Shown here: positions 1 to 64,000 of the stretch, piece after piece
Numbering within the stretch: the stretch's first letter is position 1
Layout of the letters: each line of letters opens with the position of its first letter
NCBI GenBank assembly: GCA_025454835.1
Contig: JALONQ010000001.1
Location: 310,001-374,000, forward strand
DNA: 64,000 nt
Direction of reading: 5' to 3'
Origin: Bacteroidota bacterium
GTDB taxonomy: Bacteria; Bacteroidota; Ignavibacteria; UBA10030
The notes under the pieces: model-generated
Database searches by the model: none
What the model saw: the letters and a program-made list of their open reading frames with translations, nothing else
Told to the model about the DNA's origin: nothing
Translations under genes and position numbers: made by a program

Positions 1-41
1 TCGATAATGATCGCAAAAGTATACATAGGGGCTCAATCAAG

Positions 42-62
42 AAAAATCCCGCACATGCGGGG
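42..62 (-). terminator. Intrinsic terminator after ribE
   Basis: Read on the minus strand, a CCCGC/GCGGG stem with a four-base loop is followed at once by ATTTTTC. This is a compact rho-independent terminator about 60 bases past the ribE stop codon, so it probably closes the xseA-to-ribE operon. Bases 1-41 hold nothing I can name. Confidence 0.7.
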
Positions 63-121
63 ACTCCATTATACAAGAAAAACTCGGAACTTGCAACACG
101 TTGGGTGTGCCGCTCCTGGCT

Positions 122-739
122 TCACCCCTGCCGCTTCCGTCGATCTTTCGCCCGCACCGTCAGGAATTGCTCCACGAACTTGCCCAGAACATCGAATTCC
201 AGGTTGACCTTCGCCCCCGGCCTCCAACGGTCCACCGTCGTGACCTCCATCGTGTGCGGAATGATCGATACCGCAAACGCCTGTGAACTCACCTCGGCCA
301 TCGTGAGACTGATCCCATCCACGGCGATAGACCCAACGGGGATAAGATGCTGAGCGAATCCCTTCGGAATGTGGATCCAGTAGTGCCAACTGCTCCCTCG
401 CACTTCTTTCGAGATCACCTTCCCCATCCCATCCACATGGCCAAGCACGAAGTGTCCACCAAGCCGGCTGTTGGGCAACAGCGGACGCTCCAAGTTGACA
501 TGATCGCCCACCTGCAGACCGCCAAGCGTCGTCTTCCGTAGCGTTTCTTCAACCGCTTGGACGACGAAGGCTCCCCGGGTCCGCTTCACGACTGTGAGGC
601 AGACCCCGTCCACCGCGATGCTGTGATCGATGGCGAGTCCCTTCAACGTGATCCTTCCTTCGATCTCGAATGTGACGCCGCCACGCCGCCGGAGCATCCG
701 CCGGACACAACCCGCTTCTTCCACAAGCCCAGTGAACAT
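122..739 (-). CDS. ribE: Riboflavin synthase alpha subunit
   Basis: Dismutates two 6,7-dimethyl-8-ribityllumazine molecules to riboflavin and the pyrimidinedione, the last step of riboflavin synthesis, in the cytoplasm. The 205-residue length fits the family. The protein starts MFTGLVEEAG, the classic riboflavin synthase N-terminus, and has the two lumazine-binding barrel repeats: the first has IAVDGVCLTV and the second IAVDGISLTM, each about 95 residues. It begins two bases after the stop of the beta-lactamase gene and is the last gene before the terminator at 42-62, in a run with ribD. Family assignment is secure. Confidence 0.97.
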   Translation of the reverse strand: MFTGLVEEAGCVRRMLRRRGGVTFEIEGRITLKGLAIDHSIAVDGVCLTVVKRTRGAFVVQAVEETLRKTTLGGLQVGDHVNLERPLLPNSRLGGHFVLGHVDGMGKVISKEVRGSSWHYWIHIPKGFAQHLIPVGSIAVDGISLTMAEVSSQAFAVSIIPHTMEVTTVDRWRPGAKVNLEFDVLGKFVEQFLTVRAKDRRKRQG

Positions 740-741
740 CG

Positions 742-1629
742 TTACGGCTCCCTCTTCGACAATTCGTCAAACAGCCCCCTCGCCACGTTGGCGATGGTCC
801 CTCGTGCGTCTCGCTGATCCTGCCAGCCCCTGGAGAGGATCACCATCACCATCGCCCGACCGTCAGGCAGGTAGATAATACCCGAGTCGTGCTCCACGCC
901 TGTGATGTTCCCCGTCTTGTGCGCGACGCGCACGTCCGTTGGGAGTAGGGCCGGGATCTTGTCGCGGAATCTCTGCCTCAGCAGCACCTCCACCATCTCC
1001 CGGTCAGCGCCAGGACTCACAGCCTTCTCTTCCGCGACCGCCCGGAAGATCGTCGCGAGGTCCGCCGCCGTGGTCTGGTTGTTCAATCGCCGCTCAAACG
1101 CCTTCCCGTCCTCGACGCCACGCAACACGAGAATGTCGGGTGCCCCCAGCCGCCGCATCGTCGCTGTCGTGCTGTCGGCCCCCACGAGGTCGATGAGGAT
1201 GTTCGTCGCAAGATTGCTGCTCACGGTGATCATCTGCTCCACGAGGTGGCGCACCGTGACCTTTCGGCCCAGCAACCCGTACATCGAGTCGTCCGAGTCG
1301 TCCTTGAGGTCCATGGCGTACGGCGATCCGTCGACGATGCTCTTGAATTCGTTCTTGACGACGAGGCTGTCGTCCAGCGCAAACCGGCCGAACGCCGCCT
1401 GCCGAAAGACCTCGATCATGACCGGGGTCTTCATGGTGCTCGCGGCGTGGAACATCTCGCGTTCATTCCATGCGATCGTGCGCCCGCCGCCCAGATCGAT
1501 TGCCATGACGGCAAATGTCGCTCCGGAGCTATCGACGATCGCGCGCACCGATCCCGGAAGTGCTGACTGTGCCGAGACCATGACGCAACTCCCGATCATG
1601 AGGCAAGTGAACAGAAACGTTCTCATCAA
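742..1629 (-). CDS. Class A beta-lactamase-like serine hydrolase
   Basis: A 295-residue exported serine hydrolase with a hydrophobic signal peptide (about residues 1-20, ending SAQ). It has the class A active-site set in order: S64-T-M-K67, S137-S-N139 in the SDN position, E179-x-x-L-N183 on the omega loop, and K238-T-G240. The Glu of the ExxLN motif is the deacylation base of class A enzymes, so hydrolysis of beta-lactams is plausible rather than simple penicillin binding. The middle Asp of SDN is Ser here. Its start overlaps the ribD stop by four bases (ATGA) and ribE follows after two bases, so it is translated as part of a riboflavin operon. No LysR/AmpR-type regulator lies next to it. 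Substrate range is unknown. Confidence 0.85.
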   Translation of the reverse strand: MMRTFLFTCLMIGSCVMVSAQSALPGSVRAIVDSSGATFAVMAIDLGGGRTIAWNEREMFHAASTMKTPVMIEVFRQAAFGRFALDDSLVVKNEFKSIVDGSPYAMDLKDDSDDSMYGLLGRKVTVRHLVEQMITVSSNLATNILIDLVGADSTTATMRRLGAPDILVLRGVEDGKAFERRLNNQTTAADLATIFRAVAEEKAVSPGADREMVEVLLRQRFRDKIPALLPTDVRVAHKTGNITGVEHDSGIIYLPDGRAMVMVILSRGWQDQRDARGTIANVARGLFDELSKREP

Positions 1630-2723
1630 AGCTCCCGATAGCCCTCCAACAGAAGGCTTCCATCTTCAAAGACCTTCGTGGTCGCCCGGCTGAGGCGAAG
1701 CGGCTTCCGAAGGTCGAACGGCCTCTTCAATGCAAGCGACGACCGTCCGCCACCGAGCATGATCGGTCCGACGAACGCATGCACTTTGTCGAACGCCCCT
1801 TCCTGCACGAACGCCGCGAGCGTCCCTGGACCTCCTTCGACCATCACCGATGTGAGGCCCTCGCCGTACAACACCGCCAGGAGATGCCCAGGTCGATACG
1901 GTCCTGCGCCCGGCAATCCAGCAACGTCGACCCCGAGAGCGAGAAGACGACGGATGGTCGGTCCCGGACGGACCAGCTTCGCGCGATCGGTGATCAGAAT
2001 ACGGCGGGCGCCCTCCTTGAATACGCGCTCCCCTCCTGTGATCTTCAGACGACCGTCCACCACGACGCGAACCGGACTACGGCCAGGGGCGTCACGCACC
2101 GTCAAGCGCGGGTCGTCGGCCAGCACCGTTCCCGCGCCGACGAGCACGGCATCATAGCCGGCACGCAGACGATGCGCCTCACGACGCGCATCGGGACCGG
2201 TGATCCACTGCGAAGCACCTCGGTGGTCGACGACGCGACCATCCACCGATTGGGCCCACTTCAGCCCCACGAAAGGTCTTGCCTCGCGGTGACACGTCAG
2301 AAACCGCTCGTTGAGCCGCTCGGCTTCGTCTCGTCCCGCCCCCAGTCGCACCTTCACACCGGCCGAACGCAACGCCGATAGGCCCTTCCCTGACACCAGC
2401 CGATGAGGGTCCTTTACGGCTACGACGATCTCGGCGATCCCCGCGGCCTTGATGGCCTCCGTGCACGGGGGGGTCTTGCCATGATGCACGCACGGCTCGA
2501 GATTGACGTACAACACCCCGCCTCGCGCCTTGGTCCCGGCATTCCGCAAGGCGTCCACTTCCGCATGCGGCCCGCCGAAAACCCGATGCCATCCTTCGCC
2601 CACCACCTGCCCGTCCTTGACGATCACGCAGCCCACCATCGGATTCGGATGAACGACGCCGTAGCCTCTGGCCGCGAGGGCGATCACTCGACGCATCACG
2701 TGCCGGTCATCGAAGGTACTCAT
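1626..2723 (-). CDS. ribD: Bifunctional riboflavin deaminase/reductase RibD
   Basis: Carries out the second and third steps of riboflavin synthesis: deamination of diaminohydroxyphosphoribosylaminopyrimidine and NADPH-dependent reduction of the ribosyl side chain. The N-terminal cytidine-deaminase-like domain (about residues 1-145) holds the zinc site HAEVDAL and PCVHHGKTPPC. The C-terminal RibD reductase domain follows (SVDGRVV and VMVEGGPGT). I chose the ATG at 2723, giving 365 residues and a four-base ATGA overlap with the upstream SAM hydrolase gene. A GTG at 2729 is an alternative. Confidence 0.95.
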   Translation of the reverse strand: MSTFDDRHVMRRVIALAARGYGVVHPNPMVGCVIVKDGQVVGEGWHRVFGGPHAEVDALRNAGTKARGGVLYVNLEPCVHHGKTPPCTEAIKAAGIAEIVVAVKDPHRLVSGKGLSALRSAGVKVRLGAGRDEAERLNERFLTCHREARPFVGLKWAQSVDGRVVDHRGASQWITGPDARREAHRLRAGYDAVLVGAGTVLADDPRLTVRDAPGRSPVRVVVDGRLKITGGERVFKEGARRILITDRAKLVRPGPTIRRLLALGVDVAGLPGAGPYRPGHLLAVLYGEGLTSVMVEGGPGTLAAFVQEGAFDKVHAFVGPIMLGGGRSSLALKRPFDLRKPLRLSRATTKVFEDGSLLLEGYREL

Positions 2724-3535
2724 GTCCACACCACTCGGACGGGTGTTCGGTCGTGCGCTCCCAACAAGACCGAAGCGCTGCGACCCCGCACGACCACTTC
2801 AAGAAGTCCTGAAGACCCACGGATCAGACACGGTGTGTTCTCCGGGGCCTCATCGTACGCGCGTATCGCTTGCGACACCATGATCTTGCCGATCGACACC
2901 ATCCGAACGGTCCTGTGGATCTCCCGGCCACCTGGCAGTGCGATGTTCGTGATGAGATTGCCGAAACGATCGACGGACATGATCTCCGGCGCCACGGCGG
3001 GAGCGGCTGGCGTTGCCCGCCACGGTCCTGCCTCAGGTAGACGAGTTCGAGTTCCGAGCCGTTCAGCCCTCTGCCCGCCAGCCAGCGAAGCGGCTAACGG
3101 CGCGAAGATATCCCGTCCGTGGAAGGTCGACGAAGGGTCGGGCAGTGACAATCGCGAGATGGTTCTGGACGTTGGCCTGAATGCCGTTGCTCTCGGATCA
3201 TCAGAACGGACAAGATCCAGAAGCCCGTTCTCTGGGGCCACGAAGGTCAGCCGTCCTGTGCGGAGGATGGAGATCCCCCGATCGGTCCCGACGCCCGGAT
3301 CGACGACCGCCAGAACCACCGAGCCTTCGGGCAGATACGAGGCCGCGTTCCATAGCGTAAAGGCGCCTTGCCGGATGCGTCCCGGTTCGACCGCATGCGT
3401 AATGTCGATGAATCGGGCGTCCGGCAGTCGCTGCACGATCACTCCCTTCATGACGCCGACAAAATGGTCGGAGAGACCGAAATCGGTCAGCAGCGCGATG
3501 ACAGGCGGTCGTCGGATGGCGGCGCGGCGGGGCAT
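2720..3535 (-). CDS. SAM hydroxide adenosyltransferase (DUF62 family)
   Basis: A 271-residue member of the DUF62/SAM hydrolase family, which splits S-adenosylmethionine to adenosine and methionine using water as nucleophile and is related to fluorinase and chlorinase. Typical motifs are LLTDFGLSDHFVGVMKG near the N-terminus, ITHAV, VVDPGVGT, APENGLL and FHGRDIFAP in the first domain, and SVDRFGNLITNI in the C-terminal barrel. It lies 12 bases after the oxidoreductase gene and overlaps ribD. Hydrolase activity rather than halogenation is inferred from the common family role. Confidence 0.9.
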   Translation of the reverse strand: MPRRAAIRRPPVIALLTDFGLSDHFVGVMKGVIVQRLPDARFIDITHAVEPGRIRQGAFTLWNAASYLPEGSVVLAVVDPGVGTDRGISILRTGRLTFVAPENGLLDLVRSDDPRATAFRPTSRTISRLSLPDPSSTFHGRDIFAPLAASLAGGQRAERLGTRTRLPEAGPWRATPAAPAVAPEIMSVDRFGNLITNIALPGGREIHRTVRMVSIGKIMVSQAIRAYDEAPENTPCLIRGSSGLLEVVVRGRSASVLLGAHDRTPVRVVWT

Positions 3536-3547
3536 CGGAGACCCCGT

Positions 3548-4555
3548 TCAGCGGAGCGTAACGGCCTTGACGAGCTTGGCGGATCGATAGATGGCGTCCA
3601 CCACCTTCATCCGGTGAACGGCTTCGTCGCCAGTGGAAATGATCGGGTGCAATCCCCGGAGCGCGGTCACCCAGTGCTTCAACTCATTCTCGTACGATTT
3701 GCGGTAGAGCGTCTGGGGATTGTCCTGCGTCGCCGGAGCGACGTTGACGAGATTGCCGTGCATACGCTTGAGGATACGGAAGGGATTGAGCGACCCGCTC
3801 CCCTCGGTCCCGAAACAGTCGCAGTAGAAGAAGTCCGCATTCGACTCGAACGACCAGCTCGATTCGACCGTGAGCGTCGACCCATTCTTCATCTTGAGGA
3901 AGACGATCGACGAATCTTCCACATCCTTCGTGCGATGTGTGTAGTGCGTCGCGGTCACTTCCTTCACTTCGGGATATCCCATCATCCAGAAAGCAAGGTC
4001 GAACATCACCATGCCCAGGTCGAGCAGGACGCCTCCGCCCGATTGCTCCTTGCGCGTTAACCATGCGCCGTCCGACGGAAGCTTTCGGAACCAACCGGCC
4101 TTCGAGTAGAAGACCTTGCCGATGGCCTTCTCTTCGATGAAGGTCTTCAGGATCATCGCGTCCGGCCGGAACCGGTTGTTCATGCCGACCATCAACTTTC
4201 GCCGGTGTCGCTTCGCCGTTTCGTTGATCGCTTCGGCCTCCTTCATCGTACGCGCGAGGGGCTTTTCGACGAGCACGTCCTTGCCCGCCTCGAGTGACGC
4301 GATGGCCATTTCGTAGTGGGTCTTGGTCGGCGTGCAGACATGGACGGCCGTCATCTCCTGCTCGGCCGCCAACATCTCTTCGATCGTGCGATAGTGGCGC
4401 GGAACGCCGAATTTCTCGGCGATGAAACGTGCGCGCGCCTTGTCAAGGTCGCAGACCGCCACAACTTCAGCGTCCTGCATTTTCGTGAGCGTCGGCAGAT
4501 GGGCGGTCTGAGCGATATTGCCCAGACCCACGATTCCGATGCGGATGCGTTCCAT
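3548..4555 (-). CDS. Gfo/Idh/MocA family oxidoreductase
   Basis: A 335-residue NAD(P)-dependent sugar-type dehydrogenase. The Rossmann domain begins with GIVGLGNIAQTAHLP and has the EKPLART motif that carries the conserved catalytic-site lysine. The C-terminal alpha/beta domain includes the GGGVLLDLGMVMFDLAFW stretch typical of this superfamily. No sugar-specific neighbours are present (dxs upstream, a SAM hydrolase downstream), so the substrate cannot be inferred. The gene is 17 bases past the dxs stop and looks co-transcribed. Confidence 0.88.
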   Translation of the reverse strand: MERIRIGIVGLGNIAQTAHLPTLTKMQDAEVVAVCDLDKARARFIAEKFGVPRHYRTIEEMLAAEQEMTAVHVCTPTKTHYEMAIASLEAGKDVLVEKPLARTMKEAEAINETAKRHRRKLMVGMNNRFRPDAMILKTFIEEKAIGKVFYSKAGWFRKLPSDGAWLTRKEQSGGGVLLDLGMVMFDLAFWMMGYPEVKEVTATHYTHRTKDVEDSSIVFLKMKNGSTLTVESSWSFESNADFFYCDCFGTEGSGSLNPFRILKRMHGNLVNVAPATQDNPQTLYRKSYENELKHWVTALRGLHPIISTGDEAVHRMKVVDAIYRSAKLVKAVTLR

Positions 4556-4572
4556 GGTCGATGTTCGGTCGG

Positions 4573-6498
4573 TCAGGCGGTGATGCCGTGCGTCTGGCGT
4601 GAACGGAGGTAGGAAGCGGCAGTATCGGCTATGCCCGCTGCGTCAAGTTTGACCAGCTGGTAGAGCTCGGCGGGGGTCCCATGCTCGACCCACCCGTCGG
4701 GAAGTCCGTGCAGCTTGACCGGCGTGTCGGCCTTCTGAAGGCTTTGAAGCGCCTCGCACACCGCAGAGCCAAACCCGCCGACGATCACGTTGTCTTCGAT
4801 CGTCATCACGACCGGGAGACGTCCGGCCACGTCTCTCACCATGTCCAGATCCAGCGGCTTCACAAACCGCGCGTTGACCACTTCGGCCTCGATCCCCTGC
4901 TTCGACAAGATCTCGGCCGCTTCCATCGCATGATTCGCCATGGTTCCGACGGCGAGAAGAGCGATATCACGTCCGCCGCGCAGCGTCTCCGAACGGCCCA
5001 GCGGCAATTCCTGGAACCCGGGCCGCAGGGATACACCGAGAGCGTTGCCACGAGGATAGCGAAGCGCGATCGGACCCTTGCCATACCGAACGGCCGTGAA
5101 GAGCATGTCGCGCAGCTCCTGTTCATCCTTTGGCGCCATCACCACCATGTTCGGGATGCACCGGAGGTACGAGAGGTCCAACGTGCCGTGATGCGTCGGA
5201 CCATCGGCCCCGACAAGTCCCCCGCGGTCGAGCACGAATACGACGTGGAGGTCCTGCAATGCACAATCGTGGACCACCTGGTCGAATGCCCGTTGGAGGA
5301 ATGTGGAGTAAATGGCAACGACCGGCACGTAGCCTTCGGTGGCCATACCGGCAGCGAACGTGACCGCGTGCTGTTCCGCGATGCCCACGTCGAAGAACCG
5401 TTCCGGCATCTCGCGATGCAGGTGAATCAGCCCGGTACCGTCGGGCATTGCAGCCGTGATGCCCACCACCCGTCGGTCCTGTTGGCAGACCTCGACGAGA
5501 GCCTTGCCGAACACGGTCGTGTACGCCGGCCTCTCCTCCTTCTTTGGAGACTGTCCCGTCACCCTGTCGAACGGAGTGACCCCGTGCATCCCCGTGATCT
5601 CCTGCTCGGCCGGTCCGTAGCCCTTCCCCTTGACCGTCAGCACGTGGACGAGGATCGGGCCGTTCAACTCTTTGACGTGTTCAAAGATCTCGACCAATTT
5701 GACGACGTTGTGACCGTTGAACGGGCCGAAATACCGAAAGCCCAAGGCCTCGAACAACATTCCGGGGGTCATGACGGCCTTGAGACCGCTTTCTAGCTTA
5801 TGTGCAACCGCACGAAGGCGGTCGCCAAACTCATCCAGCTTGCCCGTAAGCTCCCAGACGTTCGCCTTGAATTTGTTGTACGTCGGGTGGGTCAGGACCT
5901 CATTGAAGTAGTTATGGATCGACCACAGGTTCGGCTTTTCCGAGGAGAGCGACACCATCTGATTGTCGTTCAAAACGACGATCATGTTCTTCTTCAGCAG
6001 TCCCGCATTGTTCATGCCTTCGTAGGCCATGCCTCCCGTCAACGACCCGTCGCCGACGATCGACACCACCTTGTACGAATCTCCGGCAAGGTCACGGGCG
6101 GCGGCGATACCGAGGCCGGCGGAGATGGCGGTGTTGGCATGCCCGGCTCCGAAGACGTCGTAGGGACTCTCGGCACGCTTGAGGAATCCGCTCAAGCCCT
6201 GGAGCTTCCGGATCGTGAGCATTCGGTCGCGGCGGCCGGTCAGGATCTTGTGGGGATAGGCCTGGTGTCCCGTGTCCCAGATGAGCTTGTCCTCCGGTGT
6301 ATCGAAGGCATAATGGAGGGCGACCGCAAGCTCCACCGTCCCGAGCCCGGCTCCGAAATGGCCGCCGGTCTTGGAGACACAGTCAATGAGAAAGTCACGG
6401 AGTTCGGCCGCGACCTTGCGCAGGTCTTGTACATCGAGGCGGCGCAGGTCGGCCGGGCTGTCGATCGTTGAGAGAAGCGGGAACGGAAGGTCGCTCAT
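4573..6498 (-). CDS. dxs: 1-deoxy-D-xylulose-5-phosphate synthase
   Basis: Thiamine-diphosphate enzyme that condenses pyruvate and glyceraldehyde-3-phosphate, the first step of the MEP isoprenoid pathway. At 641 residues it is full length. Visible hallmarks are the N-terminal HFGAGLGTVELAVALHYAFD segment, the TPP-binding GDGSLTGGMAYEGMNNAG motif, the transketolase-type pyrimidine domain with VGIAEQHAVTFAAG, and a C-terminal transketolase domain. Its start overlaps xseB by four bases (ATGA). The xseB-dxs pairing is common in many bacteria, which supports the assignment. Confidence 0.97.
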   Translation of the reverse strand: MSDLPFPLLSTIDSPADLRRLDVQDLRKVAAELRDFLIDCVSKTGGHFGAGLGTVELAVALHYAFDTPEDKLIWDTGHQAYPHKILTGRRDRMLTIRKLQGLSGFLKRAESPYDVFGAGHANTAISAGLGIAAARDLAGDSYKVVSIVGDGSLTGGMAYEGMNNAGLLKKNMIVVLNDNQMVSLSSEKPNLWSIHNYFNEVLTHPTYNKFKANVWELTGKLDEFGDRLRAVAHKLESGLKAVMTPGMLFEALGFRYFGPFNGHNVVKLVEIFEHVKELNGPILVHVLTVKGKGYGPAEQEITGMHGVTPFDRVTGQSPKKEERPAYTTVFGKALVEVCQQDRRVVGITAAMPDGTGLIHLHREMPERFFDVGIAEQHAVTFAAGMATEGYVPVVAIYSTFLQRAFDQVVHDCALQDLHVVFVLDRGGLVGADGPTHHGTLDLSYLRCIPNMVVMAPKDEQELRDMLFTAVRYGKGPIALRYPRGNALGVSLRPGFQELPLGRSETLRGGRDIALLAVGTMANHAMEAAEILSKQGIEAEVVNARFVKPLDLDMVRDVAGRLPVVMTIEDNVIVGGFGSAVCEALQSLQKADTPVKLHGLPDGWVEHGTPAELYQLVKLDAAGIADTAASYLRSRQTHGITA

Positions 6499-6782
6499 TC
6501 GTCGTCTTCGAGGCTGGACTCCGCGAACGTGCCGTCGGCGTTATTGGAGAGCTTCATGATGCGCTGCTCGGCCGTCTTGAGCCTTTCGGCGCATTCTTTG
6601 GTGAGCACGGCACCTTCTTGATACAGTTCAAGAGCCCTGTCCAGGGGGACAGTCCCTTGTTCGAGCGCATCAACGATCGCCTCGAGACGCTGGAGCGCTT
6701 CTTCGAAGGTGCGGGTTCCGGTTCGCTCCGATGCAGCGTCAGCCGTCGGTGCCTTCTTCGTACGCTTGGCAGGCATGATCAT
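6495..6782 (-). CDS. xseB: Exodeoxyribonuclease VII small subunit
   Basis: A 95-residue small subunit of exonuclease VII. The core TFEEALQRLEAIVDALEQG and the following ELYQEGAVLTKECAERL are diagnostic of the XseB helical hairpin. Several XseB copies associate with XseA to form the enzyme that degrades single-stranded DNA from both ends. It overlaps xseA by four bases at its start and dxs by four at its end. A Lys/Thr/Ala-rich N-terminal extension of about 25 residues precedes the core. Confidence 0.93.
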   Translation of the reverse strand: MIMPAKRTKKAPTADAASERTGTRTFEEALQRLEAIVDALEQGTVPLDRALELYQEGAVLTKECAERLKTAEQRIMKLSNNADGTFAESSLEDDE

Positions 6783-7993
6783 TCGTTGAGAGTAGCACGC
6801 ACGGAACCATCCTGGAACTCGACGCGAACCGATTCGCGCGACCGGACGTCGGCCGCACGCGTCCGCAGTCCATCGGAGGCGTGAACGATGGCATAGCCCC
6901 GGTGGAGAACTCCTTTAGGGTCAAGGGCCTGAAGACGGCCCGAAAGGGCCGATTGGCGATGGCGGGCCAGTTCAAGAACACGGTCGGCGGCCGACATCAA
7001 CGCTCGTGCCTGCTCGTCCAGCCGCTGCGAAAACTCCCTCAGCAGATCGCGGGGCCGGTTGAGGGCATACGAGCCCGACAGGACCGACAGGCGGTCGCGG
7101 CGTGCACGCAGCATCTCCTCCATCCGACGACGGAGAGTATACCACAAATTGCCTAGATCGGCAAGAATCTCCCCGCTGTCGCGCACCACGTGTTGTGCCG
7201 CCGCCGTCGGCGTCGGGGCGCGGTGGTCGGCCACGAAGTCGGCGATCGTGAAGTCGATCTCGTGCCCGACGGCAGTGACAACCGGTATGCGCGAAGCGGC
7301 GATGGCCCTGGCGACGACCTCCTCGTTGAACGCCCAGAGGTCCTCCATCGACCCCCCGCCGCGGCCGACGATGATGACATCGACCGTGCCGTGTGCGTTC
7401 AACGCCTCGATGCCCGCCGCAATCTCGGCTGCCGCTCCCGCACCTTGTACGCGCACCGGCATCAGCAGGACCCCGACCGACGGCATGCGGTCCCTCAGAA
7501 CGGTGCGCATGTCCTGCAACGCAGCCCCCGACTCAGAGGTCACGATGCCGATTCGTTTCGGATACACGGGCAACGGACGTTTGCGCGCGGCATCGAAGAG
7601 TCCCTCCGCCGCAAGCTTCTGCTTCAACGCTTCGAACCGCCGCTGCAATTCACCGAGGCCGACTGGCTTGATCTGGTCGGCGTCAATCTGGTACGCCCCC
7701 CGGGGCGGGTAGACTGTGATCGATCCGCGCACGACGACCTTCTGTCCGTCTTCCGGGGTCAACGTGAGCGAACCGACCCGGCTGCGCCACATCACGCCCG
7801 AGATCGACGCCAGGTCGTCCTTGAGCGTGAAGTAGAGATGGCCCGAGGTGTGCCGCTTGACGTTCGAGAGCTCTCCCTGAACCCAGACGCGTGGGAACCC
7901 TGTCTCGAGCGTCTGCTTGATCCGCTGAGTGATCTGGCCGACGGTCAACACATCGGCAGTCGGGACTGCAGGTATGTGGGATGGAACGGGCAT
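6779..7993 (-). CDS. xseA: Exodeoxyribonuclease VII large subunit
   Basis: Catalytic subunit of exonuclease VII. The N-terminal OB fold is visible (VWVQGELSNVKRHTSGHLYF), followed by the exonuclease core with RIGIVTSESGAALQDM, IVGRGGGSMEDLWAFNEE and PVVTAVGHEIDFTIADFVAD. I start it at the ATG at 7993 (404 residues, MPVPSHIPAVPTADVLTVGQ). A GTG at 8086 would add a low-complexity Pro/Ser-rich stretch with no visible ribosome binding site. About 120 bases separate it from the TonB receptor stop, so the xseA-to-ribE run may have its own promoter there. Confidence 0.93.
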   Translation of the reverse strand: MPVPSHIPAVPTADVLTVGQITQRIKQTLETGFPRVWVQGELSNVKRHTSGHLYFTLKDDLASISGVMWRSRVGSLTLTPEDGQKVVVRGSITVYPPRGAYQIDADQIKPVGLGELQRRFEALKQKLAAEGLFDAARKRPLPVYPKRIGIVTSESGAALQDMRTVLRDRMPSVGVLLMPVRVQGAGAAAEIAAGIEALNAHGTVDVIIVGRGGGSMEDLWAFNEEVVARAIAASRIPVVTAVGHEIDFTIADFVADHRAPTPTAAAQHVVRDSGEILADLGNLWYTLRRRMEEMLRARRDRLSVLSGSYALNRPRDLLREFSQRLDEQARALMSAADRVLELARHRQSALSGRLQALDPKGVLHRGYAIVHASDGLRTRAADVRSRESVRVEFQDGSVRATLNE

Positions 7994-8115
7994 GAATGGC
8001 AATGGCAGCGGCACCCGAAGGGACCGCTGCCATGTAAGGTAGGGAGAAGATGGCGATGGGGCAACGTCGGGTTCAGACCCGAGCACGGTGCGCCCAGGAA
8101 CCTCACCCCGGCGAA

Positions 8116-10653
8116 CTAGAACCGGACGCTCACCCCGATCGTCGGAAGGATCGGGAACATGTTCGTCTCGCGCACGCCAAGCGACAGGTCCTCGCGAACG
8201 AAATACGAGTAGTTCAGGACGTTCGCACGATTGTATAGGTTGATGACGTCCAGGTAGAAGGCCCAGTCGGCGCCCCAGAAGTTCGTCCGGGCCGTCGCCC
8301 GCACATCCAAGCGATGGTAAGCCGGTTTGCGGGCGCTGTTGACAGCGTTCGGTCCTCCCCGGTCGACGTCGAAGATCACCTTTCCCGAAGCGTCCGTTGC
8401 CACGACCGGTTGGACCGCGCCGTTGATCGTCGCTGTCACGATGCGGGGACGCACGCCAGCTGCCGGCGTGAACGGGAAGTTGCTACCGTAGCGCCACGTG
8501 GTGCCGATGTCCAGCCATGCGTTGACCTTGTAAGACCCCGTCAGGTTGAGCGTGTGTCGCTGGTCAAACTCGAAGGGCACGGTCACGCCCCTCTCGCTCC
8601 GGTCCGCCGTTGCATAGGCATAACTGACCCAGCCCGAGATCCGGTCATCGCGGCTCATGGACTTCTTTTCGAGGAGCACCTCGAATCCGCGCGCCAGACC
8701 GTTCGCCTGATTCGACGGGATACTCGTCAGCGAGTCGAACGCGACCAACACAGGGGTCTGCCAAGAGCTCGGATCGCGCGGGTCTCCGGCCGCAAGCCGG
8801 CTTGTTTCATAACGGCTTCCGCTCACGACGGTCGGTGTGATGAGATTGGAGAACCGCTTCTGGTACACGTCGGCACTCACCCGGATGTCGTCCGTCAGCC
8901 ATCGGTCGATGCCGAGCACGACGTGTACGGCGCGTTCAGCCTCCAGGCCGCGCGTGTAGCGCTCGTCCAGATCATTCAGTCCGCTGTTGGGTCGCTGCGT
9001 GTCGACCACCTTCTCGTATCCCGGTGACTGATAGTAGATGCCTGTCGAAGCTCGAAGCGTCGTGACCGCGTCCCCTCGTACCGCCGCGCTCAGACGCGGC
9101 GAGATGTAACCCTTGCCGAGAAGGTCGTACCAATCGTAACGCAATCCCGGCTTCATGGTCAGCCATGGCGTCAGCGAGACGCGGTCTTGCAGGTACACGT
9201 TGATGCGGTCGTAGGTCCGAACGTCATCCACGCCATTCAACACGCTGATGCCTCGGCTCTGATTGATGGCGCGCAGGACCGGGTCAACGTCTGATCGCCA
9301 GCGGAAGGTCGTCTGCAATCGGTCATACCCGACGCCCCCTTCCAGCACGTGACGGCCGGTCCGCCAGGTCGCCTCCTGCTTCATCGAGCGTTTCTCAAAA
9401 TTGTACTCCGTGGTCGCGTCGACCGACAACAACCGGTAGTCGCTCCGCCCCTGCCAGGAGCCATCTTCGAACTGCGAACGGTCGAGCGTCGGGTCCAAGA
9501 ACGAACCGAAGAACTCCGTGTCGCCGCTGTTCTGGTAGTACGAGGCGATCGTCTTGAGGAACACATTCGGACCCGGGGTGTAGTGCCACGCCAGCCCCAG
9601 CACGCGATGGTCCGTCTGGTTCATCCAGTCCAGGCTGTCGGGCCGGTCACGCTCCGTTCCCGACACAAGGTTCACCGCGTCTCGACTGGTGAGTCCGTTG
9701 ACGATGAACCGATGCGGACCGAACGGACCAAAGGTCACCTTCGCCTGCAGGTCGGAGAAGTTCGGGAACGCCACATCGGCACCCACAGCCCCTGTGCGCC
9801 GCGCGAGCGGGGCCGCGATGAGGTCGTAGTAGGTCCGCCGCGCTGAAAGAATGTACGTGCCCGGCAGCCAGTCCGGCAAGCCGCCTTCGAGCACCGCGTT
9901 CACGTTCGTGATGCTCAAATTGATGCTGGCCTGCATCGGCAGGTCGCTCGAGCCGCTGCGGTTCGTAACATCCAGCACCGCCGAAAGCCGGTCGCCGTAC
10001 TTCGCCGGAAATCCACCAGTCTCCACAGAAACGTCCGTCACCGTCTCAGGATTGAACATGCTAATGAAGCCGTACAGCCGGTACGGATTGAATATCTCAA
10101 TATCGTCCATGACAATGAGATTCTGGTCCGGGCCGCTGCCGCGAATGACAAGCTGCGCCGTGAAATCGCTCGGAGCCAGGACGCCGGGGAGCGATTGTAC
10201 AGAACGGAGAATGTCCTCCCCCACGCCGGGAAGGACGCGCACCGTGCCGGCTTCGAGGTACTTCACGGACGTTCGCGTATCTTCGAACGAACGGCGGTCC
10301 CGGTCGCCGACGACCTTGACGTCGTCCAGCCGGATGCTGGATTCAGTCAGGAGGATCGTGATCTGCGACAACACGCCCTCGGCCACGCGTACGTTCTCGA
10401 CCCTGCGCGATTCATATCCAAGGAACGACACGTTGAGCGCATAGACGCCTTCGGCCAGTCCGGTGATCTCGAAGCGGCCTTCGAGATCCGCGGCGGCGCC
10501 TCGGGCAGTACCGACGACGAGCACGTTGGCCATCGGAAGTCCGTTGCCGCGGGCATCCGTGACGACGCCTCGCAACGACCCCGTCTGGGCGTGCGAAGCC
10601 GACGACACGAAGGCAAGGAGCAGAAAGGCAGTGTATGTCAGTCTCATAGTCAT
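8116..10653 (-). CDS. TonB-dependent outer membrane receptor
   Basis: An 845-residue outer membrane receptor. A signal peptide (LLLAFVSSASHAQ) is followed by a carboxypeptidase-regulatory-like domain (about residues 22-110, GSLRGVVTDARGNGLPMANV), which is typical of Bacteroidota-type receptors. Next comes a plug domain with VLPGVGEDILRSVQSLPGV and SDFTAQLVIRGSGPDQNLI, then a 22-strand-type barrel ending in aromatic ...IGVSVRF. No SusD partner is adjacent, so it is not a clear polysaccharide-utilisation pair. The ligand is unknown. It is transcribed divergently from bshB1. Confidence 0.9.
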   Translation of the reverse strand: MTMRLTYTAFLLLAFVSSASHAQTGSLRGVVTDARGNGLPMANVLVVGTARGAAADLEGRFEITGLAEGVYALNVSFLGYESRRVENVRVAEGVLSQITILLTESSIRLDDVKVVGDRDRRSFEDTRTSVKYLEAGTVRVLPGVGEDILRSVQSLPGVLAPSDFTAQLVIRGSGPDQNLIVMDDIEIFNPYRLYGFISMFNPETVTDVSVETGGFPAKYGDRLSAVLDVTNRSGSSDLPMQASINLSITNVNAVLEGGLPDWLPGTYILSARRTYYDLIAAPLARRTGAVGADVAFPNFSDLQAKVTFGPFGPHRFIVNGLTSRDAVNLVSGTERDRPDSLDWMNQTDHRVLGLAWHYTPGPNVFLKTIASYYQNSGDTEFFGSFLDPTLDRSQFEDGSWQGRSDYRLLSVDATTEYNFEKRSMKQEATWRTGRHVLEGGVGYDRLQTTFRWRSDVDPVLRAINQSRGISVLNGVDDVRTYDRINVYLQDRVSLTPWLTMKPGLRYDWYDLLGKGYISPRLSAAVRGDAVTTLRASTGIYYQSPGYEKVVDTQRPNSGLNDLDERYTRGLEAERAVHVVLGIDRWLTDDIRVSADVYQKRFSNLITPTVVSGSRYETSRLAAGDPRDPSSWQTPVLVAFDSLTSIPSNQANGLARGFEVLLEKKSMSRDDRISGWVSYAYATADRSERGVTVPFEFDQRHTLNLTGSYKVNAWLDIGTTWRYGSNFPFTPAAGVRPRIVTATINGAVQPVVATDASGKVIFDVDRGGPNAVNSARKPAYHRLDVRATARTNFWGADWAFYLDVINLYNRANVLNYSYFVREDLSLGVRETNMFPILPTIGVSVRF

Positions 10654-10744
10654 TGGAAGTTTCTAGGGTTCGGCATATAACGACAATTCGATGCCTAGAC
10701 GTTCCCGGGGTCGTCACGAATCGAGCCAATTTGTGGATGATTTC

Positions 10745-10773
10745 TTGTCTTTCCACCGCCGAATGGCTAGATT
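10745..10773 (+). promoter_or_regulatory. Putative promoter of bshB1
   Basis: TTGTCT (10745-10750) and TAGATT (10768-10773) are spaced by exactly 17 bases in the gap between the divergent TonB receptor and bshB1. Transcription would start near 10780, leaving a short leader that carries the GGAG at 10785-10788. No convincing promoter was found for the receptor on the other strand. Confidence 0.5.
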
Positions 10774-10796
10774 GCCACAATTCTGGAGCTAAATCT

Positions 10797-11525
10797 ATGT
10801 CAGCAGACATTCTTGCGATCGGGGCTCATCCCGACGATATCGAGCTCTCCTGCGGCGGAACCATCGCCAAGATGGTGAGGTCCGGCCACAGCGTGGCCCT
10901 GCTCGACCTGACTCAGGGCGAACTCGGCACACGGGGGACAAAAGAGATCCGGGCCCGCGAGGCAGAAGAAGCAGCATCTCTTCTGGGCATTGCGGAGCGG
11001 CGCACACTCGACATTCCTGACGGAAATATCGAGGCGAGCCAGGAGAATATTCGCAAGGTGATCAGTGTCATCCGCGATCTGCGGCCGAGCATGCTGATCA
11101 TTCCCCACTCCGAAGAACGTCACCCCGACCACGTCCGGGCCCACAGGCTCTGCAAAGAAGCATGGTTCTATGCCGGACTCAGGAATATTGCGACGGCAAC
11201 AGAAGCGGGCCCTCAACAAGCCCACCGGCCCGACGTCTATTTTGAGTTCATGCAATGGTACGCGTTCGTTCCGTCGTTCATTGTCGACGTCTCTGAGACG
11301 CACGAGACCAAGATGAAGGCGATCCGCGCCTTCGGCTCCCAGTTCCACGACCCCGCCAGCACGGAGCCGCAAACAAAGCTCAGCCATCCCGGATTCCTCG
11401 AAATGATCGAAGTGACCAGCCGGTATTATGGCGAACGGATCGGCGCGCGCCACGGTGAACCCTTCTTCTCCGTCGCACCGGTCGGCGTGCGATCCCCCTT
11501 CGACATTATGACCGCGAAAGGCTGA
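10797..11525 (+). CDS. bshB1: Bacillithiol biosynthesis deacetylase BshB1
   Basis: A 242-residue PIG-L/LmbE-family zinc deacetylase that would convert GlcNAc-malate to GlcN-malate in bacillithiol synthesis. The N-terminus has the zinc-binding AIGAHPDDIELSCGGT, followed by TQGELGTRGTKEIRAREA and the catalytic HPDHVRAH. These are BshB1-type rather than mycothiol MshB-type contexts. The start at 10797 is fixed by a GGAG six bases upstream and by the AHPDD motif close to it. bshA and bshC are not in the window. The bacillithiol role is inferred from family similarity. Confidence 0.88.
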   Translation: MSADILAIGAHPDDIELSCGGTIAKMVRSGHSVALLDLTQGELGTRGTKEIRAREAEEAASLLGIAERRTLDIPDGNIEASQENIRKVISVIRDLRPSMLIIPHSEERHPDHVRAHRLCKEAWFYAGLRNIATATEAGPQQAHRPDVYFEFMQWYAFVPSFIVDVSETHETKMKAIRAFGSQFHDPASTEPQTKLSHPGFLEMIEVTSRYYGERIGARHGEPFFSVAPVGVRSPFDIMTAKG

Positions 11526-11545
11526 GCGGCTTCGGAACGACAGCC

Positions 11546-12388
11546 ATGGCCAGCGCATCCGACCTGCCCCATCTCTTTCGCCTCCTGGACGACGATTCAG
11601 AGGTCGTCCGCGAGAGCGTTCTCTCTGCACTGAGTTCGTTCGGCCCGTTCCTCGAGATCGAGCTTTCCCGGTCGAAGGTCAACACCACAGATGAGGATCG
11701 CCACCGGATCCGGAACCTCCTCGGCCAGCACGCGCGCCGGTGGTTGCAACGCTCCTGGCCCCTGTGGCAGGCGGCCCCGACCGATCACGCCCGGCTCGAA
11801 CGGTCGATGGCCCTCATCGCCGAGTTCCAATACGGTCCGGGATATCCAGCCCGCCTCACGCCCTTGCTGGATCGACTTGCCGAGAGCTTCCAGCACGACG
11901 TCGCCGCGCAGGACCCGCTTGCCCTCGCCTCGTACCTCTTCAAGACGAAAGGTCTCCAGGGCGCGGAGAAAGACTACCATAATCCGTTCCATTCGAACCT
12001 CGTCTATGTGATCGAAGAAGGCAGAGGCATTCCGCTCAGTCTCGTCTCGATCTACATTCTGGTCGCCGGCAGGCTCGGCTTCGCGGTGCGCGGCATCAAT
12101 TTCCCCGGCCACTTTCTCGCACATACTGCGCACCAAGGCCAGGTGTACGTCGTCGACGCCTTCAACAGCGGCCGATTCCTCCGAGACCGGGATCTGATGA
12201 TGGTCCAGCGGAAGGTCTCGACCACGATGGAGGGACTGCTGAACGCCCCGTGTCCGGCCGAGACGATCATTGCTCGCTGCTTGCGCAATCTGCAACATGC
12301 ATACCGGCAGGAGGATCAACCGGAGCATGCAGCGTTGATGGACGAGTTGCTGCGTTCCATGTCGGCGGCCGGCCCTGACTCCGATTGA
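11546..12388 (+). CDS. SirB1/transglutaminase-like family protein
   Basis: A 280-residue protein of the SirB1 family, with an N-terminal helical region (DDDSEVVRESVLSALSSFGP, HEAT-like) and a transglutaminase-like core. The core contains NPFHSNLVYVIEEGRGIPLS, then RGINFPGHFLAH (His of the presumed triad) and VVDAFNSGRFL. The usual Cys of true transglutaminases is not evident; the family's biochemical role is unsettled. It follows bshB1 by 20 bases, so the two are probably co-transcribed, and converges on ccmF with a hairpin between. Confidence 0.8.
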   Translation: MASASDLPHLFRLLDDDSEVVRESVLSALSSFGPFLEIELSRSKVNTTDEDRHRIRNLLGQHARRWLQRSWPLWQAAPTDHARLERSMALIAEFQYGPGYPARLTPLLDRLAESFQHDVAAQDPLALASYLFKTKGLQGAEKDYHNPFHSNLVYVIEEGRGIPLSLVSIYILVAGRLGFAVRGINFPGHFLAHTAHQGQVYVVDAFNSGRFLRDRDLMMVQRKVSTTMEGLLNAPCPAETIIARCLRNLQHAYRQEDQPEHAALMDELLRSMSAAGPDSD

Positions 12389-12412
12389 GAGGCGACACTC
12401 CCGACAACGACA

Positions 12413-12435
12413 AAGGGCGGCCACTGGCCGCCCTT
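12413..12435. terminator. Hairpin between convergent genes
   Basis: A perfect 10-bp stem AAGGGCGGCC/GGCCGCCCTT with a three-base loop sits between the convergent stops of the SirB1-like gene (12388) and ccmF (12466). It reads the same in both directions. There is no long T tract, so it may act as a weak bidirectional terminator or as a 3' end stabiliser. Confidence 0.6.
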
Positions 12436-12465
12436 CGTGTGTGACGCTGCGAGGGTACTGATCGG

Positions 12466-14817
12466 TCAGACCTCCGATTCATCCTTGACATGTGATTCTT
12501 GCACACGACGGATGATCGTCAGCAGGAATCCGATGATCAACGTGACCGTTCCCACCCACACGAGGTTGATGAACGGTTTCACGCTTGCTTCGATCACAAG
12601 CGTCTCTTCCTTGCCCGGAGCCGACCGATCTGCTGGCGTCCTCGCCACCACTTCGACCTTCGGGACCGCCATATCGTCTTGCTCCGATCGCAGACGTCCG
12701 ATGCGGAACTCATACGTCGCTCCGTCCTTATCGGTGTACGATGTGACAGGGAACTCCACCGATCCTCCGGCCGACGTCATGCGCAGCGCCAGGGACGTCG
12801 ACTTCCGTCCCTCCGTCACGTCGAGCAGCATCTTGATCTCGAAGGGCTTGCCTTCCATCATGGCATCGCGATTGGCCCCCTTCATGTCGAAGGTCCGGAA
12901 GGTCACGGACAGACCACCAACCGTCTTTAGCGTGCCCCGCTCGAGTTCGAGCGTCTGTTCGAGGGGACCCTTGGTCGGCTCCTCCAACGACATCGGCGCA
13001 ACATAGAGGTCGCGCGTCAGGTAGTTGACAAGGTCCGGATGACGCATGATGCTCTGCGTGAACTCGCTCACGTACATCACTGGCGCGACCTCGCGCTTGC
13101 GGCCATCCCTCTCGACCTCAACCACGAATCCGTATTTCTCCGCATCGATCATCCGATGGCCGGTGTACGTCAACGTGTAGCCGAGCGCCGGGACCGGTTT
13201 GTTCTTCTCGAGCGACAGCGTCGCCTTCTGGTCGTACCGCTCGGAGGTCACAAAACCGATGCACATAACAGCGATGCCAATATGCGCCAGCGCACCACCG
13301 GCGAACTTCGGGTTGCCCTTGTAGATCTCGAGTCCCACGAGCATGTTGGCCGTGAGCGAGAACGCCGACGTGAAGACGAACAGCAGCATGAGCGGCTCCT
13401 CCCACCCGAGCAGCAAGACCAACGCCGTGATCACCGCCGCCGCCGCTACCGGCCACGCAAGTCGTCGCACCAGGGACGACATGCGGGACGAACGCCACCA
13501 CAGCAGTTGTCCGAGTCCGGCGAGGAAGGTGATAGCGATGCCCAGCGGAAGGTTCGTTCGGACATAGTACATGATGTCCACCGCCGAGGCCTTGCCTTTG
13601 GCGAGCGTCGTGATGATCGGGGCCGACGTGCCGACAAGGACGAACAGCGACATCAGCGTCAAGGCCGCCGCTCCAAGAAAGAGGGCGAAATCGCGCGAGA
13701 GCATCGAGTGTTCGACCGGCACCTTCGGCATCTCTCGCATGCGGACGAAGAGCATGCCGAACCCGACGGCGCTGAAGATCGCCATCCAGGAAAGCAAGAG
13801 CCAATACACCCACATGCCCGGATCGACAAAGGAATGGACCGACGTCTCACCCAAGATGCCGCTCCGCGTCAGGAAGGTGCTATAGATCACGGCCAGAAAG
13901 GCCAGGATGCTGAGCGCGAAATTGGTCCGGACGAAGGCCCCGCTCTTCCGTTGCGTCAGCGAAGTATGGATGGTCGCGACACAGATGAGCCACGGCACCA
14001 GCGAGGAGTTCTCGACCGGATCCCAGGCCCAGAAGCCGCCCCAGCCGAGCGTCTCGTACGCCCAATAGCCGCCGAGGATGATGCCAGTCCCCAGGACCAT
14101 GGCCCCGAACACGGCCCACGGCGTCGCGACGTTGATCCACGAATGGTAGTCGCGCTTCCAGAGCCCGCCGATCGCCATCGCGTACGGGACGGCCATAGCA
14201 GAGAACCCCATGAAGAGCACTTGCGGATGGATCACCATCCAGTAGTTCTGCAAGAGCGGATTAAGCCCCTTTCCTTCCGCCGGGAAACGAGCCCAGAGGC
14301 TCTTGGCGGCATCCAACACGACCGCATTGGTCACCCCCGGCGGGATCGGGCCCGTCTGCAACAGATCGCCCGGGAACGTATCCCAGATATACGCGAACGG
14401 GTTCTTCACAACAAGCATGAGCATGAGAAAAGTGACGATCAGCCCATACACACTCATGACCTCCGCTTCATAGCCCTTGCGGGCCGTGTACGACATCAGG
14501 AAGACGCCGATGAGCGACGTATAGAGCGCCCAGAGCATGAAGCTTCCCTCTTGTCCGGCGTAGAAGGTCGAGATGAGAAGGGACAACGGCAGGTCGGTAG
14601 AGCTGTAGCTCCACACGTACGTGAACTGGAACTGATGCGTGAGAATAAGATTGAGCAGCACACCAGAAGCGGCCACGAGGAACAGGACGGACCCATGATA
14701 AGCGAGTCGCGCAAGATGCAGATGCCGTGCGTGCGGGGTCCGAACGACGAGGTAGTAAAGGACCGACGATGCCAACGCCGCCGCGAATCCCGCCTTCACC
14801 AGAATGCCGCCGATCAT
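12466..14817 (-). CDS. ccmF: Cytochrome c maturation protein CcmF
   Basis: A 783-residue polytopic membrane protein of the heme lyase complex that attaches heme to apocytochrome c in the periplasm. The tryptophan-rich heme-handling motif LGWGGFWAWDPVENSSLVPW is intact and many hydrophobic segments surround it. A long periplasmic region follows near the C-terminus, then a last membrane helix. The start at 14817 (MIGGILVKAGF) has GGAG seven bases upstream. An in-frame 61-codon upstream extension looks non-coding. It is the last gene of the ccm run, about 130 bases after ccmE. Confidence 0.94.
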   Translation of the reverse strand: MIGGILVKAGFAAALASSVLYYLVVRTPHARHLHLARLAYHGSVLFLVAASGVLLNLILTHQFQFTYVWSYSSTDLPLSLLISTFYAGQEGSFMLWALYTSLIGVFLMSYTARKGYEAEVMSVYGLIVTFLMLMLVVKNPFAYIWDTFPGDLLQTGPIPPGVTNAVVLDAAKSLWARFPAEGKGLNPLLQNYWMVIHPQVLFMGFSAMAVPYAMAIGGLWKRDYHSWINVATPWAVFGAMVLGTGIILGGYWAYETLGWGGFWAWDPVENSSLVPWLICVATIHTSLTQRKSGAFVRTNFALSILAFLAVIYSTFLTRSGILGETSVHSFVDPGMWVYWLLLSWMAIFSAVGFGMLFVRMREMPKVPVEHSMLSRDFALFLGAAALTLMSLFVLVGTSAPIITTLAKGKASAVDIMYYVRTNLPLGIAITFLAGLGQLLWWRSSRMSSLVRRLAWPVAAAAVITALVLLLGWEEPLMLLFVFTSAFSLTANMLVGLEIYKGNPKFAGGALAHIGIAVMCIGFVTSERYDQKATLSLEKNKPVPALGYTLTYTGHRMIDAEKYGFVVEVERDGRKREVAPVMYVSEFTQSIMRHPDLVNYLTRDLYVAPMSLEEPTKGPLEQTLELERGTLKTVGGLSVTFRTFDMKGANRDAMMEGKPFEIKMLLDVTEGRKSTSLALRMTSAGGSVEFPVTSYTDKDGATYEFRIGRLRSEQDDMAVPKVEVVARTPADRSAPGKEETLVIEASVKPFINLVWVGTVTLIIGFLLTIIRRVQESHVKDESEV

Positions 14818-14875
14818 GATGTCTCCGGAAGAGATGCTGAGTTGTCGCCCAAGGGGCGCCGTCCGTCGTGATACG

Positions 14876-14914
14876 CGAAGGCACAAGCAGGCGTCGCCGC
14901 CCCTTGTGCCTTCG
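14876..14914 (-). repeat. Inverted repeat between ccmE and ccmF
   Basis: A perfect 12-bp inverted repeat, CGAAGGCACAAG/CTTGTGCCTTCG, with a 15-base loop lies in the 131-base gap between the ccmE stop and the ccmF start. No T tract follows on the minus strand. It could be an RNA processing or stability hairpin that sets the ratio of CcmF to the upstream ccm products, or an attenuator. Confidence 0.55.
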
Positions 14915-14948
14915 GTACCGATGGGAGGCCGGTTTGGGGGTTCGTTCT

Positions 14949-15338
14949 TTACAGCGTCTTCTGCACCGACGCCGAATCGCCTTCGTACTTCGACGGGCAC
15001 TTCGTGAGCACTTCGCTGGCGTGGAATGCCTCGCCGTCGATCTTTCCCTTCGCCACCACGCTCGTGGCCAGTTCGAAGTTGTTCGGCTTGGCGCCTTCCA
15101 GCACGACCTTTCGCACCACGCCCGCGTCGTCCTTCATGTAAAAGATGAATTGCGCCTTGCCGGCGTCAAAAAAGCTCTCTTGGTCTCGGACCCACTCACC
15201 TTTGACCTGGATCCGCTTGCCGATCCGTTGTGCATCGGCAAAATCTCCGTACTCAACGTTCGAATCGATGAAGTTCACTGCGCTGAGAACGATCCCTGCC
15301 ACGATGACGATCAGCCCCGCAACGACCTTGATATTCAT
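14949..15338 (-). CDS. ccmE: Cytochrome c maturation heme chaperone CcmE, CxxxY type
   Basis: A 129-residue periplasmic heme chaperone that takes heme from CcmABCD and passes it to CcmF. An N-terminal membrane anchor (about residues 3-22) precedes an OB-fold domain with the RIQVKGEWV and FYMKDDAG strands. The usual heme-linking His of the HxxxY motif is replaced: the sequence reads C114-P-S-K-Y118 after FHASEVLTK. This CxxxY form is known from archaea and some bacteria such as Desulfovibrio, where Cys binds heme. It follows ccmD by 79 bases. Confidence 0.92.
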   Translation of the reverse strand: MNIKVVAGLIVIVAGIVLSAVNFIDSNVEYGDFADAQRIGKRIQVKGEWVRDQESFFDAGKAQFIFYMKDDAGVVRKVVLEGAKPNNFELATSVVAKGKIDGEAFHASEVLTKCPSKYEGDSASVQKTL

Positions 15339-15417
15339 GTGCTAATGGCCCCGAGAGTGTCAATTGGAATGGATGATGAACAGAACGACCGGACCACCCG
15401 TCGGACGATCGCGACGG

Positions 15418-15549
15418 CTAGTGCCCGCCTTCTTCCAACCGCTTCATGCGGCCGTCGAGGCGGAACAGATACCAAACGATCCCCGCCCAGGTGATCAAAA
15501 CGATCCCCAAGACGATGTACATTTGATGCTCAGCGAGGAATTCCAGCAT
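15418..15549 (-). CDS. ccmD: CcmD-like heme exporter small subunit
   Basis: A 43-codon gene between ccmC and ccmE. The product has an N-terminal MLEFLAEHQMYIV, one membrane helix (about residues 11-28) and a charged cytoplasmic tail RLDGRMKRLEEGG, the layout of CcmD, which helps release holo-CcmE from the CcmABC complex. The start has AAGGA close upstream and lies three bases after the ccmC stop. Size, topology and position support the call; the sequence itself is poorly conserved in this family. Confidence 0.82.
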   Translation of the reverse strand: MLEFLAEHQMYIVLGIVLITWAGIVWYLFRLDGRMKRLEEGGH

Positions 15550-15552
15550 GGA

Positions 15553-16257
15553 TCATCCTTCGTGGAGAGAACGGCGATAGGCAAGACGGGACGCCCGGAC
15601 ACGGAGGTCGAACATCCAAACGAAGAGCAGATTGAAACCGATGAGCCCGGCGAAGAACACGATGAACATCGGTCCCGTCATTTGCAGGCTGACCACAGGA
15701 CCGGTACCGTCAGGATCGCCTGCGGCGCCCGGGTGAAGCCCCCCCACCAGCCGGGGCAGGACGAAAATGAAGAACGGCACCGTGAGACCGGCGAGGATGG
15801 CGTAGACGGCCGAAAGCCGGGCCCGCGTCTCTTCCACTTCGACGGCCGATCGAAGCGCAAAATAGGCCCCGTAGATCAGCAGGAGGATGAAGATCGACGT
15901 CTGCCGGGGGTCCCAATTCCAGAACGAGCCCCAGTTGAACTTCGCCCACAGCGCACCGGTCACGGTCGCCAGGATGCAGAACATAAGACCCAATCCGGCG
16001 GCGGCTTCAGAGGCAAGGTCGTCTTCGATCTGCCTCGTGCGCAGGTACTTTCCGCCGTACCACAGCGCGACAAGGAAAGCAACGACCGTCGTCCACGCTG
16101 ACGGGACGTGAAAGAAGATGTTACGGGCCTTCTCCTCAAGTCCGGGGATCAGCGGGAACTCGAACGCACCCTGCGGTGACGGGACCATCGGCGTCAGGAT
16201 GCCGGCCACCAGCGTATAGGTAATGAGCAGGATCGAACCGATACGAACCCACGCCAT
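15553..16257 (-). CDS. ccmC: Heme exporter protein CcmC
   Basis: A 234-residue inner membrane protein that loads heme onto CcmE. It carries the CcmC heme-handling motif WGSFWNWDPRQTS (tryptophan-rich, after KFN), six or so hydrophobic segments and conserved His in the loops (FFHVPSAW). It follows ccmB after two bases and precedes ccmD, in standard ccm order. An extra C-terminal segment of about 30 residues carries one more hydrophobic stretch. Confidence 0.95.
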   Translation of the reverse strand: MAWVRIGSILLITYTLVAGILTPMVPSPQGAFEFPLIPGLEEKARNIFFHVPSAWTTVVAFLVALWYGGKYLRTRQIEDDLASEAAAGLGLMFCILATVTGALWAKFNWGSFWNWDPRQTSIFILLLIYGAYFALRSAVEVEETRARLSAVYAILAGLTVPFFIFVLPRLVGGLHPGAAGDPDGTGPVVSLQMTGPMFIVFFAGLIGFNLLFVWMFDLRVRASRLAYRRSLHEG

Positions 16258-16259
16258 AG

Positions 16260-16934
16260 CTATTCACTCCACACGAAGTCGAACAACAGGAACGAGCCGG
16301 CGATCATGATCAGGCAGTAGCCGACGAGCACTTGGAGGTCGCCGGCAGCGGCCGCCAGCGGCTCCCCTTCCAACGCCCGTTCGGTGGCGCTCATCACCGT
16401 CATCAGCAAGGGGATGAGGACCGGAAACGCCAGGACCGGATACAGGGTACCGCGCGAATTCGCCTTGGCGATGATCGCCGCGAGGATCGTCGAGGCCGAC
16501 GCAAAACCGATGCTGCCAAAGATGACGGTCAACAAGAATGTTTCCGGCGTGCGCAACACGAACGTCGGAAACGCGATGAGATACAAGGCCGTCACCGCCG
16601 CCGTCAGAAGCATCGTCAGGGCAACGTTCACGGCAAGTTTGCCGGCGAACAGAACTCCAGACGAGGTCGTCAACTGAAGTGTCAGCGCCGTACCACGTTC
16701 CTCCTCGCTCACAAAGACTCGGGCCAGACCCGACATCGCTGAGAAGAAGACGACCACCCAATACATCCCCGACAACGACGCCGGCCCCGGCGATTCCGAC
16801 CTGAGCGCGAACAGGATCGTCGCGACCGCCGTCACCACGAACATCGCCAGCGCATTGATGGAATAGCGGTTCCGCAGTTCCGACCGCACATCCTTACGAA
16901 CGACGGCAGCAATGCGAGCCAGGTCCAGCATCAT
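16260..16934 (-). CDS. ccmB: Heme exporter membrane subunit CcmB
   Basis: A 224-residue membrane subunit of the CcmAB ABC transporter, which uses ATP to release heme-loaded CcmE from CcmC. The N-terminal cytoplasmic part VVRKDVRSELRNRYSINAL and the SEEERGTALTLQL loop are typical of CcmB, with six hydrophobic segments. It lies 40 bases after ccmA and two before ccmC. Confidence 0.92.
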   Translation of the reverse strand: MMLDLARIAAVVRKDVRSELRNRYSINALAMFVVTAVATILFALRSESPGPASLSGMYWVVVFFSAMSGLARVFVSEEERGTALTLQLTTSSGVLFAGKLAVNVALTMLLTAAVTALYLIAFPTFVLRTPETFLLTVIFGSIGFASASTILAAIIAKANSRGTLYPVLAFPVLIPLLMTVMSATERALEGEPLAAAAGDLQVLVGYCLIMIAGSFLLFDFVWSE

Positions 16935-16974
16935 GTTCTCAAGATTAGGAAAATGTCCCGCAAAGGCAAGCGCA

Positions 16975-17604
16975 CTAGCGTGTTCCGAGTTCGATGCGTG
17001 ACCGGCACCATGCCGCCTCGTGCGACTCGTTCGTCGCTACGACGACGATCCCGGACCCACTCTGACGTTGCACGACCTTCTCGACGAATCGCGCGCCATC
17101 CTCGTCGAGGTTCGCTGTCGGCTCATCCAGGATCAGCAGGGCCGGTCGATGGATGAGGGCCGTCGCATACTTCACCCGCTGCTTCATGCCCGAAGAGAAG
17201 GTTCCGACTCGTTCGTGGCGCCGCGCGGCAAGCCCCATTTCCTCGAGCCATGCCTCCACGTCTGCCTGTGCGGGAGCTCTCCCGTTCCGCATCGATTCAA
17301 GGATCACGATATTCTCGACCGCCGTGAACTCGTCGTAGAGCGTCAGATACGGCGCGACAAATCCGATCGAACGATGACGGACCTCCCGCTTGATCTCCGA
17401 TCCGCCCACCTCCAGATGTACGCTGCCCGACGTCGGCGACAGCACGCCAGCGATGATCTTCGCCAGCGTCGATTTCCCCGAGCCGTTCCGACCGACGATC
17501 GCCAGCGAACCAGGGCCCGTGACGTCCGCTCCGATCTGCTGAAAGATCGTCCGCCGGTTGTACCGTTTTTGGAGATCTGTGAGCTTCAGTCGCACGTGGT
17601 TCAT
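16975..17604 (-). CDS. ccmA: Heme exporter ATP-binding subunit CcmA
   Basis: A 209-residue ABC ATPase. Walker A (GRNGSGKST), Q-loop region, signature (FSSGMKQR) and Walker B (ALLILDEPTANLDEDG) are all intact. Position directly before ccmB makes it CcmA. The start at 17604 overlaps the stop of the upstream metalloprotease gene by four bases (ATGA), so it is translationally coupled to a secreted-protein gene. Longer in-frame upstream extensions are shadows of that gene. Confidence 0.93.
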   Translation of the reverse strand: MNHVRLKLTDLQKRYNRRTIFQQIGADVTGPGSLAIVGRNGSGKSTLAKIIAGVLSPTSGSVHLEVGGSEIKREVRHRSIGFVAPYLTLYDEFTAVENIVILESMRNGRAPAQADVEAWLEEMGLAARRHERVGTFSSGMKQRVKYATALIHRPALLILDEPTANLDEDGARFVEKVVQRQSGSGIVVVATNESHEAAWCRSRIELGTR

Positions 17605-19253
17605 CGGATGACCGCCACTTTCCACGTTGTGTGTTCGGTTCCCTGCCGTAGAACGACGATGTACACGCCCGTCGCCAACCGACCGCGCATCGCAGCGACC
17701 GGAATGCGGGCCACCTTTGTGGCCCTCTGCGTCTCGAACGTCCATCGCTCCACCGGCGTCACACCACCCCCCGCCGACACAAACGACACCGCCTCGGGCG
17801 ACTGCATTCCGCCGAACGGAAGCACGAGATCCGCTTCGGACGCAAGCACCCATGGCGAGGGCCACGGGCGCTGTTCGTTCGGCGCCAGCGAACCGCGTTT
17901 CACCGCGCTGAGCACCTCGCTGAACCAGAGGTCCGGCGACTCGACCTCGAACGAGAACCACAGCTCGCCGATCCGTTGGCCACCGCGAGCCGGCAGGGCG
18001 GTCGCCACCTGAACCGACGCCGAACGTGGTCCCGAAGTCCCATGCAGCGAGGATGCGACGTCAGCATTGACCAGGATCGCCGATACCGTATCGTCCGGCA
18101 ATCGGAGGTCAAGCGTCGCATGCGACAGCGGCTCCAGCATCGACGAAAGTCTGACCGACGGAGGGATCCAGGCGGACGTCACGGCCGTTGACATTCGCGG
18201 GAAGCGCGCCCCGTTTCGATAGGTCGTCGTACCGGCGGCGCGGTCGCTTGTGCGATGGTTCCAAAGCGCGAACTCGCGGTACGCATCCCGGAGGCTCGAT
18301 CCGAGACCTGTCAGCACATGATCCAACGCGAACAGCACACGCCCCTCACCGATACTCCTCCAGACCATTCGCATGGCATCACGTCCGAATCGTTCTTCGA
18401 GGAAGAAGGCAAAGATCGAACGCTCGTACCCCGGGAATACCGACGTGACCGTCGTGAAGCTGCGGCCCGGGAACGACGTGAAATAGTCGGGCAGGTCGAA
18501 CAGATAGTCTTCGCTGGCGGGCTCCAACACGGTCTCCATCCAAACGGACGAAAGCTCGTAGAAGTAGAAGTCCGCATCGTCCCACACGCCGTAAGCCCCC
18601 ACCTGGACCGCATGAAAGAACTCATGCGCGGCCGTGATCCGTAAGCCGGTCATCCCCCTTGTACGTAGCCCCGAAAAATCGTTGTCGATCTCCATGAACG
18701 TTCGCCAGCGTTCGACCACTGAGGAACCCGGCACCAAGGATTCGAGAACGGTCTGACCGAACCAATCAGCCGGGAGCTCCGACACGTAGATATCGTAGGC
18801 CGCGTCTCCTCCGGCGGTGTCAGCCGGGGGAGCGTCATATCCGAGCACGTTGATGATCGCATGCCAGGCGCCGTCGAAGACGTTCAACGCAGAATCAGCG
18901 AAGGCGTGCGACGTCCCGAGGATCCGCGCTCCCGAACCGTCGAGGAGCGCCGGTTCATGAAAGCCGGCCGTGTCGTAGTGAACGCGAAACCAACCTGACG
19001 GCGAGAGGCGGGAAACCTGTCGGACCGGCCGATCGTCCCAAACGCCGCCGACACCGCTGCGCGCTGAATGGTGCTCAGAACGCCACGCCATGCGGAACGC
19101 GGTGCCGCACTTGCCGTTCGATCCGTCCGCCGAAGCAGAGATCGCCGATCGTACCATCGATCGAAGCTCCTCAGTGCCATGCAGAGGGATCTGTGCCGTA
19201 GCGGAAGCGCACGCCACGGCCCCCGCGAAGAGAAGGCAGGCCCAACGGTTCAT
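17601..19253 (-). CDS. Secreted metalloprotease-like protein with type IX sorting domain
   Basis: A 550-residue exported protein. It has a signal peptide (about residues 1-20), then a domain with the zinc-site motif H210-E-F-F-H214 in AAHEFFHAVQ and nearby acidic residues at ELSSVWME that could give the third ligand. This resembles the MXAN_6640-type putative metalloprotease group. The last 80 or so residues form a beta-rich tail ending GVYIVVLRQGTEHTTWKVAV, like a type IX secretion C-terminal domain. It overlaps the FG-GAP gene by four bases at its start and ccmA by four at its end. Substrate unknown. Confidence 0.75.
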   Translation of the reverse strand: MNRWACLLFAGAVACASATAQIPLHGTEELRSMVRSAISASADGSNGKCGTAFRMAWRSEHHSARSGVGGVWDDRPVRQVSRLSPSGWFRVHYDTAGFHEPALLDGSGARILGTSHAFADSALNVFDGAWHAIINVLGYDAPPADTAGGDAAYDIYVSELPADWFGQTVLESLVPGSSVVERWRTFMEIDNDFSGLRTRGMTGLRITAAHEFFHAVQVGAYGVWDDADFYFYELSSVWMETVLEPASEDYLFDLPDYFTSFPGRSFTTVTSVFPGYERSIFAFFLEERFGRDAMRMVWRSIGEGRVLFALDHVLTGLGSSLRDAYREFALWNHRTSDRAAGTTTYRNGARFPRMSTAVTSAWIPPSVRLSSMLEPLSHATLDLRLPDDTVSAILVNADVASSLHGTSGPRSASVQVATALPARGGQRIGELWFSFEVESPDLWFSEVLSAVKRGSLAPNEQRPWPSPWVLASEADLVLPFGGMQSPEAVSFVSAGGGVTPVERWTFETQRATKVARIPVAAMRGRLATGVYIVVLRQGTEHTTWKVAVIR

Positions 19254-21472
19254 GGCCCCTCCCTCCGTTCGGGCAACCGCCGAAGGATAGCCGCGGCATC
19301 ATAGATCGTCACCGCCCCCCACGACGGCCGCGTCAGGATGAGGTCCGTCTGGCCATCGCCGGTCACATCGGCAATGGCCAGGCCTCCCACCTCGCGCGCG
19401 GAGACCAGCAGCGACCATGCAGAGAAACCCGCCGCACGGTCCCCTTTCCACCAACCTACACCGCCACGCGAGGGAACATGGGCGATGATGTCCAACATCC
19501 CATCGCCATCCAGGTCCGCAAGGCGCATCGCCCAACGCGAGGGGACACGAACAAGCGAATCGATGAGAACCGGAGGGGCAAAGAGGCTGTCGGACCGGCC
19601 GGGCAGGACATACAGCGCCTGTTGGGTCCGTGGGAAGGCGACGAGCAGGTCCTGAAGCGTATCGCCATTCAGGTCTTGCCGCCACATCCAAGCCCGCTGA
19701 GCGGCTCGGAACGGAAACTCCTCAAGCTGCGACTGTCGGCGCATGCTCCTGACCGAGTCGCCGAAGACGATGCCGACGGCCACGTCGCTCGTGTCATCGG
19801 GCTTGTAGATCATGAACATGTCCGTTCTTCCGTCGCCGTCCGCATCCCCGGGGAGAGCACCCAGAAGCAGGGACGGCGGCGAAAGGCTCAACGTATGCTC
19901 GAGATAGGTCTCGGCCCGGATCGGTTCAAAGAGCGATACCCCGATGCTCGAGGAGGACGACACGTGGATGACCGCCAATTCGGAGGAAGCGCCGGGGACC
20001 TCCGTTGCCCATTCCGGCATTCCTTGCACCGGTAGCGTCGTCGACGTGACCGACAGGTCCGTCAGGTCCAGGTCTTGGATCGCGACAGACCGAGACTCTG
20101 GATGCGTCGTAATGAACCGGATGACCGTTGTGTCCGCCCTGCGGGCGCTTACGGTCGCGGCGTCAACTCCCACCTCGACACCCGGAGGCCGCTCCGCAAA
20201 ACGCCTGCTCCACAGCATGTCCAACCTTCGGCTGCTGCGATTGGCAACGAGGAGCTCAGGCCGACCGTCCTGATCCAGGTCTGAGGCCTCGACGGCTTCC
20301 GGTGAGACGCCAGCGCTCCACCAGGAACTGTCCGTCCATGCCGTCGGATCGAACGAGCGCACGAGCAACGCTGCCGTGAGCTGATCGGGAGAGATGACCA
20401 TGACGTCCGCCGGACTGCGATCGACGCGACGGATCGGGAAGGCCCACGTGGACCGTTCTGGCACTCCAACGCTGACCGGGTCCAAAGGATCTCCCTGTGC
20501 GGCCGAGGCTTCAACACGTAGCAACCGCCCCCCCGTCGTCAGCAGCGTAAACTCCGTCGTCGCAACCGATGCCGATGAGGTCACGAATGCCGAGCGGACG
20601 ACGCCATCGACCTTCGCCCGATGACGCTCGGCCAGTTCACCGACATCATCTGCCGACCAGTACACGGCGTTGCCCGTGGCCAGCTCGATCGTCAAGAACC
20701 GCACCGGTTCATCCAACCGCGGTTCTGGAAGCAGGATGCGATCGACCGACGCCTTGGATGGAAAGACGCCTTGGTCGAGGAACCGTCCGCTGCCAACACC
20801 GTAGAGCGTATGGAAGGTGCTGCGGACCCAGTCGTAGGCAATGAGGTCGGGGATCTCGTCGTTGTTCAGGAAGGCGACCGCAGCGTCGCGCACCGGAAGG
20901 TCAGGCGCCACCGTGCGGTCGACCAGCCATCGGCGGTTCCCCCGATTCACCAGGAGATGCATTCCGGGTTCGTTCTCATCGAAGACGATGAGATCGGGAA
21001 GGCGATCGGCGGTGACATCGGCGATGAGGACGCGCAAAGGGGCGACCGGGCATGCGATCGTGTACGCGGTCTTCACGGTATCCGCCGACGTCCAGGCGGT
21101 GGCGACCCGGATACTGCGGGCGGGAGGATCGATCAGCAGAAGTTCAGTCACGCCGTCGCCGTCAAGGTCATGCACGCGCACGTCCCGGAACGGAGCCGTG
21201 ACGCTGTACGACTGCAGACGCCACGTTCGGCGGGCCGAGTCGCTGACCGCCAGAAGCAGGCGTCCCTTTGGCGCGTTCCAGAGCAGTACGGCCGTACTGT
21301 CGACCGAACCGGTCGGAACGGCCATCCCCCGGTCCACAACTTCCGGAAGGTCGATGAGTCGCATCTCGGCCACGGGGGAACTCCATGTCTGGCTGCGCAG
21401 GGACGCGGCCATCACGAGGAGCAGCACCGCCACGGGTGCGCGGCAGCGGACGAGATTCAATGGGCGGCGCAT
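19250..21472 (-). CDS. Exported FG-GAP/VCBS-repeat protein
   Basis: A 740-residue exported protein with a signal peptide (LRSQ cleavage region) and about eight calcium-binding FG-GAP-like repeats. Each repeat has a DxDxDG-type loop, for example DLDGDGVTELLLID, DLDQDGRPELLVAN, DADGDGRTDMFMIY, DLDGDGMLDIIAH and DVTGDGQTDLILT. They are spaced for a beta-propeller. I see no C-terminal sorting domain. I use the ATG at 21472 because the signal peptide follows it. It is coupled by an ATGA overlap to the metalloprotease. An extracellular adhesion or scaffold role is only an inference. Confidence 0.75.
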   Translation of the reverse strand: MRRPLNLVRCRAPVAVLLLVMAASLRSQTWSSPVAEMRLIDLPEVVDRGMAVPTGSVDSTAVLLWNAPKGRLLLAVSDSARRTWRLQSYSVTAPFRDVRVHDLDGDGVTELLLIDPPARSIRVATAWTSADTVKTAYTIACPVAPLRVLIADVTADRLPDLIVFDENEPGMHLLVNRGNRRWLVDRTVAPDLPVRDAAVAFLNNDEIPDLIAYDWVRSTFHTLYGVGSGRFLDQGVFPSKASVDRILLPEPRLDEPVRFLTIELATGNAVYWSADDVGELAERHRAKVDGVVRSAFVTSSASVATTEFTLLTTGGRLLRVEASAAQGDPLDPVSVGVPERSTWAFPIRRVDRSPADVMVISPDQLTAALLVRSFDPTAWTDSSWWSAGVSPEAVEASDLDQDGRPELLVANRSSRRLDMLWSRRFAERPPGVEVGVDAATVSARRADTTVIRFITTHPESRSVAIQDLDLTDLSVTSTTLPVQGMPEWATEVPGASSELAVIHVSSSSSIGVSLFEPIRAETYLEHTLSLSPPSLLLGALPGDADGDGRTDMFMIYKPDDTSDVAVGIVFGDSVRSMRRQSQLEEFPFRAAQRAWMWRQDLNGDTLQDLLVAFPRTQQALYVLPGRSDSLFAPPVLIDSLVRVPSRWAMRLADLDGDGMLDIIAHVPSRGGVGWWKGDRAAGFSAWSLLVSAREVGGLAIADVTGDGQTDLILTRPSWGAVTIYDAAAILRRLPERREGP

Positions 21473-21497
21473 CGGTTGACGGCGGCCGTGACCGGCC

Positions 21498-21983
21498 TTA
21501 GGAACGTTTTCGGTGAAGAAGGCGCAACCGACGGCGCCGGGCGGCATCCCGATAGCGCCGACGTTCTTCCGAGGTCGAGGGGCGGACGGGAGGCACCGCC
21601 GTCGGACGGCCGTCGTCGTCGAGCGCCACGAACGTCAGGTACGCCGTGTTCGTGTGACGACGCTCGCCGGTGGCGGGGTTCTCCTTCATGACCTTCACGC
21701 CGACCTCGACGGAGGTGTTGAAAGCCCGGTTGACGGACGCCCTGAGGATGACCACTTCACCTTCCTTGATCGGATGGATAAAATTGAGCTCGTCGATCGA
21801 CGCCGTCACGCAGATGCGATTCGTATGGCGCCAGGCGGCGATCGCGGCGGCGATATCGAGCCAGTGCATGAGCCGACCACCGAGAAGATTGCCGAGTCGA
21901 TTGGTGTCGTTCGGCAGCACCATCTCGGTCATCTCGACATGCGATGCTCGCACGGCCTTGGTGGCCCAGGGGTTGCGCGCCAT
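21498..21983 (-). CDS. Acyl-CoA thioesterase (hotdog, YciA/BACH type)
   Basis: A 161-residue hotdog-fold thioesterase that hydrolyses acyl-CoAs. Family motifs are MVLPNDTNRLGNLLGGRLMHWLDIAAA, where N and D line the active site, and a later NTAYLTFVALDDDGRP. The C-terminal 25 residues are Arg-rich (RRRYRDAARRRRLRLLHRKR) and probably disordered. It starts one base before the bamD stop region ends and precedes the FG-GAP gene. Confidence 0.88.
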   Translation of the reverse strand: MARNPWATKAVRASHVEMTEMVLPNDTNRLGNLLGGRLMHWLDIAAAIAAWRHTNRICVTASIDELNFIHPIKEGEVVILRASVNRAFNTSVEVGVKVMKENPATGERRHTNTAYLTFVALDDDGRPTAVPPVRPSTSEERRRYRDAARRRRLRLLHRKRS

Positions 21984-21984
21984 C

Positions 21985-22797
21985 TCAGGCCCCTCCTTGC
22001 GATGCGCGCGGGGGCGCCGGCGGCTTAGCTTGCTTGCCCTCGTGCGCCGCCTTCAGCAGGCCTTCGGCCTCGGCTTTCAATGGGCTCGCGGGGTACCGAT
22101 CGAAGAACCTGTTGAGTTCCCGGATCGCCTCGTCGTAGCGTTTGCGATTGATGAGCGCTTCGGCCTTACGAACCAGCGAAGGCTCGGCGACGGGCGTGTC
22201 GTGGTATTTCTCGAGCACAAGGTCGAAGTAATGCGTCGCGGCGCGATTGTAGCTCATCTTCAGATAAATGACGCCGTTGTTGAACTCCTTTTCGGCCAGC
22301 TTCGCCGTCAGTTCCCGGATCCGCCGGTCTGCCACAGGCGCCAGCGAGTCGGCCGCATGATACTCCAGGAAGTTCTGATACTCATCGATCGCCTTCCGGG
22401 TGTTCGCCTGATCCAACGCCACTCCCGGCGATGACAGATCATAGCAGCTCGCTTTGCGGAAGCGTGCCACCCGCACATACTCGCTCGTCGGCATCGATCG
22501 GGTGAGCACGTCGAATTCGTAGGCCGCGAGGATGTATTCCTCACGGCGGAATCGTGCCTCCGCCATGTAGTACTGCGCATCATCCGCCCATTGCGTGCCT
22601 CCAAACTGGATCGTCACGACCTTGAATTCCTCGATCGCCTCAAGGAAATCCTCGTCCTGAAAGAAACTTAACCCGAGCTTGAAGCGCTGTTCAGCAGGCA
22701 ACGGTACCGCGGTCTCATCGGCGGTGCATCCGGCCAATGCGGCCAGCGCTACGAGAACGCCGATCAGCATATTACGGCGAAGGTTCTGCGGAGACAT
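21985..22797 (-). CDS. bamD: Outer membrane assembly lipoprotein BamD-like
   Basis: A 270-residue lipoprotein with signal peptide and lipobox (LAALAGC), followed by tetratricopeptide-like repeats: EQRFKLGLSFFQDEDFLEAIEEFKVV, DDAQYYMAEARFRREEYILAAYEFD and later AVRKAEALINRKRYDEAIRELNRFFDRYP-like units. Length and repeat layout match BamD, part of the BAM complex that inserts beta-barrel proteins. A short Lys/Pro/Ala-rich tail is atypical. The 5' end overlaps capA by 26 bases. A generic TPR lipoprotein is the alternative. Confidence 0.82.
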   Translation of the reverse strand: MSPQNLRRNMLIGVLVALAALAGCTADETAVPLPAEQRFKLGLSFFQDEDFLEAIEEFKVVTIQFGGTQWADDAQYYMAEARFRREEYILAAYEFDVLTRSMPTSEYVRVARFRKASCYDLSSPGVALDQANTRKAIDEYQNFLEYHAADSLAPVADRRIRELTAKLAEKEFNNGVIYLKMSYNRAATHYFDLVLEKYHDTPVAEPSLVRKAEALINRKRYDEAIRELNRFFDRYPASPLKAEAEGLLKAAHEGKQAKPPAPPRASQGGA

Positions 22798-23806
22798 GAA
22801 TGATGTCCTGTTCTCGACGAAAGTGGAGGGAAGATCCCTTGGTGACTCGATGCCATACGCTGTCCTGATCCGCCGGCGTCAGATCCCAACTCGGCTGCAT
22901 CGCCGCCCGGAACGGCAGAAGTGCCGGTTCTCCGACGCGAACGCCATCACCTTCCCGGCGGACCCTGAACGATGCTGCCAACCCGATCTGCGTCCAATAA
23001 TGCTGGGGCTGCCCGAAGACAAAATTGCCCAGCGACAGGGCGATCCAGCTGCCTTTCCACCGTTCGATGCCATACGGCACGTGGGGATGGTGGCCGATCA
23101 CGATCGCCGCGCCGCATTCAGCCAGCCAACGCATCTGCGCCCGGCTCCGGCCGCTGATCTGCTGCCCGTACTCTCCGCCCCCGTGATAGCTGGCGACGAC
23201 CACATCGACAAGCGAGCGGAGCTGCTTGACCGCCCTCGCCGCTGCCGAGCTGTCGAACAATGCGACGTGTCCCTCCCAGGGACCGCCGGCGTTCACAAAC
23301 TCCGTGAAGGCGACGAATCCGATCAGGATCGAATCGCGCTCCACGATCGCCGGCGGGAAGCCGTCGTCAGGCTCCGGACCCGTCCCCGTCCACGCAATGC
23401 CTGCACGATCGAGATGCATGATCGTCTCCCGCAATCCCCGAAGACCGTAGTCGAACGCGTGGTTGTTCGCGGTCGAGACGACGTCGATCCCGGCTATCGA
23501 CAGCGCATCGGCGCCCGCAGGCGGGCCGGTGAAGATGAGATTGTTCCTCGGATGGACGGTCTGACCTTTCTGGTCAGACAGCTGACTCTCCAAGTTGAGG
23601 AAGACGATTTCGGCAGCCTTCATGCGGTCCATCATCCCGCGAAACGCGTACATCGTGTCGCCGGCAAGGATACGCTGTCCGACCGTTCTGCCGAGATTGA
23701 CGTCGCCAAAGGCCAGCAGCTCTACGCCCGTCGTATCACGTTGGGCGAACGCCACCGGTGCGACGACGAGCCAACTGACCGCGAGCATCGGCCATCGCCG
23801 GCTCAA
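22772..23806 (-). CDS. CapA/YwtB-type metallophosphatase
   Basis: An exported protein of the CapA (poly-gamma-glutamate synthesis) metallophosphatase family. Metal-site motifs appear in order: LLAFGDVNLGR, FLNLESQLSD, DVVSTANNHAFDYG, VASYHGGGEY and VIGHHPHVPYGIE. No capB/capC genes are nearby, so polyglutamate synthesis is not implied. The start is uncertain: a TTG at 23806 gives 344 residues with a good signal peptide and a four-base overlap with the upstream gene, while an ATG at 23788 drops the basic n-region. Confidence 0.82.
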   Translation of the reverse strand: MSRRWPMLAVSWLVVAPVAFAQRDTTGVELLAFGDVNLGRTVGQRILAGDTMYAFRGMMDRMKAAEIVFLNLESQLSDQKGQTVHPRNNLIFTGPPAGADALSIAGIDVVSTANNHAFDYGLRGLRETIMHLDRAGIAWTGTGPEPDDGFPPAIVERDSILIGFVAFTEFVNAGGPWEGHVALFDSSAAARAVKQLRSLVDVVVASYHGGGEYGQQISGRSRAQMRWLAECGAAIVIGHHPHVPYGIERWKGSWIALSLGNFVFGQPQHYWTQIGLAASFRVRREGDGVRVGEPALLPFRAAMQPSWDLTPADQDSVWHRVTKGSSLHFRREQDIIHVSAEPSP

Positions 23807-24351
23807 CTTCGCACCGTGAAGAAGAGATACACGATCACTGCCGCGGCCGCGCCGGCGATCACCGGCACGAGCACCCGTTCCAGGAATCCGCCGGATTCGC
23901 CATCGACCGACCCGGCCCCCGACAACCACAGACGAGAGTACAACACAGAACGTTCCGGCCAGTGCTCAACCCTCACGTCCAAGCCTGCCGCGACTTCGCC
24001 GGCGTCGGAGGTTCGTCGCACCACGACGAGCGTACCGCTCATGTCTGGCAAGTCGCTCAGCCGGGGCGTATGCCCCGCCTCTCCGAGCGCTTCCGTGAAT
24101 CCTCCGAGTACGGCGTCCGCGGAATCGTTCTGAACCTCCAGCCGCACGGGGGCAACGATCCGATGACCGACGCTGGCCATGACCTGCCGTGCGACCTGCA
24201 GCGAGTGTTCGCGGAGCGAGGTCCCCGCGGCGGCCCCTTGCCCCCACAACGACCCTTGCAGAAGGGCAAAGCTGAAGAAGGCCGGCCACAGCATCCTGCC
24301 ACAGCCGCGTCGAACGACGTGCCATCTCACCGTAGACGGCTTCACCCGCAT
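23803..24351 (-). CDS. Hypothetical exported/membrane protein
   Basis: I do not recognise this family. The product (about 182 residues from the ATG at 24351) has an N-terminal signal-like hydrophobic stretch (LWPAFFSFALLQGSLWGQ), a soluble region of about 110 residues and a C-terminal membrane helix (VLVPVIAGAAAAVIVYLFF). This suggests a periplasmic domain held by a tail anchor. Starts at 24363, 24351 or 24294 are possible; a TTG at 24435 is excluded if the promoter at 24407-24435 is real. It is coupled to capA by a four-base overlap. Confidence 0.6.
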   Translation of the reverse strand: MRVKPSTVRWHVVRRGCGRMLWPAFFSFALLQGSLWGQGAAAGTSLREHSLQVARQVMASVGHRIVAPVRLEVQNDSADAVLGGFTEALGEAGHTPRLSDLPDMSGTLVVVRRTSDAGEVAAGLDVRVEHWPERSVLYSRLWLSGAGSVDGESGGFLERVLVPVIAGAAAAVIVYLFFTVRS

Positions 24352-24406
24352 CGAGGTCAACATAAGGGTCAAGGTCGGACGCCGCAACCGTGCACGGCGA
24401 ATAAGA

Positions 24407-24435
24407 AAGGTACCAAAAAGACGCAGGAGTATCAA
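24407..24435 (-). promoter_or_regulatory. Putative promoter of the bamD-ccm operon
   Basis: On the minus strand TTGATA (24430-24435) and TACCTT (24407-24412) are spaced by 17 bases in the 108-base gap after the amidase gene. Transcription would start near 24400, upstream of the hypothetical membrane gene, and could run through capA, bamD and the ccm genes because no gap of more than 150 bases follows. Confidence 0.5.
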
Positions 24436-24459
24436 CGAAACCGAGGAGAATGAGGCATG

Positions 24460-25311
24460 CTAGCGGCGGCTGATGCGCTCCAAATTCTGCAGAACGATCT
24501 CGGGCCGCTCATCCAGAAGGTGGCGGGAGCCGCGACGCGCGCGACGGACGACCGCGGCGTCCACCGGCGCCGTCAGCAGCGCCTCGTCGAACGACTCCGA
24601 AGCCACGACCGCCTGACCGTTGGGATCCATGACGGCCGAGCCACCCCAGAATCCAACGCCGTCTTCGACGCCGACCCGGTTGATGAAGACGGAATAGAGG
24701 CTAAGGAGGCGTGCGTACGTGCGATGATGGTCGTGATTGACCCGGCGTTGATCGGACTCGGTCCCTTCTCCCCCCAGCCGCGTCGGACTGGCCGTCAACG
24801 ACACGATCACTTCCGCGCCATCCATTGCGAGCAGGTAGGGAAGCGACACGTGCCACAGGTCTTCGCATATAAGCATCCCGATACGGCCGATCTTCGTGTC
24901 GAAAGCCTCCACAAGTCGGCCCGCCGAAAAGTAACGGCCCTCTTCGAACATGCCGTACGTCGGCAGATAGACCTTGCGGTGCACATGCCGCAGGGCTCCG
25001 CCTTCAAAGCAGATGGCGGAGTTGTAGACGCCGTGGTCCGGACCCGCCTCGATACATCCGGCGATGACGCTGATGCGTCGGCTGATCTCTCGCAGCGGTG
25101 CCAGCCGAACGTCCGTGGAGGGGTCCAGCGCCAGTTCTCCGGCGAGGTCGCGGACGGTGTACCCCGTCAGGCTTAGCTCGGGGAAGGCGACAAGGTCCGC
25201 ACCCGCACGCAGTGCCTCCTCCGCCCTCTCGACGTGGCGTTCCACATTGGCCCTCAGATCTCCGAGCCGCGCATCCGTCTGCGCCAGCGCGATCGTTCCG
25301 TGGAGCGGCAT
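24460..25311 (-). CDS. Nitrilase-superfamily amidohydrolase
   Basis: A 283-residue carbon-nitrogen hydrolase with the Glu-Lys-Cys triad: Glu in AFPELSLTGY, Lys in VHRKVYLPTYGMFEEGRYF and Cys in MLICEDLWH. These motifs most resemble the glutaminase domain of NAD synthetase and related stand-alone amidases, but no synthetase domain follows. The substrate could be an amide or carbamoyl compound. It starts six bases after the stop of the small TPM-domain gene and is the last gene of the lemA run. Confidence 0.85.
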   Translation of the reverse strand: MPLHGTIALAQTDARLGDLRANVERHVERAEEALRAGADLVAFPELSLTGYTVRDLAGELALDPSTDVRLAPLREISRRISVIAGCIEAGPDHGVYNSAICFEGGALRHVHRKVYLPTYGMFEEGRYFSAGRLVEAFDTKIGRIGMLICEDLWHVSLPYLLAMDGAEVIVSLTASPTRLGGEGTESDQRRVNHDHHRTYARLLSLYSVFINRVGVEDGVGFWGGSAVMDPNGQAVVASESFDEALLTAPVDAAVVRRARRGSRHLLDERPEIVLQNLERISRR

Positions 25312-25317
25312 ACGTGC

Positions 25318-25770
25318 CTATCGTTGACGAACTGAATTGGGGAGCTCGTTCCGGTCATCCGAACGCCTCGGGACATGACGTTCGAGCACCAGGCCGACCT
25401 TGCGGACGGCGTCGCAGAGTCCTTCGACGAACTGTCCGCTTCCGAACCGCTCCGTCATACTGGTCGCGATGCGGGTCCAGGTATCACCCTCCACCTTCGC
25501 ATGGATACCATCGTCCGCCAGAATACAGAGCTCGCGTTCCTCCAGGAGCAGAAAGATCAGGACACCCGATCGGTCCCTCGTCGCCGACATGCCGAGAGCG
25601 ACAAACTCGCGTCGCGCGATCTGCTCGATCGAGAGCGATCGCTCGTTCCGCGACCGCCGTTGACGGACCTCGACCCGGATCTCGCCGCCGGTCCGTGCTT
25701 CGGCCGAGACGACCGCGGCCTCGATGGACGCGAGGTCGGCGGGGCGGAGAAGTGGTTTCAGAAGATTCAT
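25318..25770 (-). CDS. TPM-domain protein (short, cytoplasmic)
   Basis: A 150-residue TPM-domain (TLP18.3/Psb32/MOLO-1) protein. The core features are present: TGGEIRVEVRQRRS, RSGVLIFLLLEERELCILADDGI and a C-terminal VEGLCDAVRKVGLVLERHVP. It has no signal peptide or membrane helix, unlike the second TPM gene at 27625-28386. Short TPM proteins of this type often sit beside a larger TPM protein and LemA, as here. The function of the domain is not settled; phosphatase activity has been reported for some members. Confidence 0.8.
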   Translation of the reverse strand: MNLLKPLLRPADLASIEAAVVSAEARTGGEIRVEVRQRRSRNERSLSIEQIARREFVALGMSATRDRSGVLIFLLLEERELCILADDGIHAKVEGDTWTRIATSMTERFGSGQFVEGLCDAVRKVGLVLERHVPRRSDDRNELPNSVRQR

Positions 25771-25839
25771 AGATGTCGTTAACGTGTTCGGCGATGGGGC
25801 TCGGTCGAGCGGCGTGGGGCGAACAGTCCTGGAGGTCCG

Positions 25840-26517
25840 CTACGAAAGGTCGATCATGCGAATGTCCTTGATGTACTGTACCGTCTTGTCTTCACGGAGA
25901 TTCTTCAGTTTTTCCATCTTTCCGTCGATCCGTTCCAGGTTCTCGCGCATCAGGCCAAGGTACTTCACGGCCTTCTCGTCGAGCGGCCGGCCCTCCAGCG
26001 TCCGCACGATCTCTCGCATGGCCGCCAGCGGTCCGGAGATCTCCTTGGTGATCCCGACGATCATCTCCTGCATGGCCTCGAGGCGATTGCGACGGAATTC
26101 CAACTGTTCGAGTTCGCGTGCCAGAACGTGCCGCTCGTGGACCGCGGCCAGCGTTTGCGGAAAAACGTGACCGTCGATGTCTTCCTTCGTCAGGAACTCG
26201 CGCACGCCGAGCTTCATCACTTCGCGCACGAGCTGCATGTCGCGATGGACGGTGAGGAAGATGATCGCCGCCGAGCAACCCTGTCCAAGCAGTTGCGATG
26301 CCGTCGCCAACCCGTCCTGATCGGGCAGATGATAGTCCATCAACACCAGGTCGATGTCGCGCCGCTCGCGGCACGCCTCGACCGCCGCCCGCCCAGATCC
26401 GACAGACGTCGTCGAGAAGACCGCGACATCCGACCTCGCAAGCACCATCTCCACGAGGCGCGCCGTCTCGGGTGAGTCTTCGACCAGCAGCACGTTGATG
26501 GGTCGGGGTTCGCTCAT
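25840..26517 (-). CDS. Response regulator with degenerate HisKA-like helix
   Basis: A 225-residue protein. Residues 1-125 form a receiver domain with acidic pocket (LLVEDSPE), phospho-acceptor D61 (LVLMDYHLPDQDG), the LTVH switch Thr and K111 (FLTKED). A coiled-coil stretch then leads to a helix that lines up with a HisKA dimerisation motif (EMIVGITKEISGPLAAMREI), but the phosphorylated His is Lys158. There is no ATPase domain. The start at 26517 has GGAG upstream. It follows aroF by one base. A phosphorelay output through protein contact is an inference. Confidence 0.8.
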   Translation of the reverse strand: MSEPRPINVLLVEDSPETARLVEMVLARSDVAVFSTTSVGSGRAAVEACRERRDIDLVLMDYHLPDQDGLATASQLLGQGCSAAIIFLTVHRDMQLVREVMKLGVREFLTKEDIDGHVFPQTLAAVHERHVLARELEQLEFRRNRLEAMQEMIVGITKEISGPLAAMREIVRTLEGRPLDEKAVKYLGLMRENLERIDGKMEKLKNLREDKTVQYIKDIRMIDLS

Positions 26518-26518
26518 A

Positions 26519-27553
26519 TCAGGCTCCAACAGCCGCGACGGGCATTCGCCGCTTGACGAAGGGGACGAGGTCGTGCAGGCGGGCCATCAGGGTCCGGAAG
26601 GTCTCGGGCCGCAACGATTGGTAGCCGTCGGAAAGCGCCGACGCTGGGTCAAGGTGCACTTCGATCATCAGGCCATCGGCCCCCGCCACCACAGCCGCCT
26701 GCGCCATGGGAATGACCAGGTCCCAGCGGCCAGTACCGTGGCTCGGGTCCACCAAGACCGGCAAATGCGAGAGCTTCTTCAGAAGCGGGACAGCGTTGAG
26801 GTCGAGGGTGTTGCGAGTCGAAGGTTCGAACGTCCGGATCCCCCGTTCGCACAGTATGATCTCATAGTTACCGCGCGATGCGAGGTACTCGGCCGCCATC
26901 AGCCACTCTTCGATCGTTGCAGCAAACGAACGCTTCAGCAAGACCGGCTTGCGTTCGTCTCCCAGTCGTTCCAACAAGGAGAAATTGAACATGTTCCGCG
27001 CGCCGACCTGGAGGATGTCGGACGCCGCAAGAACCTCGGGGAGCGACTCCGTGTCTTTGACCTCCGTCACGACCTTCATGCCGGTGCGGTCGGCCGCCTC
27101 ACGGAGGTACTCGAGGCCTTGTTCCTTGAGCCCCTGAAAAGCGTACGGAGATGTGCGTGGCTTGAAGGCCCCGCCTCGCAGGAAACGGACCCCTGTCTCT
27201 GCGAGCATTTCCGCCGTTTCAATGATCTGCTGACGGCTTTCAACAGAGCAGGGTCCGGCGATCACCGCCAATTCGGGCCCCCCGATCGACGCGGTTCCGC
27301 ATTGAATCACGGAATCGTCCGGCTTCACCTCGCGGCTGACGAGCTTGAACGGCTTCGAGACTCGGACGGCCTCAAGGACCCCCGTCATCGATTGAAAGAG
27401 GTCGGGATCGAGTCCGCCACGATTGCCCGTGATCCCGATGGCCACCCGTTCAGCGCCCGGGATCTTGTGCGGCACCAGTCCCAACAGTCGGATCTTTTCT
27501 TGTACCCGATCGACGTCTCCCGACGTCGCGTCGGCCTTCATGACCACAAGCAT
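26519..27553 (-). CDS. aroF: 3-deoxy-7-phosphoheptulonate synthase
   Basis: DAHP synthase, condensing phosphoenolpyruvate and erythrose-4-phosphate at the start of the shikimate pathway. This is the I-beta type: an N-terminal ferredoxin-like regulatory domain (about residues 1-70) precedes the KDSA-like barrel with [39 protein letters not shown] and [13 protein letters not shown]. At 344 residues it is normal for the type. The N-terminal domain is where Tyr/Phe feedback usually acts. Confidence 0.94.
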
Positions 27554-27624
27554 GGCATCACATGGCTAATTCACATTCGAACCGCGGGCTCGTTCGCCCG
27601 TTCCATCGACGCCGTCTGGACACC

Positions 27625-28386
27625 TCACCAACGTCCGGTGGCGCCGCCACCGCCCGAGAGCCCGCCTCCACCGCTGAACCCTCCGAAGCCCCCACCCCCG
27701 CCAAATCCGCCCCCCCCAAAACCCCCTCCGCCGCCAAAAGAGCCGGGCCAGCCCCAGCCCCCGTAGTATTGATGTCCACGAGAGGTCAAGATCAGTCGCC
27801 GTCGCGAACGCAACATCGGCCGGACGATGAACAGCATGAACAGCAAGAACGCGATGAAGAGTCCCGACCCGAAGAGCGGCGCATCCTGGCCCCGGCGGTC
27901 GACCGTGTATTCGCCGGCGACCGCCCCGGCGATCGCATAGACGCCCGCGATAAGGCCGCCATAGTACTGCCCTTGTCGGAACCGCGGGAGGATCTCCGCT
28001 TCGATGATCTGCCGGCTCAGCGCATCGGTCAGCACGCCCTCGAGCCCATAGCCGACCTCAATGCGAACGGCCCGGTCATTCAGCGAGACAAGGATCAGAA
28101 CGCCGTTGTTCTTGTCCTTCTGGCCCAGGTGGGCCTGCTCGAACACCCGATTCGCGAGATCCTCGACGCTCCGATCACCGGCCGATTCTACCATCAGGAT
28201 CACAACCTGATTCGATGTCGTGTCTTCGAGAGCCTTCAGTTCCCCCTCGAGGGAGCGCCACTCGGCATAGGTCAGTGTGTTGGTGTGGTCGTTGACCCGT
28301 TGATCGAGCCGCGGCACGGCGTCTGCCTGGGCGGCGAGCGAGGCGGGTACCACCAAGAGGAGGAGGATGGCGACGAACGGTCGCAT
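27625..28386 (-). CDS. TPM-domain membrane protein with glycine-rich tail
   Basis: A 253-residue YgcG-like protein. It has a signal peptide (about residues 1-19), a periplasmic TPM domain (VNDHTNTLT through VGYGLEGVLTDALSRQII), a membrane helix (FGSGLFIAFLLFMLFIVRP) and a Gly/Phe-rich tail of repeated GGGGFGGG units. It overlaps lemA by one base (TGATG), the usual LemA-TPM gene pair. The tail is encoded by a C-rich stretch with an eight-C run at 27710-27717 that could slip in replication. Role in envelope maintenance is suggested only by the family. Confidence 0.85.
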   Translation of the reverse strand: MRPFVAILLLLVVPASLAAQADAVPRLDQRVNDHTNTLTYAEWRSLEGELKALEDTTSNQVVILMVESAGDRSVEDLANRVFEQAHLGQKDKNNGVLILVSLNDRAVRIEVGYGLEGVLTDALSRQIIEAEILPRFRQGQYYGGLIAGVYAIAGAVAGEYTVDRRGQDAPLFGSGLFIAFLLFMLFIVRPMLRSRRRLILTSRGHQYYGGWGWPGSFGGGGGFGGGGFGGGGGFGGFSGGGGLSGGGGATGRW

Positions 28387-28991
28387 CAGAACTTCACCTG
28401 CGGAGCCTGCTCTGCGGCCGGAGCGGCATCGAAGTACGCCATCGAGGAGAAGCCGCCGATCCCTGCGATGACCGACGCCGGGAAACGCCGCAGGCGGATG
28501 TTGTAGTCTTGCACGACTTCCGTGTAACGACGTCGCTCAACAGCGATGCGGTTCTCCGTTCCTTCCAGCTGGGATTGGAGCGACAGGAAATTCTGGTCAG
28601 ATTTCAGGGTCGGATAGTTCTCCGTGATGACCAAGAGTCTCGAGAGTGCCTGCGAGAGGCCGTCCTGCGCTTGCTGGAACCGCGAAAAGGCCAGCGGGTC
28701 GCGAAGCACCTCGGGCGTGACCTTCAGTTGTCCCACGCTGGCCCGGGCAGCCGTGACGTTCTCCAGAACCTCGCGCTCCTGCTTCGCGAAGCCTTTGACC
28801 GTCTCGACGAGGTTCGGGATCAGGTCGAAACGGCGCTGATACTGGTTCTCGACCTGCGCCCATGCGCCCCGCACCGATTCCTCGGCCGTGACGAGACCAT
28901 TGTAGACCGAGATCCCCCAGCCCACCAGACCGATGCCCAGCAAGACCACGATGCCGAGGACCGCCAACGCAATAGCCAACGGACGACTCAC
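28386..28991 (-). CDS. lemA: LemA family protein
   Basis: A 201-residue LemA protein: one N-terminal membrane helix (IALAVLGIVVLLGIGLVGWG) and a four-helix-bundle domain with VRGAWAQVENQYQRRFDLIP, the family signature, and YPTLKSDQNFLSLQSQLEGT. The start is a GTG at 28991 with a strong AGGAG upstream; the longer frame to 29084 has no such site. It forms a pair with the downstream TPM gene. Confidence 0.93.
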   Translation of the reverse strand: MSRPLAIALAVLGIVVLLGIGLVGWGISVYNGLVTAEESVRGAWAQVENQYQRRFDLIPNLVETVKGFAKQEREVLENVTAARASVGQLKVTPEVLRDPLAFSRFQQAQDGLSQALSRLLVITENYPTLKSDQNFLSLQSQLEGTENRIAVERRRYTEVVQDYNIRLRRFPASVIAGIGGFSSMAYFDAAPAAEQAPQVKF

Positions 28992-29082
28992 GTTCTTTCT
29001 CCTTTTTTGGTGCTTTCGCGCCCGAAACCCTTGGTAGACAAGGGAATGCCCATTGATGGTAGCAAACGCTCGTCCGAAAAAC

Positions 29083-29111
29083 AAATGAACGCGCCGTTGC
29101 GCGCTTCATTT
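29083..29111 (-). terminator. Hairpin with T tract upstream of lemA
   Basis: A 12-bp stem with one bulged base (AAATGAACGCGC against GCGCGCTTCATTT, loop CGTT) lies in the 165-base gap between lemA and panD. On the minus strand it is followed by GTTTTT, the form of an intrinsic terminator. No minus-strand gene ends just before it, so it would stop read-through from the acyl-CoA dehydrogenase operon or act as an attenuator for lemA. Confidence 0.45.
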
Positions 29112-29156
29112 GAAGCTTCGGACATCGCTCCGTACGTTGAACCACCGGAGAGACCT

Positions 29157-29531
29157 ATGCGAATCTATCTGCGCTCCAAGATCCACAAAGCCACGGTCAC
29201 AAACGCCGACCTGCACTACGTCGGTTCCATTACGATCGACGAGGCGTTGATGGAGAAGGCCGACCTCGCCGAGTACGAACGCGTGCTCGTCGTGAATAAC
29301 ACCGACGGGCAGCGCCTGGAGACCTATGTCATCCGAGGTCCGCGTAACTCGGGCGCGATCGAGATGAACGGTGCGGCGGCCCACCTGATCCATCGGGGAC
29401 ATGAGGTCATCATCATGGCCTTCGAAGTCTCCGACCAGCCTCCGACCCCGCGGAATGTCCTCGTCGACGCGAACAACCAGTTCGTTCGCTACCTCACCGA
29501 AGAGAGTTCCTCCACCGTCGACGGTTGCTGA
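29157..29531 (+). CDS. panD: Aspartate 1-decarboxylase (pro-enzyme)
   Basis: A 124-residue pyruvoyl enzyme making beta-alanine from aspartate for pantothenate and CoA. It starts MRIYLRSKIHKATVT and has the self-cleavage site G-S in LHYVGSITIDEALM; cleavage yields the pyruvoyl group. Later motifs are NGAAAHLIHRGHEVIIMAF. The start at 29157 is fixed by a GGAG upstream and by family length. A long in-frame extension upstream is antisense to lemA and is not part of the gene. Confidence 0.96.
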   Translation: MRIYLRSKIHKATVTNADLHYVGSITIDEALMEKADLAEYERVLVVNNTDGQRLETYVIRGPRNSGAIEMNGAAAHLIHRGHEVIIMAFEVSDQPPTPRNVLVDANNQFVRYLTEESSSTVDGC

Positions 29532-29565
29532 GATGGCCTCGAAAGAGCAACGGCTGGAAACGGCG

Positions 29566-29589
29566 CGAGGCAGTCCGAAGGCTGCCTCG
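29566..29589 (+). terminator. Hairpin after panD
   Basis: CGAGGCAG/CTGCCTCG with two further possible pairs and a CGAA tetraloop lies 34 bases past the panD stop, between convergent panD and the acyl-CoA dehydrogenase gene. The following bases are only weakly T-rich, so termination is likely but not certain. Confidence 0.5.
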
Positions 29590-29614
29590 TACGCTTTCCT
29601 CGCGACCTCCCAGC

Positions 29615-30757
29615 TCACACCCCGAGCAATGAACGCGCGATCACGATATGCTGGATCTCCGAGGTCCCTTCATAGATCTCGGTGATCTTCGCGTCGCGTA
29701 GATACCGTTCGACCTTGTACTCCCGAACGTAGCCGTAGCCTCCATGGATCTGGATCGCCTCCAAGGCCGCCTTGACGGCCGTCCGGGAAGCGTACAGCTT
29801 CGCCATGGCCGCGGCTGTTCCGTAGGCTTCGTGCCGGTCCTTCAGTCGTGCGGCTTCCCACACGAGCAGCCGCGAGGCTTGAACGTCGGTGGCCATATCG
29901 GCGATCTTGAACTGGATCGCCTGCAGATTCGCGATCGGCCGATCGAACGCCTTGCGCTCTTTGCTGTAGGCGATCGACGCCTCCAACGAGGCCTGCGCAA
30001 TACCCAAGGCCTGCGCCGCGATCCCGATACGGCCCCCGTCCAGCGTCTTCAGCGCGAACTTGATGCCGGCTCCTTCGTCGCCGATCCGATTTGCCGCCGG
30101 GAGGCGGACGTCTTGGAACGTGAGCGTGACCGTATCAGAGCTCCGGATCCCGAGCTTTCGCTCCTTCTTCCCCACGCCAAATCCAGGCATCCCCTTTTCG
30201 ACGATGAAGGCCGAGACCCCCTTGGCGCCTTTGGCGCGGTCCGTTGCCGCCATCACGAGGACGATGTCTGCGGTCGAGCCGTTGGTGATCCAGTTCTTTG
30301 TGCCATTGAGAAGGTAGAAGTCTCCGTCCTTGGTGGCCGTCGTCCGTTGGTTCGTCGCATCGCTGCCCGCTTCGGGCTCTGACAGCGCGAACGCTCCCAA
30401 CTTCTTGCCGCTGGCAAGATCGATGAGGTACCGCTGCTTTTGGTCCTCCGTACCGAACGCCTCCAGACCCCACGTGACGAGCGAGTTGTTGACCGACATG
30501 ATCACACCGGCCGACGCGTCGACCTTCGAGATCTCTTCCATCGCCAGCACGTACGACATCGTGTCGAGTCCGGCGCCCCCGTATTGCTCGGAGATCATCA
30601 TGCCCATGAAGCCGAGCTCGCCCATCTGCTTGACGGCGTCGTAGGGAAAGATCTCTTTTTCGTCCCGCTCGTCAGCTGTCGGGGCGAGGACGTCCGCTGC
30701 AAACTTGCGGGCGGTCTCCTGGATCATGAGGTGGGTCTCGTTGAGCGTGGGCTCCAT
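29615..30757 (-). CDS. Acyl-CoA dehydrogenase (short-chain type)
   Basis: FAD enzyme that oxidises acyl-CoA to enoyl-CoA. The 380-residue product has the family motifs FALSEPEAGSDA, TNGSTADIVLVMA, GGRIGIAAQALGIA and, near the C-terminus, IHGGYGYVREYKVERYLRDA followed by ITEIYEGTSEIQ with the catalytic Glu. This pattern fits butyryl/short-chain enzymes. The start at 30757 (MEPTLNETHLMIQ) is chosen over a longer frame to 30814. It follows the 3-hydroxyacyl-CoA dehydrogenase and thiolase genes, so the three make a beta-oxidation or reverse butyrate module. Confidence 0.92.
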   Translation of the reverse strand: MEPTLNETHLMIQETARKFAADVLAPTADERDEKEIFPYDAVKQMGELGFMGMMISEQYGGAGLDTMSYVLAMEEISKVDASAGVIMSVNNSLVTWGLEAFGTEDQKQRYLIDLASGKKLGAFALSEPEAGSDATNQRTTATKDGDFYLLNGTKNWITNGSTADIVLVMAATDRAKGAKGVSAFIVEKGMPGFGVGKKERKLGIRSSDTVTLTFQDVRLPAANRIGDEGAGIKFALKTLDGGRIGIAAQALGIAQASLEASIAYSKERKAFDRPIANLQAIQFKIADMATDVQASRLLVWEAARLKDRHEAYGTAAAMAKLYASRTAVKAALEAIQIHGGYGYVREYKVERYLRDAKITEIYEGTSEIQHIVIARSLLGV

Positions 30758-30810
30758 AGGCGCGATCGCTGATGAGTCGTGGTTGACGAAGCGTCGTGGC
30801 TGGTACGACC

Positions 30811-31671
30811 TCACTTCGCGTAGTCGTAGAACCCTTTGCCGGATTTCCTGCCCAGATGTCCGGCGGCGACCATCTTCTTCAACAACGGGCAGGGACGGTA
30901 TTTGCTGTCGCCGAGGCCGTCGTGCAGGACCTCCATGATCGACAGGCAGACGTCCAGCCCGATGAAATCCGCCAATTGGAGCGGGCCCATCGGATGGTTC
31001 ATGCCGAGCTTCATGACGGTATCGATCGATTCAGGCGTTGCGACGCCTTCCATGACACAGTACATCGCCTCGTTCAGCATCGGCAGGAGCACGCGGTTCG
31101 ATACGAAACCCGGATAGTCGCGCACTTCGACAGGCGTCTTCTCCAGCTTCGTCGTCAGGTCACGCACGGTCTCGTACGTGGCGTCGGACGTCGCAAGTCC
31201 CCTGATAATCTCGACGAGCTTCATGACCGGCACCGGGTTCATGAAGTGCATCCCGACCACCTTGTCGGGGCGCTTTGTCACCGCCGCCAGTTCTGTAATG
31301 GAGATCGACGACGTGTTGCTGGCCAAGATCACGTCTGGAGCCGAAAGCCGGTCCAGATCGCGATACAGGTCCTTCTTGACCTGGATCTGTTCAGTGATGG
31401 CTTCGACGACGAGGCCGGCGTTCTTGACGGCCTCAGCAAGGTCGGTCGTGGCCTTGATGCGGCCGAGGACCTGTTGCTTCTGGTCCTCGGTGATCGTCCC
31501 CTTCTTGATCTGGCGGTCCAGATTCCCGCCGATCGTCGCGAGGGCCCGGTCGAGGAATTCCTGCTTCACGTCGCAGAGGGCGACCTGGTAGCCATACTGT
31601 GCGAACACGTGGGCGATGCCATTGCCCATCGTGCCGGAACCGACCACAGTGACCGCGGAGAGTGGTGGCAT
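30811..31671 (-). CDS. hbd: 3-hydroxybutyryl-CoA dehydrogenase
   Basis: A 286-residue NAD(P)-dependent dehydrogenase interconverting acetoacetyl-CoA and 3-hydroxybutyryl-CoA. Rossmann motif [16 protein letters not shown], then [14 protein letters not shown] and the catalytic region [15 protein letters not shown], and a C-terminal helical domain with [14 protein letters not shown] and [20 protein letters not shown]. Single-domain length without a crotonase domain. It lies 19 bases after the thiolase gene. An enoyl-CoA hydratase gene is missing from this cluster. Confidence 0.93.
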
Positions 31672-31690
31672 GGTGTGCTCCGATCAGAGT

Positions 31691-32869
31691 TCAGAGGAGT
31701 CGTTCGACGATGAGCCCGGAAGCCTCGCCGCCGCCGATGCAGATGGCCGCCATGCCGGTCCGGGCGTTGCGCTGCTTGAGGGCTGAGAGGAGGGTGACGA
31801 GGATACGGGCACCGCTGGCCCCGATCGGATGACCCAACGCCACTGCGCCGCCATTGACGTTGACCTTCGCCGGGTCCAGCTTTGCCGCTTGGTTCACGGC
31901 CAACGCAACGACCGCGAAGGCCTCGTTCACTTCGAACAGGTCGATGTCGCCCACGGACTTGCCGGCTTTGGCAAGGACCTTCTCGATCACGTCGGCCGGT
32001 GCCGTGGTGAACCACTCGGGCTTCTTGGCATAGGAGGCGAAGGCGCCGATCGTCGCGAGCGGCTTCAACCCCCGTTTCTTCGCCTCTTCGGCCGACATGA
32101 TCACGAGGGCCGCGGCACCATCGTTGATCTTCGACGCGTTCGCGGCCGTGACCGTCCCATCTTTCACGAAGGCGGGTTTCAGCGCCGGGATCTTGTCAAA
32201 GTTGGTCTTGAAGGGCTCTTCATCCTGGCTGATCGACTCCGACCCCTTCTTCCCTTCAATCACGACCGGCACGACTTCTTCTGCGTAGCGTCCCTCAGCC
32301 CAGGCCGCCTGCGCTCTCTTGTAGCTTTCGACCGCAAAGGCGTCCTGCGCCTCACGGGGGATGTGGCATTCCTTCGCGCACAGTTCCGCTGCATTCCCCA
32401 TGTGATAGTCGTTGTAGACGTCCCACAGACCATCCTTGACCATCCCGTCGACGACCTGCCCATGGCCCATCCGATAGCCGGTACGGGCCTTCTCGAGCAG
32501 GTAGGGGACATTCGACATGCTCTCCATGCCTCCCGCTACGATCGTCCTGGCATGGCCGAGCTGAATGGACTGGGCCGCCAACATCACGGCTTTGAGTCCT
32601 GACCCGCAGACCTTGTTGATGGTCATGCATTCGACCGATTCTGGCAGGCCGGCGTACAGCGCCGCTTGCCGGGCCGGCGCCTGACCTTCGCCGGCGGTCA
32701 GGACGTTCCCCATGATCACCTCGTCGATATCGCCGGGTTGGAGTCCGGCGCGCTTGACGGCTTCCTTGATCGCGATGGCGCCCAGTTTCGGTGCCGACAG
32801 GGCGCTGAGGGTGCCGCCGAACGAACCGATCGGCGTGCGGCAGGCGCTGACAATGACAGCGTCATTCAT
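31691..32869 (-). CDS. Acetyl-CoA acetyltransferase (thiolase)
   Basis: A 392-residue thiolase, interconverting two acetyl-CoA and acetoacetyl-CoA or cleaving 3-ketoacyl-CoA. Active-site residues are present: Cys in MTINKVCGSGLKAV, His in ALGHPIGASGARI and the C-terminal Cys in AAICIGGGEASG. The start at 32869 (MNDAVIVSACRTPIG) is favoured over a longer frame to 32926. It heads a run with hbd and the acyl-CoA dehydrogenase, and follows rho after a hairpin. Confidence 0.93.
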   Translation of the reverse strand: MNDAVIVSACRTPIGSFGGTLSALSAPKLGAIAIKEAVKRAGLQPGDIDEVIMGNVLTAGEGQAPARQAALYAGLPESVECMTINKVCGSGLKAVMLAAQSIQLGHARTIVAGGMESMSNVPYLLEKARTGYRMGHGQVVDGMVKDGLWDVYNDYHMGNAAELCAKECHIPREAQDAFAVESYKRAQAAWAEGRYAEEVVPVVIEGKKGSESISQDEEPFKTNFDKIPALKPAFVKDGTVTAANASKINDGAAALVIMSAEEAKKRGLKPLATIGAFASYAKKPEWFTTAPADVIEKVLAKAGKSVGDIDLFEVNEAFAVVALAVNQAAKLDPAKVNVNGGAVALGHPIGASGARILVTLLSALKQRNARTGMAAICIGGGEASGLIVERLL

Positions 32870-32913
32870 GGGCGAGACCTCTTCATGGCTTCTTGTCAAG
32901 TTGGAAATTTGCT

Positions 32914-32955
32914 CACGAAGGAACACGAAGCAACGCCAATGCGTGTCCCTTCGTG
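32914..32955 (-). repeat. Long hairpin between rho and thiolase
   Basis: Arms CACGAAGGAACACG (32914-32927) and CGTGTCCCTTCGTG (32942-32955) pair over 14 bases with one mismatch and a 14-base loop. It lies 34 bases past the rho stop codon and 45 before the thiolase start. The minus strand then reads TGAGCAAATTTCC, so it may be a weak terminator for rho or an RNA-protection hairpin. Confidence 0.55.
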
Positions 32956-32988
32956 GTCCCGACTATCCTGGGGGACGTCCGAACACGA

Positions 32989-34242
<1,254 letters not shown>

Positions 34243-34415
34243 GGAGGGATTCCTTCGATGGTGAGGCGGCTGTGGATCGGACGCGGAAACGGCACGGACC
34301 GCGGCGCCGTTCAGGACCGCATCCGGGAATGGAATTCGGGTTGGGGAAAAGGTGTAGGTCGAGGGGGTTCGACGGGTTGGGAAGTCTGCTCCGGATGGAG
34401 CTCAGAACCGGTGGC

Positions 34416-34444
34416 AGTATAGACCATTATTGACTGATTGTCAA
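34416..34444 (-). promoter_or_regulatory. Strong sigma-70-type promoter of rho
   Basis: On the minus strand a perfect TTGACA (34439-34444), 17-base spacer and TATACT (34416-34421) lie upstream of rho. The -35 box is inside the last codons of folC and the folC stop is in the spacer. The start site would be near 34409, giving an untranslated leader to 34243. I see no strong hairpin in the leader, and nothing else in the 184-base folC-rho gap. Confidence 0.75.
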
Positions 34445-35755
34445 GTATCGGCGACGTTCCAACTGCGCCAGCGCTTCGCCGACGACGAAGTGCGATCCGG
34501 TCACAAGCACCGTGCCTCCGACACCGGCCCGGCGGAGCGCCAGCCTGACCCCTGCTGCAACCGATACCGCCGGTGTTGCGGCCACGCCCGACGACCGGAA
34601 CGCAGAGGCCACATCATCCGCAGGAAGAGCCCGGCTCGTTCGCGCCGCCACGGCGATCACCTCCCTTCCCACCCGACCGAGTGCTCTCGCGATCGACCGC
34701 AGGTCCTTGTCGTCTGCTACGCCGACCACCATGACCGATGGACGCAGCCCGAGTTTGCCGAGCGAAGAGGCCAACGACCTCACCGCGGCTGGATTATGAC
34801 CCACGTCGACGATAACGCGCGGCCGCCGTCGAACCAGCGTGAGCCGTCCGCGCATTCCCGTTAGCGAAGTCACGCCCCGCAAACCACGCTCCAGCGCCCC
34901 GTCGGGCACCGGCAGGCCGGACCGACGGAGATGTTCGATCGACGCCAGCGCTGTCCGGACATTGGCGACCTGGAAGACACCCGGCCAACCGATGACATGC
35001 CTCCGTTCCCCGGGCCCTTTCCGACCGAGCAAGATCGTCGTTCCATCGATGGAGCGTGAATGGATCCTCAACGGAATGATCGTCGCATCGACGAGAGGCG
35101 CATTCATCCGGCGCGCTTGCCGCTCGATCACGCGTCGCGCCTTGCCGGGACGCACACCCACGACACACGGCGTTCGCGGTTTGATGATGCCCGCTTTCTC
35201 GAATGCGATATGTTCCACCGTCGGGCCCAGGATGGCCGTATGTTCGAGCCCGATCGTCGTGATCACGCTTAGGATCGGCGAGAGCACGTTCGTCGCATCG
35301 AGGCGACCCCCCAGGCCGGTCTCGATGACAGCGATGTCGACCTTCTCTTCGGCGAACCATCCGAAGGCCATCGCGGTCACCGCTTCGAAGAAGGTCGACC
35401 TCCGGCCCCAGACCTGCGGCAAGAGCTTGCGGGACCAACTGACGACGCGCTCGGCCGGTATCTCCCGGCCGTCGATGCGCATCCGCTCGCGAAAGTCGAC
35501 GAGATGAGGGGACGTGTAGAGTCCGGTTCGAAAGCCAGCCTCCATCAACACGGCTGCGATCAAGGCCGCCGTCGAACCCTTGCCGTTTGTGCCGGCAATG
35601 TGAATGGTGCGAAAACGCCGATGAGGGTCGCCGACCGAGTGAAGAAGGCCTACGATGTTCTTCAGACCCAGCTTGATCCCGAACGACTGCAGCGCGTACA
35701 GCTCCCGGACGGCCTGCGGATATCCGGCCGGCAGTGAATGGCGTGTCAGAGCCAC
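34427..35755 (-). CDS. folC: Folylpolyglutamate/dihydrofolate synthase
   Basis: A 442-residue Mur-ligase-like enzyme that adds glutamate to folates and may also make dihydrofolate from dihydropteroate. The ATP-binding P-loop HIAGTNGKGST, the following SPHLVDFRERMRIDG, VIETGLGGRLDATNV and IGLEHTAILG are typical, as is the C-terminal VDVGHNPAAV. The 5' end overlaps pyrD by ten bases, and rho follows with its own promoter inside the folC end. Confidence 0.94.
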   Translation of the reverse strand: MALTRHSLPAGYPQAVRELYALQSFGIKLGLKNIVGLLHSVGDPHRRFRTIHIAGTNGKGSTAALIAAVLMEAGFRTGLYTSPHLVDFRERMRIDGREIPAERVVSWSRKLLPQVWGRRSTFFEAVTAMAFGWFAEEKVDIAVIETGLGGRLDATNVLSPILSVITTIGLEHTAILGPTVEHIAFEKAGIIKPRTPCVVGVRPGKARRVIERQARRMNAPLVDATIIPLRIHSRSIDGTTILLGRKGPGERRHVIGWPGVFQVANVRTALASIEHLRRSGLPVPDGALERGLRGVTSLTGMRGRLTLVRRRPRVIVDVGHNPAAVRSLASSLGKLGLRPSVMVVGVADDKDLRSIARALGRVGREVIAVAARTSRALPADDVASAFRSSGVAATPAVSVAAGVRLALRRAGVGGTVLVTGSHFVVGEALAQLERRRYLTISQ

Positions 35756-36690
35756 GATTGGAGGATGGAGGCAGAGAGGTCGGCTTTGAGCGAGCCGACC
35801 AGTTGACCGACGTCGGAGAGACCCTTCTCCGCAGCGAAGGCGGCGATGCCTTCTGCAATGCGTCCGCCGGCGGCAGGGTCGATATAGTTGAGCGTGCCGA
35901 TCTCCACGGCGCTCGCACCGACCATCAGGAACTCCACCGCGTCCTCGGCCGACATGATGCCGCCGATGCCGAAGATGGGGATCTTGACCGCCTTGGCGAC
36001 CTCATAGACCTTGGCCAGGGCAACGGGCTTGATCGCCGGGCCGGAGAGGCCCCCCGTGACCGTCGAAAGCTTGGGCCGGCCGGTTCGGATGTCGACCGCC
36101 ATGCCGACCAGCGTATTGATGAGCGAGACGGCGTCTGCGCCCTCGGCTTCGACGGCACGAGCGAACTCGGAGATATGCGTCACGTTCGGCGTCAGCTTGA
36201 CGATGAGCGGCCGCTGTGTGAGTGGCCGGAGTCGGCGCGTGATCTCGCGGGTCCGGTCGACGTTCGTGCCAAAGTTGAGTCCGCCTTCCTTGACATTGGG
36301 GCAGGAGACGTTGATCTCGAACGCGTCCACGCCTTCCTGGCTGTCGAGCAGCGTCAGCACCTGCGCATATTCGTCCACCGAGCTCGCGGCGATGTTCGCG
36401 ACGATGCGCGTCCGCAATGTCCGAAGGGTGGGCAGTTTTGTCTCGATGAACGCGTGAACGCCGATATTGGCCAGTCCGATCGAATTCAACATCCCCGACG
36501 CGGTCTCGACGACGCGGCGCGGAGCGTTGCCGTCGCGCGGCTTCCACGACAGGGACTTCGTCATGATGCCGCCGAGTCGGCTCGGGTCGGCCAGGTCGAG
36601 GACTTCGTCTCCGTAGCCGAACGTTCCCGAGGCGGCAAAGACCCGGTTGGCAAATTCCACGCCGCGGAGGCAGAACGAGGTCGTGACCAT
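35746..36690 (-). CDS. pyrD: Dihydroorotate dehydrogenase B, catalytic subunit
   Basis: A 314-residue FMN barrel enzyme oxidising dihydroorotate to orotate in pyrimidine synthesis. Motifs include NRVFAASGTFGYGDEV, the catalytic-loop NVSCPNVKEGG with Cys as base (class 1B), VKLTPNV, SLINTLVGMAVD and FGIGGI. Class 1B needs the iron-sulfur electron transfer partner, which is the upstream pyrK gene overlapping by one base (TGATG). I start it at 36690; a longer open frame upstream is the shadow of pyrK. Confidence 0.95.
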   Translation of the reverse strand: MVTTSFCLRGVEFANRVFAASGTFGYGDEVLDLADPSRLGGIMTKSLSWKPRDGNAPRRVVETASGMLNSIGLANIGVHAFIETKLPTLRTLRTRIVANIAASSVDEYAQVLTLLDSQEGVDAFEINVSCPNVKEGGLNFGTNVDRTREITRRLRPLTQRPLIVKLTPNVTHISEFARAVEAEGADAVSLINTLVGMAVDIRTGRPKLSTVTGGLSGPAIKPVALAKVYEVAKAVKIPIFGIGGIMSAEDAVEFLMVGASAVEIGTLNYIDPAAGGRIAEGIAAFAAEKGLSDVGQLVGSLKADLSASILQSWL

Positions 36691-37463
36691 CAGACGATCA
36701 CCTCGCCCGCACGGAACGTCGGGCCTTCGGTGCAGACAAGCGCATACCGTTTGGCGCCTCCTACGCGCTCGACCGGACATCCCTGGCAGAGTCCGATACC
36801 GCAAGCCATCTCCCCTTCCAGCGACAACTCGCACGGGATCGACCGTTCCTTGGCGAACGCTCCCAGCGCCCGGAGCATCGGGGTAGGACCGCACGCAAAG
36901 ATCATGGGCGACGGCACCGTGTGCTCGCCGAGATAGACGCTCAGGAGGTCCACCACCGTTCCGTGGTGACCTTCCGACCCGTCGTCCGTCGCGACATGGA
37001 GTTCGAAGAGATGCTCGCGATACAGTTGACTTCGGCTGCGGGCCCCGAGGAACGTGATGGCTGACTTCCCACGCCGCCGCAGTTCGTCGGTCAGCGCCGG
37101 GAGCGGCGCGACCCCAAGCCCCCCTCCGACGAGGAGAGCGGTCTCGAAATCGGCGTCGACGGCGAATGGCTTCCCGAGCGGTCCGAGCAGATCGACCGAC
37201 CGGCCGGGCTCGTAGGATGACATCGCCTTCGTCCCGACTCCGACCACATTGAACACAAGGTCGATGCGATCGCCGTCCACTCTCGACACGCTGAACGGAC
37301 GGCGCAAGAGCGGGTCCCATCCATCGTCGCGAACTCGGACATTCACGAATTGCCCCGCACGCATCGACGACGCCACCTCGGGACACTTCAGCGTCAACCG
37401 GTGGATCCCCTCGGCCACTCGTGCGCGGGCGACCACGACTCCCTGTACTTGTGCTCGGCTCAC
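36690..37463 (-). CDS. pyrK: Dihydroorotate dehydrogenase electron transfer subunit
   Basis: A 257-residue FAD/2Fe-2S protein that passes electrons from PyrD to NAD. The FAD-binding RPFSVSR, the NAD-binding GGGLGVAPLPAL and the C-terminal 2Fe-2S ligands (MACGIGLCQGCPVE with a later Cys in YALVCTEGP) are in the PyrK pattern. It overlaps pyrD by one base and the TPR lipoprotein gene by four. Confidence 0.94.
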   Translation of the reverse strand: MSRAQVQGVVVARARVAEGIHRLTLKCPEVASSMRAGQFVNVRVRDDGWDPLLRRPFSVSRVDGDRIDLVFNVVGVGTKAMSSYEPGRSVDLLGPLGKPFAVDADFETALLVGGGLGVAPLPALTDELRRRGKSAITFLGARSRSQLYREHLFELHVATDDGSEGHHGTVVDLLSVYLGEHTVPSPMIFACGPTPMLRALGAFAKERSIPCELSLEGEMACGIGLCQGCPVERVGGAKRYALVCTEGPTFRAGEVIV

Positions 37464-39454
37464 TCGATCAGCCTCGTTTTCGCGCTGTCCTTCTGTTCCG
37501 GAATGATCTCATCGTCGGTCCGGAATCGCGGTGGTTTCTTGGCGGCAGGCCGCTCCTTGATCTCGGGATCGGCTTTGCTGGAAGCGCGTGTAGAATCGAT
37601 GCCCGCCGAACCAAGCAACGGCAATCGACGTCGCGCCTGCTCGCCGTACTCGGTCGCTCCGAACCGCTGAACCACGATCTGATATCGGTGGGCGGCGCTG
37701 TCCGGAATGTTCAAACGGTTGTCATACATCCAAGCTGACGCAAACAGACTCTTCGCGACAAGCGACGACGCGGGATAGTGGGTGGCGACCGAGTCGAACC
37801 GGTCCGCCGCCCGTTGATAGGAACCCGCTTCCCACGCCGCCTCCGCCTCACGGAACAGCTGTGCCGGAGGGTCTTGTTCGACATACTCGCTCATCCCCAG
37901 CATCTTTCGTGCTTCCGCCGCGTAAGGAGACGCCGGATACTCCGCGAGGAGGCGGTCCAGGAGGCTATCGCGGCGGCTGGGAGATCCTGAGCTATCGCCG
38001 CGCGACAGATCGGCGAGCAGATAGAGCCCGCGCGGGGTCGTGCGATGCGGCCGGTTCATCGCAAGCGACCGTTGCAGCCACCATGCCGAAGAGTCCGGAC
38101 GCTCGAGCTCGCTGTAGAACCATTCTCCCAGGTCCTGCATGGCGATGGCGATCTGCGTCGTCAGGGTATCGATCGCCTCCGCGTTCGTTCTCTTTCCGGT
38201 CGAATCTGGTGGCATGAGAAGCGCCGCCGAGCGCAGGCTGTCGCTGAGACTCAGGCGGGCATGCAACTGGAAGTAACGCGTGAACATGGCGGCTCGCCGG
38301 CGCGCCTGCGGAGTGATCGCGAACGTCCCCAACGCTCCGGCGCGATCGTATTGCCGCGCCGCCGTGAGATAGTCGTTGCGCCGGACCTCGTACAGTTCTC
38401 CCAGCTCGAATGCCGCGTCGGCGCCGGACGCCTGTCGCACGTAAGCCGTATCGGCAAACGCATAGGCCGCGATCGCCTCGTCCTCACGACCGGCGTCCCT
38501 CAACAGCCGTGCCTCTTCAAGCGAGATCGATCCAAGCCGGTCCTTGAATCGCAGATCCTCGCGCAACGCGCCCGCCACGGCCAACGCTTCGTCGAAGCGT
38601 CCCAATCGGCGGAGCACCTCTATCCGCAGCATCTCGGCGTCAAAGACGAGGAACGGATCCTCCGTGGCGTCTGGAATATCCGTGAGAGGCTCCAACGCCG
38701 CCTCCGACTGCCCCTGTTCGACGAGCAGCTGCGCCTCGCTGAGCATCGCCGAAGCGACGGACTCATCGTCAGGAGCGATCGCTCGGAGTTGCTTGGCGTA
38801 TCGAAGCGCGCCGGCAGCGTCTCCCTGTTTGCGACGAAGCGTCGAAAGCGCTTCGAGCGCGAACGCCTGTTGTGGAATGTCGTTCTGCCCTTGTGCCTCC
38901 GACAGGCCCGCGGCAAGCGCGGCTTCGGCCTCTTCGGACCGAGAGAGATCGGCCAGGACCCTCCCATAGAGGATGCGAGCTTCGGTCGTCAGATCGCTTC
39001 CGGGATACTGTGCCAGGAGCTCAGTGCATTTGCGCTCGGACTTGACATACTCCCCTTGCAGGTAGTAGGAACGGGCGATCATGAGCAATGCGTCATCGAC
39101 CAGGTCGCTCTTCGTATGGAAGGCAAGGATGTTCGAGCACTTGTCGATGACCGAGTTCAGCTTCTGACGGGCAGTCGCCGGAATAGCTGGCGCGGTTGGG
39201 GCGGGCACGCCCGCCGGTACGACGGAAGGAGACGCGCGTTGTGTACGCTTCGCCTGTTCGATCTCCTCGACCGCCGCATTGAACAGGCGCGAGGCGTTGT
39301 AGTACGCGTTGAAATACGAAACCGAGTTCCGGTACCCCTGCACGAAGAAATCCCCGACGGGCTGAAAGACCGAACACCCGCCGAACGTGAGGGCCGCCAT
39401 CAGGATCACGGCGCTTCCGAGGCGTCGCATCACGGGTCTGAGGTAGACGTTCAT
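37460..39454 (-). CDS. TPR-repeat lipoprotein (PorW/SprE-like)
   Basis: A 664-residue probable lipoprotein: signal peptide with a GGC lipobox-like end at about residue 27, then YRNSVSYFNAYYNASRLFNA, followed by about a dozen TPR-like helical hairpins (for example DDALLMIARSYYLQGEYVKS and EAEAAWEAGSYQRAADRFDS). The FNAYYN stretch right after the anchor resembles PorW/SprE, the type IX secretion-associated lipoproteins, but similarity is by eye only. It overlaps both neighbours by four bases (SDR upstream, pyrK downstream), so it is embedded in a biosynthetic operon. Confidence 0.7.
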   Translation of the reverse strand: MNVYLRPVMRRLGSAVILMAALTFGGCSVFQPVGDFFVQGYRNSVSYFNAYYNASRLFNAAVEEIEQAKRTQRASPSVVPAGVPAPTAPAIPATARQKLNSVIDKCSNILAFHTKSDLVDDALLMIARSYYLQGEYVKSERKCTELLAQYPGSDLTTEARILYGRVLADLSRSEEAEAALAAGLSEAQGQNDIPQQAFALEALSTLRRKQGDAAGALRYAKQLRAIAPDDESVASAMLSEAQLLVEQGQSEAALEPLTDIPDATEDPFLVFDAEMLRIEVLRRLGRFDEALAVAGALREDLRFKDRLGSISLEEARLLRDAGREDEAIAAYAFADTAYVRQASGADAAFELGELYEVRRNDYLTAARQYDRAGALGTFAITPQARRRAAMFTRYFQLHARLSLSDSLRSAALLMPPDSTGKRTNAEAIDTLTTQIAIAMQDLGEWFYSELERPDSSAWWLQRSLAMNRPHRTTPRGLYLLADLSRGDSSGSPSRRDSLLDRLLAEYPASPYAAEARKMLGMSEYVEQDPPAQLFREAEAAWEAGSYQRAADRFDSVATHYPASSLVAKSLFASAWMYDNRLNIPDSAAHRYQIVVQRFGATEYGEQARRRLPLLGSAGIDSTRASSKADPEIKERPAAKKPPRFRTDDEIIPEQKDSAKTRLIE

Positions 39455-40161
39455 GGATTGGTCGGCCGGAGGTCGATCTCGCTCATCATGGCATTGGCCG
39501 GCAAGGAGATCGCGGCGACCACCGCCGACGCGACGTCGTCCGGTTGCAGGATACGGGCCAATTTCGCCGGGTCCTTGGTTGTCGAGGAGAACTCTGTGGC
39601 GACGCTACCCGGGCCGACGGTGATGACCCGCACCTCCGACGACCGCACCTCCAGACGCAGGCAGTTCGTGAATCCGTTGAGCGCCCACTTTGTCGCTGCG
39701 TAACCGCTGCCGTTGATGAACGCGTTCTTGCCGGCCAACGACGAGATGTTGACGATTGTCCCCGATCGTTGCTGCTCCATGATCGGCACCGCCAGTCGCG
39801 TGCACAGAAAGACGCCGCGCACGTTCACGCTCCACATGCGGTCGAAATCCTCGAGCGAGAGCTTCGTCACCGGCGCGAAGACGCCGATGCCGGCATTGTT
39901 GACAAGGATGTCCAATCGTTGTGCGTCGTCGACCACGGCTCGGAACGCCCGCTCGACCTCCTCTGGCATCGTGACATCGGCCGGGGCGACGATGGCGCGC
40001 CCTCTGGCCTTCGCCACCTCCTCCGCAACCTCGCGCAACTCAGACTCCGATCGGGCCGTCAAGCCCACGGTCGCCCCCTCGGCGGCCAGCCGAAGCGCGA
40101 TGGCGCGACCGATCCCGCGGCCCGCACCCGTGATCCACGCCGTCGCACCGTTCAACCTCAT
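39451..40161 (-). CDS. Short-chain dehydrogenase/reductase
   Basis: A 236-residue SDR. NADP-type glycine motif TGAGRGIGRA, NNAGIG, the catalytic Ser in NISSLAGKN and YAATK active site are all present. No specific substrate signature is visible. It overlaps the second SDR gene at its start and the TPR gene at its end by four bases each. Because folE and a tetrahydrobiopterin-type pyruvoyl-pterin synthase are in the same run, one of these SDRs is a candidate sepiapterin/pyruvoyl-pterin reductase. The start at 40161 is preferred to a longer frame. Confidence 0.88.
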   Translation of the reverse strand: MRLNGATAWITGAGRGIGRAIALRLAAEGATVGLTARSESELREVAEEVAKARGRAIVAPADVTMPEEVERAFRAVVDDAQRLDILVNNAGIGVFAPVTKLSLEDFDRMWSVNVRGVFLCTRLAVPIMEQQRSGTIVNISSLAGKNAFINGSGYAATKWALNGFTNCLRLEVRSSEVRVITVGPGSVATEFSSTTKDPAKLARILQPDDVASAVVAAISLPANAMMSEIDLRPTNP

Positions 40162-40862
40162 ACGCGCAGGTCTCCGATCTGTGGCCTCAGCACAAGCTCT
40201 TCGGGCATGATGCCCGGCGGCAATTGAATGGCCTGAAGGATCGCTTGCGCGACCTCGACCACCGGCATCATCTGTCCGGCGTACTTTGCGCGGAGCGCTT
40301 CGGGCCACATTGGCGTTTCGACCGCACCCGGGAAAACATTCAGAACGCGGATGCCGTCATGACGCACCTCGTCGCGTAAGACGCGCATCAGCATGTCGGC
40401 ACCCGCCTTCGATGCCCCGTAGACCGAGGAACGGGTGTAGACCGCCTTCGCGGCGTAGGAGAGGATGTTGACGATCATTCCCGATCGGCGCCGCTGCATA
40501 CGGGGGACGATCGCACGCGCAATGAGGAACGGACCGGTCAGGTTCGTTTCGATGATGGCCCGGTACTCAGCCGTCGTCGTCTCCGTGAGCGTCCGGAACG
40601 ACGTGACCCCAGCGTTGTTGATGACGACGTCCGGAAGTCCTGTGCGCTTGACGATCTGCGCGAACGCTTTCTGCACCGAGGCCTCCCGACGAACGTCACA
40701 GGCGATCGCAACCGCGCGGGTCCGTGTCTTCGACCACGAACGCAATTTCGCGACACCCCGCGAAGAAACGACCACGGTCCATCCGGCCTCATGGAATGTG
40801 TCCGCCAGCGCACGACCGATCCCCGTCGAGGCACCGGTGATCCACACGATACCCGGGGTCAT
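40158..40862 (-). CDS. Short-chain dehydrogenase/reductase
   Basis: A 234-residue SDR with [10 protein letters not shown], the NNAGVTSF motif and active-site YGASK. It lies directly after folE (four-base overlap) and before the other SDR. Like its neighbour it could complete tetrahydrobiopterin synthesis by reducing the two side-chain carbonyls of 6-pyruvoyl-tetrahydropterin; the sequence alone does not show which SDR would do this. A 3-oxoacyl reductase-like role cannot be excluded. Confidence 0.88.
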
Positions 40863-41434
40863 GAGCGATGCCGCAGGTCGGTTCCGATGATCGTGAGGAA
40901 CTCCGAGCGCGTCTTGACGTCAAGCCGGAACGAGCCAAGCATCGCGCTCGTCGTGGCGACGGAGTTCAATTTCTCGACTCCGCGCATCGCCATGCAAAGG
41001 TGCCGGGCCTCCATCACCACGCCAACCCCCTGTGGCTCCAGCACCTTCTGCAGCGTCGACGCGATCTGCTGCGTCAGCCGTTCCTGTACTTGAAGCCGAC
41101 GAGCGAAGACCTCGACGATCCTCGGCATTTTGCTGAGGCCGATGATCCGGCCCTTCGGGAGATAGGCGATGTGACACCTGCCGTAAAACGGCACGAGATG
41201 GTGCTCGCACAAGGAGAAGAAGTCGATGTCCTTGACGACGACCATTTCGCTGTACGCCTCCCGGAAGACCGCGCCGTTCAGGATCTCGTCCAGGTCGTCG
41301 CGATACCCCTTCGTCAGGAAATCGTACATCTTTGCGACCCGCTTGGGGGTCTGGAGGAGTCCGTCACGCTCCGGGTCTTCACCGATCGACTCGAGGATCG
41401 TGCGAACGGCCCCTTCCATCGGCGCCTGTTTCAT
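40859..41434 (-). CDS. folE: GTP cyclohydrolase I
   Basis: A 191-residue zinc enzyme converting GTP to dihydroneopterin triphosphate, the entry to folate and pterin synthesis. Motifs are [38 protein letters not shown] (zinc Cys and His), [20 protein letters not shown] and [15 protein letters not shown] (third ligand Cys). It is the Zn-dependent FolE1 form. It overlaps ptpS and the downstream SDR by four bases each. Confidence 0.96.
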
Positions 41435-41841
41435 TTCCCACCTCGGACCTCGACGACATTGTTCTCTGTTTCCCTCAACCGGACCGAGACAAGCTGCCCG
41501 GACGGGATCCTCTCCGCCAGCACCTTCCAGATCGCCAACGCGATATTCTCCGCCGTCGGGATGACCCCCCGGAGGAATTCCACATCATGGTTGAGGTGCT
41601 TGTGATCGACCTTGGCGATCACCTCCCGCCGGATGACCTCCTTCAGTTGCTTGAGGTCGACGACGTAGCCGGTATCCGGATGGACGGGACCTTCCACGGT
41701 CACCTCGAGCTCGTAGTTGTGTCCGTGCCCGTTGGGATTGTTGCACTTGTCGAACACGGCTTCGTTCTGCGCATCGGAGAAGGCGGGATTGTAGAGCCGG
41801 TGGGACGCGCTGAAGGTCTCGCGTCGGGTGACGGTCATCAT
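41431..41841 (-). CDS. 6-pyruvoyl-tetrahydropterin synthase, PTPS-II type
   Basis: A 136-residue T-fold enzyme of the COG0720 family. Zinc ligands are H14 (SASHRLYN), H39 and H41. The catalytic Cys33 is followed by five residues before HGH ([12 protein letters not shown]), the spacing of true tetrahydrobiopterin-forming synthases such as the animal enzyme; QueD has three. [12 protein letters not shown]-type DHKHLNHDV and the C-terminal ETENNVVEV also look like PTPS. It overlaps folE by four bases, which supports conversion of FolE product to 6-pyruvoyl-tetrahydropterin rather than queuosine synthesis. Confidence 0.88.
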
Positions 41842-41874
41842 GGTTGATGGTCCTTGGATGCGAGCACGATCGTC

Positions 41875-42327
41875 CTAGAGAACGGCGAGCACTTCCTCGA
41901 TGTGTCCGGTCAGTTTGACTTTCGGGAAGATCGCATGGATGGTGCCCTTCGGGTCGATCACAAACGTGGTGCGTTCGATCCCCAGATAGGACCGGCCGTA
42001 CATCGACTTCTTCTTCCACACGCCGTAGGCTTTGATCGCTTTCTTGTCCGGGTCGCTCAGCAGCGGGAACGTCAGGCCGTGCTTGGCCGCGAACTTGGCG
42101 TGTGAACCGACGCTGTCGGCGCTCACGCCGACGATCACCACGCCGCGCTTCTTGAGGTTGAAAAAACTCTCTTGAAAAGCGCAGGCCTCCTTCGTGCAGC
42201 CCGACGTGTCATCCTTTGGATAGAAGTAGAGGATGACGGTCGATCCTTTCAGATCGCTCAGCCGGACGCGAACACCATCTCCGCTCGTCAGGTCGAACGC
42301 GGGCGCCTTGTCGCCAACTTTCAACAT
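41875..42327 (-). CDS. bcp: Thioredoxin-dependent peroxiredoxin (BCP/PrxQ)
   Basis: A 150-residue peroxiredoxin that reduces hydroperoxides with thioredoxin. The peroxidatic and nearby resolving Cys are in YPKDDTSGCTKEACAFQ, the BCP/PrxQ pattern, and the end domain has FGVW-like YGVWKKKSMYGRSYLGIERT. The start at 42327 is set by an AAGGAGG seven bases upstream. It follows a second peroxiredoxin gene and a Fur-family regulator on the same strand. Confidence 0.94.
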   Translation of the reverse strand: MLKVGDKAPAFDLTSGDGVRVRLSDLKGSTVILYFYPKDDTSGCTKEACAFQESFFNLKKRGVVIVGVSADSVGSHAKFAAKHGLTFPLLSDPDKKAIKAYGVWKKKSMYGRSYLGIERTTFVIDPKGTIHAIFPKVKLTGHIEEVLAVL

Positions 42328-42384
42328 CTCTGCCTCCTTGGATAAACGGCGGCGGCAGGCCATGTCGCGCCTGCCGCCTGGTGG

Positions 42385-42855
42385 TCAGAACTTCGCGAGC
42401 GCGGCAACAAGCGCTTCATAGTTCGGCTCGACCCCGGGGTTCGCCGTGACCTCGACGTAACGGACAATGCCGTCCTTATCGAGCGCATAGACGGCCCGCT
42501 GACACGACTCATAGTCGGGCAAACCGGCGAAGTTGTTCAGCAAGATGCCGTACGCTTTGATCGCCGTCCTGTTGTAGTCGGACAGGATCGGATACTCCAG
42601 CTGATGCTGGCCGGCAAAGGCCTTGTTGGCGAACGGCGCGTCGGGGCTGATGCCCACGACCTTCGCGTTCATTTCGTTGAACCGGCTCAACGAGTCGCGA
42701 AAAGCGCACATCTCCTTTGTGCAGACACCTGTGAAGGCGCCCGGGTAGAAGACCAGGACGGTCTTCGATCCTTTGAACTCATCGAGCGTCCGCGGCTTGC
42801 GGTCCGTGTCAATGAGAGAGAATGGGGGTGCCGCTTGTCCTACGTGGACTGACAT
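42385..42855 (-). CDS. Peroxiredoxin (AhpE/Prx-like)
   Basis: A 156-residue peroxiredoxin with peroxidatic Cys in FYPGAFTGVCTKEMCAF and the following FRDSLSRF. The remaining Cys (YESCQRAVYALDKDG) is in a position used by some one-Cys or atypical forms. An AGGAGG lies just upstream of the start. It sits between the Fur-family regulator and bcp, so it is probably part of an oxidative stress unit. Confidence 0.92.
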   Translation of the reverse strand: MSVHVGQAAPPFSLIDTDRKPRTLDEFKGSKTVLVFYPGAFTGVCTKEMCAFRDSLSRFNEMNAKVVGISPDAPFANKAFAGQHQLEYPILSDYNRTAIKAYGILLNNFAGLPDYESCQRAVYALDKDGIVRYVEVTANPGVEPNYEALVAALAKF

Positions 42856-42931
42856 GGATCCTCCTGAAGGTTGGGAAGACGTAACAAGACGCCGGGCGGG
42901 TGCGAGGGCTGGAATGCCGTCGAGTTGGAGA

Positions 42932-43330
42932 TCAGGATGCTGCCTGACAATTGGCGCACGTACCGTAGAAATCCAGCTTGTGAGCGTGGATCAGTTCCGG
43001 CACCAGTTGTTGGATCCGTTCGTTGACGTCGGCGAGCGGCGCCACTTCGAGGTCTTTCACCGTGCCGCACTGCTCGCACACAAAATGGTAATGAGGACTC
43101 AGAAAGGCATCGTAGCGCTTGGTCCCCTCGCCGAAATCCAGCTCCCGCACCATACCTTGCTTGGCGAGAACATGAAGATTGCGGTAAACGGTTCCCAAGG
43201 AGATCTTCGGTAACTCCTCGCGGACCCGCTCAAAGATCCATTCGGCGGTCGGGTGTTCTCGTGTACGCCGCAGAACGTGGTAGATCCGTTCACGCTGTCG
43301 GCTTCGCTTGATCCCATTGGACGACATCAT
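42932..43330 (-). CDS. Fur-family regulator (PerR-like)
   Basis: A 132-residue Fur-family repressor. The winged helix has HPTAEWIFERV and SLGTVYRNLHVL; the C-terminal dimer domain has metal sites HYHFVCEQCG and FYGTCANC, a structural Cys4 zinc site. Adjacent peroxiredoxins favour a PerR-type peroxide sensor over iron control, but no clear operator was found in the short upstream region. The predicted promoter places the transcript start at the first ATG, so the mRNA may be leaderless. Confidence 0.88.
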   Translation of the reverse strand: MMSSNGIKRSRQRERIYHVLRRTREHPTAEWIFERVREELPKISLGTVYRNLHVLAKQGMVRELDFGEGTKRYDAFLSPHYHFVCEQCGTVKDLEVAPLADVNERIQQLVPELIHAHKLDFYGTCANCQAAS

Positions 43331-43336
43331 GCCCTC

Positions 43337-43365
43337 AAAATACCAAGAAAGCCCAGGATTGTCAA
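43337..43365 (-). promoter_or_regulatory. Promoter of the fur-peroxiredoxin unit
   Basis: A perfect TTGACA (43360-43365), 17-base spacer and TATTTT (43337-43342) on the minus strand. The -35 box contains the TGA stop of the upstream YaiO-like gene. The expected start site, six or seven bases past the -10, falls on the A of the fur ATG at 43330. Confidence 0.7.
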
Positions 43366-44225
43366 CGCAGCGAGTATCGAAGGCCCAGAAGAGCCGAAGT
43401 ACTCCAGACGTACGTCCCCCGCTGAAAGCCGACCTCCTGCCGTCCGATGACCCCTTCCATCGTCAAGAGCCAGCCGGACCATCCGAACCACTGAGCTCCG
43501 GCTCCGAACGATTGAGAATGCAGTGTGAACACCTCGGTCGCTGGCACCCCCGAGGCGCTGAAACCCGCCCGCTCGTCCGGCGTGAATCCGGCACCGAAAC
43601 GCAAGAAGATAAATTCATCCCGCCCACCAATGTAGTAGCGCCCCGACGCCATCACCGAGAGCGCCGCGTTTGGCAAGTTCACCGACACATACGGACGTAT
43701 CGAGATCCAGTAGTTGCCCAGATACTTCGCCGCCGAGCCTGTCAGAAGCATGACGGTGCGACGGTCCCTGAATGCGTAGGCTCTGAACCCCACCGAGGCC
43801 TCGAATGCGGATGGCAAAGACGAGAAATACTCCATGCCTCCCCTGTGGCGCGGAAACGGATCCGCCAACCCAACGGCATAGGCAACATAGCCATAAGTCC
43901 CGCCCCCAAAGACCGGATACCACTCGACCTCGGCTTGGGTGCCTCGTGTCGTTCCCCGTTGGCCCAATGCAACCTTCGCGAAGACGGTGCCGGAGTTCCT
44001 TCGATCCCCTGCGTAGAACGTGACCGACCGAAAGGGGTCGTAGTATCGTTCATAGTTGTCCATGTGAACGACCGTCCCGACGAAAGCCTCGGGTGCTGCC
44101 GTCGGTTCGGGCCACAGAAGATCCTGTGCATGCACCGGAGGCACGACGATGCCCACGCCGAAGACAGCCAAGCACCATCGCACGAGGACCCGTTGGAAAT
44201 CAACACTCTTCTCGGTATATTTCAT
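43362..44225 (-). CDS. YaiO-family outer membrane beta-barrel protein
   Basis: A 287-residue exported protein. It has a signal peptide (about residues 10-34, ending VHAQ) and a series of alternating hydrophobic strands (for example TYGYVAYAVGLAD, SIRPYVSVNL, ALLGLRYSLR) ending in an aromatic-rich terminal strand. The overall look matches YaiO-type barrels, which in enterics sit beside the YaiP glycosyltransferase. Here it follows a processive glycosyltransferase gene on the same strand, with a tRNA on the opposite strand between them. A role in sugar polymer export is inferred. The start is at 44225; longer frames run into the tRNA. Confidence 0.7.
   Translation of the reverse strand: MKYTEKSVDFQRVLVRWCLAVFGVGIVVPPVHAQDLLWPEPTAAPEAFVGTVVHMDNYERYYDPFRSVTFYAGDRRNSGTVFAKVALGQRGTTRGTQAEVEWYPVFGGGTYGYVAYAVGLADPFPRHRGGMEYFSSLPSAFEASVGFRAYAFRDRRTVMLLTGSAAKYLGNYWISIRPYVSVNLPNAALSVMASGRYYIGGRDEFIFLRFGAGFTPDERAGFSASGVPATEVFTLHSQSFGAGAQWFGWSGWLLTMEGVIGRQEVGFQRGTYVWSTSALLGLRYSLR
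44193..44221 (+). promoter_or_regulatory. Promoter of tRNA-Ser(CGA)
   Basis: TTGGAA (44193-44198) and TATATT (44216-44221), with a 17-base spacer, lie 15 bases upstream of the tRNA. They overlap the start of the oppositely oriented YaiO-like gene. Confidence 0.55.
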
Positions 44226-44235
44226 AGCTCTCTCA

Positions 44236-44322
44236 GGAAGGGTGCGAGAGTGGTTGAATCGGCCGGTCTCGAAAACCGGAATACCCGCAAGGGTATCGAG
44301 GGTTCGAATCCCTCCCCTTCCG
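44236..44322 (+). tRNA. tRNA-Ser (anticodon CGA)
   Basis: An 87-base serine tRNA with a long variable arm. Acceptor stem GGAAGGG/CCCTTCC, anticodon stem CCGGT/ACCGG around loop CTCGAAA (anticodon CGA, reading UCG), a variable arm with stem ATACCC/GGGTAT, and T arm GAGGG-TTCGAAT-CCCTC. The discriminator is G. CCA is not encoded; the next bases are CTCCA. Confidence 0.95.
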
Positions 44323-44481
44323 CTCCAAGAACCCCGCAACGACGATCTCTTCAGGTCATCGGATGTGGGGTTTGGTTCTTTCTTGGTGCGTCTTCGAAAT
44401 GTTCTGCAACGCAGGAGCTTCGGGGGTTGCCTGCCCTCCTCACGGGCGCCAGCGAGCAGGGACCCTTTCAACACCGGCCGA

Positions 44482-45918
44482 CTATTCCGTAGCTCCGCGA
44501 GGCTGCCGGAATCCCGCCCGCTCCATTTTCCCCCACGCCTTCTCACCGCGCACATACTTCCAGAAGCCCCTCAACCGCCAGAAGACCGTGATCTGGCGGT
44601 ATCCGAAGTTCTCAAGGACACCCATCACGAGCAACACCGCAAGGTGCTTGGGATTCGGGTATCGCCGGAAGGAGATCTCCTCAAGGAGGACGGCACCCAC
44701 GGAGAACATGACCCCGTACACGATGGCGGCGATCACGAAGAGGCCCGTCATGACCGGATCGACCCGGTCGAGCGCCAACAAGACGAGCAACGACACGTAT
44801 CCCAAGGCCTCGATGACAGGCCCAAACAATTCGACGATCAGAAAGTACGGCAACGCCACCGTGCCGACCACGCCGTAGCGCTCGTTGAATACCATATCCC
44901 GATGGATCCACAGAGTGTCCGCGAGGCCTCGATGCCACCGGTCACGCTGGGAACCAAGCACGCGAAGCGACTCCGGCGCCTCGGTCCAGCAGACGGGATC
45001 GGGCACGAACGTGATCTGATACGGCTTGCGCGCGTCGCGAAAATGCCGATGCATGCGCACGACCAACTCCATATCTTCCCCCACCGTTCCCGAGTCGTAG
45101 CCACCCACCTCGATAACGGCCTGCCGGCGGAACATGCCGAAAGCCCCCGAGATGATCAGCAGCGCGTTCAGACTCTGCCAGCCCATTCGGCCCGACAAAA
45201 ATGCCCGGAAATACTCGACGACCTGGAACAACGGCAGCAGATGGCTTGAAAGTCCCACGCGCACAACACGCCCGTTGACGACCTCGCACCCGTTCGCGAT
45301 CCTGACGATACCCCCCGAAGCGACGACCGTCGGATCATCGAGGAACGGCTTCATGACCTTCTGAAGCGCATCGTCTTCAAGGATCGAATCGGCATCGACG
45401 CAGCAGACGTACTCGTACCGTGCCACGTTGATGCCGGCATTCAGGGCGTCGGCCTTTCCGCCGTTCTCCTTGTCGACGACCGTCAGGTTCCGATAAGCGG
45501 CGTTTTTTGAGCGATAGATGCCCCTGACAGGGCGCGTCGGGATCGAAGCCTGGTAAGCCCGCCGCGATCGGACAAGGTCGAAATGGCCGATGAGCGTGTC
45601 GAGGGTCTCATCCTTCGAGCCGTCATTGACGACAACGACCTCATATTCCCCGTACGACAGTTTCAGAAGACTGCGGACGGATTCGACGATGCCGGCCTTC
45701 TCGTTGTACGCCGGAGCGAGGATCGATACCGGCGGAGTGATCTCGGACTGAACGATGATCCGGAAATCGGTGAACCGCGCCTGGCGCACCGCATGCAGCA
45801 CTTCGCCGAACGAGCGGTAGAGCAGTACGACGTACGTCATGTTCACGCCGACGAAGTAGAGGATCGAGAACGCGACGTAGGCATGGAGCCCGATCTCGAA
45901 GAGGTCCATGATCGTCAT
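44482..45918 (-). CDS. Processive family 2 glycosyltransferase
   Basis: A 478-residue membrane glycosyltransferase. An N-terminal membrane helix, then the GT-A domain with APAYNEKAGI and VVNDGSKDET, the DxD motif (CVDADSIL), the GED motif (TVGEDMELV) and QRDRWHRGL, the D-DxD-ED-QxxRW set of cellulose/PNAG/hyaluronan synthases. Three or four C-terminal helices follow. The set predicts a polymerising enzyme. The start overlaps the HEAT gene by four bases. The polymer is unknown. Confidence 0.9.
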   Translation of the reverse strand: MTIMDLFEIGLHAYVAFSILYFVGVNMTYVVLLYRSFGEVLHAVRQARFTDFRIIVQSEITPPVSILAPAYNEKAGIVESVRSLLKLSYGEYEVVVVNDGSKDETLDTLIGHFDLVRSRRAYQASIPTRPVRGIYRSKNAAYRNLTVVDKENGGKADALNAGINVARYEYVCCVDADSILEDDALQKVMKPFLDDPTVVASGGIVRIANGCEVVNGRVVRVGLSSHLLPLFQVVEYFRAFLSGRMGWQSLNALLIISGAFGMFRRQAVIEVGGYDSGTVGEDMELVVRMHRHFRDARKPYQITFVPDPVCWTEAPESLRVLGSQRDRWHRGLADTLWIHRDMVFNERYGVVGTVALPYFLIVELFGPVIEALGYVSLLVLLALDRVDPVMTGLFVIAAIVYGVMFSVGAVLLEEISFRRYPNPKHLAVLLVMGVLENFGYRQITVFWRLRGFWKYVRGEKAWGKMERAGFRQPRGATE

Positions 45919-47033
45919 CCGTCGAACTCCCCGACCTCTTCGAGCACCTGCACCACAACGTCACGCGTCAAGCCCTCCGGCCCCGACGCCATCGCGTGGA
46001 GAGAGGCAAGGCCTTGTTCGCCTGCGTTGGCAAGCGCCCGCGCCGCTGCGACCTTCTCGTCGATCGACCCATCCCGCACCCGCTGTCGAATGGCAGGCAC
46101 CGCCGCCGACGAACCGATCGCGCGAATGGCCCCGAGGGCACGCAGACGCAGGACCGGATGCGGATGACCGATGTACTCTATGAGCAATCCTTCTGATCGG
46201 GCGTCGCCAAGTCGGCCCAGCGCTTCGACCGCCTTGGCCCGTATCGTTATGTTCGGGTACGACGACGCCATGGCCCGCAATCGTTGTACGCTGTCGACGA
46301 ACCCGACTTCGGCCAGCAGTTCAATGCACAACTCTACAATCGTCATGTCCCGGGCCTCGAGGCCATCGAGGAGGTACGGCACCGCCGCAGGTCCGTGCTC
46401 TCGCACGCTCACGGAGATCTCCATCATCTCCCACTGCGAGAGGTCCCGCATCGAGCGGAAAATGGACCCGAACGCCTCGACGCCGACGACATGCAGGAGC
46501 GCCCTGAGCGCCTGCAAACGGACTCCAGCGTGCTTGTCCTCGAGCGCCGCCGCCAAGGCCGCTGTCGCACCCCGCGCCCGCAGTTGGCCTAGGTGCATCG
46601 CTGCTTCTGCGCGCACCCACCAGTGCCGGTGCTTCAACTTCGCGCTGAGCTCGTCGACGAATCCCAGTTCATAGGCGAGGAAGACGATCCGTTCTGACGT
46701 CTCGCCCGACACATCGGCCGCCGTCGATGTCAGGACCGACAGGAAGGCCTTGCGATGGACCGCAAGGTTACGCTTCCAACCGCGCACGATCGTGGCGGTG
46801 AACCGACGGTAGCCCTCAAAGTGACCCTCGGGCAAACGGCCCGTGGACGGAGGGGAAACCTCGGCCACAAGGAACTCCGATACGATCCGGCCGTAGTGTT
46901 CTTCGATCCGGCTGAGCGCACGCACTCGACGTGAAGAAGCCTGCTTCACCGCAAGCAGGATCACAGCTGTCAGCAACACCAGGAGCGTCACCGATGCCGT
47001 GAGGATGAGAAAGACGAACAGCGTCTGGCTCAT
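45915..47033 (-). CDS. Membrane-anchored HEAT-repeat protein
   Basis: A 372-residue protein with one N-terminal membrane helix (about residues 4-28) and then HEAT-like helical pairs, for example HWWVRAEAAMHLGQLRARGA, HAGVRLQALRALLHVVGVE and HPVLRLRALGAIRAIGSSA, to the C-terminus. Such scaffolds usually mediate protein contacts. It overlaps the response regulator gene by one base (TGATG) and the glycosyltransferase gene by four, so it is probably part of their complex or links signal to synthase. No enzyme motif is visible. Confidence 0.82.
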   Translation of the reverse strand: MSQTLFVFLILTASVTLLVLLTAVILLAVKQASSRRVRALSRIEEHYGRIVSEFLVAEVSPPSTGRLPEGHFEGYRRFTATIVRGWKRNLAVHRKAFLSVLTSTAADVSGETSERIVFLAYELGFVDELSAKLKHRHWWVRAEAAMHLGQLRARGATAALAAALEDKHAGVRLQALRALLHVVGVEAFGSIFRSMRDLSQWEMMEISVSVREHGPAAVPYLLDGLEARDMTIVELCIELLAEVGFVDSVQRLRAMASSYPNITIRAKAVEALGRLGDARSEGLLIEYIGHPHPVLRLRALGAIRAIGSSAAVPAIRQRVRDGSIDEKVAAARALANAGEQGLASLHAMASGPEGLTRDVVVQVLEEVGEFDG

Positions 47034-47425
47034 CAGAGGGCGGAGGAAGGTCGGCCGCGTGTCAACAGCGTCTTCTTGACGCGCGCAGCCAATTCGTTCG
47101 GGCTGAAGGGTTTGGTGATGTAGTCCTCGGCGCCGAGTTCGAGGCCGCGAAGCACCTCATGCTCTTTGCTTTGCGCCGTGACCAGGAGGACGGGAATGTT
47201 TTGTGTCGAGGCATCGGCCTTCAAGGCGACCAACACCTCGAATCCCGTCATGAGCGGCATCATGATATCGAGCAAGACAAGGTCAGGCAATACGCTCCGG
47301 GCGGTCGACAAAGCCGCCTCGCCGTTGTCGACGGAGACGACCTCATAACCGCTGTTACGAAGCTTGTACTCGATCAGGTGCCTGATGTGCACTTGGTCTT
47401 CGGCGACAAGGATCTTCTGTGCCAT
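47033..47425 (-). CDS. Single-domain response regulator
   Basis: A 130-residue receiver domain: acidic pair in LVAEDQVH, phospho-acceptor Asp in LVLLDIMMPLMTG, LLVTAQS and Lys in YITKPFSPNEL. No output domain is attached, so it must act through a partner. The start at 47425 (MAQKILVAED) is favoured by the domain boundary. It heads the run with the HEAT and glycosyltransferase genes. Confidence 0.92.
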   Translation of the reverse strand: MAQKILVAEDQVHIRHLIEYKLRNSGYEVVSVDNGEAALSTARSVLPDLVLLDIMMPLMTGFEVLVALKADASTQNIPVLLVTAQSKEHEVLRGLELGAEDYITKPFSPNELAARVKKTLLTRGRPSSAL

Positions 47426-47479
47426 ACGGAGTTGGGTCGTTTCGTAGAACGTACGCCTTTTTGGCAGGAATGTCACGGA

Positions 47480-47508
47480 TTGAAAGTCCGTTCATTTCTT
47501 CGTACCGT
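47480..47508 (+). promoter_or_regulatory. Putative promoter of tRNA-Ser(GGA) and nfeD
   Basis: TTGAAA (47480-47485) and TACCGT (47503-47508) with a 17-base spacer lie 16 bases upstream of the tRNA. The -10 is weak. nfeD starts only 17 bases past the tRNA CCA end, so this promoter probably serves both. Confidence 0.4.
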
Positions 47509-47524
47509 TATGCGTGAATGCATC

Positions 47525-47614
47525 GGAGAGATGCAGGAGCGGTTGAACTGGCCACCCTGGAAAGGTGGTATACCGGAAACGGTATCGTGGGTTCGAATCC
47601 CACTCTCTCCGCCA
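47525..47614 (+). tRNA. tRNA-Ser (anticodon GGA)
   Basis: A serine tRNA with long variable arm: acceptor GGAGAGA/TCTCTCC, anticodon stem CCACC/GGTGG around CTGGAAA (anticodon GGA, reading UCC and UCU), variable arm stem ATACC/GGTAT, T arm GTGGG-TTCGAAT-CCCAC, discriminator G at 47611 and an encoded CCA at 47612-47614. The other serine tRNA in the window lacks the encoded CCA. Confidence 0.96.
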
Positions 47615-47631
47615 CCCTACGAGGAGGTCCT

Positions 47632-48930
47632 ATGCTCCGATGGGCCGTCCGTGCCGCCCTTGCGGCGTTCCTCTCCCTCCCCCTGCAGGCTCAGTCGATC
47701 CTCGCCGTGACGGTCGAAGGCCCCATCACTCCGGCCGCCGCCGAATACGTCGTCCGCGGGCTCCAGGTCGGCCGCGAGCGCCAGTGCGCAGCACTGCTGA
47801 TCCGTCTCAACACGCCGGGCGGTCTGCTTCAATCTACGCGCACGATCGTCAGCGCCATGCTCGAATCACCGGTGCCTGTCATTGTCTACGTCACCCCCTC
47901 TGGCGCCCAGGCCGGGTCCGCCGGCGTCTTCATCACACTCGCCGGCCACATCGCCGCCATGGCGCCGGGCACGAATATCGGCGCCGCGCATCCTGTCGGC
48001 ATGCAGGGAGCCATGGACTCCGTCATGAGCGCTAAAGCCACTAATGACGCCGCGGCGTTCGTTCGAGCCATTGCACAACATCGACATCGCAACCTCTCCT
48101 GGGCCGAGAACGCCGTGCGGAACAGTGTGGCCCTCTCGGCCAGCGAGGCCCTCGACAGCGGCGTCGTCGACGTGATCGCCGCGTCCGAGGCTGCGCTTCT
48201 CGATTCGCTTCACGGCCGCACGGTCAGAACCGGCGACGCCTCGATCACATTGTCGCTCCGCCCGGCCGTCGTCGAAGAACTCCCGCGGAACTTCGCCGAG
48301 ACCTTTCTTGGAGTCCTGAGCGACCCGAATATCGCCTATATCCTGTTCCTGCTCGGACTCTACGGATTGCTCTTCGAACTCTACAATCCCGGCTCGATCC
48401 TCCCCGGCGTCGTCGGGGGCATCTGCATCATCCTGGCCTTGTACGCGTTGCAGACCCTCCCCTTCACCTACGCCGGGATCGCTCTTATCGTGTTCGCGAT
48501 CGTCCTCTTCCTCCTCGAGGTAAAAGTGACCAGCCATGGACTCCTGGCCATCGGCGGAACGATCGCGCTGTTGCTCGGGTCGGCCATGCTGATCCGTCCC
48601 ACTTCGGGCTTGGAACTGGTCGAGATCTCCTGGAGCGTCATTCTGTTAGCCGCCTCGATCACCGCATTCTTCTTTCTCGTCGTCATCGGACTCGGACTGC
48701 GTGCGCAACGCGCAAGGCCTGCGTCCGGCTCTGAAAGCCTCGTGGGCAAGACAGCCGTCGCCAGGACCCCCGTGGCCGACGACGGAACCGTCGAATTCAT
48801 GGGTGAACTTTGGAATGCCCGCACCGACGGACCGCCGATCCCCGCGGGTGCGACCGTCGTCGTCGAGCGGGTGGCGGGATTGCTGCTCACCGTGTCTCCA
48901 TATCGCCGAGCCGAGGAGGATCAGTCATGA
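47632..48930 (+). CDS. nfeD: NfeD-type membrane serine protease
   Basis: A 432-residue long-form NfeD. A signal peptide (ending LQAQ) is followed by a ClpP-like serine protease domain with LNTPGGLL and the catalytic Ser in [13 protein letters not shown], then four membrane helices (about residues 235-365) and a C-terminal OB-fold NfeD domain. The start has GAGGAGG upstream. It overlaps the slipin gene by four bases (ATGA); this NfeD-stomatin pair is conserved and is thought to work together in membrane quality control. Confidence 0.92.
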
Positions 48931-49688
48931 ACAACATTCCTTTCGTCATTCTGCCCCTGGCGCTCATCGTCCTTCTGATCGCGAACTCCATCAAGATCCT
49001 GCGCGAATACGAACGGGGCGTGATCTTCCGGCTTGGACGCATCCTCGGGACCAAGGGGCCGGGCATCATCTGGCTGTGGCCGTTCATCGACCGCATGGTC
49101 AAGGTGAGCCTCCGGACGGTCGTGTTCGATGTGCCGCCCCAGGACATCATCACCAAGGACAACGTCTCGCTCAAGGTGAATGCGGTCGTCTATTTCCGGG
49201 TCGTGCACCCGGAGAATGCCATCGTGCAAGTGGAGAACTTCATGTTCGCGACCTCGCAATTGTCGCAGACGACGCTTCGCAGCGTCCTCGGTCAGTCGGA
49301 ACTGGATGAACTGCTCGCCGAACGGGACAAGATCAACCTGCAGCTGCAGAAGATCATCGATCACCAGACCGAACCCTGGGGCATCAAGGTCTCCAACGTC
49401 GAGGTGAAGCACATCGACCTTCCGCAGGAGATGCAGCGGGCCATGGCCAAACAGGCCGAAGCCGAACGTGAACGTCGGTCGAAGGTCATCGCCGCCGAGG
49501 GGGAATTCCAAGCCTCGAAGAAACTCGCGGATGCCGCAAAGGTGCTGGCCCTCCAGCCAAGCGCCATCACGTTGCGCTACCTCCAGACGTTGCGCGAGAT
49601 CGCCACGGAGAATAACTCCACCACGATCTTTCCCGTTCCGATCGACCTCCTGAAGCCGTTCCTCAAAGGGCCGGCCAGAAAACGCTAG
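48927..49688 (+). CDS. Slipin (SPFH/stomatin family)
   Basis: A 253-residue SPFH-domain protein with an N-terminal membrane helix ([17 protein letters not shown]), then the stomatin core [19 protein letters not shown]-type [15 protein letters not shown] and [20 protein letters not shown], and a C-terminal Ala/Glu-rich helix that drives oligomerisation. It is translationally coupled to nfeD; the pair probably forms a membrane microdomain protease system. Confidence 0.93.
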
Positions 49689-49703
49689 GATCGGCAGGCG
49701 GAC

Positions 49704-51974
49704 GTGGAAGCGGAGGTGGTCGACAGGATCGTTGGGATCCGCACCTGGGATGACCGAACGCTAAGGATCTACCGGCGCACTGGTGGAACGATCGTCGCCG
49801 CCTCAGTGCCGTTCACACCGTGGCTGGCCATCGCCGACCCGAGCCTGATCGACGTCGCGGGAAGTGCGGTCTCCTCGACCTCGCTCTCCGGCGACGATCC
49901 GCTTCGAACCGTCCTGCGGTTCGACCGGTGGCCGCAGGCGTGGGACACCATTCAGAAGATCTTGGTGACCGAGAGCGAACGACGACGCCAGCGTGTCTCT
50001 TCGTATCTCGACCTCCCCGGTCTCCTGTTCCTTTCCGACCCCGCTGAGCAGTGGCTGGCGGCCTCGAACGCGACCTTCTTCGACGGCCTCACCGCGGCCG
50101 ATCTCGTGCGCATGCAGTTGGCCGTCGAGACCGCGGCACCGCCAGGTCGCCCAAGCCGGTCCGACCGTTCACAGGACCGCATCCTCACCATCGCGGCCAC
50201 CCTCTCCGACGGACGAAAGAGCTCATTCCGCATCAAGAAACATGATGAGGCCACGCTGCTGGCCGAGTTCCATGCATGGTTTGTCGCCGCAGATCCCGAC
50301 GTGGTGGAAGGGATCGATCTGCTCAGTACGACGCTCCCGTACATCGCCGAACGATGCGCGCTCCACGGGATCGAACCCTCGTTCGGACGCGAAGGCGCCA
50401 TGCTGCGTGTGTCGTCCACACCGGTGGGCAAGGGACCGTGGGAACTCCCTGGCCGTATGACCTTCGATCCGGCGGAATCGTTGCGCCACGCCGGTCCGAC
50501 GATCCAGGCGATCGTTTCCGAGGCGCGACCCGCTCGCACCAAGGCGCCGGCCCCTTCAGCCTCGACGCCAGCCAGACGATGTCAGGAGGCCCGACGATGG
50601 TCTGACCCGTGGTGGTTCGCCTTGCTTCCCCTGATGGCGAGCGTTCCCCTCCCTCCCGACCGTTTCATGCGGTCAGGCCCCGGTCATTGGCTGGAAGCAT
50701 GGCTTGTGCGCGAATGCCTCCGCCAAGCGAGGGCGATCCCTTCATCGGGACACTCCGCCACCGCTCTGCCGGAATTCGCGCCGGCCGGAGCAAGCGGTCG
50801 GTTCGCCCCGGCCGCCGAGCTGGTGCTGGTCCCTTCCAAAGCAGCGGCTTGGAGACAATTGAGCGAGACCCAAGCCGCCCTCCTCCCCCCTTGGATCCGT
50901 GGGATCCGAGACCGGTGGGAGCCGACCGTGGACGGCCCGGCTTCAGGGAAAGACCGCACCCTGGCGATCGCTTTGTTGACCGGTCTGACCGATGCCGTTC
51001 GGGCCCGCAGTTCGCGGCTCCACGACACGAGTGTCGCCGAACGACTTGACCGCGCGATCGCCCAGACGGCCGCCACCGTGGCGGCGACCCTCCGGAGACA
51101 GAATGTCGAGGTCATTCAAGAAGTGGGCGAGCGCCTCTACGTGGAGTATCCGGACAACATCGCGGACGACGAGCGGCGACGTTTGTTCTGGACGAAAGTG
51201 AACGTGTCGATGCCCGAAGGACTTCGCGCCGTCCCGCTCCGAATGTTCGACGCGATCGTGTCCGTCGCGCCTCGCATCATGCACGGGCTGTCAGGGCCTT
51301 CGGTGACCCAGCTCCCCCGCCCCCATTCATATCGTTCCCCCGAACCCTTCATCCGCGAGTATCACGCCCGTGCGATCGGTCTCATCCTCCGGTGCCAGTG
51401 GAACCAGCTTCACCAACTTACGTCGGAGACGATTCGGCGCATCAGGAACCGTGCGTGGCACATTTCTGAGTTTTGCCGACGCGATACGCTGACCGGATCG
51501 CTTGATGAGTATGTTCGTGAGCGCGAGGGACGCCGTCGGAATCCGTCGGCGCCGTACGAAGCCCTCTTGCGGGCTCACGGCGCAACGGCCCCTGCCGGCG
51601 ACGCCGGCCCCAACACGCCTCAGTCACGCCGGCACCTCCACGAAGCCGGAAGCACGGTCGTCTACTACATCGCGGGCAATCGCCGGGACCTCTCGATGGC
51701 CGACATGAGCCGCTTGGCGGAGTATTGGGATCCGTCGGCCCCGGATGAGAACACCGATCACTACCTCGACCGACTGCGACAATCCCTCGAGCGGTACCGG
51801 CCACTCTTCTCCGAGCGGGACTTTTCAAGCGTTTTCGAGGAAGAAAGCCTGTTTTCGTTCAACGACGACGACATCGGTCTGGTTCGAAGGTCGCTCGCGG
51901 GTTCGTTGAACAACGACCGAGCCGCCGGACCCGGACTCGGCATCTGGCTCGACCTCCCCGGTCGACCGACTTGA
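49704..51974 (+). CDS. Degenerate family-B DNA polymerase homologue
   Basis: A 756-residue protein that by eye follows a bacterial/archaeal PolB plan but lacks its catalytic residues. In the exonuclease domain (about 120-265) Exo I reads MQLAVET where active enzymes have DxE in MQLDIET, and Exo II reads VVEGIDLLSTTLPYIAERC in place of the N/D pattern GHNIFNFDLPYL. The fingers-adjacent helix RSGPGHWLEAWLVRECLRQA remains recognisable. Palm motif A is lost near residue 370. The motif C segment is VEVIQEVGERLYVEYP (468-483) with no DTD. A thumb-like RSPEPFIREYHARAIGLIL follows. GTG start; it is 15 bases after the slipin gene. Function unknown; probably a structural or DNA-binding role. Confidence 0.65.
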   Translation: MEAEVVDRIVGIRTWDDRTLRIYRRTGGTIVAASVPFTPWLAIADPSLIDVAGSAVSSTSLSGDDPLRTVLRFDRWPQAWDTIQKILVTESERRRQRVSSYLDLPGLLFLSDPAEQWLAASNATFFDGLTAADLVRMQLAVETAAPPGRPSRSDRSQDRILTIAATLSDGRKSSFRIKKHDEATLLAEFHAWFVAADPDVVEGIDLLSTTLPYIAERCALHGIEPSFGREGAMLRVSSTPVGKGPWELPGRMTFDPAESLRHAGPTIQAIVSEARPARTKAPAPSASTPARRCQEARRWSDPWWFALLPLMASVPLPPDRFMRSGPGHWLEAWLVRECLRQARAIPSSGHSATALPEFAPAGASGRFAPAAELVLVPSKAAAWRQLSETQAALLPPWIRGIRDRWEPTVDGPASGKDRTLAIALLTGLTDAVRARSSRLHDTSVAERLDRAIAQTAATVAATLRRQNVEVIQEVGERLYVEYPDNIADDERRRLFWTKVNVSMPEGLRAVPLRMFDAIVSVAPRIMHGLSGPSVTQLPRPHSYRSPEPFIREYHARAIGLILRCQWNQLHQLTSETIRRIRNRAWHISEFCRRDTLTGSLDEYVREREGRRRNPSAPYEALLRAHGATAPAGDAGPNTPQSRRHLHEAGSTVVYYIAGNRRDLSMADMSRLAEYWDPSAPDENTDHYLDRLRQSLERYRPLFSERDFSSVFEEESLFSFNDDDIGLVRRSLAGSLNNDRAAGPGLGIWLDLPGRPT

Positions 51975-51999
51975 TTTTAAGTGCGTGGAGCAATAAGTT
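51971..51999 (+). promoter_or_regulatory. Putative promoter of the cold shock gene
   Basis: TTGATT (51971-51976), 17-base spacer, TAAGTT (51994-51999). The -35 box overlaps the stop codon of the PolB-like gene. This gives a leader of about 215 bases (52006-52220) before the csp ATG, with G/C-rich segments able to pair. The leader holds no other gene. Confidence 0.5.
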
Positions 52000-52220
52000 G
52001 CTGGCGTAATTCACAACACCGGTTCTGCTTCACCGCCAGTCGGTTTGGCTGTCGTGGTGCCTCAGGTGGCGCTGGGGCAAGGTTGTGCGGATGGTCGCTG
52101 GCGGAGCCAGGAACGCGGCGAGCTGAACATGGTGGGCGTGGTTCAACAGCCTGTGCGCCTGACGCGTTCTGGAGACAAAGGCCTGGTGTGTATGTATCAC
52201 GTTCTGATGGAAGGTACCGT

Positions 52221-52421
52221 ATGGAACAAGGTACGGTCAAGTGGTTCAACAATGCCAAAGGCTATGGTTTCATCAAGCGGTCCTCCGGCGAGGACGTCTT
52301 TGTGCATTATAAATCCATCGACGGAGAGGGCTACAAGACGCTCAACGAAGGCGACAAGGTGCAGTTCGAAGTTGAGCAGGGCCCGAAAGGTCTCCAGGCC
52401 GTGAAGGTCTCCAAGATCTGA
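52221..52421 (+). CDS. Cold shock protein (CspA family)
   Basis: A 66-residue single cold-shock domain that binds single-stranded RNA and DNA. RNP1 is KGYGFIKR and RNP2 is DVFVHYKSI, with the aromatic residues intact; the start [14 protein letters not shown] is typical. A GGAAGG lies upstream of the ATG. The long leader resembles that of cold-induced csp mRNAs. A good terminator follows the stop codon. Confidence 0.96.
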
Positions 52422-52444
52422 GCACCATCCGCCGTTGAAGTCGA

Positions 52445-52473
52445 AAACCCCGCCGGGATCACCGACGGGGTTT
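52445..52473 (+). terminator. Terminator after the cold shock gene
   Basis: AAACCCCG and CGGGGTTT arms with extra CGG/CCG pairs around a mismatch flank a GATCA-type loop. The 3' arm ends in TTT followed by CTT. It lies 24 bases past the csp stop. The rest of the gap to 52598 shows no feature I can support. Confidence 0.75.
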
Positions 52474-52598
52474 CTTGTGTACGGAAAGGGCGTTTTCCCC
52501 TGGGCGACAGAGGCGCCGAGCGTCCTCCTCCCTCCGCAGCGCCATGCTCCGAAGGCGGCCCTGGCAGCTTGCTGCGCGCACAAGCTCGGGGACACGTG

Positions 52599-53015
52599 CT
52601 ACGAGACGGCCTCCGCGCGATGCTTTTCGGACCACGAACGGACGTAGGCGACAATGTCAAGCGTCGACGCACCCGGCGTGAACAACTCACCGACACCCTG
52701 CTCCTTGAGCGTCTTGATGTCTTCCTGAGGGATGATCCCGCCTCCGAAGAGGAGCACGTCGTTCAGACCCTGATCCTTCATCAGTCCAAGCAGCCGCGGA
52801 AAGATCGTCATGTGCGCGCCGCTGAGGAGGCTGATGCCGATGACGTCGACATCCTCCTGCACGGCCGCCGAGACGATCGTCTCCGGCGTCTTCCGCAGAC
52901 CGGTATAGATGACCTCCATGCCGGCGTCGCGCAACGCCGCCGCAACGACCTTCGCACCGCGGTCGTGTCCGTCAAGTCCTGCCTTCGCGATCAATACGCG
53001 GATCTTGCGTGACAT
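52599..53015 (-). CDS. Cobalamin-binding subunit of acyl-CoA mutase
   Basis: A 138-residue B12-binding domain protein. The lower-ligand motif is visible: [14 protein letters not shown] (DxHxxG) followed by [14 protein letters not shown] and [14 protein letters not shown], ending in [11 protein letters not shown]. This is the C-terminal module of methylmalonyl-CoA mutase as a separate polypeptide. Its catalytic partner is the mutase large subunit at 57129-58784. An AAGGAG lies before the ATG at 53015. It is the last gene of the run. Confidence 0.92.
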
Positions 53016-53029
53016 ACTCTCTCCTTTGA

Positions 53030-53635
53030 CTACGCGTCTCGCTGAAAGCGTTCCAGCTCGCGATGGAATCTGGCCAGGGGAAATCCCACGACGGTCGTGA
53101 AGCAACCCTCGACGCGTTCGATGAACACCGCCCCGAGGTCGTCTTGTATGCCGTAGGCTCCCGCCTTGTCCATCGGCGATCCGGTGGCCACGTAGGCCGC
53201 GATCTCCGCACCGCTGAGCCTCCGGAACGTCACCTTCGTCGATTCGACAAAGGTGCGCGATCGTCCCGTGGCCGCATCGACCAGAGCAACGCCCGTGTGC
53301 ACGGTGTGCGTTCGTCCGCTCAACTCACGCAGCATCCTTCGAGCATCCGAAGCCGACACCGGTTTCCCGAAGATGCAGCCTCGATACACAACCTCGGTAT
53401 CTGCACCGACGACGATCCCCTTCTTCAAGCGCTGGGCAACCTCCCTCGCCTTCTGCAGCGAGACGGAGCGCACGTACTGGACGGGCGAATGGTCAGGATG
53501 GACCGTTTCTTCGACGCCGGACGGGATGACGCGGACATCGAAACCGATCTGTCGCAGTAGACGGCGACGCCGGGGCGAATGAGACGCGAGGATCAGTGAT
53601 GGACGAACGGCGGGACGACGGGTGGAACGGGGCAC
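53030..53635 (-). CDS. maf: Maf-family nucleoside triphosphate pyrophosphatase
   Basis: A 201-residue Maf protein, a house-cleaning pyrophosphatase acting on dTTP/UTP or modified nucleotides. Motifs are [16 protein letters not shown], the substrate-specificity region [12 protein letters not shown] with GKP, and [20 protein letters not shown]. The DKAGAYGIQ segment places it with YhdE/YceF relatives. It lies 14 bases before the B12-binding subunit gene. Confidence 0.92.
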
Positions 53636-53705
53636 TCCTGACAGCCTCCGGCGTGGTCACACGACAACGGTGAGATCCCTGAACGGCGATCGTCGAAGGA
53701 CGCGA

Positions 53706-54110
53706 TCAGCGGAACATCGCCTTGATGCTCCCCCACGTCCGGCGTGCGGTCGAACTGACGTGGGAGACGGTCACGATCTCCGTCTCAGGTGCCGGCGTCT
53801 GGCCGTTGAGCACACGGATACGGTACTGGAAGACCGTGGCCGTCGCCTTGAAGACCGAACGGTCGACATACTCGTACGAAGAACGGTCTCCTCTCGGAGT
53901 GATGGTCGTGACGGGGATGAAGTCACCTTCGGTGCCGGCCCGGCGAACGACCACGAAGTGCTGCACACCTGCTTCGCTTTCTGTGTTCCACCGGATCACG
54001 ATGTCGCTGCCGTTGCTGCTGGCCGTCGGACGGTCCTTGATGACCGCCGCAAAGGCGGCAACCGTCACGGCCAACAACGCCACCATCACCAAGAAAATGC
54101 TCGTTCGCAT
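53706..54110 (-). CDS. Small secreted FN3-like protein
   Basis: A 134-residue protein with a clear signal peptide (residues 1-22) and one beta-sandwich-like domain (SDIVIRWNTESEAGVQHFVV through VFQYRIRVLN), similar in pattern to a fibronectin type III unit. No sorting domain is visible. I do not recognise a specific family. It lies between the DMT exporter and maf genes and may simply be carried in the operon. Confidence 0.65.
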   Translation of the reverse strand: MRTSIFLVMVALLAVTVAAFAAVIKDRPTASSNGSDIVIRWNTESEAGVQHFVVVRRAGTEGDFIPVTTITPRGDRSSYEYVDRSVFKATATVFQYRIRVLNGQTPAPETEIVTVSHVSSTARRTWGSIKAMFR

Positions 54111-54164
54111 ATGGTTCGAATATAGGGCTCGGCTCCGTCAAACTCAAGCAGACGATTCCCGAAT

Positions 54165-55061
54165 TCAGGACGGCCCCGGGGCCGATGCCTTGGGTCGGAA
54201 GACCACGTCTGACAATTCAGAAACTAGCAGACCCACGAGGATCAGTCCCCCGCCGAGCACACCCAGTGCGCCAAGGCGTTCTCCGACAACGAGATACGCG
54301 AGCACCGCGGCGATCACCGGTTCCAAGGAGAAGATCACCGCGCTCCGGGCGGGGGTCGTAAACCTCTGGTAGGTCGTCTGGAGCCACAACGCGATCACAG
54401 TCGCGAAGATGGCGAGATACACGATCTCGAGCGCCATCGCGCCAGACCAACGTAGTACCACCTGCTCGGACGTCAGCGCGGCGATGCCACCACCAAAGGC
54501 TGCGACGACGAACTGCGCCATTGTCAGATGCGCGACGTCGGTGCGTTTGCTGAACACATCCACCAGAACGATATACAGACCAAACAGCAATGCACAGCCC
54601 AGTGTCAGCAGGTCGCCGAGGACGAACCCCGACCCCGCGGGAGAAGTGAGGTAATACAGTCCGACAGAAACGAGTGCAACGCCGATCCATGTGCCCAGCT
54701 TCGGCCATCGGCGTTCGATCGTCACCTGCCACAGGGGCGTGAACACGACCATCATCCCCGTGATGAACGCAGATTTTGAAGCCGTCGTGGTCTGGAGTCC
54801 GACGGTCTGAAGCCCGAATCCGGCGAACAACAGACTGCCGAGCACGACGCCGTCGCGGATCGATGCGCGATCCCACCCCCGCACCGACGACGGGCGCACG
54901 AGCCCGAACAAGAGGGTCGCCAGAGCGAAGCGAAGGCCGATGTAGGCGAAGGGCGAGACCGACGAGAGCAGGTCCTTCGTGACGATGAAGGTACTGCCCC
55001 AGATGAACGTGATCGAGAGAAGGATCAGCTCGGCTTTCGGACGCGGATCGTGGAGCGCCAT
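54165..55061 (-). CDS. EamA/DMT-superfamily transporter
   Basis: A 298-residue membrane protein with ten hydrophobic segments in two EamA repeats (first with FIWGSTFIVTKDLLS, second ending with the LAYLVVGERLGALGVLGGGL segment). This is a drug/metabolite exporter family; the substrate is not predictable. It starts five bases after the stop of the DUF362 gene. Confidence 0.88.
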   Translation of the reverse strand: MALHDPRPKAELILLSITFIWGSTFIVTKDLLSSVSPFAYIGLRFALATLLFGLVRPSSVRGWDRASIRDGVVLGSLLFAGFGLQTVGLQTTTASKSAFITGMMVVFTPLWQVTIERRWPKLGTWIGVALVSVGLYYLTSPAGSGFVLGDLLTLGCALLFGLYIVLVDVFSKRTDVAHLTMAQFVVAAFGGGIAALTSEQVVLRWSGAMALEIVYLAIFATVIALWLQTTYQRFTTPARSAVIFSLEPVIAAVLAYLVVGERLGALGVLGGGLILVGLLVSELSDVVFRPKASAPGPS

Positions 55062-55066
55062 CGCCG

Positions 55067-56211
<1,145 letters not shown>

Positions 56212-56215
<4 letters not shown>

Positions 56216-57108
56216 GACCACCCGAGAATGGTGCGGAGTTCGCGTGAGTAGATGATGGCGACGCAAGCCAGAAGCCAGGCCGCCATGTTTAGGAGTGTGG
56301 GAACGTCTGACATCAGCAAATGCGTCGGATTGTCGTCCGTTTTGCGCGCGCGCATGAGATAGAGGTATCGGAAGATCCCGAACAAAACAAAGACGGTCGT
56401 GAAGATGAGGTTCTCCGTTCCGAACACTTCGACGGTGCGTTCGGCGACCGTGTAGAGCGCGTACGAGATCGCCATGCCGGCCGCCGTCACGGTCATCATC
56501 TGTTCGATGAACTGTATGTCGTAGTGTCGTAGCACCGGGCGGGCGTGATCGGTCTCCTGCTCGATGTTCAACAGGATCTCGGCCCGGCGCTTGGACACGG
56601 CCAGAAACACCGAGACGAACAGCGTGCAAAGGACCAGCCACGGCGACACGAGCACGCCGATGGCGAAAGCACCCGCCAGAACCCGGAGCATGAATCCAGA
56701 AGCCACGATGAAAACGTCGACGAGGATCACTTGCTTCAGGCCGAGCGAATAGCCGAGATTGAGCAACAAGTAGAGCGAGACGATGAACACGACCTTCAAC
56801 CCCAGCCAGTGAGCGCCAGCGCCGGCGATCGCCAGGAGCATGACGGCCACGGCAATGGCCTGGCCGATGCTCACCTCGCCCGACGCGATCGGCCGCATCC
56901 GCTTGAGTGGGTGCAGCCGGTCCGATGACCGATCGGCGATGTCATTCACGATGTACACGACGCTCGAGACCAGTGAAAAGGCCGCAAACGCCGCGACAGC
57001 CCGTTCGAGATACACCAGGTCGAACAGGTGACGCGAGAAGACGAGCGGGGCGAAGACAAACACATTCTTCGACCATTGGATCGGGCGCAGCATGCGTATC
57101 AGGGGCAT
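56212..57108 (-). CDS. UbiA-family decaprenyl-phosphate phosphoribosyltransferase-like protein
   Basis: A 298-residue membrane prenyltransferase-like protein with about nine helices. The first Asp-rich motif and its tail read NDIADRSSDRLHPLKRMRP, matching the DPPR synthase subgroup (which transfers phosphoribose from PRPP to a polyprenyl phosphate) rather than quinone prenyltransferases. No DprE1/E2 epimerase genes lie nearby. Coupled by ATGA to the DUF362 gene. A UbiA member with another acceptor remains possible. Confidence 0.82.
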
Positions 57109-57128
57109 AGGCTGTGGCTCCGGGGTGC

Positions 57129-58784
57129 TCAGAAAACTGCCGGCTCCTCGTAGACGCCGAAGACCTCGGCCATGGCGTGACATTGCTCGCCCAGGGTCGT
57201 GTACGCCCGAACGGCATCAAGCAACGGGGGCATGAGATTCGATCCATCTCGAGCTGCCTGGCGCAAACGCGCAAGGGTCTCGTCCACCCTCTTCCGGTCC
57301 CGGCTTTGCTTCACGTCGGCCAGTCGCTGGCGCTGACGACGCTCGACGTCCGGCGAGATCTGGAGGATGGGAATGTCAACCTTCTCCTCTGCCTCGATGA
57401 AGTCGTTCACACCGACGATGATCTTCTCTTTCCGGTCGAGCTCCCGCTGGTAGCGGTAGGCCGCTTCGGCGATCTCGCGCTGGAAGAAGCCCGCCTCGAT
57501 CGCCGGGATCACACCGCCCATGGCATCGATGCGCTCAAAATACTGTTCCGCCTCCGCCTCCATCCGGTTCGTCAGCGCTTCGACGAAGTAGCTCCCGGCG
57601 AGCGGATCGATCGTGTTCGTAACGCCCGTCTCATGCGCAAGGATCTGCTGCGTCCTGAGGGCGATCTTGACCGCCTTCTCCGACGGCAGCGCAAGCGTCT
57701 CATCCATGGAGTTCGTATGGAGCGATTGCGTTCCTCCCAGGACGCCGGCGAGCGCTTCGATCGCCGTTCGGACGATATTATTCTCGGGTTGCTGCGCTGT
57801 CAGCGAGCATCCCGCCGTTTGCGTATGGAAGCGGAGCGTCAATGAACGTGGCGACGTGGCGCCGTACCGGTGCTTCAGTCGCTTGGCCCAGATACGGCGG
57901 GCGGCGCGGTATTTCGCGATCTCTTCGAAGAAATCGATATGCGCGTTGAAGAAAAAGGAGATCCGCGGCACGAATTCGTCCACCTTGAGCCCGCGCTCGA
58001 TCCCCGCCTCGACATAGGCGAACCCGTCGGCCAGCGTGAACGCAAGCTCCTGCGCAGCCGTAGAGCCCGCCTCGCGGATATGGTACCCGCTGACCGAAAT
58101 GGGGTTCCACTGCGGCGCTTCGCGGTTGAGATACTCGAACATGTCGACGATGAGCCGCATCGACGGGGATGGGGGATAGATCCATTCCTTCTGCGCGATG
58201 TACTCCTTCAGGATATCCGCCTGGATCGTTCCGCGGAGATGACCGAACGGAACCCCCTGCTTCTCGGCCACGGCAAGGTACATTGCCATGAGATTGATCG
58301 CCGGCGCGTTGATCGTCATCGAGGTCGAAATGGCCCCCAGGTCGATCCCCTTGAACAACGTCTCCATGTCGGCCAATGAGCTGACTGCGACGCCGCAAAT
58401 GCCCACCTCCCCTTCCGCCACAGGGTCATCAGCATCGCGCCCCATCAGCGTCGGAAGGTCGAAGGCGACCGAGAGGCCCGTCTGCCCGTGCTTCAGGAGG
58501 TAGAGATAACGCTCATTGGTATCCTCTGGCGTTCCGAAACCCGCGAACTGGCGCATCGTCCACAGCTTTCCTCGATAGCCGGTCGGATGGATGCCGCGCG
58601 TGTAGGGAAACTCGCCCGGAAACCCAATGTCCGACAGATAGTTCGTGGCCGCGATATCCTCCGGTGAGTACAACAGTTCGACCGGCGCACCGCTCACCGT
58701 CGTGAAGACGGCTTCCCGCCACCGACCGCCGGACTTCGCACGGTCATTCCACGCGTCGAGTCGTCGTCGCTGTTCGTCGGCCAT
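57129..58784 (-). CDS. Acyl-CoA mutase large subunit (methylmalonyl-CoA type)
   Basis: A 551-residue catalytic subunit without a B12-binding domain. The barrel signature is visible: [52 protein letters not shown] and, late, the [16 protein letters not shown] motif and [19 protein letters not shown]. It needs the separate cobalamin subunit encoded at 52599-53015. It interconverts a branched and a linear acyl-CoA, probably methylmalonyl-CoA and succinyl-CoA; the isobutyryl type is an alternative. Heads a seven-gene minus-strand run. Confidence 0.93.
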
Positions 58785-58880
58785 CCGAGGGCTCCCAAGG
58801 AGATACGAGTGAATCGTGTGGTTTCGATCAGGATCGCTTCGTCCGTTGCATCCTTTGCGACCTGCCCAATCAGCTTTGTG

Positions 58881-60668
58881 CTACGTCCTTCCGAACCGTC
58901 GGTCGAGCTCCTCGATCGGGATCCGGATCACCACCGGCCGCCCGTGTGGACACACGTACGGCATTTTCGTCAGGAACAACTGCTCGATGAGCACCGTCAT
59001 CTCGTTCGACGTCAGCGGGTCACCCGCTTTGATCGCGGCTTTGCAGGCGAACGACTTCGCCAGCCGGTCCCGGGCATCCATGACCTCGGCGTGCTCGTTC
59101 GCCTTGTACTCCTCGAGCACGTCGAGGAGGATCTTTTTCTCGTTCCCGACCTTCACGTCGGCCGGGATGCCTTCGATAACGACGGTGTTCTTGCCGAACA
59201 GCTTGATGTCGAACCCGAGCAGACGCAGGTGCTCCTCGAGCTCCCGCACCAGGGCGTAGTCCGTCGCCGTCAGTTCCAGCGTCTGCGGGAACAAGAGCTG
59301 CTGGATCGCCGGGAGGCTGTTTTCGAAGTTGGCGAGGACACGCTCATACAGGATGCGCTCGTGTGCCACGTGCTGGTCAACGATCACAAGCCCTGAACGC
59401 ACCTGGGAGACGATATACTTGTTCTGGATCTGCCAGATCGCCCGCGCATCGGCATCGATGGAGCGAGCGGCGCCCTGTCGGTGCTCGACCGTCTCGGCCG
59501 GAGCGTGTCTCGATGCCGGCATCGACAACGGAAGGATCGAACCGCCGTCGACGACGTTCGTTGGCCCAGGATCTTTTCGAAATGCGAACACCGGAGCCGG
59601 GGGAATGTCGGGGACCAGATGAAACCGGTCCTCCCCGTTCACGGCGTTTCCGTCCCTGAATTCAACGCGCGGCACGAGATCGTTCGCTGCCAGGGTCTTA
59701 CGGATCACGGACAGCACCATCCGGTAGATCGTCCCTTCCTGCTCGAACTTCACCTCCAGCTTCGACGGGTGGACGTTGACGTCCACGCGCGCCGGGTCGA
59801 TGGTCAGGTCCAGCACGAAGAGCGGGAATCCCCCGTTGATCAGCAGATGCTCGTAGCCTTGAAAGATCGCGTGCGCGATCATTTTGTTCTGGATCGGCCG
59901 CCGATTCAGCGTCAAATACTGTTCCGTGCGCGAGCGGCGGGCAAATTCCGGCCGGGCGAGGAATCCCTCGATCGAGAGATAGTCGGTGCGCTCTTCGACG
60001 GGCATCAACGATTGCCCGACCCGCTCGCCCAGGATCGCCGAGACCCGCTCCTGAGATGTGCCCGGACGCAGGTCCAGGAAGGTCTCGTCGTCGCTCACGA
60101 GCAACCAGGCGATCGTCGGATGGGCCAGCGCCGCGCGTGTGACCACGTCGGCGATGTTCTTCAACTCGGTCTGCCGGGTCTTCAGAAAGTTGCGGCGGGC
60201 GGGCGTGTTGTAGAACAGATTCTTGACGATCACGGTCGTCCCGACTCCGGCGGCCGCTTTCGTCACCTCGCGGACCGTGTCGCCGTCGACACGGACCACG
60301 GTCGCCACGTCGTCCAAGGCCGTGCGCGTGCGCAGTTCGAGCTGCGAAACGGCCGAGATCGACGCCAGCGCTTCGCCCCGGAAACCGAACGTGCCGATCC
60401 GTTCCAGGTCCTCAGGCCGAAGAACTTTGCTCGTCGCATGCCGATGGATCGAGAGAGCGGCGTCTTCGGCGCTCATGCCAGAGCCGTCATCCGAGACCTG
60501 AATGAACGCCCTCCCCGCATCCTTGACGTGCACCGTGATCCGGCGCGCACCGGCGTCGAGCGCATTCTCGATGAGCTCCTTGACGGCCGAGGCCGGTCGT
60601 TGCACCACTTCGCCCGCCGCGATCTTGTTGGCGAGCTCAGGCGGCATGATATGGATGGTCGCGGGCAT
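58881..60668 (-). CDS. mutL: DNA mismatch repair protein MutL
   Basis: A 595-residue MutL. The N-terminal GHKL ATPase has NKIAAGEVVQRPASAVKEL, IENALDAGA, DDGSGM and GFRGEALASIS. The C-terminal part carries endonuclease-type motifs DQHVAHERILYE, where DQHAxxExxxxE is usual (one Ala is Val), and CPHGRP near the end. This is the MutL form with its own nicking activity, as in bacteria lacking MutH. The start at 60668 (MPATIHIM) lies two bases past the epimerase stop. Confidence 0.95.
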   Translation of the reverse strand: MPATIHIMPPELANKIAAGEVVQRPASAVKELIENALDAGARRITVHVKDAGRAFIQVSDDGSGMSAEDAALSIHRHATSKVLRPEDLERIGTFGFRGEALASISAVSQLELRTRTALDDVATVVRVDGDTVREVTKAAAGVGTTVIVKNLFYNTPARRNFLKTRQTELKNIADVVTRAALAHPTIAWLLVSDDETFLDLRPGTSQERVSAILGERVGQSLMPVEERTDYLSIEGFLARPEFARRSRTEQYLTLNRRPIQNKMIAHAIFQGYEHLLINGGFPLFVLDLTIDPARVDVNVHPSKLEVKFEQEGTIYRMVLSVIRKTLAANDLVPRVEFRDGNAVNGEDRFHLVPDIPPAPVFAFRKDPGPTNVVDGGSILPLSMPASRHAPAETVEHRQGAARSIDADARAIWQIQNKYIVSQVRSGLVIVDQHVAHERILYERVLANFENSLPAIQQLLFPQTLELTATDYALVRELEEHLRLLGFDIKLFGKNTVVIEGIPADVKVGNEKKILLDVLEEYKANEHAEVMDARDRLAKSFACKAAIKAGDPLTSNEMTVLIEQLFLTKMPYVCPHGRPVVIRIPIEELDRRFGRT

Positions 60669-60670
60669 TG

Positions 60671-61687
60671 TCAGCGTGCGGGGCGTACCCCGATCCCGGG
60701 TTCGTGCGGCAGCACCAGCCTGCCGTCCTTTACGAGCGCACCCTGGTACGGGTCGTTCGTCGTCAGGATGTTCCCGTCCAGATCGGCGTAGTCGAGGAGC
60801 GGCGAGAGATGCGCTGCTGCCGTGATAGCGACGGAGGTCTCGATCATGCAACCCATCATCACCTTCATGCCGCACGCCTTGGCCGTCCGGATCATGGCCA
60901 TCGCTTCGCGCACTCCGGTGCACTTCATCAGCTTGATGTTGATGCCGTCGAAGACCCCCCGCAACGTCGGAATGTCCCCGACCCGCACGCAGTTCTCGTC
61001 GGCGATAAGCGGAAGCGGCGACCGCTCACGGACCCAGGCCGTCCCGGCCAGGTCTGACGCGGGCATCGGCTGTTCGACGAACTCGACCCCTTCGCCAGCC
61101 AGCCATTCGATGCGATCGAGCGCGAGTTCCTTCGTCTTCCAGCCTTCGTTGGCATCGACGCGGAGGGTCTTCTTCGTCACCGACCGGATCGCCTTCATGA
61201 TCTCCCGGTCATGGTCGCTGCCGAGTTTGATCTTCAGCAGCGGATAGGGTTCGGCCTCCTCCACTTTCCTCTTGATCATGTCAGGCGTGTCGATCCCGAT
61301 CGTGAACGACGTCAGGGGCGTCTTCGCGGGATCAAGACCCCACCATTGGTACAACGGCACGCCCAACTTCTTTCCCACCCAGTCGTGGAGCGCAAGGTCG
61401 ACGGACGCCTTGGCCGCGGGGTTGCCGGGCGCGCGGGCGTCGACCTCCGCCAGGATCTGCTCCAGCAGGAAGGGGTCGTTCCAGGCTGATGCATCCAGAG
61501 ATGCCAGAAATCGTCCGACGGACTCGATCGACTCCCCGTAGCGTCCCGAGGGCGCAGCTTCGCCGAGACCGACGATGCCGTCTTGCTCGACCTCGACGAG
61601 CATGATCGGGTCTACGGACGAGGTTCCACGGGCGATCGTGAACGGATGTCGAAGCGTCAGGTCGAACCGTCGATAGGTCAGTTTCAT
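60671..61687 (-). CDS. Dipeptide epimerase (enolase superfamily)
   Basis: A 338-residue muconate-lactonising subgroup enzyme. Catalytic Lys in LLKIKLGSD, metal ligands in RVDANEGW, VEFVEQPM and LIADENC, and the second Lys in INIKLMKCTG fit the L-Ala-D/L-Glu epimerase family used in peptidoglycan peptide recycling. The C-terminal GCMIETS is also typical. It lies four bases past ftsY. Confidence 0.9.
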   Translation of the reverse strand: MKLTYRRFDLTLRHPFTIARGTSSVDPIMLVEVEQDGIVGLGEAAPSGRYGESIESVGRFLASLDASAWNDPFLLEQILAEVDARAPGNPAAKASVDLALHDWVGKKLGVPLYQWWGLDPAKTPLTSFTIGIDTPDMIKRKVEEAEPYPLLKIKLGSDHDREIMKAIRSVTKKTLRVDANEGWKTKELALDRIEWLAGEGVEFVEQPMPASDLAGTAWVRERSPLPLIADENCVRVGDIPTLRGVFDGINIKLMKCTGVREAMAMIRTAKACGMKVMMGCMIETSVAITAAAHLSPLLDYADLDGNILTTNDPYQGALVKDGRLVLPHEPGIGVRPAR

Positions 61688-61691
61688 CGAT

Positions 61692-62642
61692 TCACTCCGT
61701 TGCCGGCCCGGGACGTGACAAGAGCGCGTCAGCGAACTGTCGCGCGTCGAACAGTTGCAGGTCGTCGATCCCTTCGCCAACCCCGATGAACCGCACCGGC
61801 ACCTGATGTTCGGCGACCACGCCGATGACGACGCCTCCTTTGGCCGTGCCGTCGAGCTTGGTGACCACGAGACCGGTCACCCCTGCCGCCGCGCCGAATT
61901 CCCGAGCCTGTTGCAGCCCGTTCTGACCGGTCGTACCGTCCAGGACCAGCAGCACGTCGTGAGGCGCTTCAGGGAGGCGCTTGCCGAGGACGCGGTGGAT
62001 CTTCTTCAGTTCCTCCATCAAGTGCCCCTTCGTGTGGAGCCGTCCGGCGGTATCGAGCAACACCACGTCCATCCCCCGCGAAATGGCAGCGCTCACGGTG
62101 TCGAACGCGACAGAGGCCGGGTCGGCCCCCGCCCCTTGCTGGACGATCTCCACGCCCGCCCGCTGCGCCCAGATCTCGAGCTGTTCGTTCGCAGCCGCTC
62201 GGAATGTATCGGCGGCACCGATGAGGACCTTCAGCCCTTCACGCCGGAACAGATGCGCCAGCTTGCCGACCGTCGTCGTTTTTCCCGCACCGTTCACACC
62301 GACCACGAGGATCACGTACGGCCGGGGTGTCGCCGGCAACAAGGTCGCGGCAGCCGGGGCGCCCCGGGTGATGGTCTCGGCGATCACGTCCGCCAACAGC
62401 GGCAACGCATCGGCGGGGGTCGTGATCCCCGAGGCCTTCACGCGCTCGCGCAACTGGTCGACGATCAGAGAGGTCGTCGCGACGCCGACATCCGCCTCCA
62501 ACAGCACCTCTTCGATCTCGTCGATCGTGGAGGCGTCGAGCGTCGTGCGCGTCGTGAGGATCTGCTGGACCCGGTCGACGATGGTCTGTCGGGTCTTCGA
62601 CAGTCCGTCCTGCAGCTTCTTGAAGAACGATCCTATTCCCAT
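61692..62642 (-). CDS. ftsY: Signal recognition particle receptor FtsY
   Basis: A 316-residue SRP GTPase that docks ribosome-SRP complexes at the membrane. The N domain (GIGSFFKKLQDGLSKTRQTI) precedes the GTPase with G1 GVNGAGKTTTVGKLA, the insertion box DTFRAAANEQLEIWA, G3 DTAGRLHTKG and G4 TKLDGTAKGG. No long acidic N-terminal A domain is present, so this is the short NG form. Confidence 0.96.
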   Translation of the reverse strand: MGIGSFFKKLQDGLSKTRQTIVDRVQQILTTRTTLDASTIDEIEEVLLEADVGVATTSLIVDQLRERVKASGITTPADALPLLADVIAETITRGAPAAATLLPATPRPYVILVVGVNGAGKTTTVGKLAHLFRREGLKVLIGAADTFRAAANEQLEIWAQRAGVEIVQQGAGADPASVAFDTVSAAISRGMDVVLLDTAGRLHTKGHLMEELKKIHRVLGKRLPEAPHDVLLVLDGTTGQNGLQQAREFGAAAGVTGLVVTKLDGTAKGGVVIGVVAEHQVPVRFIGVGEGIDDLQLFDARQFADALLSRPGPATE

Positions 62643-62661
62643 GCCGCGGCGCGTTCCGATC

Positions 62662-63207
62662 TTAGCGGTCCGTCGGACCGATGAACAAGCGTTGAGCGTA
62701 CATCACGGTCGATAAGACCACCATCGCCAGGCTGAACCACAACGTCGCCGTACGGAACCACTCCCACCCCTCGGGGCGGAGGACGCCGAGAATGATGAGA
62801 ACGGCGAACGCGCCGACCGCGACCTTGCCAGGCCAGTTCGACTGCACCACGATCTTCTTACGGCGCCGGATCAACAGGCTTCCGGCAACGATCAGCAAGT
62901 CCCGGAGGACGATGACGGCTGCGACCCACCCGGCGAGATCGCCCGTGATGACCAGCAGGATCACCGCCGTGCCGACGACGATCTTGTCGGCGACCGGATC
63001 GATGATCTTTCCGATCTCCGTCACTTCGTGTCGGGCGCGTGCCACAGCGCCGTCGAAGTAGTCTGTCGCGACCGCGACGAGCGCGATGAGCGCGGCCCAG
63101 GTGCGGTCACCCGGCGTCTCACTGAGCAGGAAGATTGCGAAGGGAAGAAGAAGAACGATCCGACTCAGGCTGAGGAAGTTCGAGAGTGTCCAGACCGTGG
63201 CCGGCAT
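62662..63207 (-). CDS. pgsA: CDP-alcohol phosphatidyltransferase (PgsA-like)
   Basis: A 181-residue membrane enzyme with the CDP-alcohol motif in TDYFDGAVARARHEVTEIGK and IDPVADK (D..DGA.AR...G..D...D). Most likely phosphatidylglycerolphosphate synthase, giving anionic phospholipid. Five or six hydrophobic helices. Start at 63207 overlaps the purF stop by one base (TGATG). A CDP-diacylglycerol-serine O-phosphatidyltransferase is less likely by size. Confidence 0.88.
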   Translation of the reverse strand: MPATVWTLSNFLSLSRIVLLLPFAIFLLSETPGDRTWAALIALVAVATDYFDGAVARARHEVTEIGKIIDPVADKIVVGTAVILLVITGDLAGWVAAVIVLRDLLIVAGSLLIRRRKKIVVQSNWPGKVAVGAFAVLIILGVLRPEGWEWFRTATLWFSLAMVVLSTVMYAQRLFIGPTDR

Positions 63208-64000
63208 CAGACATCGTTGGCGTCTTTGGAGGCGCCGCCGTCGATCGGCGCGGGATAGACGCCGCTGAAGCAGGCCGTGCAATACGACCGGCCTTCGCCG
63301 GCCGGGGCCGCTTCGAGCAGCTTCTCGAGTGAGAGATACGACAGCGAATCGACGTCAAGAAACTCGCGGATCCTCTCCACGTCACCGCCCGCCTTGTTGG
63401 CGATCAGCTCGTCACGGCTTGGGAAATCCATGCCGAAGTGACACGGATACTTGATCGGCGGCGAGGTGATCCGCACGTGGACCTCTTTGGGTCCCGCCTC
63501 TTTGACGAGCTTGACGAGCTGGCGCGAGGTCGTGCCACGAACGATCGAATCGTCGATGATGACGACCTTTCGCCCCTGGAGCACGCCTTTCACAGTGTTG
63601 AACTTCGTCTTGACCTTGAGCTCGCGGGAGTTCTGGGTCGGTGCGATGAAGGTCCGGCCCACATAATGGCTCCGGATGAGACCGAGTTCAAGCTTCACGT
63701 CGTGGCCGCGATTCTGGCTTTCGGAGACGAAGCCCAGCGTGGCGGTATTGCTCGAGTCGGGAACGCTGATGACCACGACCCTCTCGTCCGTTGGGGATTT
63801 CGTGACCGGAGACTCCTGCGCGAGGAGTTTGCCCAGCTTTCGGCGCACTTTGTCGACGTTCTCGCCGAACACCTTGCTGTCGGGGCGGGAGAAGTAGATG
63901 TACTCGAAGATGCAGTGGTGGGTCGACGCCGCCTTCTTGGCCAGATGGTACGATTTGACCGTTCCCGACGCGATCGCCTCGTCGTCGATCACGAGGATCT
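63207..64000 (-). CDS. purF: Amidophosphoribosyltransferase (C-terminal part)
   Basis: The C-terminal 264 or so residues of PurF, running off the right edge of the window, so the glutamine amidotransferase domain is missing here. The phosphoribosyltransferase domain shows FEYIYFSRPDSKVFG, the SVPDSSNTATLGF loop, SHYVGRTFIAPTQNSRE and the PRPP loop VVIIDDSIVRGTTSRQL. It catalyses the first committed step of purine synthesis. The end overlaps pgsA. Confidence 0.95.
   Translation of the reverse strand, partial: ILVIDDEAIASGTVKSYHLAKKAASTHHCIFEYIYFSRPDSKVFGENVDKVRRKLGKLLAQESPVTKSPTDERVVVISVPDSSNTATLGFVSESQNRGHDVKLELGLIRSHYVGRTFIAPTQNSRELKVKTKFNTVKGVLQGRKVVIIDDSIVRGTTSRQLVKLVKEAGPKEVHVRITSPPIKYPCHFGMDFPSRDELIANKAGGDVERIREFLDVDSLSYLSLEKLLEAAPAGEGRSYCTACFSGVYPAPIDGGASKDANDV

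Follow-up and report, generated by a model that had tools for sequence, protein, structure and literature searches.

The window analysed in the current work, a stretch of 64,000 nucleotides of Ignavibacteria DNA, contains four neighbouring genes, all on the minus strand, which encode a stand-alone receiver (REC), a HEAT-repeat protein, a glycosyltransferase (GT2) and a YaiO-family barrel. Together with two tRNA genes detected by ARAGORN on the opposite strand, the features of the locus are as follows:

47033..47425, minus strand: stand-alone receiver (REC), 130 aa, without an output domain (Pfam Response_reg, 1.5e-28)
45915..47033, minus strand: HEAT-repeat protein, 372 aa (Pfam HEAT_2, 8.5e-23)
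44482..45918, minus strand: predicted membrane-integrated GT2 polysaccharide synthase, 478 aa (Pfam Glycos_transf_2, 5.8e-26)
43362..44225, minus strand: YaiO-family outer-membrane barrel, 287 aa (Pfam PF19413, 4e-39)
44236..44323, plus strand: tRNA-Ser(CGA), antisense in the gap between the GT2 and barrel genes, one border of the REC-HEAT-GT2 block
47525..47614, plus strand: tRNA-Ser(GGA), upstream of the receiver gene, the other border of that block

The REC stop codon is joined to the HEAT start by TGATG (a one-base overlap), while the GT2 start is joined to the HEAT stop by ATGA (a four-base overlap), exactly as a first-pass annotation, made from sequence alone, had read them. The same annotation had the barrel gene following on the same strand, which held with a correction: tRNA-Ser(CGA) intervenes, and the barrel gene starts at 44225, its open frame extending upstream of this position only as a backward read of the tRNA; both flanking tRNA-Ser genes had been missed. 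Because the upstream part of the barrel frame corresponds to antisense tRNA-Ser(CGA), the GT2-barrel gap measures 256 bp and carries an opposite-strand tRNA, which is also found in this position in a genome of the same genus (L022). No terminator-like site was identified on the minus strand of this gap; since the antisense tRNA splits the barrel gene from the GT2 gene in the window, co-transcription of the two is uncertain.

Four relatives without the module (G005, G030, G009 and G028) have the tRNA-Ser pair side by side, with no block in between, flanked by a peroxiredoxin and an NfeD gene; most relatives of the family which possess the module carry the REC-HEAT-GT2 block between the two tRNA-Ser genes. 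REC-HEAT-GT2 therefore behaves as a single piece in gain and loss, and from this comparison of gene order the tRNA-Ser pair is inferred to flank the block in the manner of an insertion site. The barrel gene of the window lies just outside this tRNA-bordered three-gene block. As observations on the surrounding genes, the NfeD protein of the window genome (L157) forms a long branch and has an unusual amino-acid composition relative to its relatives, and a 756-aa open frame (window 49704-51974) is located downstream of the NfeD gene and that of an SPFH-type protein. Similar genes (cluster c4) occupy the same place in many relatives; the product of this frame, which by eye bears a likeness to a divergent family B DNA polymerase, was not identified.

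Properties of the four encoded proteins

The identity of the four genes, the integrity of their catalytic and phosphorylation residues and the folds of synthase and barrel were established computationally. The receiver possesses the phosphoacceptor D53, which is invariant among 17 close relatives, as well as T83 and K105, and consisting of a REC domain alone (130 aa) with its phosphosite intact at D53, it meets the definition of a stand-alone receiver. A cognate histidine kinase is not encoded at the window locus. Among 69 receivers linked to the module in other genomes, the phosphoacceptor Asp is retained in 67 and the Lys in all 69, and in 64 of these 69 cases the receiver constitutes the C-terminal domain of its protein. 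The HEAT protein consists of a single N-terminal transmembrane helix (residues about 9-27), a segment which is conserved across the family, followed by a cytosolic alpha-solenoid; its proposed function as an adaptor linking receiver and synthase is an inference for which contact data are lacking.

The complete D, DxD, ED and QxxRW set that had been assigned to the GT2 protein was confirmed (D99, D175xD177, E281-D282 and Q324xxR327-W328), being invariant in 41 diverse homologues. An AlphaFold model based on 41 sequences (pLDDT 92, pTM 0.90) was compared by Foldseek with solved structures, of which the Chlorella virus hyaluronan synthase (HAS) is nearest in fold (TM up to 0.69), followed by cellulose and chitin synthases; model and comparison thereby satisfy the expectation of a HAS/BcsA-like GT2 fold with C-terminal membrane helices. 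By motifs and fold the protein is predicted to be a processive membrane-integrated synthase, polymer synthesis and translocation themselves being inferred. PgaC, BcsA and NodC were each matched only below their cut-offs: the best NCBIfam match is PgaC (TIGR03937, 150.8 bits), yet this lies far below the cut-off of 422.3, so that PgaC/IcaA, the PNAG synthase, was rejected. BcsA cellulose synthase (TIGR03030, 59.6 against a cut-off of 699.1, with the C-terminal PilZ domain absent) and NodC chitooligosaccharide synthase (TIGR04242, 50.6 against 550) were likewise rejected, as was a GT2 of the sfz type, the Pfam scan having revealed no N-terminal EpsE-like domain (MshEN-type, type II secretion).

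The barrel protein, the sole YaiO copy in its genome, scores well above the cut-offs of both PF19413 (134.8 bits; cut-off 23.9) and TIGR04390 OMP_YaiO (98.2; cut-off 32). It has an N-terminal hydrophobic segment, with a signal peptide whose end was placed by eye at ...VHA-Q, and its model, based on 28 sequences (pLDDT 86, pTM 0.80), comprises 14 strands, the best solved match being the 14-stranded monomeric porin OmpG (TM 0.65). The signal peptide and transmembrane beta barrel expected of the YaiO family are thus both present. Most relatives have a YaiO barrel preceded by TPR repeats at the N-terminus, which the window copy lacks, and therefore a PgaA/BcsC-like TPR-barrel is the usual form in this system. 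That the barrel acts as the exit pore is proposed by inference, there being no evidence of polymer passage.

Conservation, co-occurrence and distribution of the module

Of 61 relatives, 19 have the HEAT protein; the full set of 61 was searched independently for the YaiO family and for the GT2 subfamily. Among the 53 relatives that are at least 90% complete, HEAT, GT2 and YaiO occur together in the same 15 and are absent from the other 38 (Fisher p 1.6e-13). Wherever the contig permits, and with wider flanks examined, the order receiver, HEAT, GT2 is kept, one extra gene being placed between receiver and HEAT in some relatives. The position of YaiO is variable, as it may adjoin this core, lie between REC and HEAT, or occupy a separate locus. 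In seven of the 15 module-bearing relatives the barrel gene is present on another contig among unrelated genes, six of these seven sharing one setting with a sigma factor, a LiaF-like protein and a CHAT protein; for this reason physical linkage does not account for the co-occurrence. When mapped on a tree of the neighbouring NfeD protein, the trait shows seven changes of state, three of these on well-supported branches, and in complete genomes HEAT and YaiO track GT2 at every change; three supported independent pairs, taken alone, are too few to reach significance.

A wider test was performed on 296 evenly drawn genomes of the phylum (at least 90% complete), with the GT2 subfamily delimited at E <= 1e-100. 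GT2 was retrieved from 69 and YaiO from 68 of these genomes: both were present in 68, GT2 only in one and YaiO only in none, and the two are no more than 10 kb apart in 63 of the 68. The corresponding p-value ignores kinship, and the pattern spans about 41 genera. The sole exception, G193, carries a GT2 gene, and no HEAT, receiver or YaiO gene could be recognised within the 14 kb that were read. The grouping of the four genes is therefore not due to chance, as shown by synteny and near-perfect co-occurrence. The first-pass proposal was to be refuted if the gene order were not conserved in relatives or if the barrel gene were consistently tied to unrelated genes; both checks were run and neither refuted it, since the REC-HEAT-GT2 order is kept in relatives and across phyla, and the barrel is present exactly with the core in complete relatives and almost so throughout the phylum.

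In order to follow the module beyond the phylum, 84,980 species genomes were scanned with a GT2 alignment, and the 80 best loci were taken, with GT2 similarity as the sole criterion. Of the 77 loci that could be judged, 73 have a HEAT gene directly upstream of GT2 and in the same orientation; in three of the remainder (L097, L106 and L133) the place of the HEAT gene is filled by that of a protein bearing a membrane helix at its N-terminus, recognised by eye and missed by the HEAT profile, while the fourth (L108) offers just 1.7 kb of upstream sequence. Of 69 loci, 61 encode a receiver no more than 3.1 kb upstream. The bacterial loci belong to Ignavibacteria, Bacteroidota, Neomarinimicrobiota, Gemmatimonadota, Acidobacteria, Proteobacteria, Bdellovibrio, Myxococcota, Elusimicrobia, Chloroflexi, Actinobacteria, Bacilli and Clostridia, and an archaeal locus among the 80 is from a Thermoplasmatota MAG. 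Independently annotated plasmids of the haloarchaea Halosolutus, Haloarcula and Salinirubellus (L149, L196 and L197) carry response regulator-HEAT-GT2, with kinase genes beside it in Haloarcula, and the module thus crosses domains. Independently annotated records of Erythrobacter and Devosia show the REC-HEAT-GT2 order; among further annotated plasmids, that of Mesorhizobium has kinase-RR-RR-YaiO-HEAT-GT2 with Hpt, and that of Emticicia has RR-x-GT2-x-YaiO-LTA synthase, the protein marked x ahead of GT2 being a match to the HEAT profile. Loci of Legionella, Bacteroides and Planococcus retain HEAT-GT2 without an adjacent receiver, as in the YaiO-HEAT-GT2 arrangement on an annotated plasmid of Legionella adelaidensis, which has no RR.

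The outer-membrane status of the 80 loci was assigned by ourselves on the basis of record titles, 29 being without and 48 with an outer membrane and three unassigned. YaiO is found near the core in none of the 29 monoderm loci as opposed to 30 of the 48 diderm loci (Fisher p 4e-9). Where no nearby copy was present, the whole genome was searched, and YaiO was recovered from a further 10 diderms and from none of the 28 monoderms, so that among core-bearing genomes YaiO is present anywhere in about 41 of 48 diderms as against 0 of 28 monoderms, the former number comprising the 30 nearby copies, the 10 located elsewhere and L069, which was matched to the YaiO-bearing G003. The seven remaining core-bearing diderm genomes, several of which are fragmentary MAGs, yielded no YaiO match genome-wide. 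The restriction of YaiO to bearers of an outer membrane fits what would be predicted for an outer-membrane exit component, an inference drawn from distribution.

Proposed mechanism and rival readings

The four genes likely constitute a two-component-controlled system for synthase-dependent polysaccharide secretion, with YaiO as its outer-membrane exit. In the proposed mechanism, a histidine kinase encoded elsewhere would phosphorylate the stand-alone receiver at D53, and the receiver, having neither a DNA-binding nor an enzymatic output domain, would dock on the cytosolic HEAT solenoid. The latter, held at the inner membrane by its one transmembrane helix, would contact the GT2 protein, either switching it on and off or determining its placement. 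GT2 would polymerise a nucleotide sugar and pass the chain across the membrane by way of its own membrane segments, in the manner of hyaluronan and cellulose synthases, and where an outer membrane exists the chain would leave through the 14-stranded YaiO barrel. Control through receiver-HEAT contact and export through the barrel, as suggested in the first-pass annotation, are compatible with the results yet remain inferences, as no contact or passage data exist; direct evidence is equally lacking for HEAT-synthase contact, for the direction of control and for the identity of the sugar and polymer.

The earlier statement that no PilZ domain is present was confirmed, and for the whole genome rather than the locus alone: genome-wide, 0 PilZ domains and a single GGDEF domain were detected, and control by c-di-GMP and PilZ was therefore set aside for the window genome. 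It was not set aside for lineages with Hpt-REC-GGDEF-REC proteins. In several phyla the receiver protein is of this or a similar architecture, with hybrid kinases upstream, and since GGDEF domains there share a protein with the module receiver, c-di-GMP may matter in some lineages. Kinase or Hpt genes often adjoin the module. The simplest reading, inferred in the absence of contact evidence, is that the phosphorylated receiver would work by contact, the neighbouring HEAT solenoid being its likely partner. A bolder reading, which in our judgement is slightly more apt to fail than to hold, is that the module represents a very widespread and undescribed class of polysaccharide synthase, in which a phosphorylated receiver would directly gate GT2 via the membrane-anchored HEAT adaptor, independently of c-di-GMP, with YaiO as dedicated exit.

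Three other readings were weighed against two-component control of secretion. Synthase and barrel might secrete while receiver and HEAT serve as a scaffold that positions them (for example at a pole or another specific site) rather than as an activity switch. HEAT solenoids are generic scaffolds, and loci without the receiver still retain HEAT, which implies that it has a role of its own beside GT2; against this, the phosphosite is kept in nearly all module-linked receivers and kinase or Hpt genes are often adjacent, which favours signalling over static placement and makes a mere scaffold improbable. The product might otherwise be a cell-bound glycopolymer, teichoic-acid-like or a glycolipid, with LtaS-like decoration, instead of a released exopolysaccharide. 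In favour of this possibility, an LtaS/sulfatase-family enzyme is fused to GT2 in L108 (1524-4739) and in six other Bacteroidota (L200-L205), and a gene of this family is adjacent to GT2 in further genomes, by which decoration of the chain is suggested in those lineages. Nevertheless, no such gene is present at the window locus, the fold neighbours of GT2 make free polymers, and in this phylum the synthase is almost never without an outer-membrane barrel; this reading is thus also considered unlikely.

The remaining possibility, that YaiO is an unrelated general porin and a chance neighbour of the operon, might draw support from the tRNA which separates it from the other genes in the window and from its separate locus in seven relatives. 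It is all but excluded by the phylum-wide figures, in which GT2 and YaiO are together in 68 of 69 genomes and YaiO never occurs alone, and by the absence of YaiO where there is no outer membrane.

Relation to known systems, significance and candidate products

The preferred reading, a receiver-controlled synthase with a YaiO exit, resembles the Bcs cellulose, Pga PNAG, alginate and Pel systems in its membrane-integrated GT2, its exit through a barrel (with or without TPR repeats) and its control by signal transduction. It differs from these in that the window locus lacks BcsB, PgaA, PgaB, PgaD, Alg44 and PilZ, in agreement with the initial claim that no BcsB or PgaB/PgaA-type protein is present (with the qualification that the YaiO of relatives is usually PgaA/BcsC-like); in that the control genes encode a stand-alone receiver and a membrane-anchored HEAT protein; and in that the barrel is of the YaiO family, with 14 strands. 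The yaiS-yaiP-(yaiX)-yaiO locus of E. coli likewise has a GT2 gene near a YaiO barrel gene, but YaiP is a different GT2 (28% identity over 224 aa) and that locus has no HEAT or receiver gene. The xag and sfz clusters of Xanthomonas and Fe-oxidisers, as in the module described here, specify GT2-based EPS under signal control (PMC3609779, PMC8250860), Sfz2 combining its GT2 with an EpsE-like domain at the N-terminus and having a BcsB-like partner (PMC8250860); in contrast to the window module, no HEAT/receiver pair has been described for them. The open-access literature that was searched contained no account of a receiver-HEAT-GT2 module, nor of YaiO with it, and an earlier description may exist; mentions of HEAT or glycosyltransferases in papers on Bacteroidetes iron, EmbRS, Xanthomonas and lipocones were found to be unrelated. 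On this limited evidence, the module appears to be a new version of synthase-dependent polysaccharide secretion.

In most known synthase-dependent systems, control is exerted by c-di-GMP. If control of the synthase by a receiver via HEAT is correct, its spread from Bacilli to haloarchaea would make it a second common logic for the control of polymer secretion. The module also points to matrix production as likely in many uncultured lineages. The YaiO outer-membrane protein family is not known to have a role, and the co-occurrence in 68 of 69 genomes makes its function directly testable; should the bolder reading hold, the family would gain a function as a dedicated exit pore.

Hyaluronan and chitin synthases, which are fold neighbours of GT2, use UDP-GlcNAc. 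Although hyaluronan and chitin synthases represent the nearest folds, sequence identity is only about 15% and a match in substrate is not established. Genes for a sugar nucleotidyltransferase and glmS adjoin the core in Halosolutus, while those for a nucleotide-sugar dehydrogenase and epimerases accompany it in Legionella. The GT2 product is inferred most likely to be a mixed glycan or one containing hexosamine, and may vary from lineage to lineage, the polymer itself not being established.

A further protein family, A6, was considered as a missing part of the module and rejected for the window, being absent from the window genome. Its members, of about 400 aa, have an N-terminal membrane helix and invariant W/D/Y/G/E residues without a Pfam match, and are encoded repeatedly beside the module, at 25 loci ranging from Bacilli to Bacteroidota (for example L036:9369-10550, L038:9773-10969, L080:11949-13145 and L112:10329-13580). 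The A6 proteins of Bacilli are mostly about 1,100 aa in length, the additional part being glycoside hydrolase-like by eye.
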